Assembly (NCBI GenBank): GCA_017620915.1
Contig: JAFZSK010000015.1
Span: 1 to 41,711 of the forward strand
Origin: Clostridia bacterium
Lineage (GTDB): Bacteria > Bacillota > Clostridia > UBA1212 > UBA1255
Length of the DNA stretch: 41,711 nucleotides
Direction of reading: 5' to 3'
Shown: positions 1-41,711 of the stretch, piece after piece
How positions within the stretch are numbered: the first letter of the stretch is position 1
Layout: the number at the start of each line of letters is the position of its first letter
Program-made: the position numbers and the translations under genes
The notes under the pieces: model-generated
The model's input: only the letters and a program-made list of their open reading frames with translations
Told to the model about the DNA's origin: nothing
Database searches by the model: none

Positions 1-49
1 GGGCGCTGCCGTAGTATTTCGTCAGTTTCGATGTTCTGATCGCATCCAT
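1..49 (-). CDS. ABC transporter ATP-binding protein, N-terminal fragment (runs off the window)
   Basis: Only the first 16 codons are present, reading MDAIRTSKLTKYYGSA from an ATG at 49. The pattern L-T-K-Y-Y-G a few residues after the start is the usual first strand and A-loop aromatic of ABC transporter nucleotide-binding subunits, which hydrolyse ATP to power transport at the membrane. The Walker motifs lie outside the window. The gene starts 7 nt after the stop of the upstream glycoside hydrolase and has a GGAGAGG-like ribosome site at about 62-68, so the two are probably cotranscribed. The substrate cannot be told from this fragment. Confidence 0.6.
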   Translation of the reverse strand, partial: MDAIRTSKLTKYYGSA

Positions 50-56
50 ATCGTTG

Positions 57-2336
57 TCAAACCTCTCCGTCCAGACTGAACATCAGAGTCTGTCCCCTGA
101 TCAGATCCACTGTGAATTCGGTCACGTCGCGGCCGTAATACTTACGTTCATACACCTCAAACGGGCTCGCCGGGCGCTTCAACCGGAGCGTCTTGCGGCC
201 GGTGGTACGGGCGTGGATCGTCAAGAAGCGCTCGTTGGCAAACACGAAATCGCCGTCATCCTCATAAATGTGACAGCCGGCAATGCGCCCGATCGCACGG
301 TAAATATCCGCCGTGAGCCATTTGGCCGCGCTGAACACCGCCGTATGACCGTCTGCGCGTTTGACGCTGATGGCGGGCAGTTTCTCGTGGCAGAGCGTGG
401 CCAGCGTCTCCGCTTCCGGGTCATCGCACACGAACAGCGGGCAGACTACTGTTGTCTGATTGTCCAGGTACATCGCGCAGCCGTCTTTCACCTGGCGGTC
501 CAACTGGCCGTACACGAGGCCCGGGTCGCAGTCCGTTCCCAGCGCGCGCTGCGGATCGATCTTGAATTTGCCCAGCGACGGCGCGTCGATCCGTTGGATA
601 TGCATACCGGTGAGGTCGGAGATGTGGTCCACAGAGAGCTTCGGCGTATCATCCGGGTCAATAAACCCCTGCCCGTATATGAACAGCGCCGTTTTGCCCG
701 CGCGCCGCACTTTTTGCTGTATTGCCCGCCGCTCTTCCGCGGTCAAACTGAAGCAATTCACAAAAACATACAATTTGTACTCCGGCAGATCATCGCGGGC
801 AATATCGTCGTGATAGTAAAAATCCGCCGGCATACCGCTCGCGGGGATCTCCAGCGTACGGTTCAGTTCGATCATCTGGAACAGTGTGGCCGCGGCGGTA
901 CAGTGTACCGATTCTTCATCGTAGAAGAACGCCACGTCGTTGTGCTTCGTGCGGTCACCCGCATAAAATGCCTGCGCCAGTTCCTGCTGCCGCGCCATCA
1001 GCTCATACAGCCGCGGATCGCGGTACCGGCCCCGGTGGTACTGATCGAACCACCAGCCCGAAATGTCCTGACAGATGTCCCGCCCGAAATCGCGCTTCAT
1101 GCAGGCGATGCTGTCCTCGATATCGTACTGTTCCATGTAGTCCATTGCGCCGGCGCGGTTGCCTTCGCGGAACGTGCGCGTGTCGTCCTCCGAGAAGAAT
1201 ATCCGCCCCCGCAGCCGGAACGAATCCTGCATCACGCGCTGCGACGAATAGCCGCCCGGCTGGCGTTCAATGTACACATTGGGGCACGCGGTCATGTCCA
1301 CGAACCCGCAGTCCAGCATCTTTTTTGCTCCCGCGCACATGCACATATTGTAATAGTCGAGGCAGCCGAAATAGCCGTAAAACGCGCCCACCAGCAGGTC
1401 GCGGTCATACTCTTTGATGGCTTTGGCAAAGTGGATTATCGAGTCGGCGGCGCCCACGTGGAACGCGCGGTAAAAGTCGGCCACGCACTGATACTTGTCC
1501 GTATTCAGAAACGAACCGATATGGTTATCCGAGATGCCGCTGCCGCCGCCCGACGGAAAGCGCGAGAGTGCGTTGTCAACGCCGATAAACGCCCGTTCTC
1601 CCATATCCGGTATGTGCGGATCGTCAATATCCGCCTCCGGATCGTTCCAGGCCTTCCTGAGCGCCTCCTGACTGCCGTACCGGTCATACAGGTATATGGA
1701 AAACGCCTTGCGGAACGCGGGGCTGAAATCGCCGTACAGATCGCAGGGCGCCTTGCCCGAATGCTCGAAGCCCATGTAGCCGCCGCGGTAGATCGTGAGA
1801 GGATTTGAGGGATACCATTCGGAGGTATTGCCGCCGGCCAGGAATACGCCGATCACGTGCTCGCCGCAGGGCGTGCCCTCCAGATCCCGCAGCAGGCCCA
1901 GGACATGCTTTGTCGCCTCTTCCCGCCAAGCCTGCGAATACAGCGCGTACATGCCGGGATAATAACCGTTCTCGTAGCTTTCCGTGATCACGCGCACCGG
2001 GATGGTGCTGCCGTCGTTGTAGCGCATCATTTCCGAGGGATGTTCGCACAGCCACTGCACCGACGGATGCACGCCCAGCCGCAGGAAGATCTTGGCATCC
2101 GGCACCGCTTCCAGCAGCACTTTCGCGTCTTCCATCAGCCGATCGAACGCACCCTGATACAGCCACTCCGGATCGCAGATCAGAAAGAACACTTCGATGC
2201 CCGCCTCTCCCAGCGCGCGAAGGTATTCGACGTCCCGTGTGTGGGCATGGGCGGTGAACGCCATCGGCGGAAGCACGCGGCCGTCGACTTCCACCGCGGG
2301 ACTGCCGTTGTAATTTACGATTCTGGATCTGAGCAT
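57..2336 (-). CDS. Cytoplasmic glycoside hydrolase, GH42-like (clan GH-A)
   Basis: This is a 759-residue protein without a signal peptide, so it should act in the cytoplasm on imported oligosaccharides. The first ~400 residues look like a clan-A TIM barrel. Glu173 (in GNTSEW) and Glu383 (in FFSEDDTR) are spaced as the acid/base and nucleophile glutamates usually are in such enzymes. A Trp-rich segment near 420-445 and a Rossmann-like region near 460-640 resemble the trimerisation domain of GH42 beta-galactosidases, and a short beta domain ends the protein. These resemblances are from memory of the family, so substrate specificity is not assigned. It has a GGAGGG ribosome site just upstream of the ATG and is followed within 7 nt by an ABC ATPase. 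A GH5-like or GH-A hydrolase without assigned activity is the alternative. Confidence 0.6.
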   Translation of the reverse strand: MLRSRIVNYNGSPAVEVDGRVLPPMAFTAHAHTRDVEYLRALGEAGIEVFFLICDPEWLYQGAFDRLMEDAKVLLEAVPDAKIFLRLGVHPSVQWLCEHPSEMMRYNDGSTIPVRVITESYENGYYPGMYALYSQAWREEATKHVLGLLRDLEGTPCGEHVIGVFLAGGNTSEWYPSNPLTIYRGGYMGFEHSGKAPCDLYGDFSPAFRKAFSIYLYDRYGSQEALRKAWNDPEADIDDPHIPDMGERAFIGVDNALSRFPSGGGSGISDNHIGSFLNTDKYQCVADFYRAFHVGAADSIIHFAKAIKEYDRDLLVGAFYGYFGCLDYYNMCMCAGAKKMLDCGFVDMTACPNVYIERQPGGYSSQRVMQDSFRLRGRIFFSEDDTRTFREGNRAGAMDYMEQYDIEDSIACMKRDFGRDICQDISGWWFDQYHRGRYRDPRLYELMARQQELAQAFYAGDRTKHNDVAFFYDEESVHCTAAATLFQMIELNRTLEIPASGMPADFYYHDDIARDDLPEYKLYVFVNCFSLTAEERRAIQQKVRRAGKTALFIYGQGFIDPDDTPKLSVDHISDLTGMHIQRIDAPSLGKFKIDPQRALGTDCDPGLVYGQLDRQVKDGCAMYLDNQTTVVCPLFVCDDPEAETLATLCHEKLPAISVKRADGHTAVFSAAKWLTADIYRAIGRIAGCHIYEDDGDFVFANERFLTIHARTTGRKTLRLKRPASPFEVYERKYYGRDVTEFTVDLIRGQTLMFSLDGEV

Positions 2337-2387
2337 GTTGATCCCTCCTGGTCCGGATTAAGCCGATCTTGGTCTTGGATTGCCGGT

Positions 2388-3644
2388 TCAGAACAGCTGT
2401 CCCGGCAGCTTCAGTTTAGTCTTCGGCGGAAAGCTTTTGTCAAATTCCTCCACATCAGCGTCGTCAACATAATACCCCTGCGGCGTCTGATACACGCCCG
2501 TGATCCCGTCCAGATATCCGGGTATCAGCTCTTTGCACAGGAAGAACGACGCGTCCGCATCTTCGGGCAGGTCGTGGTATCGGATGCCGAACCGGCTCGC
2601 ATAGTCAAAGCCGCAATTGCCGTAAAAGCCGATATTGCCCTCGAACAGCACCGCGCCGAAGCCCATTGCCGCCGCCTGCTCCAGTGAATAGTCCAGCAGC
2701 TGTTTGCCGTAGCCCTTGCGCTTCAGTTCAGGCGTGATGCAGATCGGCCCCATGGTCAACACGTTGACTGTCCGCCCGTCGTCGGCGTTGATCACTGTCT
2801 TCATAAACAAATTCTGTCCGATCAGCCGGCCGTCCAGCTCCATCACGATGTCAAGTTCCGGTACAAACGCCGGATCGTCCCGCAGCACGTGGATGACGTA
2901 GTGCTCGCTGCAGCCCGGCCGGTACACGTTCCAGAAAGATTCGCGGATGAGTTCTTCCACCGCGCGGTGGTCCGCTTCCTGCTCCCGCCGGTATGTAATG
3001 CCTGTATTATTCAATGCTTTAAGTTCCTTTCTTACTTTTTCCAGATCGCTCGAGGTGAGCAGCGGGATCAGTGCGTTGACCTCGTCGATGCTCTTGTCCC
3101 ACCATTTAAACTGCAGCAGCAGCGCGACCAATTCGTCGTCGAAACGTTTTCTGATTTGCCGTGCCGGATCGCCTGCCACGATGGTGTACGGGTCAACATC
3201 GCTGCCCACAACGCTGCCGGCACCGATGATCGCGCCGTCGCCAATATGCACGCCGGGCAGGATCAGTGCGTTCTGACCGATCCAGACATCGTTGCCAACA
3301 ATGGTATCCCCTTTGAACGGCAGATCCGCACGTTCCGGCGGCGCCATATCCCAGCCTTCCAGCGTGAAAAAAGGATACGTGGATACCGCGTTCAGCTGAT
3401 GGTTCGCGCCGTTCATCATGAATTCGACCCCGGCAGCGATCTGGCAATACTTTCCGATTATCAGTTTGTCGCCCAGCCACTGATAATGGTGCGTCACATG
3501 GCTCTCAAATTCCGCATCGGCAATATACGTAAACTCTCCCACCACAATATTCGGGTCGGTGATAGTAGGCTTAACATATATTTCGTTATCGTACCCGGCG
3601 ATAGGGTGAACAATATCCGGATCCGGGCGTTTTCCGTCGATCAT
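2388..3644 (-). CDS. Vat-type hexapeptide acetyltransferase fused to a GNAT acetyltransferase
   Basis: The 418-residue product joins two acetyltransferases of unrelated fold. Residues 1 to about 210 are a left-handed beta-helix xenobiotic O-acetyltransferase of the Vat/CatB type: hexapeptide turns such as IIGKYCQIAAGV and TIVGNDVWIGQNALILPGV are plain, and His82 in GANHQL sits where the catalytic His of Vat enzymes does. Residues ~215-390 are a GNAT domain with the acetyl-CoA loop ITPELKRKGYGKQLL and the later NIGFYGNCGF. The ATG at 3644 is chosen over 3668 because it has AAAGGAA upstream and forms an ATGA overlap with the stop of the preceding gene. Vat homologues acetylate streptogramin A, but many family members have unknown acceptors, so antibiotic resistance is not claimed. 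Confidence 0.8.
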   Translation of the reverse strand: MIDGKRPDPDIVHPIAGYDNEIYVKPTITDPNIVVGEFTYIADAEFESHVTHHYQWLGDKLIIGKYCQIAAGVEFMMNGANHQLNAVSTYPFFTLEGWDMAPPERADLPFKGDTIVGNDVWIGQNALILPGVHIGDGAIIGAGSVVGSDVDPYTIVAGDPARQIRKRFDDELVALLLQFKWWDKSIDEVNALIPLLTSSDLEKVRKELKALNNTGITYRREQEADHRAVEELIRESFWNVYRPGCSEHYVIHVLRDDPAFVPELDIVMELDGRLIGQNLFMKTVINADDGRTVNVLTMGPICITPELKRKGYGKQLLDYSLEQAAAMGFGAVLFEGNIGFYGNCGFDYASRFGIRYHDLPEDADASFFLCKELIPGYLDGITGVYQTPQGYYVDDADVEEFDKSFPPKTKLKLPGQLF

Positions 3645-3988
3645 ACAGTTCCTTTCTGCTGCGCACACCGCACCAGCTCGGGCAGCGCGGAGCGCTCTAC
3701 GTCATACCGGCCGGACCAGCTGCGGATCTCGGCCAGGTACTCTTTACGGCCCGCAAAAAAACCGAATCGTTTATTGAGCTTTTCTATCGAAAGCACAGCG
3801 AGATCTGTTCTTGTTATGTCGCCGCCGAAACAGTCTTTTCCATTCTTATCGTAAAACTCGATAGGCAATGCTTCATCGTTCAAGATATTAATGACGCATT
3901 CCTGCACCTCTTCCGGGTCGCAGATATGCCAGTGCTGCGTAGCGAAGTACTTAGCCTCTATTTCTTTCAGGAAGTCAGTCAGGTTCAT
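3641..3988 (-). CDS. Hypothetical protein, 115 aa
   Basis: I do not recognise a family. The product is a small soluble alpha/beta protein, moderately charged, with two tryptophans and no membrane segment or signal peptide. Its stop overlaps the start of the Vat-GNAT gene in an ATGA, so the two are translationally coupled and probably functionally or at least transcriptionally linked. The ATG at 3988 is the only Met available and has no Shine-Dalgarno sequence; a TATAAT hexamer ends 6 nt before it, so the message may be leaderless. Confidence 0.65.
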   Translation of the reverse strand: MNLTDFLKEIEAKYFATQHWHICDPEEVQECVINILNDEALPIEFYDKNGKDCFGGDITRTDLAVLSIEKLNKRFGFFAGRKEYLAEIRSWSGRYDVERSALPELVRCAQQKGTV

Positions 3989-3994
3989 GGCCCT

Positions 3995-4000
3995 ATTATA
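3995..4000 (-). promoter_or_regulatory. Perfect -10 hexamer, possible leaderless promoter
   Basis: TATAAT on the minus strand ends 6 nt before the ATG at 3988, which would put the transcription start on the A of the start codon. No good -35 hexamer is found 16-18 nt upstream (ATACAA or TACAAA), so the promoter call is tentative. Confidence 0.35.
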
Positions 4001-4030
4001 CTAAATAAGCAGCAATTTTGTATAGCCCTT

Positions 4031-5002
4031 TTAAAACAGCCGGCAGATCATATTGACCGCGTCCGGCACATCCTCATCCACGTAGCCCGAATCGGTAAAG
4101 CCGAACTTCTCGTAGAGGCGAATTGCCGACGTATCCGCCCGCTTCACGCACACTTCCACATGGTCGTAACGGGCCTCCCGGCGCAGCTCATCCAGTATCA
4201 TTGCCAGCGCGGCCGAACCGAAACCTCTCCCCTGACAGTCCGCGTCGATCATGAACTGCTGAAGGTCGTATCCCAGCGGCTCATCGGTGAATTCCCGCAC
4301 CAGCACCATCCCGACCGGTTTGCCGTCGGCCTCGATCACATACACTTTGGCGCTGCAGTCGCGGTAGACATAGCCCCGCGCAAGGATACCGATCGCGGGC
4401 GCCACAAAAGTCTTTTGCTCCTCTTTGACGGACAGCGACGCGGCAGCGAGCCAGTTGGCCTCGGTCACCGGGGAGAGGCGGACGTCGGCCAGCACCGTTT
4501 CCCACCACAGATTATCCGCTTCACGCAGATAATAGAAGCCGCAGCGTTTCAGCACGTTTTGGGACTTCACGTTGTCCCTGCGCGTGTCGGCGCGGACAAT
4601 GCGGATCCCCGCTTTCCTTCCGAACTCCAGAAACGCAGTCAACGCCTCGCTCATATATCCGTGCCCCTCATAGACGGGATTCAGCCCGTAGCCCACTTCG
4701 GTCACGCCTTTCACAGGCACATATTTGTAATCGATGGAGCCGATTATGTGGCTGTTTGCCTTCAGCACGATCAGGAATTCCGTGAAGAACAGGTAATTGT
4801 CCGGATCCGCGGCGATCTCCCGCTCCAGCTTCTTCAGAAAGCCCGCAAGCAGATAGTCCAGTTCTTCACCCCGGTACACTACGCCGAATTCCGCCTCAAA
4901 GCGCGGCAGATCCGAGTTGAACAGTGAGAGGTTGTCCTGCGTGTACGGGAACAGCACCAGCCGTTCGGTCTCGATACAGTCGATCATTTTATCTTTATTC
5001 AT
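4031..5002 (-). CDS. Tandem GNAT acetyltransferase (RimJ-like + second GNAT)
   Basis: The 323-residue protein carries two GNAT folds in a row. Residues ~1-170 resemble the RimJ/RimL class (start [11 protein letters not shown], acetyl-CoA loop [14 protein letters not shown], then [20 protein letters not shown]). Residues ~172-323 form a second GNAT with [11 protein letters not shown] and a C-terminal [11 protein letters not shown]. The product should transfer acetyl groups from acetyl-CoA to amines, but neither acceptor can be named. The start at 5002 has AAGGAA upstream and overlaps the previous gene's stop by 8 nt. A close relative of the front half of the second domain lies broken at 16195-16482, in a different operon, which marks the second domain as a mobile or duplicated module. 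Confidence 0.78.
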
Positions 5003-5561
5003 CGTGCAGTTCCTTATTCAAATGCGCCTGTGCATCCAGCCACTCCGCTTTAGTGAGCAGATTGACGTGGCCGTGCCGTGTCTCGTTCAGCTGCGGTACC
5101 GGGACGTGCTCGGTGGTCCACTGGTATTTAAAACCGAGTTTTTCCTGCACGCGACGGGATCTTTCGTTGCCGTCGTAATACCCGCACCAGACGCGTTCCA
5201 GTCCGAGGTCTTCGAACGCGTGCCGCAGCAGCTCCCGGCTTGCTTCGGGCACCAGTCCCTGCCCCCAGTACGGCACACCGATCCAGTACCCCAACTCTGC
5301 TTCGTCGTCGGTATTCGCCAGGTCGCTGTTAAAATGCAGCCCGATGCTGCCCACGGGCAGGCCGGTCTCCTTCAACACGATAGCGTACACTTCCGGTCCG
5401 GACAATACTTCGCGGATTATCTTCCGGCTCTCTTCTACGCTCGTATGCACGGGCCAGCCGGCGGCGGGGCCAACGCGCGGATCCTGCGCATACCGGAAGC
5501 ACTCCTCGGCGTCCGCCTCGTCCCACGGGCGCAATATCAGGCGTTCGGTCTCAAATATCAT
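4995..5561 (-). CDS. GNAT acetyltransferase, RimJ/RimL type
   Basis: This 188-residue single-domain GNAT starts with the typical [11 protein letters not shown] and has the motif-A loop [13 protein letters not shown] followed by [13 protein letters not shown]. RimJ-type enzymes acetylate protein N-termini or small amines; the acceptor here is unknown. The ATG at 5561 has AGAGGTGG upstream. It overlaps the membrane-protein gene before it by 11 nt and the tandem GNAT after it by 8 nt, so the three form a tightly coupled operon. Confidence 0.85.
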
Positions 5562-6033
5562 TGCCAGCCACCTCTTTCAGATGCATCATGTGGATCCCGA
5601 TGTGACCGATCCCCAGCACGATCCCGGCCGCGAACAGGAACGGATTCTTCCCGTATACCGCGATGAGCAGGACTGCGATGACCGGAAGCGTTGCCCCCGC
5701 CACCGGTATACCCAGCAGGCTGCGATAGAAGTCTTTCATCGTCTTTTCGCTTCGGAAATACCGGATCCAGAACACTTCGTACAATACCATGAAAACGAAT
5801 GCCGCCGACAGCCAGATCAGCCACAGGTTCAGCCCCTGAACGTTAAAATCACTGAAGATCAGCACCAGGCAGGAGACCGCCACTTCTCCTATCCGCTCCA
5901 GCGCCAGCAGCAGTTTGTTCTCACGTTTTGCGTATTCGTCATACCCTTCCGGCTTATGCTTCGTCCAAAAGAAATTGGGCACGAACAGCATAAGCAGAAA
6001 TATCAGTCCCACGTATGAAAAACCGAAATGCAT
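5551..6033 (-). CDS. Small multi-pass membrane protein of unknown function
   Basis: The 160-residue product has four to five hydrophobic segments (about residues 3-22, 47-65, 70-92, 108-128 and 130-150) separated by short charged loops, and no recognisable catalytic motif. It resembles uncharacterised Firmicutes integral membrane proteins, but I cannot name a family. GGAG lies 6 nt before the ATG. Its 3' end overlaps the following GNAT gene by 11 nt and it follows the membrane-tailed XRE regulator by 26 nt, so it may be regulated by that protein. Confidence 0.7.
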
Positions 6034-6059
6034 CTTATTCTCCTATTTACAACACTCGC

Positions 6060-6569
6060 CTAACGCTCTTTCCTCGTCAATACGGCACCGACGATTGTCC
6101 CGATCAGGAGGAACGGCGCCACCCTGAAAAACACCCAGGCGATCCCGTGAACAAATGTCCCCGCGACCGCGGTCTCGGGATCGCTGAGATCCCATTTCAG
6201 GTACGAATTGTCCGTTAAAGCCAGCACGATGAACGCAATCACGGTCAACGCACTCAGGACAATGAACACCCAATGGATCGTCTTTCTTCTTGAGCGTTTG
6301 CGCTCGGCCAGCTGCAGATTGATGACTTCCAGTTTTTCCGAGATCGTTTTCAGCTCATCCGGTTCCGTGGCGGCAACGGTCTCGCCCAGAAGAACGCTGA
6401 CCGGTGTATCCAGCGCTTCCGAGATCGAGATCAGCATATCCGAATCGGGCACGGACAATCCCTGCTCCCATTTTGAAACGGTCTGCCGCACCACGCACAG
6501 TTTGGCGGCAAGTTCTTCCTGCGAGAGCCCCTTTGACTTCCGTAATGCTTTCAGGTTTTCATTCAACAT
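6060..6569 (-). CDS. XRE-family regulator with C-terminal membrane segments
   Basis: Residues ~3-58 form a canonical XRE helix-turn-helix (LSQEELAAKL then RQTVSKWEQG), a DNA-binding domain. A short linker (about 65-95) leads to two hydrophobic helices (about 98-118 and 135-158), so the regulator is probably tethered to the membrane. This layout is common in Firmicutes, often beside small membrane proteins as here. The ATG at 6569 is preferred to the GTG at 6581 because that GTG lies inside the ribosome site AAAGGTGG. The signal sensed is unknown. Confidence 0.82.
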   Translation of the reverse strand: MLNENLKALRKSKGLSQEELAAKLCVVRQTVSKWEQGLSVPDSDMLISISEALDTPVSVLLGETVAATEPDELKTISEKLEVINLQLAERKRSRRKTIHWVFIVLSALTVIAFIVLALTDNSYLKWDLSDPETAVAGTFVHGIAWVFFRVAPFLLIGTIVGAVLTRKER

Positions 6570-6601
6570 TTTGATAACCACCTTTCAAAGTCGTTATCCG
6601 G

Positions 6602-6630
6602 ATCATAGTCAAAACTGCCCGTGGCGGCAA
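6602..6630 (-). promoter_or_regulatory. Candidate promoter of the XRE regulator operon
   Basis: On the minus strand TTGCCG (6625-6630) and TATGAT (6602-6607) are separated by 17 nt, upstream of the regulator start at 6569. A GC-rich hairpin-forming stretch overlaps the -35, so regulation or read-through control from the preceding GNAT is possible. Confidence 0.4.
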
Positions 6631-6640
6631 GCAACGCAAA

Positions 6641-7147
6641 TTAACATTTCGCAATTCGGTCAATTTTGCGCAGCTCCATATAGATCGAGTTTGTTATCTC
6701 GCTCCCGGAGACAATATGCTTCGGGAAGCCTTTCTTCTGAAAACCCAGCCTTTCGTACAAAGCTATTGCTTTAAGGTTTTCCGGATTCGGATCTACCCAG
6801 ACGATCTCCGCGCCATTTCGGAATGCTTCTTTGATCGCATATGAGAGCCCCGATGTCGCGATCCCCCGCCCTCGCGCAAAACTAAACAGTTTAATGTCCA
6901 GCGCTGCGCTTCGATGCGTTTTGTCGATATTATAGAACGATTCTCCGCAGTATTGCCCGTTTTCAAATATCGAATAGTGGTTCAAAACCGGTCTGCCGGA
7001 TACGATCCAGCGAAACCAGCTTTTCATTTCTTCGTCTGTTTCATGTAATCCGTCCGGGAATCCGACGAACTTCATTACGTCCCCATCGGCCCAAAGCTGC
7101 TGAACGTTTTTGATGTCGTCAATAGTTGTTTCTTTTATCTCAAGCAT
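6641..7147 (-). CDS. GNAT acetyltransferase
   Basis: The 168-residue product is a single GNAT domain. The acetyl-CoA binding stretch is the region FSFARGRGIATSGLSYAI (residues ~89-106), followed by VDPNPENLKAIALYERLGF, the usual strand-helix-strand end of the fold. The acceptor substrate is unknown. The gene has its own promoter (TTGACT and TACAAT at 7196-7225) and an AGGAG ribosome site 6 nt before the ATG, so it begins a separate transcription unit from the genes upstream. Confidence 0.82.
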   Translation of the reverse strand: MLEIKETTIDDIKNVQQLWADGDVMKFVGFPDGLHETDEEMKSWFRWIVSGRPVLNHYSIFENGQYCGESFYNIDKTHRSAALDIKLFSFARGRGIATSGLSYAIKEAFRNGAEIVWVDPNPENLKAIALYERLGFQKKGFPKHIVSGSEITNSIYMELRKIDRIAKC

Positions 7148-7195
7148 TATAAACTCCTATAATATTAAAAACAGACAAGGAATCTGTCAGCGGAA

Positions 7196-7225
7196 ATTGT
7201 AACATACATTTGTCATACCAGTCAA
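7196..7225 (-). promoter_or_regulatory. Sigma-70-type promoter of the GNAT gene ending at 6641
   Basis: TTGACT (7220-7225) and TACAAT (7196-7201) on the minus strand are 18 nt apart and about 50 nt upstream of the ATG at 7147. The untranslated leader contains a short CAGA...TCTG hairpin. Confidence 0.55.
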
Positions 7226-7232
7226 TGAAACG

Positions 7233-7724
7233 CTAGGCTGTTCTTCCCGCTTGAATTAGATATCCTTCACAGACAGCCGCTATTGTCGCAACGACGCAAA
7301 TAATTGCTGCGCTATATCTCAAATCGACAAAAGTCAGTGTCAACGGAAAAATGAACAGTAAACCTCCGGTAATTTTATTTATTACGGAATGCACAGCCAC
7401 AAGTTCTTTATGTCTGATGTATCCTATGGCAATATTGACCAGTTTTATTATCGCTATGACTGATATCCATATGTAAAGCCAAACCGGAACATCCAATACC
7501 GGAAGCAGTTTTATCAAGCAGACCGCCGTGAATACAATATCTGCGATCGTATCCAGCCTTGAACCCGGTTCGCTGACAGTTCCGGTTTTCCTTGCCACCG
7601 CACCATCGATCATATCCGAGGAACCGGCAGCCATATACAGTGCATAAAACACCGGAGACAGCGCCGGGCAGAACAATAAAGCAATGCTGAGTACTATTCT
7701 GATGCAGGTTATGATATTGGCCAT
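7233..7724 (-). CDS. CDP-alcohol phosphatidyltransferase (PgsA-like)
   Basis: The 163-residue membrane protein carries the complete catalytic signature of the family: Asp37, Asp40-Gly41, Ala44-Arg45, Gly54, Asp58 and Asp62, in the order DxxDGxxARxxxxxxxxGxxxDxxxD. These residues bind the metals and the CDP-diacylglycerol whose phosphatidyl group is moved to an alcohol. The protein has about five to six membrane helices. It is somewhat shorter than a typical PgsA (~180-190 aa), so the acceptor (glycerol 3-phosphate, inositol or another alcohol) is not settled. It begins 4 nt after a GNAT remnant at the end of the large coupled operon. Confidence 0.85.
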   Translation of the reverse strand: MANIITCIRIVLSIALLFCPALSPVFYALYMAAGSSDMIDGAVARKTGTVSEPGSRLDTIADIVFTAVCLIKLLPVLDVPVWLYIWISVIAIIKLVNIAIGYIRHKELVAVHSVINKITGGLLFIFPLTLTFVDLRYSAAIICVVATIAAVCEGYLIQAGRTA

Positions 7725-7728
7725 CTGT

Positions 7729-7869
7729 TCATTCTAACCCGTAACAGACGTATTCGCGGCTGAATTCGTAGCCGAGCTTTTCCGCAAGCCGGACTGACAT
7801 CTTATTTGCCGCGTCCCATGAAGGATACAGTCCGAGTTTAAGAAACTGTTCCTTCGATTCGAATATCAT
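7729..7869 (-). pseudogene. C-terminal remnant of a GNAT acetyltransferase
   Basis: A 46-codon open frame starts with ATG at 7869 behind a GAGG ribosome site and stops just before the phosphatidyltransferase gene. Its product contains LGLYPSWDAANKMSVRLAEK followed by LGYEF and ends in EYVCYGLE. That is the last strand-helix-strand of a larger GNAT-type family in which PSWDAANxxSVxLAEKLGY is highly conserved. The acetyl-CoA binding part is missing. It may still be translated, but it cannot be an active enzyme; a deletion seems to have joined the tail to a new ATG. Confidence 0.65.
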
Positions 7870-7876
7870 TAAATCC

Positions 7877-8659
7877 TCACTCTTTCTGAAGTATATCCAG
7901 CGTATGATGGGACGCCCCGATCAGATCCTGCCGTTCGCAGATCGCGAAGTGATAATCCAGCCACTTGTCAAACGTCTCGTCATCCATGGCGTCAATAAAC
8001 TCCCGCTTATAATTCGTTGCCCCATCAGTGGCGACGAGCTTAAGTCTTTTGACATTGACCGCCGCATCCAGCTCCGCAATATCTTCCGTACGCACAAGCT
8101 CGAATACTTCCTTTGGTTCGCTTACGCAGTGCCAGTCCGCGGTCAGCATGTTGAGGTCCATCACTTCGTGCAGATTGTTCATGCCGAATACGTACTGAAT
8201 TACGGTGGGCTCATTCATGCAATACGCCACCAGAATATGACCGCCCGGTTTCGTCACCCGCACGGCTTCCGAGAGCGCCCTCAGCTTATCTTCCTTCGTG
8301 TAAAGGTGATACATCGGACCGAGCAGCATGGTCAAATCGAAAGAGTTGTCCGATAGCGCGGACAATTCCAGCGCATTCCCCTGCATTGTCACAATGGATT
8401 CCGTACCGTCTAATTTAGATCTCAGAATTTCCAAATTGTGCTCAACCAATTCTACCGCGGTCACCCGCAGCCCGCGTTTGGCCAATGTCACGCTGTACCG
8501 CCCCGTGCCGGCGCCAACTTCAAGGATATTCAGATCCGGAACTCCTTTCAGACACTCCTCGATATATCTCATCGTAGTCAGGTATTCCACCTGCCCGTGA
8601 CGGGAAAGGAGTCGTCCTTCTTCGTTGTAATTGTTGTAATACTCTTCAAGATAATTCAT
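7877..8659 (-). CDS. Class I SAM-dependent methyltransferase
   Basis: The 260-residue product has a Rossmann methyltransferase core at about residues 40-150: motif I LEVGAGTGRYS, an acidic end of strand two (TAVEL), a GNALEL loop and the region LLGPMYHLYTKEDKLRALSE after motif IV. It should methylate a small molecule or protein using S-adenosylmethionine; the GPMYHL motif is common in uncharacterised Firmicutes methyltransferases. It lies in the coupled operon between a repeat protein and a GNAT fragment 7 nt downstream. Confidence 0.85.
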   Translation of the reverse strand: MNYLEEYYNNYNEEGRLLSRHGQVEYLTTMRYIEECLKGVPDLNILEVGAGTGRYSVTLAKRGLRVTAVELVEHNLEILRSKLDGTESIVTMQGNALELSALSDNSFDLTMLLGPMYHLYTKEDKLRALSEAVRVTKPGGHILVAYCMNEPTVIQYVFGMNNLHEVMDLNMLTADWHCVSEPKEVFELVRTEDIAELDAAVNVKRLKLVATDGATNYKREFIDAMDDETFDKWLDYHFAICERQDLIGASHHTLDILQKE

Positions 8660-8692
8660 TGCTTATTCTCCGCAGCTCCCGGATTATATTCG

Positions 8693-10138
8693 TCAATAGC
8701 CAAGGAATGCCCGCAATTCTTTATTCGGGAGCAGATCTTCTTTGAACATCCCGAAGGATCTGCCCGGAACGAGCTCCAGATAACGGTCCAGAAATTCCCC
8801 GTACGTTTTTGCCTCAAAACAGTACGGCGTGATGAAGAACTCTCTCGAGCCGCCGGTCACCCGGTCTCCGGCCTGCACATTTACTTTATAGTCGCCCGTT
8901 TTAAGCTTCGAAAAGACGTATTTCTCCAGATTCCAGCCGTGCAGTTCAACGTGCCCGAACGGAACGGCATACGTTGCCACCGCCGGATTTGCCCGGAGCG
9001 CCGCCTGCTGATAATCATACTCCACACTTTCTATAAACTTTTCCGCGGTGCCGCAGTCCAGCACGGTAAAATCATCCTTTTTACCGTACTCCCTTACAAA
9101 CTCCCAGTCGCCGTCGATCTGCCTTATCGAATAGTGCCAGGAGCCCTCGACGATTTTTGCGTCGAGCCAATGGTAATCCTTTTTAACATTCTCAAACGCC
9201 TTTTTGAGATACACCTCGATATCCATGCCGTATCTGAATTTCTCGGATGGGTTTGAGTCCTGCACCGCTTCTTTCGTATATTCACACAGGAAGTCAATGA
9301 ACTCATCGGCGGTATTGCCGTCCGTCCATTCTTCGACCACTTTCTCGCCCATGAATGTGCCGTTGTCCTGCCCAAAAATGTATTGTCCGTGACGCGGCAC
9401 GATCACATACGGCGTTTTCTTTTTCATCTGCGTTAGCGTTGCCCACGGATAGTCTGTGCGAAGTTTTTCCAGCGCTTTTTCGTAGTACACGTTGATATCC
9501 GTTCCGTACTTGAATTTGTCAGGATCGGCGGTGGGATCTTTGTTGAGTTCCGCCTCGTGCTGCCTTTCTTTTTCCGCTTCCTCTTCCCGGGCGAATATAT
9601 CGTCGGAGCTCAAAGTCGTCCAGGCCCAGACCTCTTTCATGCTGTGGCAGGCCAGTGCCGGTGCATATATAAAGGTGCCTTCCTTCTTGTTCGGAAACTG
9701 GTCCCATCGGCCGGCGCCCAATCCGCCGTTATTTAAGATCAGCAGGCAGTATTGTTCGTGTTTCGGCAGTTCTCCGTCCTTAAAAGACTTAAAGTCCGCG
9801 ATTTTTACAGTATAAGTGCCCTCCTCTTTAGGCCCGAGATTAATAAAATTGATCTCTTCATCCTCCAGGCAGTTCGAAAGATCATACCGGTCCAGCGAGT
9901 GCCATCTCGATACTTTAGAGGCGTCGACCGTATCCGCCGTTCCCCTGGTGAAATGTCCGGCCAGGGATTTTTTGTTGCGGTAATCCTTCGGATGCCATTC
10001 CCCGCCCGTATACCGCCCGTCTTTTAATTCGAGCAGGCAAAATTCGCCGTATTCCGGCATGTCCTCCGCACCGACAGTGTGAAACTCGTTAAAGGACAAT
10101 CTCAATTTCTTATAATTACATACAAACTTGGCATTCAT
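8693..10138 (-). CDS. Soluble repeat protein with two nested internal duplications
   Basis: The 481-residue protein has no signal peptide or membrane segment. Two ~75-residue units are visible in the N-terminal half (around residues 15-95 and 110-180); both contain a central CLLxL followed by Gly and a GxW, and end with KxVxxW. Two further ~95-residue units begin with KFKYGTDINVYYEKALEKL and KFRYGMDIEVYLKKAFENV and each continue with DYPW/DYHW. A separate C-terminal beta domain follows. I cannot name the family; the layout suggests a binding or scaffold protein, possibly of an immunity or polymorphic system. The start at 10138 is preferred to 10171 because of the strong AGGGGGAA site in front of it. 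The adjacent repeat-type gene at 10168 is probably a partner. Confidence 0.7.
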   Translation of the reverse strand: MNAKFVCNYKKLRLSFNEFHTVGAEDMPEYGEFCLLELKDGRYTGGEWHPKDYRNKKSLAGHFTRGTADTVDASKVSRWHSLDRYDLSNCLEDEEINFINLGPKEEGTYTVKIADFKSFKDGELPKHEQYCLLILNNGGLGAGRWDQFPNKKEGTFIYAPALACHSMKEVWAWTTLSSDDIFAREEEAEKERQHEAELNKDPTADPDKFKYGTDINVYYEKALEKLRTDYPWATLTQMKKKTPYVIVPRHGQYIFGQDNGTFMGEKVVEEWTDGNTADEFIDFLCEYTKEAVQDSNPSEKFRYGMDIEVYLKKAFENVKKDYHWLDAKIVEGSWHYSIRQIDGDWEFVREYGKKDDFTVLDCGTAEKFIESVEYDYQQAALRANPAVATYAVPFGHVELHGWNLEKYVFSKLKTGDYKVNVQAGDRVTGGSREFFITPYCFEAKTYGEFLDRYLELVPGRSFGMFKEDLLPNKELRAFLGY

Positions 10139-10167
10139 AATCTGTTCCCCCTGTAATTTCCGACCGG

Positions 10168-10836
10168 TCATGCCCGCTTTTTTCTTTTGCCCCGTTGGTT
10201 GGCTGCCTCCAGGAAACGGCGGAGCATATCGTTTGACAGCAACTGATCCCGCAGGCGCTCGGGAAAATTGTCCGCAAACTTTTCCGGCGTGCAGCCCGCG
10301 TAAAACTCTTTCGGAAGTTCGTTTGCGTATTCACCGCCGCCGTAACTCCCCGCGGAGCTGCCCGGCGTAAAGCAGTTGTAGTGAATATCCGGGGCACCTT
10401 TGGGATGAAACCGCAGCGTAATTATATCGTGTTCATGATGCTCCGGAAACTCATCCTCCGCCAGCGGTATGTCGCAGTGCAGGAATTTCAGCCCTTTCTC
10501 CTGCGCAAAGGTTTCAGCAAACGTGTCGTATTCTCCGCGGATCAGGACCCGATTTTTGCGCATACGCTTGTCCAGTTCGGGCGTGGTGACAACGGACTCC
10601 ACGGTCCGGCTGAGTATAAGGCAGTCAATATTAGTAAAAACGTCCAGATAACCTTCGCCGAGGCCGGTTATACCTTCTTTAACGCTCAGGATGTTATACT
10701 CCTCGGCCCAATTTTCGTCCGGCACAGGCCGGACTTCGGCATCTGCTTTGGAGAGGATGCCTTCCCCTTCCACCTCCAGCAATCCGCTGTAGTGGTTTAT
10801 ATAGACCGTGTTTTTATTGTGCTTTGAAAAATACAT
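10168..10836 (-). CDS. BspA/LRR-like protein of unknown function
   Basis: The 222-residue protein contains a stretch (about 50-120) reading like one to two BspA-type leucine-rich repeats: KEGITGLGEGYLDVFTNID, LSRTVESVVTTPEL and DTFAETFAQEKGLKFLHCDI mimic the GITSIGEGAF...NLTSITIP...AEKYAKENGIKF pattern of LRR_5 proteins. The remainder is unassigned and the C-terminus is basic (RGKRKKRA). There is no signal peptide, so unlike BspA it is probably intracellular. Its stop forms an ATGA with an upstream candidate start of the following repeat-protein gene, and a GGGGAA ribosome site precedes its ATG. Confidence 0.6.
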   Translation of the reverse strand: MYFSKHNKNTVYINHYSGLLEVEGEGILSKADAEVRPVPDENWAEEYNILSVKEGITGLGEGYLDVFTNIDCLILSRTVESVVTTPELDKRMRKNRVLIRGEYDTFAETFAQEKGLKFLHCDIPLAEDEFPEHHEHDIITLRFHPKGAPDIHYNCFTPGSSAGSYGGGEYANELPKEFYAGCTPEKFADNFPERLRDQLLSNDMLRRFLEAANQRGKRKKRA

Positions 10837-10837
10837 A

Positions 10838-10906
10838 TCAGTTATTCCCCGCTAAATAGTACACGTCGATATAATACGTCTTGCTCCGGGCTTCTGTCAA
10901 TGGCAC
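10838..10906 (-). pseudogene. Possible 3' remnant of a deleted gene
   Basis: Between two operon genes a short open frame (22 codons before TGA) reads VPLTEARSKTYYIDVYYLAG then NN and stops 1 nt before the next ATG. The composition is protein-like and there is no convincing ribosome site for it, so it looks like the tail of a lost gene rather than a functional peptide. I do not recognise the family. Confidence 0.25.
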
Positions 10907-10916
10907 GAGCCTTGAA

Positions 10917-11480
10917 CTACCAGCCGTACGCCAAAATGCCTGCGACACCGGCAATGCATATTAAAATGATCGGGGACAATCCTTTCTTCATTATCTTTTT
11001 TGACCCGAAGCAGACCGCGCCAAGGGCTAATGTCAAAATGATCGCAACGTAATCGACTGCAATGCCACTGTAACTGCCAATGCAGTTTGTCAGAATCATA
11101 TATGCGCCGGTGGCAAGTATTATGCCGGTCACGCAGGATTTCAAAGATCCGAGCGTCGCTTGAAACGCGCCGCTGTTGACCAGTTTTTTTAACAGCAGCA
11201 TCAATATAATAACGATCAGAAACGCCGGCAGTACGACCGCAAAGGTGGCAATGATCGCACCGGGTACTCCGGCTTTGACGCTGCCGATATATGTTGCCAT
11301 ATTGACCATGATCGGGCCGGGGGTACTTTCGCTGACAGCGATCATGTACGACAGTTTTTCTTCTTCCAGCCAGCCAAATGACAATACGACTTCGCGGATC
11401 AGCGGTATCGCAGCGTATGCGCCGCCGAAAGAAAAACAGCCTATCATGAGGAAGCCGACGAGCAGTTCAAGGAGGATCAT
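10917..11480 (-). CDS. Chromate-transporter (CHR) family half-protein, second subunit
   Basis: The 187-residue membrane protein is one CHR domain, with the signature FSFGGAYAAIPLIRE near residues 16-30 and ESTPGPIMVNMATYIG near 51-66, and about six hydrophobic segments. Bacilli and Clostridia usually have such short CHR proteins in pairs that work as a heterodimer to extrude chromate or a related oxyanion; the physiological substrate in an anaerobe may differ. It overlaps its partner by ATGA and has an AAGGAGGTG ribosome site. Confidence 0.85.
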   Translation of the reverse strand: MILLELLVGFLMIGCFSFGGAYAAIPLIREVVLSFGWLEEEKLSYMIAVSESTPGPIMVNMATYIGSVKAGVPGAIIATFAVVLPAFLIVIILMLLLKKLVNSGAFQATLGSLKSCVTGIILATGAYMILTNCIGSYSGIAVDYVAIILTLALGAVCFGSKKIMKKGLSPIILICIAGVAGILAYGW

Positions 11481-12046
11481 TCCGGCACCTCCTTATTATG
11501 CCGCTTTATCAGATAAACGGAAAGCCCGGTTAGCGCAGCTGCCAGCATCAGGACTATGGTCGAGATCCGCAGCGCAAAGATATTGACCAACATCATACAG
11601 GCAAATGAAACGGATAGAATGACTATCGGGAACGGTTCCTTTTTTATTTTAGCGACCATCTTTATTGCCGCATCAAGGATCAGTATGCCGACGGCAATTT
11701 TGATCCCTTTGAACGCGCTCGCGACCCATTTGATCTCAAGAAAGCGGTCCAGAAAGAACGAAATCAGGAGTATTATGAGAAATGAGGGCAGGATAACACC
11801 GAGGGTTGCCGCTACCGCCCCCCAAAAACCTTTCTTCTTTAAGCCGACATATGTGGCGCAGTTGATAGCGATGGGGCCGGGCGTCGATTCGGCGATCACC
11901 GTGATATCCATCATTTCTTCATGGGTTATCCACTCTTTCCCGGTAACGCAGACGTTTTCGATAAGCGGGATCATCGCGTATCCGCCGCCGAAAGTAAACA
12001 ACCCGATCTTTGAGAATGTTAAAAACAGTTCAAACAGTAATTTCAT
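11477..12046 (-). CDS. Chromate-transporter (CHR) family half-protein, first subunit
   Basis: The 189-residue partner of the next gene has the CHR signature FTFGGGYAMIPLIEN near residues 13-27 and ESTPGPIAINCATYVG further on. Its topology is similar, with about six membrane segments. The ATG at 12046 is chosen because it forms an ATGA with the stop of the nucleotidyltransferase gene and gives a normal family N-terminus (MKLLFELFLTFSKIGLF); an upstream in-frame start would add a hydrophilic extension overlapping that gene. Together the pair should form an anion exporter. Confidence 0.85.
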   Translation of the reverse strand: MKLLFELFLTFSKIGLFTFGGGYAMIPLIENVCVTGKEWITHEEMMDITVIAESTPGPIAINCATYVGLKKKGFWGAVAATLGVILPSFLIILLISFFLDRFLEIKWVASAFKGIKIAVGILILDAAIKMVAKIKKEPFPIVILSVSFACMMLVNIFALRISTIVLMLAAALTGLSVYLIKRHNKEVPE

Positions 12047-12768
12047 TTTTCGTTCCGTCGATTTGTCAATATCCCCGGAATAACGGTTCGCGTCGTTTCC
12101 GGTTTTATCAGGCTGACCCGAATGAATGCGCGCTGACACCAGTGAAATAACATCCGGAAAGCCCTGTCGTAATCATAATCGTCCGGCAATTCCGCCATTT
12201 CAAGTACGGCGCGGTCCTCTTCAGACACTTGCGCTTTTAGATCCCGTTTTGCCACAGCAAATGAACCGCTCTCCAGAAAATGCAGATTCTGGATCAGAAA
12301 AAATACACTTTTACAAGTGCCGCGAAATGCAGCAATATTCTCCTCTCTGCCAGCATGAACATAGCGATGGCAGAGTTCGTGATATAGATTTCCCAGACTC
12401 AGTTTGACATAATTGACCTCGTCTTCCCGTGTTGCAGGCGGAAGAAAGGCTCTCAATTCGCCGAACAGATCTTTTGTGGTATTACGCAGCTGGCAGATCT
12501 CAAGAGGAGTCCACCGCATCATCTCATCTTTGCCGCAGATGAACCCGCAAGATTTTTCATATTTTCCGATCTTTCTGAGGATCTCCCGGTAAGCATCCAT
12601 ATCCGCCACGGAAAAATCTTCAAGGATGATCATGACGTCAATATCGCTCTGATCGGTCGCTTCATCGCGCATATAACTGCCTTGAAGTCCTGCATACAGC
12701 AATCGTCCGCCGAAAGCGCTTTTACATTCTCTCAGCAGCTTTTGTAAATAATCATCAACATCAAACAT
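12043..12768 (-). CDS. Nucleotidyltransferase-fold protein
   Basis: The 241-residue product begins with a minimal nucleotidyltransferase domain: GLQGSYMRDEATDQSDIDVM at ~27-46 supplies the GS helix and the DxD metal-binding pair. A helical C-terminal part (~110-230) follows, as in aminoglycoside or lincosamide nucleotidyltransferases and kanamycin-type enzymes. It could transfer a nucleotide to a small molecule or protein. The substrate is unknown and resistance is not claimed. It overlaps the esterase before it by 8 nt and the CHR gene after it by 4 nt. Confidence 0.78.
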   Translation of the reverse strand: MFDVDDYLQKLLRECKSAFGGRLLYAGLQGSYMRDEATDQSDIDVMIILEDFSVADMDAYREILRKIGKYEKSCGFICGKDEMMRWTPLEICQLRNTTKDLFGELRAFLPPATREDEVNYVKLSLGNLYHELCHRYVHAGREENIAAFRGTCKSVFFLIQNLHFLESGSFAVAKRDLKAQVSEEDRAVLEMAELPDDYDYDRAFRMLFHWCQRAFIRVSLIKPETTRTVIPGILTNRRNEK

Positions 12769-13438
12769 GACAGTCTCCCGTCGTACTCCTTGAAATTGTG
12801 TCCGCCGATGCGATCAGCCATGCAAATGCTTTGGCGGTGCGCAGCTCCGGGTCTTTGAAATGATTGCCCTCGTTCCATTCCAGCATGCAGCAGATATTAT
12901 TGATACTTAGCCAGTCATAGCATTCTCTGATGCGGTTGCCCACCGTTGCCATGACCGGGTTCTTCGTACGCTCCTCTTTATCACCCAGGCTCAGATATAC
13001 CTTGTCCGTTCTGATCTCGCCGGATCTCATATAGTCGACGAAAACGGGAAACCACACTGAAGGAGAAGCGGCGCAGGCTCCTGCGAAAACGTCGGTTTGA
13101 TACGCGGCCCACAATGCAAAAAGTCCCGCCAGCGAATACCCTCCGATATAATAAGTCTTGTTCCGGTCTTCCGTCAACGAAAGGAGCTTCCGCAGCGTTT
13201 TAACCGCGCCGTCGCCAAAATCGTTTTTACCGAATACTGCCGGTGCCTTCCAGGGCGACAGTTCGCGATTCCAATCGTCAATTATAACTGCTGTAAGCTG
13301 AAGACCGGTTGCCGCGGCCCGGCAGATATATTCATATTCTTTCTCCAAACCAGACAGCTCGTGATCGCCAACAGGTACGATAAGCACGATGTTTGCCCCG
13401 GGGTCGCCGTATTTAATTGTGTTGATTACTTCGCTCAT
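12761..13438 (-). CDS. Alpha/beta-hydrolase, putative esterase
   Basis: The 225-residue soluble protein has the nucleophile elbow GGYSLAG with Ser102, a candidate acid in SLGDKEER and a candidate His in EGNHF near residue 200, in the order Ser-Asp-His of the alpha/beta-hydrolase fold. The overall shape resembles esterase D/feruloyl-esterase-like hydrolases. The substrate is unknown. It is coupled to the HD gene by an ATGA overlap at 13435-13438. Confidence 0.75.
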   Translation of the reverse strand: MSEVINTIKYGDPGANIVLIVPVGDHELSGLEKEYEYICRAAATGLQLTAVIIDDWNRELSPWKAPAVFGKNDFGDGAVKTLRKLLSLTEDRNKTYYIGGYSLAGLFALWAAYQTDVFAGACAASPSVWFPVFVDYMRSGEIRTDKVYLSLGDKEERTKNPVMATVGNRIRECYDWLSINNICCMLEWNEGNHFKDPELRTAKAFAWLIASADTISRSTTGDCHV

Positions 13439-14088
13439 TCAAGTACTCGCTCGCTGCATTCCAGCTGCCGGACCATTTTCTCGTAAAACGTGATGTAGAA
13501 AGACAGGCGTGATCTCCAAAGCTCCTCAGCGGTTTTTGTCCCCATTGGCATTTCAAGCAGCTCGCGAAGCCGGTTAAGGCGTTTTTGACTGTGTTGCAGT
13601 TTCTGCTCAAATGTCATATTGATGAAGTCATCGCCGCAGAGCGACTCATGGATCCGGTAAACGTCGAAACGGTCAATATTGTCCGCGTCGCCGACGGAAA
13701 GCGCAAACGGCGTTCTTTCTCCGGCAAAATCCGCTTTGTCGTCAACATGGATAGCAATTCCGTAGCAGATGTCATTGACCCGCTCTTCCGCAAGGCCCAG
13801 CTCCGTCAGAAACGGCCGGGCAATAAAGGCAGCGCGCCTTCCGTGCTCCTGCCAGCCGTTTTCTCCGAACTCTTCACAGTAAGAAACATCGTGCAGCAGG
13901 CAGGCAATGATCAGTTCGGTCTCGTCAAAGCCTTCTTTTTGCGCTATCTCCCGCCCGATATTGGCCACCCGGTAAGTGTGTTCGATCCGGTATGACTTGG
14001 CGTCCGGATGCTCGTTCAGATAAATGGCACCGTCAAACTTCTGTTTCAAAAACGCTTCGGTCTTTTCTATCAGTTCCAGGTTAAGCAT
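13435..14088 (-). CDS. HD-domain metal-dependent phosphohydrolase
   Basis: The 217-residue product has the H...HD...D metal ligands of the HD superfamily: His37, His66-Asp67 and a later Asp in the VGDADNIDRFD stretch near residues 131-141. Such proteins hydrolyse phosphoester bonds in nucleotides or cyclic nucleotides; the substrate cannot be read from the sequence. A GGAGG ribosome site 8 nt upstream of the ATG makes it the likely first gene of the coupled block that continues through the esterase, nucleotidyltransferase and CHR pair. Confidence 0.82.
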   Translation of the reverse strand: MLNLELIEKTEAFLKQKFDGAIYLNEHPDAKSYRIEHTYRVANIGREIAQKEGFDETELIIACLLHDVSYCEEFGENGWQEHGRRAAFIARPFLTELGLAEERVNDICYGIAIHVDDKADFAGERTPFALSVGDADNIDRFDVYRIHESLCGDDFINMTFEQKLQHSQKRLNRLRELLEMPMGTKTAEELWRSRLSFYITFYEKMVRQLECSERVLE

Positions 14089-14111
14089 GAGATCATCCTC
14101 CGCGATTTAAG

Positions 14112-15080
14112 TTACGGAAGCTCTGTCAGATATGCACGGCAGGGCGCGCCTTCACAGCCTCCCAGATTCAGCGGCGCCGCGTTCAGAAAGTAACGGCCTT
14201 CCGCCACGCCGTCCAGGACAACACCTTCCAGCAGCGCGCAGCCGCTTCCGAGGAGCAGCATATGTACCTTTTTGGGAGCATCCTCCGGTCCGACGGTCTG
14301 GCTCTCGTTGCCCAAAAGCAAAAGCCCGGCCTCCGCGAATACCGCTGCTGCCGCTTCCGTGACCGTTGCCCTTCCCGCGATCAAAATGCGCCTGCACGCC
14401 CCGGCTTTGACGGCGTCCTCCAGGATATTGACCGCGTCAGCTCCGGTAACGTCTCCGTCGTGCCGCGCGACGAAGCAATCCCCTACGAAGGGCTCCAGAC
14501 CCATCCGGTCAACGGTCAGCCCGTCCCTGATGAAGTGGCTGGGGGCGTCAATATGAGTCCCGTTATGCGCGCACATGGTAAGCCCCGAAAGGTTGATATC
14601 ATCGCCGGCGTCCATATCTGCCAGCCGCAGCCGCTCGGGGGGCATATCGCCCGGATATACCCGGCACGAAAACAGTTCCTGCGTAATATCGATGATCGCT
14701 GAGCGTTCGCGCACTTTCTGAAGATCAGGCTGTTCCGGGCAATAGTCGACCCATTGTCCGTCTTTGAGCGTTTCGAATTTACCCCACTCGGGCCTGCCGG
14801 CGTCGCGGCCTTTAATACGGATAGGTATGAACGCGTCGTGCTGGCAGCCGGGCAAAGGATCTTCAATATCGAACCAGCCTCTTTCGTCGATCAGACCGTT
14901 CCACTCTTCGTACACTTCTTCCGGCGAATCGTACCGGCGGTCGGACGTGCACATTTCCGCGTCTTTCACGGAATACTCGAAGAGATAAACGCCTTCCCCG
15001 CTCTTGTAAAGCATGATCTTGGCGACCGTCTCGCCGCTGCTGTTTTTAACGTTGTCGATCAGATACGCATACTTTCTCAT
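14112..15080 (-). CDS. Cyclase/kynurenine-formamidase-like hydrolase with an extra N-terminal domain
   Basis: Residues ~125-322 form a 'cyclase' family metal-dependent hydrolase. The signature HNGTHIDAPSH gives His172, His176, Asp178 and His182 as metal ligands and catalytic His. Members hydrolyse N-formylkynurenine or other amides and esters. Residues 1-110 are a separate domain with conserved-looking acidic and aromatic features (VYEEW, DIEDPLPGCQHD, IPIRIKG) that I do not recognise; such domains occur alone in Clostridia as hypothetical proteins. The protein is therefore a fusion of an unknown sensor or binding domain with a hydrolase. The ribosome site is a GGGGCGGAG stretch close to the ATG. 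Confidence 0.78.
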   Translation of the reverse strand: MRKYAYLIDNVKNSSGETVAKIMLYKSGEGVYLFEYSVKDAEMCTSDRRYDSPEEVYEEWNGLIDERGWFDIEDPLPGCQHDAFIPIRIKGRDAGRPEWGKFETLKDGQWVDYCPEQPDLQKVRERSAIIDITQELFSCRVYPGDMPPERLRLADMDAGDDINLSGLTMCAHNGTHIDAPSHFIRDGLTVDRMGLEPFVGDCFVARHDGDVTGADAVNILEDAVKAGACRRILIAGRATVTEAAAAVFAEAGLLLLGNESQTVGPEDAPKKVHMLLLGSGCALLEGVVLDGVAEGRYFLNAAPLNLGGCEGAPCRAYLTELP

Positions 15081-15113
15081 GCTCCGCCCCCGCGCCGCCT
15101 TCGCGCTGCCTTT

Positions 15114-16193
15114 CTACCGGACTTCGGCGATCACCCCGCCGCCGATGATCCGTTCTTCTCTGTCGTAAAATACTGCCGATTGTCCCGGTGTCGGCGCGCG
15201 CACGGGCTTTTCAAAAATGACCTTTACCGTATTGCCGCCGCCGGAGGATATTATAGCATGCTCTCCGCCGTGGCGGTAGCGGATCTTTACGGTGCAGGAT
15301 ATCTCTTCCCCCGCGTTAAGTCCCGGTATGCTCATGAAATTGGTATCGGCGCACAGCAGTTCGCTGCGGAAAAGGAATCGCTCGTCGCCCACGACCACTT
15401 CATTGCTGTTCGGACGGATCTCGTTGACGTATGCAGGGTACCCGAGCGCGAGGCCGAGACCCTTGCGCTGGCCGACGGTATAATGGCAGATGCCTTTGTG
15501 CCTGCCGAGGATATTGCCGTCGGTATCAACAAAATTGCCCGCGGGCACCCCGTCGGATCCCATGTTTTTTTCAATGAAATCCGCGTAACTGCCGTCCGTC
15601 ACGAAGCATACTTCCTGCGAATCCGGTTTGGACGCTACGGGCAGGCCCGCGTCTTTCGCGATCTGCCGCACCTCGCTTTTGGAAAGGCCGCCGAGGGGCA
15701 TAAGCGTCGAGGCCAGTTGCTCCTGGGTAAGTTTGTAAAGCATGTAAGTCTGATCCTTCTCCGCGAACCCGGCCTTTTTTAATGTATACCTTCCGCTTTC
15801 CATCCGGACGACCGACGCATAATGCCCGGTCGCTACAAACCCCGCGCCGGAGATTTTCGCGTAATACAGCAATTTGTCCCACTTGACGTAGCGGTTGCAT
15901 TCGATGCACGGATTGGGCGTCATCCCCCGCAGGTATACTTCGGCGAACGGGTCAACGACGTACCGTTTGAAGTCTGACGTGCAGTTTACGGGATAGTAAT
16001 CGATACCGATGGCAAATGCCGCGCTTCTCGCGTCGTCAATATCGCAGCAAAGGCTCTCGGAACCGTCGTCGGACTGCCAGGTGCGCAGCGTCACTCCGAC
16101 CACGTCGTAACCGTCTTTTTTCAGAAGATACGCGGCGACCGCGCTGTCCACGCCGCCGGACAATCCGACGATGACTTTATTCATGCCGTTCAT
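15114..16193 (-). CDS. mnmA: tRNA 2-thiouridine synthase MnmA
   Basis: MnmA thiolates uridine 34 of tRNA-Lys, -Glu and -Gln using sulfur relayed from a cysteine desulfurase. The 359-residue protein is of normal length. It has the PP-loop SGGVDS at 12-17, the catalytic cysteine Cys96 in MTPNPCIECN, the partner Cys196 in SKPDSQEVCF, and the central domain GQRKGLGLALGYPAYV. The start at 16193 has AAGAAGGA close upstream; an alternative ATG at 16184 is possible. It sits directly behind the two broken genes and is the only clearly housekeeping gene of the 14-17 kb part. Confidence 0.95.
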   Translation of the reverse strand: MNGMNKVIVGLSGGVDSAVAAYLLKKDGYDVVGVTLRTWQSDDGSESLCCDIDDARSAAFAIGIDYYPVNCTSDFKRYVVDPFAEVYLRGMTPNPCIECNRYVKWDKLLYYAKISGAGFVATGHYASVVRMESGRYTLKKAGFAEKDQTYMLYKLTQEQLASTLMPLGGLSKSEVRQIAKDAGLPVASKPDSQEVCFVTDGSYADFIEKNMGSDGVPAGNFVDTDGNILGRHKGICHYTVGQRKGLGLALGYPAYVNEIRPNSNEVVVGDERFLFRSELLCADTNFMSIPGLNAGEEISCTVKIRYRHGGEHAIISSGGGNTVKVIFEKPVRAPTPGQSAVFYDREERIIGGGVIAEVR

Positions 16194-16194
16194 T

Positions 16195-16482
16195 TCATCC
16201 TTCTCTTCGGGGCAGGAAGCCGTTGCCCGTTCCCTCTGCTATAATCTGCAGATCGTAGCCGAGCGGCTCGTCGGTAAACTCTCTGACCAGGGCCAGGCCC
16301 ACGGCGGTCTCGCCGTTTTTGATGACATGCACTTTCGCTTTACAGCCACGGTATACGTATCCCCGCGCCAGGATGCCCGTCGCGGGGGCAACAAATTCTT
16401 TCTGGTCTTCTCTTACGCTCAGGCTGGCCGCTTCGAGCCAGTTTTCTTCGGTTACTTCAGCGAGTCTGATATCGGATCTCAT
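16195..16482 (-). pseudogene. Truncated GNAT acetyltransferase
   Basis: The 95-codon frame encodes only the first half of a GNAT domain. It is closely similar, over about 78 residues up to [11 protein letters not shown], to the second domain of the tandem GNAT at 4031-5002. There the intact protein continues with the acetyl-CoA binding loop CQGRGFG, whereas here 17 unrelated residues follow and the frame stops. The catalytic part is lost, so the product should be inactive. Its ATG forms an ATGA overlap with the broken EamA gene, and the deletion joint is right after a CTGCAG. Confidence 0.8.
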
Positions 16483-17163
16483 TGCCTATTACCCTCCGGG
16501 TCTTTGTCGGCTTTCTGTATTATTATATCCCCGTTTTCGTTCATTTTCGACCTTTTTTTATTGTCTTCAGCTTTCATATTGAATAAAACGATCGAAAACA
16601 GGACCAGCGCGATCCCGAGGACTCTGACCGCAGTCATTCGTTCCGTGAAGGCCAAGGCTCCGATCACCGTGGCGACGACGACTTCTACCGATGCGATCAC
16701 CGGCACTTTACCGGCCTGCGAGATCTTTGAAAGGCCGCTGAAATAAAAGCCGTACGCCAGTGCGGTGGCAATAAGTCCGAACAGGAGCCCGAGCGGAACG
16801 ATCGACGCGGCGCTGAAATTGCCGCCGGTCGCGGTGAGCACGCAGCCCGCAACATTGACCGGAACCTACGGACATGCCGTTCATACTTACGGACATGCTG
16901 TACAGAATATTGAACGTGCCCTGACAAACTATGCCCAGCAGCATGCACGAGAGCAGCGTCCTCCGGCCGATCCGGAATGCCCTAAAACCGTCAAATATCA
17001 GCGTCATGACGGCCAGCAGCAGCGCCCCGAAAAACAGCCTGAGAAAGCTCGTGTACGACGCCGAGGAGCCCTCTCCCTCCATCAGCTTTACGAACAGTCC
17101 GATCGTGCCCCAGAGGCAGCCGGTGATAAATATTTTGATTATACTTTTAAGTTCGATACTCAT
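16479..17163 (-). pseudogene. EamA/DMT-family transporter broken by internal deletion
   Basis: Two adjoining frames encode the ends of one EamA transporter. The 5' part (17163 to about 16860) has four membrane segments ending in the NILYSMSVSMNGMSV region. The 3' part (about 16855-16479) has the last four, with GLIATALAYGFYFSGLSKIS and EVVVATVIGALAFTER. Coding identity switches frame at about 16855-16865, where a family member would have roughly 40-70 more residues. A deletion that also shifts the frame explains this better than a sequencing error. EamA proteins export metabolites or drugs; this one should be non-functional. Confidence 0.75.
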
Positions 17164-17170
17164 GTACTAG

Positions 17171-17638
17171 TTATCTGTATTTTTCCAGCCGGTACAGGCC
17201 TTCTTCATCCGGGACGGTGACGTTGTCCTTATAGTCGTATCCCAGCTTTTTGTAAAACTCCAATCCGGTAATAGAAGCAGGGATCTCGATCCGCTTCGCT
17301 CTCAGGGCATACTCGTCTTTTTCCAGCGTTTCGACGATCCGCCGCCCTATTCCGCGCCCCTGATATTCGGGAAGGACAAAGATCGTAAACAGACTGCTCT
17401 CATCCGTTTTGTCCCAATACGGCCCGATGGCGCCGCATCCTAATATGACGTTGTTTTCTTCCGCAACGTAAAAATGCGTCCGGCGCGCGCGTTCGAGGAT
17501 ATCCTCAGGCTGCATGCGGCGGGTCAGTTCCAGCATCATTTCCGCCGGATAATCCTTTGTGTTTGAGATCATGAGCGTCCTGATGATCAGGTCGGACACT
17601 TCTTTTGCGTCTGTTTCAGCGAACTTTCTTATAAGCAT
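17171..17638 (-). CDS. GNAT acetyltransferase
   Basis: The 155-residue product is a complete GNAT domain with the motif-A region LPEYQGRGIGRRIVETLEKD (~94-113) and the C-terminal PASITGLEFYKKLGYDYKD. Function is acetyl transfer to an unknown acceptor. The ATG at 17638 is chosen because GGAGGA lies 4 nt before it; the in-frame GTG at 17650 falls next to that ribosome site and is unlikely to be used. It follows the Fic gene by 35 nt and precedes the broken transporter by 7 nt. Confidence 0.88.
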   Translation of the reverse strand: MLIRKFAETDAKEVSDLIIRTLMISNTKDYPAEMMLELTRRMQPEDILERARRTHFYVAEENNVILGCGAIGPYWDKTDESSLFTIFVLPEYQGRGIGRRIVETLEKDEYALRAKRIEIPASITGLEFYKKLGYDYKDNVTVPDEEGLYRLEKYR

Positions 17639-17673
17639 ATGTTCCTCCACATTTTCTTTAAACGGCCCCGATC

Positions 17674-18726
17674 CTATTCGTTTCGGATGTAGCGGGAGCC
17701 TCTCGACGCACCGATCCTTTTGATCTGACCTCCCTTAACCATCTTCGCGAGGACGGCCTCCACAGTCGTAGGACTGATATCCGGGTGAATAGAACAAATC
17801 TCTGCTTTAGATATGGGGACAATGCTGCCGAGTACAGTTGCTTCGATCCGCGCGGATTTGGTGACGCGTTTTCCGTGTACGACGGCAAACCGCCGGTCAA
17901 GTTCCTTATAGCACATATACAGCATTGACAGGAAGTTCTGCATAAACGGGAAATAGTCGTTGGTATTCGTATCCCACCCTGTTGACGAACGCTTAAGCGC
18001 GTCATAATACAGATCCTTATATTTGTTGATCAGCTCCTCAAAAGAGATATACTTTCCGGCATCGAACCCGTTCTTATACAGCAGCAATAGAGAAAGCAGC
18101 CTCGACATTCTTCCGTTTCCGTCTCTGAAAGGATGGATGCACAGGAAATCGAGAATCACACACGGGATCAGGAGCAACTGATTGATATTTGAATTCGAGC
18201 AGGCGTCAAGATATGCAAGCTCTAACTGCTCCATTGCCGCCGCAGTCTCATCGGCAGGAACGGGACGGAATCTTACTTTCCTGTTGCCGGACGAGTCTAC
18301 CTCGACAATAATGTTGTCCGCCTGTTTGAATCTGCCGGCGTCGGCGTCTCCGGACGGCGTCATCATAGTCTCGTGAAGAAAAAGGATATCCCGCACATTG
18401 AAACCAATATGCTCATATCCGGTATGGATCATATTCAGCGCGTCACGGTAACCGGCGATCTCCGCTTCATTTTGATTCAAAGGAGCGCTGCTGTTGTTTA
18501 CGATAGCCGCGATTCGCTGATCGCTCGTTACGATACCCTCGATGGCGTTGGAACTTTTGACCGACTGCACTTTCGCAACCGATTCCAGTTCCGTAAAAGT
18601 TGAATTGAACTGCGCTTTCCTGATACCTGCGGCCGTTTGCAGAGAATAGATCCCGCTCGTTATTTCTACAAGATTTGCCGGGATCAGTCCATTATCAAGA
18701 AAACTGTAATCGAACTTTCTCATCAT
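17674..18726 (-). CDS. Fic-family AMPylation protein with C-terminal winged helix
   Basis: Fic proteins transfer AMP from ATP to hydroxyl side chains of target proteins. The 350-residue protein has the full active-site loop HPFRDGNGR at 198-206 (His198 catalytic) and an N-terminal autoinhibitory helix motif SNAIEG at 59-64 with Glu63, the class II arrangement. Residues ~285-350 look like a winged helix-turn-helix (ISPTTVEAVLAKMVKGGQIKRIG). The ATG at 18726 follows AAAGGAG by 5 nt. Two palindromes cover and flank the promoter, so the C-terminal domain may repress its own gene. This is a self-regulating Fic by inference from the sequence; its protein target is unknown. Confidence 0.88.
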   Translation of the reverse strand: MMRKFDYSFLDNGLIPANLVEITSGIYSLQTAAGIRKAQFNSTFTELESVAKVQSVKSSNAIEGIVTSDQRIAAIVNNSSAPLNQNEAEIAGYRDALNMIHTGYEHIGFNVRDILFLHETMMTPSGDADAGRFKQADNIIVEVDSSGNRKVRFRPVPADETAAAMEQLELAYLDACSNSNINQLLLIPCVILDFLCIHPFRDGNGRMSRLLSLLLLYKNGFDAGKYISFEELINKYKDLYYDALKRSSTGWDTNTNDYFPFMQNFLSMLYMCYKELDRRFAVVHGKRVTKSARIEATVLGSIVPISKAEICSIHPDISPTTVEAVLAKMVKGGQIKRIGASRGSRYIRNE

Positions 18727-18736
18727 TGCATCTCCT

Positions 18737-18776
18737 TTCTGCATATAATTATACCATTTTATATGCAGAAAATCAA
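18737..18776 (-). promoter_or_regulatory. fic promoter with overlapping palindromic operator
   Basis: On the minus strand TTGATT (18771-18776) and TATAAT (18748-18753) are 17 nt apart. A perfect 12-bp inverted repeat, TTCTGCATATAA (18737-18748) and TTATATGCAGAA (18759-18770), covers the spacer and the -10, so a protein bound to it would block RNA polymerase. Confidence 0.7.
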
Positions 18777-18789
18777 GAGGTTGAAGGGA

Positions 18790-18826
18790 TTATCTGCATA
18801 TTTTCATGGATAGTATATGCAGATAA
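18790..18826. promoter_or_regulatory. Second palindrome upstream of fic
   Basis: A second perfect 12-bp inverted repeat, TTATCTGCATAT (18790-18801) and ATATGCAGATAA (18815-18826), shares the core TCTGCATAT with the operator over the promoter. The centres of the two palindromes are about 55 bp apart, roughly five helical turns, which would suit cooperative binding or looping. Confidence 0.6.
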
Positions 18827-18890
18827 GGATCTTTGAAAACGTTTACGATACTCTGAGTCGGAGAACTCGAAAGCGGATATAAAAGACCGA

Positions 18891-20093
18891 TCAGCCTTTT
18901 TTAGACCGCGCCGGCTTCCTGAACATGAATTTTCGCGCTATGCCTATACCTATTTTGTACGGCAGCGGACGGAGCGCCTTGTCCGCCTCCTTAAGCTTTT
19001 CTCTGATGGGTATATTCTGCGGACAATGCTGCTCGCATTTTCCGCATCCGACGCACTGCGCCGCAAAGGCCGGTTCCTTCGTAAGACCAACAGTCTGAAT
19101 GAACTGAGATCTGCCCTGACCCTTTGATTCGATATACATCGCATTGTAGCATCGGAAGATGCCCGGTATATCCACTCCCTTTGGGCAGGGCATGCAGTAC
19201 CTGCAGCCGGTGCATCCGATCTTTTCCTTCTCGCGGATGGCGGTTTTGACCTTGTCAAGAACGGCAAAATCAGCTTCGGTCATTTCTCCTGTTTCCGCTT
19301 CCGACGCGATCCTGCAATTCTCCCCGACCATTTCCAGAGAGTTCATGCCCGAGAGGACTACGGTGACTTCTTTCTGGTCGTACAGCCAGCGGAACGCCCA
19401 CTCTGCCGGAGTCCATCCTCTGCCGCTGTCCTTCATAGCCTTTTTGGCTTTATCCGGCAGCATATTCACAAGTTTTCCGCCGCGAAGCGGTTCCATAATG
19501 ATGACCGGGATCCCCTTTTCCGCCGCGGCTCTCAGCCCTGCCGCACCCGCCTGAGACACGTCGTCCAGATAGTTGTACTGGATCTGGCAAAAATCCCAGT
19601 CGTAGTCGTCAAGTATCTTCAGGAAGTTGTCCGTGTTGCCGTGATAGGAGAAGCCGATGTTCCTTATTGCGCCCGACTTTTTCTTCTCCCCGATCCAGTC
19701 CAGGATCCCGACTGCCTTGAGTTTTTCCCACATTGCGACGTCGGTCAGATGGTGCATCAGGTAATAGTCAACGTGATCGGTGCGCAGCCTTGAGAGTTCT
19801 TCGCCAAAGTATCTGTCAATCGACGCGCGGCTCCTGATCAGATACTGAGGAAGTTTGGTGGCAATGTTGATCTTGCCGCGCATATTGTTCCTCTCGAAGA
19901 TCTCGCCTATCGCGGCCTCGCTTCCGGGATATATGTAGGCCGTGTCGAAATAGTTCACGCCCGCCTCAAATGCCGAGAGGATCTCCTTTTCCGCCTTTTC
20001 GAGATCGATCGATGCGCCTTTTTTGGCAAATCTCATGCAGCCGTAGCCCAGCACCGACAATTCCCTGCCGTATTTGTCTTTTCGGTATTTCAT
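18891..20093 (-). CDS. Aldo/keto reductase with C-terminal 4Fe-4S ferredoxin domain
   Basis: Residues 1-~280 are an aldo/keto reductase TIM barrel with the tetrad Asp50, Tyr55, Lys80 and His114 (FDTAYIYPGS, TKLP, YLMHH). The tail carries two cysteine clusters, CTGCRYCMPCPKG near 293-305 and CVGCGKCEQHCPQ near 343-355, which should bind two [4Fe-4S] clusters. This 400-residue form is common in anaerobic Clostridia and reduces unknown carbonyl substrates with NAD(P)H or ferredoxin-derived electrons. A basic C-terminus follows. Confidence 0.92.
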   Translation of the reverse strand: MKYRKDKYGRELSVLGYGCMRFAKKGASIDLEKAEKEILSAFEAGVNYFDTAYIYPGSEAAIGEIFERNNMRGKINIATKLPQYLIRSRASIDRYFGEELSRLRTDHVDYYLMHHLTDVAMWEKLKAVGILDWIGEKKKSGAIRNIGFSYHGNTDNFLKILDDYDWDFCQIQYNYLDDVSQAGAAGLRAAAEKGIPVIIMEPLRGGKLVNMLPDKAKKAMKDSGRGWTPAEWAFRWLYDQKEVTVVLSGMNSLEMVGENCRIASEAETGEMTEADFAVLDKVKTAIREKEKIGCTGCRYCMPCPKGVDIPGIFRCYNAMYIESKGQGRSQFIQTVGLTKEPAFAAQCVGCGKCEQHCPQNIPIREKLKEADKALRPLPYKIGIGIARKFMFRKPARSKKG

Positions 20094-20177
20094 ATTATCC
20101 CTTCTTTTTGCAGCGATAAGGCAACGGTGAGTCGTTTCGGCGAGATTGCCTGCTTCAATTAATATCCGTCCCCGGTT

Positions 20178-21101
20178 TTACAACCACTTCTTTTTCTTGA
20201 AGAGCAACAGACAGAAGACTATGATCCCCACCGCCGCGAGAGTCACCAGAGGGTACCCGATGCGCCATCCGAGTTCAGGCATATACTTGAAGTTCATCCC
20301 GTACCATCCTGTGAGGAGCGTCAGAGGCATGAATATCGTAGTGATCACTGTGAGCAGCGTCATTATCCGGTTCTGGCTGACCTCGATCTGAGTGTTGTAG
20401 AGGTCTCGCATCTGCATGGTGTAATCACGGATAGAGACTGCCATTTCGTGCCGCCTCGACATGAGGTTCATGAATAGGTGTATGTAACGCAGGTTTTCCT
20501 CGCTGAAGAACCCGTTTTCGTTTTCTTCAAGTTCCTGTGTCATGTCGATGATCTGCTCGTAGTGTACCAGCAGCTTACGGATATCGCTTCGTATTTCGTT
20601 GACACGGGACGGAACCGTCTTCATCTGAGATGACAGGATCTTATCCTCGATACGGTTCAGTTCGTTCTCATAACGCTCCATGATCGCCAGATCCCGGTCA
20701 ACTATCTGCTCAAGGAAATCGTACAGAAACCGTTCGAGACTCGGCAATCTCCAACGCTTCGTTCTGCGTATTGCGTCGATCATTTGTTCTGCCTTGCCGG
20801 TATCGTCAATAAACACGACTCCCTTTTCGTCCAGCGCGAAGGCAAAACGGAAATCTTTCTCCTGAAGGTTGTCACGGTCCGGGAGCAGAAAAGTTCCTGT
20901 GAGCGAGTCGTAGTTAACCTCGGCCTTTGTGTTGTGGATGTTCCCGGCTTCAGGCTCCAGTTCGATCCCCATATCGAAACGGTCGCGCTCGCTCAGCCAC
21001 TCCGGGGTCGTCAGGACCGCAACATAATTGCGACCATTCAGATCTTTCAGTTCATCGGCAGAACATGGACGGATAGTCTCTTCCAAAAGGTAATAGCTCA
21101 T
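20178..21101 (-). CDS. corA: CorA-family divalent metal transporter
   Basis: The 307-residue protein has a soluble N-terminal domain, a long helical stalk and two C-terminal membrane helices. The signature Gly-Met-Asn at 268-270 in GWYGMNFKYMPE is the ion-selectivity motif of CorA Mg2+/Co2+ channels. GGAG lies 6 nt before the ATG. The gene is monocistronic or at the end of the run behind the small kinase-like gene. Confidence 0.92.
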   Translation of the reverse strand: MSYYLLEETIRPCSADELKDLNGRNYVAVLTTPEWLSERDRFDMGIELEPEAGNIHNTKAEVNYDSLTGTFLLPDRDNLQEKDFRFAFALDEKGVVFIDDTGKAEQMIDAIRRTKRWRLPSLERFLYDFLEQIVDRDLAIMERYENELNRIEDKILSSQMKTVPSRVNEIRSDIRKLLVHYEQIIDMTQELEENENGFFSEENLRYIHLFMNLMSRRHEMAVSIRDYTMQMRDLYNTQIEVSQNRIMTLLTVITTIFMPLTLLTGWYGMNFKYMPELGWRIGYPLVTLAAVGIIVFCLLLFKKKKWL

Positions 21102-21157
21102 TTTTTACTCCAATCAAATGTATTTTTCGTTTTGTGATTTTCAGCCGTTCGCGGGCA

Positions 21158-21799
21158 TCAGCCAACGCGATGCAAACCGAAGGCCTTTTCTGCCATTTCC
21201 AGTGTTTGCTCAATGCTTCGGCTTTCATTCCTGATTATCACATGAAATCCGGAGTGTAAATAGCGTTCATAGTTTTCCTGTGAATTGATCAGCATGAGCC
21301 CTTTCCGATAATTCTCCATCGCCCTCTCAGGATCAGGTTCATCCATGATCAGCTGATACAGAAACTGTTTTTCACGGTCTGGCCTTTCAAAAAAACGCCG
21401 CACAGAGATTTGTGGATCCGCCAGCATGACCAGCACATGATCTGCCGGAGTAATACTTTTCAGCATCACTATCGATATATTTGTATCAACAAATATCGGT
21501 CTGCCCTGGTCCTTAAGGCCATCCAGAATCTTGAGTTCCAGTATCTCGCACTCGCGAGACACGCCGTCCATCCATGCCTTGTATTCCTCTGGGGTCCTTC
21601 TGATGAAGTCATGCCAGTCCTCCAGATCACGGGTATACGTCAGAAAAGGAAACTCTGTACTTTCAAGCTCTGGCAGCAGCTGGTCATGATAGTTTTCTTC
21701 ACACAGTATACCGTTATATTTCTCCGCAAGCAATTTTACCACGGTTGATTTGCCTGCATAGGCCGTACCGGTAATAAAATACGCATTGTCAAATCTCAT
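21158..21799 (-). CDS. P-loop NTPase/kinase-like protein
   Basis: The 213-residue product starts with a Walker A GTAYAGKST (residues 11-19, Lys17) and has a conserved-looking ...IFVDTNI... segment that may serve as Walker B, plus an ADPQISVRRFFERPDREKQFL segment reminiscent of the lid region of nucleoside or shikimate kinases. It is soluble. It may be a small-molecule kinase; no substrate can be assigned. The GGAG ribosome site overlaps the stop of the preceding rRNA methyltransferase, 3 nt away. Confidence 0.72.
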   Translation of the reverse strand: MRFDNAYFITGTAYAGKSTVVKLLAEKYNGILCEENYHDQLLPELESTEFPFLTYTRDLEDWHDFIRRTPEEYKAWMDGVSRECEILELKILDGLKDQGRPIFVDTNISIVMLKSITPADHVLVMLADPQISVRRFFERPDREKQFLYQLIMDEPDPERAMENYRKGLMLINSQENYERYLHSGFHVIIRNESRSIEQTLEMAEKAFGLHRVG

Positions 21800-21802
21800 G
21801 TC

Positions 21803-23107
21803 TTACTCCACATTCTTCGGCTCATACGGCACTGAAATGAAGTCCTTCTTTTGGCGGTACAAGCTGCATACCGTCTCCACATGATCAGTGAATCCGAACA
21901 TATCGAAGCCCCGCGCGCGGCGGACAACGTAACCGCCCTCCCGCAGCACTGCGAGGTCGCGTACCAACGTTGACGGCTCGCAGGAGACGTAAACCACCCG
22001 GCGGGGAGCGGCGGCAATCAGCGAGTTCAGGAAATCCGTTGTGCACCCGGAACGCGGCGGATCGGTGATGACCACGTCCGGAAGCGAGGAGATGCCGGAT
22101 CCGGCAATATTGTCCGAACCGGTTCGCGTTCTGTCCCCGCGCAGGCTCTCACGCAGCAGGTGATCGCCGGCATCGCCGCGGAAAAAGCGTATATTGTCAA
22201 CGCCGTTCAAGTTGGCACCCGCTATAGCGTCGCGCACCGCGGCCGGATTCAGTTCGACCCCCTGCACCGCACGGCAGGCGGAAGCGGCGCAGATACCGAT
22301 CGTTCCGGTACCGCAATACGCGTCCAGGAGCACGTCGTCTCCCGTCAGTTCCGCGGCCTCGATAGCGTATGAATAGAGCTTTTCCGCCATGCGCGGATTG
22401 ACCTGGAAAAACGAATCCGGTGAGATACGGAAGCGGCGCCCCAGCAGCCGTTCCTCGATATAGCCCGGGCCGAACAGCACCTGTTCTGAATCTCCGAAAA
22501 TGAACGTTGTCCGCTTCGGATTAACGTTGTGGACCAGCGTCGTCAGTTCCGGTATGCGGCGGCGCGCTTCGGCGGCAAAATTCCGTCGTCCGGGGAATTG
22601 CTTTTCGCCCGTGACCAGCACCGCCAGCAGTCCGCCGCCCGAAGCGGAAGATCGCACGATCAGATGGCGTATAAGGCCGGTGCCCCGGTCCTCGTCGTAA
22701 TATTCCAGATGAAAATCATCGATCAGCGCTTTCAGTTTTTGCGCGGTCTGCCAGGCGTCCTTATCGCATATCACGCAATCCGGGACCTCCACGATCCGGT
22801 GCGAATCCCGGGCGTACACGCCGCATACGCGCCGGCCGTTTCTCATACCGAACACCAGATGCACTTTGTGGCGGTATCCCGCGGGATCGTCCATGAAAAC
22901 GAAAGGTTCGACCTTACAAAAACCGGAAAGCGCCGATGCCAGTCTTTCCGCTTTGGCCGCGGTAAAACGCGCATACTGAGCGCTGCCTTCCGACAGCACG
23001 CAGCAGCCGCAGTTTTTCCCGCCGGCGCAGCGAAAGGACCCCGGCTCACGCCCGATAGCGGCCGTCTCTATTTTGCGATCATCAGCTTTTTCAGGATCCG
23101 GACGCAC
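21803..23107 (-). CDS. rlmD: 23S rRNA (uracil-C5)-methyltransferase, RlmD/RumA family
   Basis: The enzyme makes 5-methyluridine in 23S rRNA with S-adenosylmethionine. The 434-residue protein has an N-terminal cysteine cluster (CAGGKNCGCC) like the iron-sulfur site of the family, the SAM-binding LLDAYCGTGTIG, the substrate loop VVITDPPRSGC and the catalytic cysteine in VSCEPSTLVRDL. The GTG at 23107 is taken as the start because GGAGGA lies 9 nt upstream; the ATG at 23128 would overlap the peptidase T gene by 61 nt. The target (U747, U1939 or both) cannot be told from the sequence. Confidence 0.88.
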   Translation of the reverse strand: MRPDPEKADDRKIETAAIGREPGSFRCAGGKNCGCCVLSEGSAQYARFTAAKAERLASALSGFCKVEPFVFMDDPAGYRHKVHLVFGMRNGRRVCGVYARDSHRIVEVPDCVICDKDAWQTAQKLKALIDDFHLEYYDEDRGTGLIRHLIVRSSASGGGLLAVLVTGEKQFPGRRNFAAEARRRIPELTTLVHNVNPKRTTFIFGDSEQVLFGPGYIEERLLGRRFRISPDSFFQVNPRMAEKLYSYAIEAAELTGDDVLLDAYCGTGTIGICAASACRAVQGVELNPAAVRDAIAGANLNGVDNIRFFRGDAGDHLLRESLRGDRTRTGSDNIAGSGISSLPDVVITDPPRSGCTTDFLNSLIAAAPRRVVYVSCEPSTLVRDLAVLREGGYVVRRARGFDMFGFTDHVETVCSLYRQKKDFISVPYEPKNVE

Positions 23108-24279
23108 GTCGCCATATCCTCCACACATACGAATTCAAACCGGGAATGGTAGTTCTCGCCGCCGGTGCACAGATTCGGACACGGCAGCCCCATGTACGAG
23201 ATGCGCGCGCCGTCCGTACCGCCGCGGATGGGCACGCACACCGGCTCTACACCGCAGTCGCGCATTGCCGCCATTGCCTTCTCCACCACATACATTTTGT
23301 CCGCCAGCACATCCTTCATGTTATAGTACGAATCCTTTAGCGTGAGTTCCAGCGTGCCTTTGCCGTATTTGCGATTGAGCTTGCGCACCAGTTCTTTCAT
23401 CAGCCGCTTTTTGTCCTCAAACTTCTGTCGGTCGTGGTCGCGGATAATATATGAAAGCTCCGCCAGTTCCGTCTCACCCTTCATGCCGGTCAGGTGGAAG
23501 AAGCCCTGGTAGCCTTCGGTCTTTTCCGGCACCTGGCGTTTGGGCAGCAGGCTGTGGAGTTCGCAGGCGATGGCGGCGGCGTTGACCATCTTGTTTTTCG
23601 CGCTGCCGGGATGGATCGATATGCCGCGGACAACGATCTTCGCCGATGCCGCGTTGAAGTTCTCATACTCCAGCTCGCCCAGCCTGCCCCCGTCCGACGT
23701 GTACGCGTAGTCAACGCCGAACGCCTCCACGTCAAAATGATCCGCGCCTCTGCCGATCTCCTCGTCCGGCGTGAAGCACACCGCGATCTTACCGTGCTTT
23801 TCCCCGCTCCGGATCAGTTCATCCAGCGCAGTGATTATTTCCGCAACGCCCGCCTTGTCATCGCCGCCGAGCAGCGTGGTGCCGTCGGTCACGATCAGGT
23901 GCTTGCCCGCGAAATCTGCCAGATACGGGTAATCCGCAACTTTCATCAGAAGCGGCGCGTCGCCGTATTCGTTGAGGACAATGTCTCCCCCTTCGTACAG
24001 CAGTTCCCGAGGCTTGATGCCCGTGTCCGACACGGCATCCGAGGTATCCATATGGGCAATGAATCCCACCCGCGCCATCGGCTCGTCCGTATTCGCGGGG
24101 AGTTCGCCGTACACATACCCGTACCTGTCCAGCCGCGCCTTCAGACCCAATTCCTCCAGTTCGGCTTTCAGCACTTTCGCCAGCGCCAGCTGTTTTTTCG
24201 AACTGGGACAGGTGTCGCTGTTCTCGTCGGACATGGTGGGGTACGATACGTATTTCAAAAAGCGTTCGATCAGTTTCAT
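23068..24279 (-). CDS. pepT: Peptidase T (tripeptide aminopeptidase)
   Basis: PepT is a cytoplasmic two-zinc M20 peptidase that removes the N-terminal residue of tripeptides. The 403-residue protein has AHMDTSDAV, GGDDKAG, TPDEEIGRG and the late GENYHSRFE, with the zinc ligands and catalytic residues of the family in order, and normal length. The ATG at 24279 gives the standard N-terminus MKLIERFLKYVSYPT with a rather distant AAGGAA. The gene overlaps the 5' end of rlmD by 40 nt on the same strand. Confidence 0.93.
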   Translation of the reverse strand: MKLIERFLKYVSYPTMSDENSDTCPSSKKQLALAKVLKAELEELGLKARLDRYGYVYGELPANTDEPMARVGFIAHMDTSDAVSDTGIKPRELLYEGGDIVLNEYGDAPLLMKVADYPYLADFAGKHLIVTDGTTLLGGDDKAGVAEIITALDELIRSGEKHGKIAVCFTPDEEIGRGADHFDVEAFGVDYAYTSDGGRLGELEYENFNAASAKIVVRGISIHPGSAKNKMVNAAAIACELHSLLPKRQVPEKTEGYQGFFHLTGMKGETELAELSYIIRDHDRQKFEDKKRLMKELVRKLNRKYGKGTLELTLKDSYYNMKDVLADKMYVVEKAMAAMRDCGVEPVCVPIRGGTDGARISYMGLPCPNLCTGGENYHSRFEFVCVEDMATCVRILKKLMIAK

Positions 24280-24322
24280 ATCGGCGTTCGTTCCTTTCGC
24301 GTACACGAGAGACAATAAAGAA

Positions 24323-24357
24323 ATCCGGCAACGACACATCAATGACCGCTGCCGGAT
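24323..24357 (-). terminator. Weak hairpin behind the SPFH gene
   Basis: An 8-bp perfect stem (ATCCGGCA / TGCCGGAT) with a 19-nt loop lies just behind the stop of the SPFH gene and is followed on the minus strand by TTCTTTATT. It may be a poor intrinsic terminator between this gene and pepT. Confidence 0.35.
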
Positions 24358-24377
24358 GTCTAATCAGTCAATCATGA

Positions 24378-25730
24378 TCAGATCTTGTCGTTTTCGTCGA
24401 ATCTGTCACCGCACTGGGGGCAGAATCTCGGGGGATTCTTGGGATCTTCAGGCTCCCAGCCGCACTTGTCGCAGCGGTACAGCGGAGCACCTGCGGGTCT
24501 CTTGGCACCGCATTCGGTGCAGAAGTTGCCCTTATTGACCGTGCCGCAGATCTCGCAGGTCCAGCCTTCAGGCTTAGCCTCAGGTCTCTTGGCACCGCAC
24601 TCGGGGCAGAACTTGCCGCCGTTCACCGTCACGCCGCACACCGGGCAGACCCAGGTGTCAGCTTTCTCGCCGCCCTGAGGTCCCTGAGGAGCCGGAGGAA
24701 CGTTGCCGCCGGCTACGCCGCCGTTTTCAGCGCCGGCCGCGAAGAGCTGGTTGATGTTGGCGCCCTGATTCATGGCCATACCCATACCGATGAAGCCGTT
24801 CACCGCGCCGCCTTCGTTCGCCGCAGCAGTGTTCATAGCAGAGATGACACCGTTGGTCATACGGCCCGCGGCCACTGTGGGATTCAGCGTCATGGAAGTT
24901 TCTTCCCATTCGGTGATCTTCTTTCTCTGATCCTCGGGGATGGACGGCACGCCCATGTTCATGGAGTAGATCTCAATGCCGCGTTTGCCCCAGGCGTCTT
25001 TAAGCTCGTTATTGAGCGCGTCGACGATCTCCGGTGTATGCGCCGGGATCTGATCGTAGGAAACGCCATTAGCGGAGAGCACCGCGAGCGCGGGCTGCAG
25101 CGCCTGGATGAGTTCGCCTTTCAGCATACCGTCGATCTTGTCGCGCTTGTAGCTTTCGGTAACGTTGCCGCAGACGTTGGTGTAGAACAGGATTGGGTCG
25201 ACCAGCTTGTACGAATACACGCCGTTGCACTTGAGGTCAACGGAAAGTCTGAAGCCGAGCTGCTCGTTGATGACGACTTTGAAGGGCACGGGCGCCGCGG
25301 TACCGAATTTATTATCGGTGATTTCCTTCAGGTTGAAGTAGTACACGCGCTGATCCTTGCCGGTGTCGCCGCCGTACGCGATACGGCGTCCGATCGTCTT
25401 GAACGTATCGATGATGGATTTGCCGAGTTTGCCGGCGAAAATGCTGGGCTCGGAAGAATTGTCATAAGTGAACTGGCCGGGCTCGGCGCAGAACTCGACG
25501 ACTTTGCCCTGATCAACGATGATCATGCACTGTCCGTCCGCGACCGCGATGCCGGAACCGTTGGAAATGATGTTGTCATTGCCTTTGGTGTTGGAGCTGC
25601 GGCTGGTGATCCGCTTCTGGCCTTTTACAACGAGCGTGTCAGCGTCGATAGCGTCGCAATAGAAGAATTCCTTCCACTGATCCGCAAGGGTCCCGCCGAT
25701 GGCACCTGCTAATGCTTTAATAAGTCCCAT
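24378..25730 (-). CDS. SPFH-domain protein with triple zinc ribbon (YdjI-like)
   Basis: The 450-residue protein has an N-terminal glycine-rich start (MGLIKALAGAIGGTLADQWKE), an SPFH/band-7 core (~35-300) with a conserved WEETSMTLNP end, a glycine/alanine-rich linker with NEGGAVNGFIGMGMAMN, and three C-terminal zinc ribbons (CPVCG/CPECG, CEICG/CTECG, CDKCG/CPQCG). This matches Bacillus YdjI-type proteins, which localise to the membrane in the PspA stress-response region. The start at 25730 follows GAGGAG. Its partners (PspA-like) are not in the window. Confidence 0.85.
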   Translation of the reverse strand: MGLIKALAGAIGGTLADQWKEFFYCDAIDADTLVVKGQKRITSRSSNTKGNDNIISNGSGIAVADGQCMIIVDQGKVVEFCAEPGQFTYDNSSEPSIFAGKLGKSIIDTFKTIGRRIAYGGDTGKDQRVYYFNLKEITDNKFGTAAPVPFKVVINEQLGFRLSVDLKCNGVYSYKLVDPILFYTNVCGNVTESYKRDKIDGMLKGELIQALQPALAVLSANGVSYDQIPAHTPEIVDALNNELKDAWGKRGIEIYSMNMGVPSIPEDQRKKITEWEETSMTLNPTVAAGRMTNGVISAMNTAAANEGGAVNGFIGMGMAMNQGANINQLFAAGAENGGVAGGNVPPAPQGPQGGEKADTWVCPVCGVTVNGGKFCPECGAKRPEAKPEGWTCEICGTVNKGNFCTECGAKRPAGAPLYRCDKCGWEPEDPKNPPRFCPQCGDRFDENDKI

Positions 25731-25859
25731 AGTGTTGTTTTCTCCTCTCTCAAGAACGAAATCTGTTTTATGCAATGGAACGCGCCTGCGCCCCTGTCAT
25801 TACAGTCGGGTCAATTATACTACTTTTCGCAACGGTTGGCAATAGCTTCCGCGCGGATC

Positions 25860-26399
25860 TCAGAAGTTCTCTTCCGAAATCTCAAAATAGCTCTGCGGAT
25901 GGTTGCACGTGGGGCAAACGTCAGGAGCTTTGGTACCGACCACGATGTGGCCGCAGTTGCGGCATTCCCACACTTTGACCTTGCTCTTTTCGAATACCTG
26001 CGCGGTCTCCACGTTGTTCAGCAGTTTGCGGTAGCGCTCTTCGTGATTCTTCTCGATGGCGGCCACCAGCCGGAATTTCTTTGCCAGTTCTGGGAAACCT
26101 TCTTCTTCGGCGGTTTTGGCAAAACCTTCGTACATGTCGGTCCATTCGAAATTCTCGCCGTCCGCGGCCGCTTCCAGGTTTTCGGCGGTGCTGCCGATGC
26201 CGGAGAGCTCTTTGAACCACATCTTGGCGTGTTCTTTTTCGTTGTCCGCGGTCTTCAGGAAGATGGCCGAGATCTGCTCGTAGCCTTCCTTTTTCGCCGT
26301 TGACGCAAAATAAGTGTACTTGTTTCTGGCCTGCGATTCGCCGGCGAACGCCGCCCACAGGTTCTTCTCGGTCTGTGTTCCTTCGTATTTGTTGCTCAT
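25860..26399 (-). CDS. rbr: Rubrerythrin
   Basis: Rubrerythrin reduces hydrogen peroxide in anaerobes. The 179-residue protein has the diiron helical bundle with Glu-rich motifs ([34 protein letters not shown]) and a C-terminal rubredoxin-like FeS4 domain ([12 protein letters not shown]...[13 protein letters not shown]). The GGGAGGAA ribosome site is strong, fitting an abundant stress protein. It lies between the YhaM-type gene and the SPFH gene. Confidence 0.97.
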
Positions 26400-26431
26400 C
26401 GTAAATTCCTCCCTGTTCGGTTATTTGGTGG

Positions 26432-27382
26432 TTATTTGTGTTTGTAAATTCGCTTTTCCAGCGCGAATATGCGCTCGCTGAACGTGTCGGGCTCCATGTT
26501 TTTCAGCGTTTCGGCGTAGATCTCCATGCGGCTGTCCACCAGGTCGATCATATGGAGCAGTTCCGCTTCAGCGGTCATGGGCAGTACTGCCGCGCCGAAT
26601 TCCGGCTCGCCGTGGTGGGACAATATCATATGCTCCAGCAGCGTTGCCTTCTCTTCCGGGATGCCCAGCTCTCTGGCGACGCGGTCAATGTCCTCCGCCC
26701 CCATCACCAGGTGCCCCAGCAGTTGTCCTTTCGTGGAATAATCCGTAACGAGCCCCAGTTGGGAGCACGCCAGTTCCTGCGTTTTGGCGAAGTCGTGCAG
26801 CAGCGTGCCGGCGATCAGCAGATCGCGGTCAATCACTTCACTGTATTGACCCGCCAGAAAATCGGCAAGTTTCAGCATATTGTACGTGTGCATCATCAAT
26901 CCGGATACGAAACTGTGGTGCACGGATTTGGCTGCGGGCCAGACGGAGAACGCTTTGCCGTACCGTTCCAGCATCACTTCGCAGACGCGGCGGTAATCGT
27001 TGTCAACGATGGAATTCACCAGCTCCCGGATCTGCCGGCCGGCGTCCCGGATGTCAATGGGCGCCGTAGGCACCAAATCGGCGGTATTATATGTTTCGGT
27101 CGCTTCGGCATATCTGATGGCGCTCAGCGAGATCTGCAGTGCGCCTTTGAACTCCCCCACTTTGCCGCGCAGGAACACCACCCGGCCGTCGTCCGCAGGG
27201 TTCGTCCCCACCGGCCCGGTGTAGTTCCAGAATTTGGCTTCGACGGTGTCCGAACTGTCCGTGAGCGTGCATGCCAGAAAGCTGGAGCCGTTGGCGGACG
27301 TCTTGATAGCGGCGTTGCCTATGATGTAAAACCCTGAAATTTCTTCGTTCAGAATGAGTGTGGCCAGCTTTTTGTGTGCCAA
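26432..27382 (-). CDS. 3'-5' exoribonuclease, YhaM family
   Basis: The 316-residue protein combines an N-terminal OB-fold (about 10-95) with an HD domain (about 160-300) that contains HHSFVSGLMMHTYNMLKLA, GTLLHDFAKT and ILSHHGEPE. This is the arrangement of Bacillus YhaM/CbfA, a manganese-dependent 3'-5' exonuclease acting on RNA and single-stranded DNA ends. The length matches the family (~314). It lies 34 nt downstream of tRNA-Arg. Confidence 0.92.
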   Translation of the reverse strand: MAHKKLATLILNEEISGFYIIGNAAIKTSANGSSFLACTLTDSSDTVEAKFWNYTGPVGTNPADDGRVVFLRGKVGEFKGALQISLSAIRYAEATETYNTADLVPTAPIDIRDAGRQIRELVNSIVDNDYRRVCEVMLERYGKAFSVWPAAKSVHHSFVSGLMMHTYNMLKLADFLAGQYSEVIDRDLLIAGTLLHDFAKTQELACSQLGLVTDYSTKGQLLGHLVMGAEDIDRVARELGIPEEKATLLEHMILSHHGEPEFGAAVLPMTAEAELLHMIDLVDSRMEIYAETLKNMEPDTFSERIFALEKRIYKHK

Positions 27383-27416
27383 TGAAATGCACCTCGCCCG
27401 TGATTACATAAGAATA

Positions 27417-27489
27417 CGTCCCAGATAGGAATCGAACCTACGGCGTTCCGCTTAGGAGGCGGACCCTCTATCCCCTGAGGTACTGGGAC
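27417..27489 (-). tRNA. tRNA-Arg (anticodon CCU)
   Basis: A full cloverleaf folds on the minus strand: acceptor GTCCCAG/CTGGGAC, D stem CCTC/GAGG, anticodon stem TCCGC/GCGGA around the loop CTCCTAA (anticodon CCT in DNA), T arm GTAGG TTCGATT CCTAT and discriminator G. CCA is not encoded. It reads AGG codons. Confidence 0.93.
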
Positions 27490-27540
27490 GTGCGGCAAAA
27501 GTTATACCACACCAGCACCACAAAGTCAAGACAAGCAGAT

Positions 27541-27655
27541 TTAAGTTTTAAGTTTTAAGTTTTAAGTTTTAAGTTATAAGTTTTAAGTTGAGGGAGCGCC
27601 TGCGGCGATATATATTCACTTTTCACTTAAAACTTAAAACTTATCACTTATCACT
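27541..27655. repeat. Opposed heptamer arrays forming a long hairpin
   Basis: Positions 27541-27589 are seven tandem heptamers of TTAAGTT (the sixth is ATAAGTT). Positions 27618-27655 are five heptamers of the form ACTTNNN (ACTTTTC, ACTTAAA twice, ACTTATC twice) in the opposite sense. A 28-nt middle separates them. The second array runs into the 3' end of the large surface-enzyme gene and encodes its last residues. The pair can fold back, so it may act as a terminator or RNA-end structure. Confidence 0.8.
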
Positions 27656-30379
27656 CTTTTTTCGATTATTAATTGCCACTACCACTGCGGCCGCCGCCAC
27701 CAGCACCGTGACTCCGATTATCGCGATCAGCGCGGGAATTGGAAGTTTGTTGTCCTTTTTGCCGCCGTTTTCGAGCTCGTCGATCACTTTACTGTAACTT
27801 TCCGCATCGGCTATATACCGGAAGTTGAAGCGGTCGTCCGGCGCCGCCTCGCCCAGATCCATGAATTCGAGGATGTTGCCCGTTTCGGTGGAGTTGTCCG
27901 TCCACTTGAAATCAAAATTAGCCGCTTCGCCGGACTTCCAGCCCAGCAGCGATTTGTCCACGGTAACTGTCAAGTATTTTTCGTTGACAGTATACTCTGC
28001 GTCGCCCAGTTTGATAGAGGTCCAGCTGTTCCCGTCGAAGCGCTCTACCGAGAGTTTCCCGTCCGCGCGCGACCGGTTAAGTATAAAATCGTAGCCTTCC
28101 CAGCCGGTGTCGTGCTTCATATCCGCGTCGATCAGCAGGTTCATCCAGGTATTGTCGTCGCAGACGACCATATCATTGACCGTCTTCACCAGGAAGTACA
28201 GTTTGTCCGCGTCCTGGGACACTTTAGCGTAGTCGATGTCGTTGCGCCCGGTGCCGTTGATGTACCGGAATGCCGCGTCGTACGATACCGTGTTGCGGTA
28301 CTCCGTGTCGCCGACGTGATCACGGAACTCGGGTCCGACTTCCGCCCAGGAGTCAATATCCCCTGACGCCGGCGTCTTCTGGCCGGAAGCCACCTGAAGC
28401 GGCGCCATGCCTTTGTACTTGCGGATGTAGTCTACCATCTGGTAGTAGAAGTTGTCGCCGAAGCCCACGCCGTCGCGGATCTTCATAGGTTCCACGTCGC
28501 GGGAAAATTCGGGGTTGAATTCGTCAACATAACACACATTATTAATGCGCGTGAGGGCCATATAGTTGGAGCCCCGCCCGTTGCCCGCGATCCATTCGTT
28601 CCAGCCGGTGATCATTATCACCTGCGGGTCCGCTTTAATGGCGGCTTCCCACTGGCTGGCAAAGCCCAGGCCCTTCCGGCTCTCGTCGTATGTGAACAGG
28701 AAATCGTCGGTCTTGGGATTGGGCTGCACGCCGTTGACGTAGCTGCGGCCCTTGCTGGAAGACGCGTGATGGCCGGCAGTGACCGACATCTGCTCGAAAT
28801 TGCCTTCGCTGTCGCGGCCTTTGTGCTGGACCCAGTTGCCCTTGCCGTCGTTCCAGGTCTCATCCATCCATGTCCAGTAGCCGTCGGCGTCACACCACGC
28901 CCAGCAGCCGCGTACGGTGAATTTCTCGTCGAGATACTCTTTGACTTCCGCGCTGACGCCGTCGATATTGCCCAGGATCAGCGGCTTGCCCTGCCATTTA
29001 AAGAACAGTTCCTCGTATTTCGCCCAGTTTTTGTCGGAATACACCGTGCGCTGCAGATTGCGCACATCCGCCTGAAACGTCTTGGGGTCGTCGCCGGTCA
29101 GGAAGCAGATCTGCGGCGTGTGACCGCCTTCCTTGCGGATCTGCAGCCAGGTATCGAACAGCGCCATGTGCCCCGCTTTAAACACTTCTTTATTGGACAC
29201 ATCGAGGAAGATGAAATCTACGCCCGCGGCTTCCAGCATGTACGCGTGCCGGCGGTAGACCCAGGTGTCCTCGTTGCGGTAGTAGCCGAAATACGGTTCC
29301 GCCCAGTACGCCTCGCCGCCGCGCTCTTCGAGATATTTTTTGAGGTAGTCAACACCGTTTTCCAGGTAGATCTTCGTATTGTCCTGCACATGGATGCCGG
29401 CGCCGACCCAGCAAAGGAAGTAGAACAGGCCTACAGTCCGGTTTTCCCGGAACGGTCCGGCGGAAGTTTCCATCCGCGTGACACGGCCCAGATCGTCGGT
29501 GGCGACCCAGTTGCCGTAATCCACCACGCGCGCCGTATCCGTTTCGGGCAGGCTCTGATCGATCTCCGTGCGGTCAAAAAACAGGTCGTCCACATAGCCG
29601 ACAAAGGAATCCAAACTCAGTATAAAACTGCCCGCGCGCTGGAGCTGGCTGTTTTCGAGTTTGAGCAGTTCACTGCCGCTGCCGTCAACGAACCGCAGCG
29701 CCGCGCCGTAGTTGCTCACGCTGTATCCGCTCTCCTGCGCCGCGTTTTCGGTATAATACACGGTCAATAGAGTGTCCCCGTCCAGCTTCAGCGACACGTA
29801 CGTCGGGCGGTCAATGAATTCGACATTGACCTCGCGGCCGTCAGCCAGATATTTGCTCACGTCCAGTTCTGCTGATTTGTTCAGCGTGTCATCTTTGACC
29901 TTGAGTTTGTCGTTCTTGAACTCGAACCGCAGCGCCAGATCCGACTTCTTGGGGTCGCCGGAACTCACGCGCAGCTGCACCGTGACCGTACCGGATCCGC
30001 GGCTGAGTTTAAAACCCGCGGCGCCGCCGGCAATACCGTAATCGTCCCCCAGATACCCGCGCGTAGCTACTGCCAGCGCTCTTTTATTATCCGACACCAG
30101 CCGGCCGTCGCTGACCTTGAACCCGTCACGCGTGACAAGCTTCAGCGCTTCGTGCTTGGAATAGTATGTCGCATCCGTTTCGGAAAAATCAAAGGTGTAG
30201 CGCTGCGAGGATTTGACTGCCCAGGCAGGTACTTCTCCGGTGAGTTTAGGCGATACGTTCTCCGCATCGTCTGCCGCTGCGCGCACCGCGCTCAGGGGCA
30301 GGAGCAGCGCACACGTCAGGATCAGCACCGCCAGCCGGACTGCAGCGCTCAATATTGCATTATTACGGGTCTGTTTCAT
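27644..30379 (-). CDS. Membrane-anchored extracellular glycoside-hydrolase-like protein
   Basis: The 911-residue protein has a signal peptide (~1-35), a beta-sandwich region (~55-270), a TIM-barrel-like central part (~290-650), a carbohydrate-binding-like beta domain (~680-860) and a C-terminal membrane helix (~880-903) followed by RKKSDK. The barrel has WAEPYFGYYRNED, a FIFLDVSN strand and MITGWNEWIAGNGRG near residue 590; the WNEW motif is shared with GH99/WbsX-like enzymes. It should be displayed on the cell surface and act on glycans, but the substrate and catalytic residues are not proven. TATAAC at 30399 and GGAGGGA before the ATG support expression. The last four codons come from a heptamer repeat. 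Confidence 0.72.
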   Translation of the reverse strand: MKQTRNNAILSAAVRLAVLILTCALLLPLSAVRAAADDAENVSPKLTGEVPAWAVKSSQRYTFDFSETDATYYSKHEALKLVTRDGFKVSDGRLVSDNKRALAVATRGYLGDDYGIAGGAAGFKLSRGSGTVTVQLRVSSGDPKKSDLALRFEFKNDKLKVKDDTLNKSAELDVSKYLADGREVNVEFIDRPTYVSLKLDGDTLLTVYYTENAAQESGYSVSNYGAALRFVDGSGSELLKLENSQLQRAGSFILSLDSFVGYVDDLFFDRTEIDQSLPETDTARVVDYGNWVATDDLGRVTRMETSAGPFRENRTVGLFYFLCWVGAGIHVQDNTKIYLENGVDYLKKYLEERGGEAYWAEPYFGYYRNEDTWVYRRHAYMLEAAGVDFIFLDVSNKEVFKAGHMALFDTWLQIRKEGGHTPQICFLTGDDPKTFQADVRNLQRTVYSDKNWAKYEELFFKWQGKPLILGNIDGVSAEVKEYLDEKFTVRGCWAWCDADGYWTWMDETWNDGKGNWVQHKGRDSEGNFEQMSVTAGHHASSSKGRSYVNGVQPNPKTDDFLFTYDESRKGLGFASQWEAAIKADPQVIMITGWNEWIAGNGRGSNYMALTRINNVCYVDEFNPEFSRDVEPMKIRDGVGFGDNFYYQMVDYIRKYKGMAPLQVASGQKTPASGDIDSWAEVGPEFRDHVGDTEYRNTVSYDAAFRYINGTGRNDIDYAKVSQDADKLYFLVKTVNDMVVCDDNTWMNLLIDADMKHDTGWEGYDFILNRSRADGKLSVERFDGNSWTSIKLGDAEYTVNEKYLTVTVDKSLLGWKSGEAANFDFKWTDNSTETGNILEFMDLGEAAPDDRFNFRYIADAESYSKVIDELENGGKKDNKLPIPALIAIIGVTVLVAAAAVVVAINNRKKSDK

Positions 30380-30398
30380 ATTACGATCCCTCCGGTGC

Positions 30399-30428
30399 TG
30401 TTATACCACAAAGCGGCATAAAGGACAA
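30399..30428 (-). promoter_or_regulatory. Candidate promoter of the surface-enzyme gene
   Basis: TTGTCC (30423-30428) and TATAAC (30399-30404) on the minus strand are 18 nt apart, with the ATG at 30379. The GGAGGGA ribosome site lies 7 nt before the start. Confidence 0.45.
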
Positions 30429-30432
30429 GGGG

Positions 30433-30972
30433 TTAAGTCGACTCTATGAGTTTCTCCATCCAGATCATATTGTACCAGCGGCCGAATTTGTATCCGCACC
30501 GGTGGAACTCCCCGACCTTCGTGTAACCGAGGCGCTGATGGAAACGCTCGCTGTCTTTGGTCAGGTATTCGTCCTCAACGATCGGATCGCCGATGCACGC
30601 ATACAGATTAAGAATGCCCTGCGCCCGGAGTTTCGCTTCCAGCGCTGCGTAAAGCGCGCGGCCGAACCCCTGCCGCCGCTGATCCGGCGCCAGGTAAATG
30701 CTTACTTCGCACGAGCGGTCATACGCTTCCCGGTCCTTGAACACGCCGGCATAGGCATATCCGGCAATAACATTATCCTTCTCCAGGACCAGATACGGGT
30801 ATTTTTTCAGCGTACGCTCTATGCGGCAGCGGAACTCCGCGACCGTCGGCACCTCATATTCGAAGGATACCGCCGTATTTGTCACGTAATATGCGTATAT
30901 CTCGCTGAGCCGTTCCGCATCGGAAGGCACAGCGCTGCGTATTGTGACCGACGAATCAAATGCCATGTTCAT
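30433..30972 (-). CDS. GNAT acetyltransferase, phosphinothricin-acetyltransferase-like
   Basis: The 179-residue protein resembles the Pat/YncA subfamily: IRSAVPSDAERLSEIYAYYV, SFEYEVPT, then AGYAYAGVFKDREAYDRSCEVSIYLAP, motif A RRQGFGRALYAALE and a C-terminal KVGEFHRCGYKFGRWYNMIWME. Subfamily members acetylate phosphinothricin, methionine sulfoximine or related amino groups; the natural acceptor is unknown. It is transcribed away from the plus-strand cassette, with the intergenic region 30973-31209 holding both upstream regions. Confidence 0.87.
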   Translation of the reverse strand: MNMAFDSSVTIRSAVPSDAERLSEIYAYYVTNTAVSFEYEVPTVAEFRCRIERTLKKYPYLVLEKDNVIAGYAYAGVFKDREAYDRSCEVSIYLAPDQRRQGFGRALYAALEAKLRAQGILNLYACIGDPIVEDEYLTKDSERFHQRLGYTKVGEFHRCGYKFGRWYNMIWMEKLIEST

Positions 30973-31128
30973 TGTACCGTTCTACCGTCCTTCTTGTTTC
31001 CGCCGCATTAACAGCCTTTTGCCGATTGCAAAACCATCCCGCATAATTATGCCATTTATTAATCGGCGGCGTCAATATTTTCATGCACCGGCGCTCTGCT
31101 CACGCTCTGCTCCCGCCGCAAAAAACTG

Positions 31129-31157
31129 TTGCGAAATCCGCCTAAATATAAGATAAT
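31129..31157 (+). promoter_or_regulatory. Promoter of the acyl-ligase/ACP/membrane-acyltransferase operon
   Basis: TTGCGA (31129-31134) and GATAAT (31152-31157) are 17 nt apart. Transcription starting near 31164 excludes the upstream in-frame Met codons as starts and supports the ATG at 31210. Confidence 0.5.
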
Positions 31158-31209
31158 AATGCTGTATACACATTACCATTCTTGCGAAAGCGGAGATGAC
31201 ACAGTATTC

Positions 31210-32379
31210 ATGGAAGAAAAAGCTGAAGAAAAGACCGTAGTCTTGAAAAAGAAGCCGCTCACGCGGTTCGGCGAAGTCGAGCTGCTGAAGGCGATAGCGA
31301 TATTGGGATTGCCCGCGGTGCACCTTATGGAAGAGGCGCTGGAGGGCGGGTTCGCCAGCGTAGGATTGACCAAATTCGGCACGGCGATCATCCTGTTGTG
31401 CGCGTTCGGTCCGTCGGTATTCATGATCTGCATGGGTTTCGGCATCGGCGGCGGCAAGACCTCCCCCAAAAGCATCCGCAAAAACGGCATTCAGTTCCTG
31501 CTCATCGGCGCGCTGCTGAATATACTGCGCTGGCTGCTGCCGGGCATACTTCAGGCGATCGTACTGAAAACGCACCTGATCGACGATGTAACATTCTGCC
31601 TGCAGTCGGATATCTACTATTTTGTGGGACTGTACTTCATTCTGTATTCGTTCCTGGTGCAGTGGAAGATGAAAGCCCCCGGTATCCTGATGCTCAGTGC
31701 GATCATGCTCACGGCCAATACGTTGTTGACACCCCTCACCGGCAAATATGTCACTAACAATATTGCCGCCGCGCTGCTGGGCAATATCGTATACGTCAAC
31801 GAGACCAGCTGCTTCCCGCTGCTGTCGTGGGCAATTTTCCCCAGCGTCGGCGTGCTGCTCGGCGAGATACTCAAAAAATCCGACGAAGAAAAGCGCGAAA
31901 ACATCATGCGCCGCCTGCTGGACTTCTCCGCGGTGCTGCTCGGTTCGTTCTGCGTATTTCTGTGGTTCTACAAGATCGACATCATCAAAGTGCTGGTGTC
32001 CCCTGCTAACAAATACATCACGGATCTGCCCAACGTCATAATGCTGCTCAGCCTGGCGCTGTTCCTGCTGTCGCTCAACTACTATCTGTGCAAGAAGATC
32101 GGCTCATCTAAATTCATGGAATTCATGCTGCGCATCTCCACGTTCATCATACCGTTCTACCTGCTGCAGTGGGTCATCATTGCCTGGGTGTTCTATCTGC
32201 TGAACATCTTCGGCGCGCCGGCCGGCTGCTTCAACATAGGCATATACGCCGCGAGCGTTGTCGCCGTCACGGCAATATGCATCTTTGTGACGATCAAGTT
32301 CGGAATGAAGATCATGAAGCTGCTGCTTAAGATCACATCTTTCAAAAAGCGCAAGCCTAAAAAGAAGGAGGCCAAATAA
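31210..32379 (+). CDS. Multi-pass membrane acyltransferase
   Basis: The 389-residue protein has about ten membrane segments and a charged, lysine-rich tail (FKKRKPKKKEAK). The first segment region FGEVELLKAIAILGLPAVHL, with a conserved-looking Arg before it and a His at the end, is typical of acyltransferase-3/HGSNAT-like (DUF1624) enzymes, which move acyl groups across or at the membrane. MEEKAEEK at 31210 is preferred to upstream Met codons that would begin at or before the transcription start. The stop and the next start overlap as TAATG. The acceptor is probably a cell-envelope glycan or lipid; this is an inference from the neighbours. Confidence 0.75.
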   Translation: MEEKAEEKTVVLKKKPLTRFGEVELLKAIAILGLPAVHLMEEALEGGFASVGLTKFGTAIILLCAFGPSVFMICMGFGIGGGKTSPKSIRKNGIQFLLIGALLNILRWLLPGILQAIVLKTHLIDDVTFCLQSDIYYFVGLYFILYSFLVQWKMKAPGILMLSAIMLTANTLLTPLTGKYVTNNIAAALLGNIVYVNETSCFPLLSWAIFPSVGVLLGEILKKSDEEKRENIMRRLLDFSAVLLGSFCVFLWFYKIDIIKVLVSPANKYITDLPNVIMLLSLALFLLSLNYYLCKKIGSSKFMEFMLRISTFIIPFYLLQWVIIAWVFYLLNIFGAPAGCFNIGIYAASVVAVTAICIFVTIKFGMKIMKLLLKITSFKKRKPKKKEAK

Positions 32380-33986
32380 TGGCAAAACGTAAAAACGGAG
32401 CGTATCCTCTGTACGACCGCATGCCCCCCGTCAGCAGCATTTCCCACATGCTGGAACTCAAAGCATCCGATATTCCGGATAAAGTTGCGTTCCGGTACAG
32501 AAAAGGCCGCGACCAGACCGAGAGCAAGACCTATGCCGACGTTTACCTCGAAGTGCGGAAAGCTGCCGCGTGGATCGAGCACAATATCGGCACAAAGCAG
32601 CATATTGCCGTCATCGGTGAGAACTCGTACGAATGGCTCATTGCGTTTTTCGCGATACTCGGGTCGGGCAACGTCGCCGCGGCGATCGATAAAGAACTGC
32701 CCGCCAACGAAGTGGCGTGGATGATCGGAAAAGCGGATGTGACCGCAGCCTTCGTGTCAAAAACCTACAGCGACCTTGTAGAAGGCATCGACGGCCTGAA
32801 AGTCACGACGCTGAAAGGGCTGCAGACCGCCGCGGAAGCCGAGAGCGAGGAATACACGCTTTACAAGCCCGAGCGCGACGAGCCCGCCAGCATATTCTTT
32901 ACGTCGGGCACCTCCGGCCGCAGCAAAGCCGTTATGCTGAGCCACGGCAACCTGGCGTCGGAGATCACCGACGTCAGCAAACTGTTCGATCCGGAGGACG
33001 CGGAATCCGTGCTGGCTGTATTGCCCTTCCACCATACGTTCGGTCTTAATGTTGCCATCCTGATGGCATATTATTACGGAGTCACGATCTTCCTGAACAA
33101 GAGTCTGAAAAACGTGCAGGACGACCTGAAGCTCGCCAAACCGGACGTCATCATGCTGGTGCCAATGTTCATCGAAGTCCTGTACAAAAAGATCCAGGAC
33201 GGCATCAAAAAGAGCGGCAAAGAGAAAAAGGTCGAGAAAGGCATCAAATTCAGCAATTTCCTGCTCAAACTCGGCATCGACAAGCGGCGCAAACTGTTCA
33301 AGGATATTCTGGACGTGTTCGGTGGCAATCTGAAATACATCATCTCCGGCGGCGCGTTCCTGGATCAGAGCTACATCAAAACGTATCACGATTTCGGCAT
33401 CGAGATCCTGAACGGCTACGGTACCACCGAATGCTCCCCCTGCGTCACGGTCAACCGCAACTACCACCAGAAAGCCGGCAGCGTAGGCATGAAAGTCCCC
33501 GGTACCGAATTCCGGATCTCGGCGGACGGCGAAGTGCAGGTCAAAGGCCCGGTCACGATGCTGGGCTACTACAACGAGCCCGAAGCTACCGCCGAAGTGC
33601 TGCAGGACGGCTGGTACAGCACCGGCGATCTGGGGCGCGTTGACGACGAAGGCTTCGTGTTCCTGACGGGCCGCAAGAAAAATCTGATCATCCTCAGCAA
33701 CGGCGAAAATATCTCGCCGGAGGAACTGGAGCAGGATTTCCGGCTGGATCCCGGCGTCAACGAAGTACTGGTATACGATCGCAAAAACATGATCATCGCG
33801 GAGATCTTCCCCGAGGAAGAGTTCATGGGCAATACCGAATACTTCAACGCGCTGATGGCGAAGGTCAACACCGGCCGCCCGGCCTACAAGCAGGTGGCAA
33901 AAGTCGTGCTGCGCACTGAAGACTTTATTCGCAATACATCCAAAAAAGTTGTCAGATACAAAAACATACCGAAAGAGGAGGAATAA
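32379..33986 (+). CDS. Acyl-activating AMP-forming ligase (acyl-ACP/CoA synthetase-like)
   Basis: The 535-residue protein is a full ANL-superfamily ligase. The P-loop FFTSGTSGRSKAVMLSHG is near 173, the LPFHHTFGLN substrate/gate motif near 214, NGYGTTECSP near 345, YSTGDLG near 412, GRKKNLIILSNGENI near 431, and the catalytic lysine in NTSKKVVR near 520. It should adenylate a carboxylate and load it onto a thiol. The HHTFG and VMLSHGN motifs favour a fatty acid over D-alanine. With an ACP directly downstream, the likely partner is that carrier. The ribosome site AAGGAGG is strong, and the ATG overlaps the stop of the acyltransferase. Confidence 0.87.
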   Translation: MAKRKNGAYPLYDRMPPVSSISHMLELKASDIPDKVAFRYRKGRDQTESKTYADVYLEVRKAAAWIEHNIGTKQHIAVIGENSYEWLIAFFAILGSGNVAAAIDKELPANEVAWMIGKADVTAAFVSKTYSDLVEGIDGLKVTTLKGLQTAAEAESEEYTLYKPERDEPASIFFTSGTSGRSKAVMLSHGNLASEITDVSKLFDPEDAESVLAVLPFHHTFGLNVAILMAYYYGVTIFLNKSLKNVQDDLKLAKPDVIMLVPMFIEVLYKKIQDGIKKSGKEKKVEKGIKFSNFLLKLGIDKRRKLFKDILDVFGGNLKYIISGGAFLDQSYIKTYHDFGIEILNGYGTTECSPCVTVNRNYHQKAGSVGMKVPGTEFRISADGEVQVKGPVTMLGYYNEPEATAEVLQDGWYSTGDLGRVDDEGFVFLTGRKKNLIILSNGENISPEELEQDFRLDPGVNEVLVYDRKNMIIAEIFPEEEFMGNTEYFNALMAKVNTGRPAYKQVAKVVLRTEDFIRNTSKKVVRYKNIPKEEE

Positions 33987-33990
33987 GAAA

Positions 33991-34218
33991 ATGTTTGACA
34001 GAACTGTAGCCATACTTGCGGACCACATTGACGGCAACGCGGAAGACATCACTAGAGAAAGCGCACTGGTGGACGACCTGGGCCTGAGCTCGCTGGAAGT
34101 AATCACCATCGTTTCGGAATTCGAGAGCGAATTCGATATCGAAGTGCCGGACCGCGTGATCCCCACGCTGCGCACCGTCGGCGACATCGTCGATTATCTC
34201 GAGAAGAACGCGGAATGA
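33991..34218 (+). CDS. Stand-alone acyl carrier protein
   Basis: The 75-residue acidic protein has the four-helix ACP pattern. Ser34 in DDLGLSSLEV replaces the usual DSL(E/D) context with SSLE and should carry the 4'-phosphopantetheine arm. It is transcribed 4 nt after the ligase, with AGGAGG before the ATG at 33991, and is followed by the terminator. The neighbours suggest that it receives an acyl group from the ligase and hands it to the membrane acyltransferase; it is probably not the fatty-acid synthesis ACP. Confidence 0.9.
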   Translation: MFDRTVAILADHIDGNAEDITRESALVDDLGLSSLEVITIVSEFESEFDIEVPDRVIPTLRTVGDIVDYLEKNAE

Positions 34219-34249
34219 TCTCGCTCCGGCGCGAATAAAACGCCAATCA

Positions 34250-34287
34250 AAAAATCCCGGACTTAATGAGCTGAGTCCGGGATTTTT
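34250..34287. terminator. Bidirectional intrinsic terminator
   Basis: A perfect 14-bp stem (AAAAATCCCGGACT and AGTCCGGGATTTTT) with a 10-nt loop lies between the ACP stop and the convergent surface-protein stop. T-tracts follow on both strands, so it can serve both genes. Confidence 0.92.
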
Positions 34288-34317
34288 ATTTAATTATTAT
34301 TTCGCCGTTCCGGCGGC

Positions 34318-37300
34318 TTATAGCAAAGGGCCTTTGCCGCCCCCAGGCTTCCGTTTCCCTTGCGGCTCGTTCGCTTTGCCGGGATCATCTGCAGGTGTAT
34401 TATCCGCCGCAGGCGTTTCCCGGTCGCTGGTCTCCCCCTGCAGCCAGTTCTTGTCGCCCAGTTTATTACGGAACGCCGCCGTTGCAGTCCCGCCGTTTGG
34501 TACGGTGACCACCACCTGCTCGGAGGTCTCGATATTATACCTCCAGCTCCAGCCGGTCAATTCCGTCACACGGTATTGACCAGGGTCAATGCATTTCACC
34601 GCGACCTGTCCGCTGCCGGATATAATGACCGTAAGCTTCCGGAAGGATTCGTCCTCACTGCCCTCATTGTCAATTCTTTCAACTTCAAATAGGAAATTGT
34701 CCGTCGTGGGTGCGCCAGTCACGGTATTTACGATCAGCAGTTCTCCCACGGTCAGGCTCCGGTTCGTGATATCGTAGCCCGTCTCGCTGTAGATTGCCTC
34801 ATAACCTTCAGGAACCTCTTCTTCTATCTCGATATCATCGTACGAAACTGTACTCTGCTCCCCGTTTTCTTCCACGTTTGCGATGTCGTTCAGCGGGATG
34901 TCCAGTGACCACTTCCAGTCGTCCTCCGCGGTGACCGTCACCGGCGAACCGGTGATCTCCGTTCTGTTGCCGTCTTTATCCTTGGCATACACGTGGATCT
35001 TGATCTCCTCGGGACGGTCCGCCTCATTGTCGCCTTCCCAGTACTTGGTGCTGCTGACGGAATCCGGCGCGTCTCCGCTGTGGAACTTGAGATTGATCAC
35101 GTTGCAGGTCAGTTCGTAATCCTCGTCGATGCCCGGGTAGCAGATGCCGTAGCCCTTGATGCTCCAGCATTCGTTTATCGGGTCGTACATCACCGGACAA
35201 TGGATATTCGGAATGCCCAGATATTTGATTACGGCGTCAATGACGAGTTCCATCAGACCGGTAGTCAGTTCCGTGCCGGCGAAGTCCATCGGCACGCCGT
35301 ATGCGCCGTATTTTTTGACGCCCATCCAAGCCCACCATTCGGTCAACGGATTGTTCACGTCATCGTCCACTTCCGCAATAGCGACTCCGGTAGCAGTATA
35401 CTTTTTGACGAAAAAGTCTACCACTCCGCCTGCTACGGCACTTAGAAAACCTTTACCCAGGAGCATTTCGATTCCCTGGGTCACAGCATCATTAAACAGG
35501 CCGTCTTCGCCGCCGGGGATCGATGCCAGACTGATCTGATCGCCGTAGAGCACTGTTGCCACTGGCGTATAGATATTCAGTTCCTCTACCCCCGCAGCCT
35601 CAGCATAATCATCCTGGACCTTGCTCACCAGCATCAGCCAGATCGACTCCGGCATATCATCTTTTTCAAAATTGAGCCAGCGTTTGAATATGCTGATCTC
35701 TAAAGTTGCGGTGTTGGTGATGTGCATCGTGTGGGTCTTGCTGTCGTGATCGTATTTTACGGTGTAGAGAGAATCATGTTTCTCAATTGTCTTTCCGATA
35801 CCGTCGGTATATTCTTCAATTTCCGCCTCGAACTGCGCCCGCGGGATAAACGTATTTTTAGCCTGCAGCGTCAGCCAGTCCACGGTATAGTCGGCGGTCC
35901 AGAGATTGCTCGGGTCGAAGATCTCCAGCATGTTCTTTATGTACTGTTTATCCAGGTCGAGCCAGTTGTGCACGATGCGCTCTTTGGCTGCTTCCAAGGG
36001 ATCTTCCTGTTCGCCGGGCTGCGGCTCATCTCCGTCCTCGTCATCATCGGGCTCGAGCAGGCGGACGCGGTAATTGTACTGTACAAAAGTACCGTTCTCA
36101 TTGACGTAACCGATCGGGACCGATTTAAAATCGCCTTTCCAGTTGCAGGCCGGGTCTACCGTGATGATCTCCACTATTTTCCAGGAGAATTTGCCCTCCT
36201 GCCGCTGGAGCGCTACGTCGATCTCCGGAGTGCGGTCCTTGTCCCACATGTCTATATCCCAGCTAACGACAACGTGGTACACCTTGCCCTTCTGGTTGAC
36301 GATCCGGGTGTGAGCTGAGCCTTCGGCACGGGTATACGTGACTAAAAAGCCGGTATCCGTCCCGCCTACATCAAAGATGGCGGTGGGAATGTCGCTGGGC
36401 TCGATGTCGTCATTCGGGTCATCGTTCGGGTCGAGGACGATCATCCCGTCCTTATCCAGTTCGCGCACGCGATAGTCGTCAATGCTGCCCGCGCCTCCGC
36501 CGAAATCGGCAACACGGTCAAAGCTGCCGTACCAGTTGTTCTGCTCGTTCAGCGTGAGTCGATTTATCTCAGTCCAGCCGTTGCCCGCACGGTGCTGAAG
36601 CACCACGACAACACTTTCCGGTTTCGTAGGAGCCGGTGCTTCGCCGCCCTGCTCCCCTTCGCCTCCGTCGTTTTCCGGCTCATTCTCCAGCCAGACTTTT
36701 GAAACGGTGAAGAAACCGTCCTGGGTGTTGACGATCACAAAATTGCCGTTTGCGTCGCGTTTGTAGCTGACCGTAAATCCCGCGTGCGCTTCCCCTTGAG
36801 GAACGTCGCGTTCCCGGCAGCGGAAATGCGGCGATGTACCGGGGACAAAGTCCTTGTCGGTCGGCAGCAGCAGCAGTCTGCCGTCCTGACCGTCACCGGC
36901 GCCCGGATCGACCATCGTAGACTCATATGCAGTGAATTCCCGCTTGTCGATCCATTCCCGCACACGGTAATCATCTTCGTTAAAGTTCTCGGTGATCGGG
37001 ACCGACTGGAAAGGCATTGCGCTCCAGGAGTGTGCCGCGTCCAGCGAGATCGATTCCACATCCGTCCAGGTCTCCGTTCCGTCGTCGTTGACGGTACGCT
37101 TCTGCAGGACCGCATCGACAGAAGCGATCCGTTCCGGCCACGGGCTGCCATCCGGCCCATTCCATTCTTTTTTCGCAGTAAATATAATACCGGAGCGGGT
37201 GTTGGTTATCACAGTGGAGCATTCAGCCGCGTCGACCTGAATGGATACATCGTATTCGTATATTTTGGTGATCCCGTTTTTAGTTACATAATACGTCGCC

Positions 37301-40300
37301 TTATCGTACGGCTGTTCAACATATACCGGCCGCGGATCGCCGGTCATATACACAGTATTTCCGTCTTTATCTACCTCGCGTACTTTGTATTCAGCCTCAT
37401 CCATCTGGCCTGCGAAAACGCCTTCCCAGTGATTTTGTTTATTCAGTTCCAGTGAATCTGCAACAGAACCGTTTTTGAACAGCCAGACCCGTACGCTGTC
37501 CGGCATATCGTTTTCATCTTCGATGCCTTCCCAGACTATCTTTGCGTGGTAATACTGGCCGGCGCTGTTGGTGATCGTTGTCCGGCTTTCAGCTGCCGCA
37601 AAAGCGTAAGAGACCCGGTACGTCATATCCATATCCACGTCGGTCCAGGGCTGTATACTGAACACCGCGGAGGGATCCTGGCCGCCGCCTTCGTCAGCAC
37701 TGTCAAGAACAACGCTGCCGTCCTTGCTCAGTTCCCGCACACGATATTCGCCGTCCATGCCTTCTGTTTCGGGCAGCGGTTCAAACGGGGCCGTCCAGTC
37801 ATTGTCCGCGTTCAATTCTACGGTGTCAACCGTCTCCCACACCCCGTTCACGCGGTGCTGCAATACCGCCGAAACGCTGTCCGGCTTGTATCTGGATTGA
37901 GGAATATCCCAGTTGACTTTCGCCGAATAAATGCGCGCCTTGCCGTTTGTGAGCTGTACGATCCCGCTGCCGCTGTGCAGCGCTTCGAGCTGCGCCTGAG
38001 AAAGACCCAGCGCCGCCGGATCTCTCAAATTGAGCGTCACGCACCCGGCGTAATTCTCACCCGCCAGCGCCAACGGGCCGCCGGGGATATTTGTGAGCTG
38101 CCAGCCGCCGCATACGAACCCTTCGGGGATCTGTTCGGCAAGCGTCAATATACTGACTTCCGTGACCGGTATCTTTGAGCTCCAACCGTTCGCCGCAGTG
38201 AGAATAACTGAACCGTTAGTGATTTTTCCGGCGGTATACTCGTTCCGGTAATCGACCTGTACGGACGCGGGCAACGCGGCGCCTTCGGGCCAGACCTTCT
38301 TTACGGTTATGTCAAAAGACTGTACCCAGCGGGCATAAACTACCGTGTTCCGGACTATGGGAGCGTCAAAATCAAAGCGCGTGGCAAATGTATTGTCCGT
38401 ATACCAGTCGTCAAAAAGCCACCCTTCCGCTTCGGGATCCTCCGGCCGTTCGGCCTTTTGACCCCGGGTCACGATCTGAGTTGCCGGTGCGATACCGTGT
38501 CCGTTCATCTCAAAAGTGACCGTGCATTCGCCCGGCTCAATCTTGGCATAGGCATGGCTGGTCGCGGCCGCGGCGCCGGCAGCGCCGCCGTAAACGACCG
38601 TCGTTGCGCCGACCGTCCCGTCGTCGTTGAGATCCGCATATGTGGTTTTGGAATATTCGTAAACGCTTACGTCTCCGTCTTCGTCGCCGTCGTTGCCTTT
38701 GCCGATGGCGTGCGCAGTATTCATACCGGAGGTCGCAACTACCGTGCCGCCGTTGATAGTGATCGTCTGGCCGGAATGACCGTCGCCGCCGCCGATGCCC
38801 GCGCCGCCCCAGTCGCCCGATTGCAGAAAGCCCAGCAGCAGCGCACCGACAAGTATTCCGGCATCGAGGGATTCCGGCGTATTCATGTCGCTGTAATACT
38901 CGGCATTATTGTAGATATCCACTGCCGCGTCGAACCAGTCTTTTGAATATTTGCCGCCTACCGCGAATACATATCCGTCATTTATGGTGACCGTGCCGCT
39001 GTCGCCGTCGTTGCCGCCGCCGATGCCCGCACCTTTCATATATGACACAGCAGTTACTCTGCCGCCGTTGATGGTGATATTGCCGCCGTTTCCGGTGCCG
39101 CCCATATCATTGCTGCCGCCGCCGCCGATGCCCGCGCCATTGTAACTGGTCGCAACAACATTTCCGTCTGAAATAATGATCGTTCCGCCGGCATGACCGC
39201 CGTTGCTGCCGTAGATGTCATAACCGCCGCCGCCGATGCCGGCACCGTCATATCCTTCCGCCAGAACAGTGCCGCCGGTAATAGTGATTATTCCGCCCTG
39301 TTCCTTACCGTCACCGGCGCCGATACCGGTACCGGACTTGCTGAAAGCGTTGGTCCCTTTAACTTTAAAATGATACGCATATACTGAACCGTTGGTGATC
39401 GTGATGTCCCCGTTGGCACCGTCATAGCCGCCGCCGATACCCGAACCGCCGCCTCCGCCGCCTCTCGCCTCAACGTACCCGCCGTTGATCTCGATCGCAC
39501 CGGCCTGATAATCCGGGTTTGCGCCGGTGCCGATACCCGCGCCGCCGGTTACAGCCAGCGCGTATACCGTGCCGCCGTTGATAGTGACCTTGCCGTTGAC
39601 GCCGCCGGTGCCGCTTATTAAGGTCTCGCCGAGAGCTTTATCGTATCCGCCGCCGATCGCGGCCGCGCGCAGTCCGCCGTATGCCGTCACGGTACCGCCG
39701 TTGATGGTAATGGTACCGCAGTCTTTGTTGTAACCGCCCCGGTCCGACCCGCCGCCGATGCCGGCCGCTCTGTTGCCGACCGCGCCGCTCCAGATCTCAA
39801 TGCCGCTGTTGTGGGCATCGCCGCCGGGGATGGCGGTGATGTTGCCGCCGTTGATCGTGAGGCTCGAAGCCGGGTCAACGTATATACCGGGGCCCATAAT
39901 GTCGTAAATATCTCCCCACGAGCCGCTGCTTGGCGCGTAATAACCGGTCGATTCCAGCCTGCCACTCCGTCCGCTCTGACACCAGATAGTGAGGGAGGAA
40001 TTCGGATTGATAGTTACGCCGCTGAGCGCCTTCAGCGTTGCCTCGTCGCAGAGCACCAGGTTTACGTCGCCGTTGATATCTATGATATTGTCCTGGAAAC
40101 TTTCTCTTACCGCATACCAGCCGGTAGTAAGAATGTCGCCGCTGATATTTTTACAATTATCCTGGATATGGATGCCGCCTTTTGCATCGATATATACGAT
40201 CGGTGCGCCATCCTCCTGGCATTCAATGGAATACCGGCAGAATTCGATCTCAAGTCCGGGAACCAGCAGGTTCGATACCGCTGAGGCGACCTGGTCAACG

Positions 40301-40755
40301 CACAATTCTTCGAAAGAGGCTTCATATGTCAGCTGCTCATACGTATCGCAGCCGAGCAATTTGTACATGCAGGTGATCTCGATCGTCGCCGGCACTGAGT
40401 TGATCCTGGCCGGGACCCGCTTCAATTCCCAGAGGTCAATGCCATAACCGCCCATGGGGAAACGCCCCAGCGAGTTGCCGCCGGAATCCCGGACCGTTAC
40501 CACCATGTCATAATAGTCCGCAAAAGTTTCGCCGATGGGCTGGAACGTCATAAGGTATTTACCCGCTCTGGCCGGACCCGCCCGGTTGCCGGAGTCGAGA
40601 AGCATGTCTGCCGCCGGCAGCTGCTGCGGTTCCGCCTGCGGCACTTCCGCGGCATGAACAGTGCGCCGCGCATCATTATTATTCCGCACAACAGCGGGGA
40701 TACTGTTGATACACAGCAAAAGCGCGAGCAGCAGAGATGTCAATCTATTTCTCAT
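34318..40755 (-). CDS. Giant secreted surface protein: beta-helix, InlB repeat and Cna_B-like stalk
   Basis: The 2,145-residue protein has a signal peptide (first ~23-35 residues, MRNRLTSLLLALLLCINSIP), a beta-rich region (~45-245), and a right-handed beta-helix (~247-722) with about ten Gly-rich turns of the type GAGIGGG plus TITINGGTV. An InlB/Listeria-Bacteroides repeat (~742-812) follows, then a chain of Cna_B-like domains (~815-2000) and a final prealbumin-like domain (~2003-2100). The Cna_B series shows repeated Lys (KVW/KKEW), Glu (YRVRE) and Asn (ITN/IVN) residues that could form isopeptide bonds. The tail (EPQGKRKPGGGKGPLL) has no LPxTG and no membrane helix, so the mode of attachment is unclear. 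It is likely an adhesin, by inference from its architecture. Confidence 0.82.
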   Translation of the reverse strand: MRNRLTSLLLALLLCINSIPAVVRNNNDARRTVHAAEVPQAEPQQLPAADMLLDSGNRAGPARAGKYLMTFQPIGETFADYYDMVVTVRDSGGNSLGRFPMGGYGIDLWELKRVPARINSVPATIEITCMYKLLGCDTYEQLTYEASFEELCVDQVASAVSNLLVPGLEIEFCRYSIECQEDGAPIVYIDAKGGIHIQDNCKNISGDILTTGWYAVRESFQDNIIDINGDVNLVLCDEATLKALSGVTINPNSSLTIWCQSGRSGRLESTGYYAPSSGSWGDIYDIMGPGIYVDPASSLTINGGNITAIPGGDAHNSGIEIWSGAVGNRAAGIGGGSDRGGYNKDCGTITINGGTVTAYGGLRAAAIGGGYDKALGETLISGTGGVNGKVTINGGTVYALAVTGGAGIGTGANPDYQAGAIEINGGYVEARGGGGGGSGIGGGYDGANGDITITNGSVYAYHFKVKGTNAFSKSGTGIGAGDGKEQGGIITITGGTVLAEGYDGAGIGGGGYDIYGSNGGHAGGTIIISDGNVVATSYNGAGIGGGGSNDMGGTGNGGNITINGGRVTAVSYMKGAGIGGGNDGDSGTVTINDGYVFAVGGKYSKDWFDAAVDIYNNAEYYSDMNTPESLDAGILVGALLLGFLQSGDWGGAGIGGGDGHSGQTITINGGTVVATSGMNTAHAIGKGNDGDEDGDVSVYEYSKTTYADLNDDGTVGATTVVYGGAAGAAAATSHAYAKIEPGECTVTFEMNGHGIAPATQIVTRGQKAERPEDPEAEGWLFDDWYTDNTFATRFDFDAPIVRNTVVYARWVQSFDITVKKVWPEGAALPASVQVDYRNEYTAGKITNGSVILTAANGWSSKIPVTEVSILTLAEQIPEGFVCGGWQLTNIPGGPLALAGENYAGCVTLNLRDPAALGLSQAQLEALHSGSGIVQLTNGKARIYSAKVNWDIPQSRYKPDSVSAVLQHRVNGVWETVDTVELNADNDWTAPFEPLPETEGMDGEYRVRELSKDGSVVLDSADEGGGQDPSAVFSIQPWTDVDMDMTYRVSYAFAAAESRTTITNSAGQYYHAKIVWEGIEDENDMPDSVRVWLFKNGSVADSLELNKQNHWEGVFAGQMDEAEYKVREVDKDGNTVYMTGDPRPVYVEQPYDKATYYVTKNGITKIYEYDVSIQVDAAECSTVITNTRSGIIFTAKKEWNGPDGSPWPERIASVDAVLQKRTVNDDGTETWTDVESISLDAAHSWSAMPFQSVPITENFNEDDYRVREWIDKREFTAYESTMVDPGAGDGQDGRLLLLPTDKDFVPGTSPHFRCRERDVPQGEAHAGFTVSYKRDANGNFVIVNTQDGFFTVSKVWLENEPENDGGEGEQGGEAPAPTKPESVVVVLQHRAGNGWTEINRLTLNEQNNWYGSFDRVADFGGGAGSIDDYRVRELDKDGMIVLDPNDDPNDDIEPSDIPTAIFDVGGTDTGFLVTYTRAEGSAHTRIVNQKGKVYHVVVSWDIDMWDKDRTPEIDVALQRQEGKFSWKIVEIITVDPACNWKGDFKSVPIGYVNENGTFVQYNYRVRLLEPDDDEDGDEPQPGEQEDPLEAAKERIVHNWLDLDKQYIKNMLEIFDPSNLWTADYTVDWLTLQAKNTFIPRAQFEAEIEEYTDGIGKTIEKHDSLYTVKYDHDSKTHTMHITNTATLEISIFKRWLNFEKDDMPESIWLMLVSKVQDDYAEAAGVEELNIYTPVATVLYGDQISLASIPGGEDGLFNDAVTQGIEMLLGKGFLSAVAGGVVDFFVKKYTATGVAIAEVDDDVNNPLTEWWAWMGVKKYGAYGVPMDFAGTELTTGLMELVIDAVIKYLGIPNIHCPVMYDPINECWSIKGYGICYPGIDEDYELTCNVINLKFHSGDAPDSVSSTKYWEGDNEADRPEEIKIHVYAKDKDGNRTEITGSPVTVTAEDDWKWSLDIPLNDIANVEENGEQSTVSYDDIEIEEEVPEGYEAIYSETGYDITNRSLTVGELLIVNTVTGAPTTDNFLFEVERIDNEGSEDESFRKLTVIISGSGQVAVKCIDPGQYRVTELTGWSWRYNIETSEQVVVTVPNGGTATAAFRNKLGDKNWLQGETSDRETPAADNTPADDPGKANEPQGKRKPGGGKGPLL

Positions 40756-40828
40756 CGAACGTTCCTCATTTTGTCAAATCCATATCAGGCGATTGGTCAG
40801 ATGCGGCACTGCATCCTAAACCAATATA

Positions 40829-40837
40829 ATTATAACA
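40829..40837 (-). promoter_or_regulatory. Extended -10 promoter of the giant surface protein
   Basis: The minus strand carries TGTTATAAT, an extended -10 (TGnTATAAT), about 75 nt upstream of the ATG at 40755. A consensus -35 is not seen. GAGGA lies 7 nt before the start codon. Confidence 0.5.
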
Positions 40838-40868
40838 TATCTATACAGTAAATAAAAGACTTATATAT

Positions 40869-41315
40869 GGCTCTACTCCCGAAATCGTAATGACATAGAG
40901 GGCGCATGCTTCGCGGCAGATTACGCTCGCATGGAAGGACAATATCAACATTTCATTTTAATGCGTTTCCTCTGTAAAAAATAAACAAAAACTCATGCTA
41001 AAGGCATTCAATACTTTGCTGCTGTTTATAGCCCTTCTTCAAAGAAGTAAGACAAATGTGCTCAAACGAATATATTTGTCTTGCATTCTCGTTCATTTTA
41101 GCGGCTAATCAGTGCAACAAATAAGACAGATTTCTTCAAATGAGTAGAATTGTCTGATTTTGTCCCCTCTCAATCCTCAAAATGTAAGACAATATCACTT
41201 GAGCGAACGCATTTGTCTTACTTTCCAAAGTTTACACAGTTCACAGATGCAGCCAGAAACATAGTGTACCGCCGGTCGCGAGACTGTTTTATATTACGAT
41301 TTTGGGAGTAGAGCC
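40869..41315. mobile_element. 447-bp inverted-repeat element (MITE-like), no transposase
   Basis: The region begins GGCTCTACTCCCGAAATCGTAAT and ends with its inverse with one mismatch, so the terminal inverted repeats are at least 22 bp. No transposase frame is inside, only frames of up to ~32 codons. The flanks TTATATAT and TTAATAAT agree at 5 of 8 positions, possibly a worn 8-bp target duplication. The GGCTCT ends resemble ISL3-family inverted repeats, so it may be a non-autonomous derivative of such an element; the family link is an inference. The gap 40756-41429 otherwise holds only the promoter of the giant gene and the tRNA terminator. Confidence 0.75.
41048..41220. repeat. Three spaced dyads inside the inverted-repeat element
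   Basis: Three 35-36 bp units (41048-41082, 41122-41157, 41185-41220) each start with TAAGACA and end with TGTCTT/TGTCTTA, so each is an imperfect palindrome. They are 74 and 63 bp apart. They look like protein-binding sites or RNA hairpins rather than CRISPR repeats. Confidence 0.7.
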
Positions 41316-41338
41316 TTAATAATAGCCGGTCGATCCAC

Positions 41339-41396
41339 AAAAAAAGGACTGTTCGATCTTCTCAAATAAAACTGAGCGAATCAAACAGTCCCTTTT
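41339..41396 (-). terminator. Intrinsic terminator of tRNA-Pro
   Basis: A hairpin of about 19 bp (GGACTGTTTGATTCGCTCA paired with a strand differing at four positions) is followed on the minus strand by a run of seven T. It lies 33 nt behind tRNA-Pro. Confidence 0.85.
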
Positions 41397-41429
41397 CGCG
41401 GGCAGATCTTTTCAGATCTGACACCTGAG

Positions 41430-41505
41430 TCGGAGTGACCTGACTTGAACAGGCGACCTCTTGCACCCCAAGCAAGCACTCTAAGCCAAACTGAGCTACA
41501 CCCCG
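41430..41505 (-). tRNA. tRNA-Pro (anticodon GGG)
   Basis: A full cloverleaf folds on the minus strand: acceptor CGGGGTG/CACTCCG, anticodon stem CTTGC/GCAAG around TTGGGGT (anticodon GGG), a standard T arm and discriminator A. CCA is not encoded. It reads CCC/CCU codons. Confidence 0.93.
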
Positions 41506-41518
41506 AAGCGCAGAACGT

Positions 41519-41547
41519 ATTATAGTCTTTTGATTTCCGTTTGTAAA
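41519..41547 (-). promoter_or_regulatory. Promoter of tRNA-Pro
   Basis: TTTACA (41542-41547) and TATAAT (41519-41524) on the minus strand are exactly 17 nt apart, 13 nt before the 5' end of the tRNA, close to the sigma-70 consensus. Confidence 0.75.
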
Positions 41548-41583
41548 GGACTTTTTTTGTCTTAACTCTTTCCTGTTTTCGTG

Positions 41584-41664
41584 AAGTAAATTCCCAAAGT
41601 AACTCCCACAGTAGGATTTGCGATGGGATTTACTTTGAGATGCTTTGTGTGGTTGAATTTACTT
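41584..41664. repeat. Iterated (A)TTTACTT motif before a plus-strand gene
   Basis: AAGTAAATTC (41584-41593) is the exact inverse of GAATTTACTT (41655-41664), and GGGATTTACTTT (41625-41636) is a third, near-matching copy in the middle. The copies lie within 110 nt upstream of the start at 41694 and could be binding sites for a regulator or for the product of that gene. Confidence 0.5.
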
Positions 41665-41693
41665 TAAGAAATTATTCTTAAGGAGGCCGTGTT

Positions 41694-41711
41694 ATGGCAA
41701 AAAAAACAAAC
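41694..41711 (+). CDS. Start of an unidentified gene (cut by the window edge)
   Basis: ATG at 41694 follows a perfect AAGGAGG ribosome site (41680-41686) with 7 nt spacing. Only MAKKTN is encoded before the sequence ends, so the function is unknown. The iterated motif at 41584-41664 lies directly upstream. Confidence 0.6.

Follow-up and report, generated by a model that had tools for sequence, protein, structure and literature searches.

Arrays of operators or subsites bound by dimeric proteins, such as phage operators and resolvase res sites, consist of imperfect palindromes that share the same half-sites and lie whole helical turns apart, and their specificities differ between relatives. 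Among dispersed repeats, the BOX elements of Streptococcus are modular and intergenic, are dormant, and have a variable number of middle modules, and in S. suis, for instance, one kind of middle module occurs between differing end modules (PMC3049150). REP, BIME and REPIN sequences, with their RAYT proteins, are intergenic palindromes of 20–40 bp arranged in regular mosaics with conserved spacer motifs (PMC2817692, PMC3733652). In published ISL3 elements and an ISL3-driven MITE the ends read GGCTCTTCG and the duplications are 8 bp long (PMC11448079; PMC6305408), and MITEs of this family, for example one of 187 bp in Microcystis aeruginosa (PMC11448079), have terminal inverted repeats (TIR) starting with GGCTCT, are shorter than 500 bp, lack a transposase, and occur in the same organism group as an ISL3 transposase with the same ends. 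Here we describe an element that resembles each of these in part.

The window analysed is a stretch of 41,711 nucleotides from a Clostridia bacterium (contig JAFZSK010000015.1), toward the end of which an earlier note, made from the sequence alone, had placed a 447-bp inverted-repeat element (Table 1). Its termini proved to match in inverse orientation as described, with GGCTCTACTCCCGAAATCGTAAT at both ends in agreement over 22 of 23 bp, which is the form expected of ISL3 MITEs (TIR of roughly 15–40 bp starting GG(C/G)TCT). The outermost 12 bp, with one mismatch allowed, are expected 0.14 times in the window and were observed twice. No ORF of at least 60 aa lies within 40869-41315, and the reported absence of a transposase ORF thus stands. 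The element is probably a mosaic, since its left 130 bp resemble the end of a ATAAACAAAAA-type ISL3 MITE on contig C74; on the other side, the right segment together with the end of the cassette shows 83% identity over 78 bp to the one-dyad relic on C23. Comparison of the locus with congeners showed conservation restricted to the tRNA side. Two neighbouring features were also seen. A 2145-aa ORF (34318-40755), apparently a surface protein with CnaB-like repeats and a Gly-rich, beta-helix-like part by eye, adjoins the element. Almost identical copies of the last 129 bp of the contig (41583-41711) are present at C70, C64 and C17 of the same genome; the stretch runs into an ORF start (MAKKTN...) and looks like an IS end that broke the assembly.

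Table 1. Positions, strands and attributes of sequence features in and beside the 447-bp element.
Feature	Position	Strand	Remarks
Left TIR GGCTCTACTCCCGAAATCGTAAT, ISL3 type	40869..40891	+	Inverse match to right end; same 12-bp end seen at an ISL3 transposase in a congener
Left subterminal segment	40871..41000	+	~71% identity to end of ATAAACAAAAA-type ISL3 MITE, G000:C74
ATAAACAAAAA half-site, one copy	within 40871..41000		Lies in left subterminal segment
Three-dyad cassette	41034..41254	+	~221 bp; independent dispersed repeat in own genome
Dyad 1, GTAAGACAAA...TTTGTCTTGC	41047..41084	.	38 bp
Spacer motif TCTCGTTCATTTT	41087..41099	+	Genus-wide form TCTCGCTCATTTT; common to arrays with different arms
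Dyad 2, ATAAGACAGA...TTGTCTGAT	41121..41158	.	38 bp; starts 74 bp (7 turns) past start of dyad 1
Dyad 3, GTAAGACAAT...TTTGTCTTAC	41184..41221	.	38 bp; starts 63 bp (6 turns) past start of dyad 2
Right subterminal segment	41255..41292	+	Partly common to one-dyad relic G000:C23:14079-14156
Right TIR	41293..41315	-	Inverse match to left TIR over 22/23 bp
Isolated half-site TTTGTCTTAA	41556..41565	+	~50 bp upstream of tRNA-Pro (minus strand)

A search for further copies, proposed in the earlier note, recovered elements with the same TIR both in the organism's own genome (2.57 Mb in 121 contigs, 97% complete) and in congeners. Further TIR pairs lie at C23:5467-5895, C113:3734-4161 and C110 from 47633, and ISL3-type TIR were found in five of the seven genus genomes. 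The flanks of several copies gave a divided result: sister copies are bordered by 8-bp target duplications (ACTTGGAA and AAATACCG, each 8/8, and CAGAARCA, 7/8), with one extra base on one side of the duplication in all three cases, but the flanks of the window copy, TTATATAT and TTAATAAT, match at 5 of 8 positions and hence provide no clear target duplication. A full-length IS with matching ends was likewise only partly recovered. The 97% complete own assembly contains no ISL3 transposase, but contig C119 of congener G001 carries an ISL3 transposase gene (Pfam DDE_Tnp_ISL3, PF01610, E 6e-63) that stops 33 bp inside a GGCTCTACTCCC terminus (in longer form GGCTCTACTCCCATTTTCGT); as this contig ends within the gene, one end of the element is seen. 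Two other families were considered as the source of the TIR and rejected: in G006:C8 the TIR directly adjoins an IS30-like gene, other copies of which are without it, and in G004:C136 an assembly gap lies between a TIR and a nearby IS256 element, which appears to have ends of its own. The assignment draws on the same-TIR copies, the duplications at sister copies and the transposase-linked terminus in the congener; by these sequence comparisons the 447-bp element is a non-autonomous, non-coding ISL3-family mini-transposon (MITE), as the earlier note had proposed. It differs from described ISL3 MITEs in the missing transposase of its own assembly, in the extra base beside the duplication at three copies, and in its cargo of three long dyads, which are also found outside the MITE. 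The MITE itself is ordinary and of a known kind.

The dyads had been described as three regularly spaced units of 35–36 bp, each reading TAAGACA...TGTCTTA. Three are indeed present, but they are 38 bp long and unequally spaced (starts 74 and 63 bp apart), and only the third has exactly these arms; the closing arm is TGTCTTG in the first and TGTCTGA in the second. With the element as query against its own genome, we obtained 13 strong matches that covered the interior alone (41038-41254) at 70–80% identity and lacked the ISL3 TIR. One more copy came from another search, a further diverged copy lies at C58, and one-dyad relics lie at C12, C23 and C121. By its distribution, the three-dyad cassette is a dispersed repeat in its own right. 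A second TIR-bounded form of 328–339 bp was also identified: all twelve AGGGCTTACGCATGAAC ends in the genome sit at TAAGACA cassettes, and the C37 copy is flanked by a 10-bp duplication, CGCGTACCTC, by direct reading of its flanks. ISL3 transposition fails to explain the dispersal of the TAAGACA cassette because most copies lack the ISL3 TIR. The suggestion that the dyads are the ISL3 transposase's own binding sites was accordingly not borne out, given at least 14 further cassettes nearly always without the ISL3 TIR and ISL3 MITEs that bear arrays with quite different arms.

Fifteen cassette copies aligned over 219 columns with zero gaps. Pairwise identity among them was 95% in the six-base arm cores, 69% in the dyad centres and 74% in the spacers (permutation p <= 5e-5), and across 270 core pair positions there were 14 one-sided changes and one compensated change that kept the pairing. 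The cassette had no BLAST match in 57 relatives, although diverged forms may escape BLAST, and a search of 85,000 genomes for the exact two-dyad TAAGACA pattern matched only an unrelated CCGTCCCCTGTCTT repeat. Other repeats were encountered along the way: L078, in the uncultured Lachnospiraceae RUG14268, contains tandem AAAGACAGAGAACCGTCCCCTGTCTTT palindromes unrelated to the present arrays, and simple-sequence stretches such as GGCAAATGGCAAAGGGC (flanks of L013, L003 and L210) recur intergenically, often beside these elements. A CRISPR array was ruled out, as the dyad centres differ between units and the spacers repeat along with the dyads.

Arrays of the same construction with other arms are widespread in the genus. 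At least 15 arm sequences occur in tandem arrays in the own and congeneric genomes, with one to six or more dyads per array and an outer dyad length of 37–42 bp throughout (mostly 38–40). In other ISL3 MITEs of the own genome or congeners the arms read TTCAACGATTT (C23 and C113), GTCATAGCAA (beside the C23 element), ATAAACAAAAA (C91, C74 and G003), GACATACCAAA (G001) and GTCTAACAAAA (G003). Further families, with the TIR present or absent, are GTCAGCCACAA, GTTGACCGCAA, TGTAGCCGCAA, GGAGGCCGCAA, GCGGTATCCC and GACATAGCAAA in the own genome, and GTGGGACAAAA (G003), TTCAACAGAA (G001), ACGCCC and ATACATAAG (G002) and GTCATAGAGAA (G006) in congeners. Many of their spacers have TCTCGCTCATTTT in common, and arrays with other arms but the same geometry and phasing were found in at least five genus genomes. 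Three other genera of the family, sampled over 264 kb, yielded no arrays except for one unphased pair 39 bp apart; the remaining G009 rows of this sample were runs of N.

Comparison of families provides some evidence of how the arms change. Within a single tandem array (L127, in G002) the units switch from AAACGCCC/GGGCGTTT to AAATACAT/ATGTATTT while the spacer and much of the centre stay homologous, and three outer arms of the own genome, GTTGA, TGTAG and GGAGG, are found on the same inner CCGCAATTCC...TTGCGG. As these alignments read, arms change in pairs between families and are nearly frozen within the TAAGACA family. Such paired change would suit a dimeric protein of shifting specificity, and would equally suit selection on pairing. 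Whole units also appear to vary: two species (L079, G004:C2, and L082, G001:C117) share an ISL3 MITE in identical flanks, TTGCATAAAAGCCC, with one dyad against two, which suggests gain or loss of units at what is apparently one site.

We then considered the spacing of the dyads. Neighbouring dyads that share their arms lie 53, 63, 74, 84, 94-95, 105-106, 117, 126, 137, 147, 157, 168 and 178 bp apart from centre to centre, distances that are whole multiples of ~10.5 bp. A first phasing test on a hand-compiled list gave R = 0.92 at 10.45 bp. An automated test on all fetched loci, in which each combination of arm family and spacing class contributed one value and the dyad finder had no phase criterion, gave R = 0.87 at 10.45-10.5 bp (phase 0.01-0.06 turn, n = 30) and R = 0.40 at 11 bp; its p-value of about 1e-10 should be regarded as optimistic, given that spacing classes within one family may share descent. 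Three more arrays, which played no part in forming the hypothesis and came afterwards from a 223-kb unbiased random sample of the own genome, had spacings of 53, 53 and 85 bp, all in phase, and the array beside tRNA-Pro in G003 (105 and about 117 bp) was also in phase. A base-pair shuffle test on the dyads was excluded from the evidence as circular, the dyads having been chosen for palindromy. Elsewhere in the window, two dyads of ~38 bp (18735-18826; TTTCTGCATAT...ATATGCAGAAA and TTATCTGCATAT...ATATGCAGATAA) lie 54.5 bp, or 5.2 turns, apart, directly at and upstream of the start of a gene for a 356-aa protein with a Fic motif (HPFRDGNGR; 17674-18744, minus strand). Their geometry is array-like, and they are perhaps the operator of that gene.

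Little in the surroundings of the arrays points to a common target, or speaks for or against the regulatory relay that the earlier note had named as a possibility. The genes next to them showed no common function or orientation (orientations even, at 7/8/8/6); those tested are unrelated, including argininosuccinate synthase, malate dehydrogenase, SMC, MecA and type III pantothenate kinase, and no gene family accompanies the arrays among them. With neighbours so unrelated and orientations so even, the arrays are unlikely to serve simply as operators of one regulon. The stretch that the earlier note had seen near the tRNA gene, TTTGTCTTAA, is real, but it is a single half-site and probably there by chance, because half-sites elsewhere in the genome occur at background frequency, with neither avoidance nor excess. 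G003 has an array on the same side of tRNA-Pro (L255, on C28). Its arms read GTGGGACAAAA, and its GCTCAAAC centres resemble those of the window cassette; as the rest of the flank is unconserved, this array may have inserted independently. A viral origin, or a role as decoys for viral sites, was also rejected, the arms being absent from viral contigs or present at what we judged to be chance level.

Set against the described systems, these arrays resemble BOX elements and BIMEs in architecture and vary in the number of their tandem middle modules (one against two dyads in G004 and G001, and one to six or more elsewhere); unlike those of BOX, their middle modules are 38-bp dyads with arms that differ from array to array and a spacing quantised in helical turns. 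They differ from REP, BIME and REPIN in having neither a tetranucleotide tag nor an adjoining cognate RAYT, and in combining many arm families in one genome with whole-turn phasing. Unlike phage operators and res sites, they recur at many places in the chromosome without a gene for a cognate protein beside them. We found no description in the literature (open-licence papers) of such exchangeable arms and whole-turn spacing.

One explanation for these observations, and the one toward which we lean with limited confidence, is that the phased palindrome array carried by the MITE is a putative binding platform at the DNA level, laid out on one face of the helix. Each dyad would be a double-stranded binding site for a putative dimeric, sequence-specific protein, and whole-turn spacing would place the bound dimers on one helix face, allowing cooperative binding or one joint complex. 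Each arm family would have its own protein variant with a specificity to match, and arrays would spread when they lie inside a MITE, of the ISL3 type here and of the AGGGCTTACGCATGAAC type for a subfamily. Conserved arms and the lack of indels are what selection on binding would be expected to produce, be it through a benefit to the host or through the spread of the element itself, and the phasing and lack of indels together argue for double-stranded DNA. This interpretation must be made cautiously, however: more than ten arm families would call for as many protein specificities, and the paired changes between families are as compatible with hairpin pairing as with recognition by a dimer. A broader version, in which a family of DNA-binding proteins of many specificities and matching helically phased arrays, dispersed by MITEs, form a diversifying recognition system whose arms change in concert across each array, seems to us improbable, if worth stating.

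One may postulate instead that self-complementarity itself is selected, as a DNA cruciform or as transcribed RNA hairpins, so that arms are free to drift as long as both agree. We regard this as rather unlikely, although the paired change of arms between families around a homologous centre and spacer is what it would produce, and stem-loops are predicted for transcripts of BOX repeats (PMC3049150). Folding of single dyads as RNA, another check proposed in the earlier note, was largely favourable to it, as four of the five tested fold well (z of -5.9, -2.6, -4.3 and -5.9), but shuffled sequences fold as well as dyad 2 of the window. The TAAGACA arms, moreover, are almost frozen, with one-sided changes far outnumbering the one compensated change, whereas pairing alone would allow many compensated changes; the RNAalifold covariation term is close to zero (0.5 kcal/mol), with two of the three hairpins broken, and there is no Rfam match in 40600-41711 besides the tRNA. 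The absent covariation and Rfam match also argue against a structured non-coding RNA. Finally, the spacing follows the 10.5-bp period of B-DNA and not one of 11 bp, and single-stranded RNA hairpins need no helical phasing.

An alternative scenario that we consider doubtful is a purely selfish repeat, in which the dyads are sites for an enzyme that moves the cassette, one such enzyme per arm family, and arm conservation reflects nothing but the spread of copies whose sites are intact, with no role for the host. The cassette is private to the species and is dispersed without preference for genes or orientation, one subfamily is bounded by its own TIR and has one 10-bp duplication, and dyad number differs between genomes at apparently one site, all of which are consistent with this view. 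Nevertheless, no autonomous element combining the dyads with a transposase was found, and the dyads are internal and can be lost, as the one-dyad relics L015, L018 and L027 show, whereas transposases normally act at element ends. We also know of no need for whole-turn spacing of internal sites in cut-and-paste transposition. That the dyads are incidental to one ordinary ISL3 MITE is very unlikely: its TIR, size and target duplications are typical of such elements, yet the cassette is found at 14 or more places without the MITE, and arrays with other arms share its geometry and phasing in at least five genus genomes. We give still less credence to REP-like palindromes mobilised by Y1 transposases (PF01797), even though the dyads fall within the 20–40 bp of REP palindromes and Y1 transposases are encoded in five of the seven genus genomes, because none of the ten Y1 loci scanned bears these dyads, two of the three seen in full are flanked by abundant, unrelated GGGGACAG repeats, and the dyads have neither a GTAG-type tag nor BIME-style alternation. 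The GGGGACAG(A/G) repeats around Y1 (RAYT-like) genes of the genus (L148, L149 and others) form a separate family that is perhaps itself mobilised by Y1.

The genus thus holds many unrelated-looking palindrome families with one geometry, whole-turn spacing and paired change of arms. For intergenic repeats, the function of which usually cannot be tested, a pattern of this kind makes a prediction, namely an arm-specific protein bound along one face of the helix. If the diversifying recognition system that we consider improbable did exist, it would be a repeat-based system, for chromosome organisation, silencing or competition among mobile elements, of a kind not described before. If the binding platform that we favour is correct, mobile elements would be able to distribute binding sites of changing specificity through a genome.
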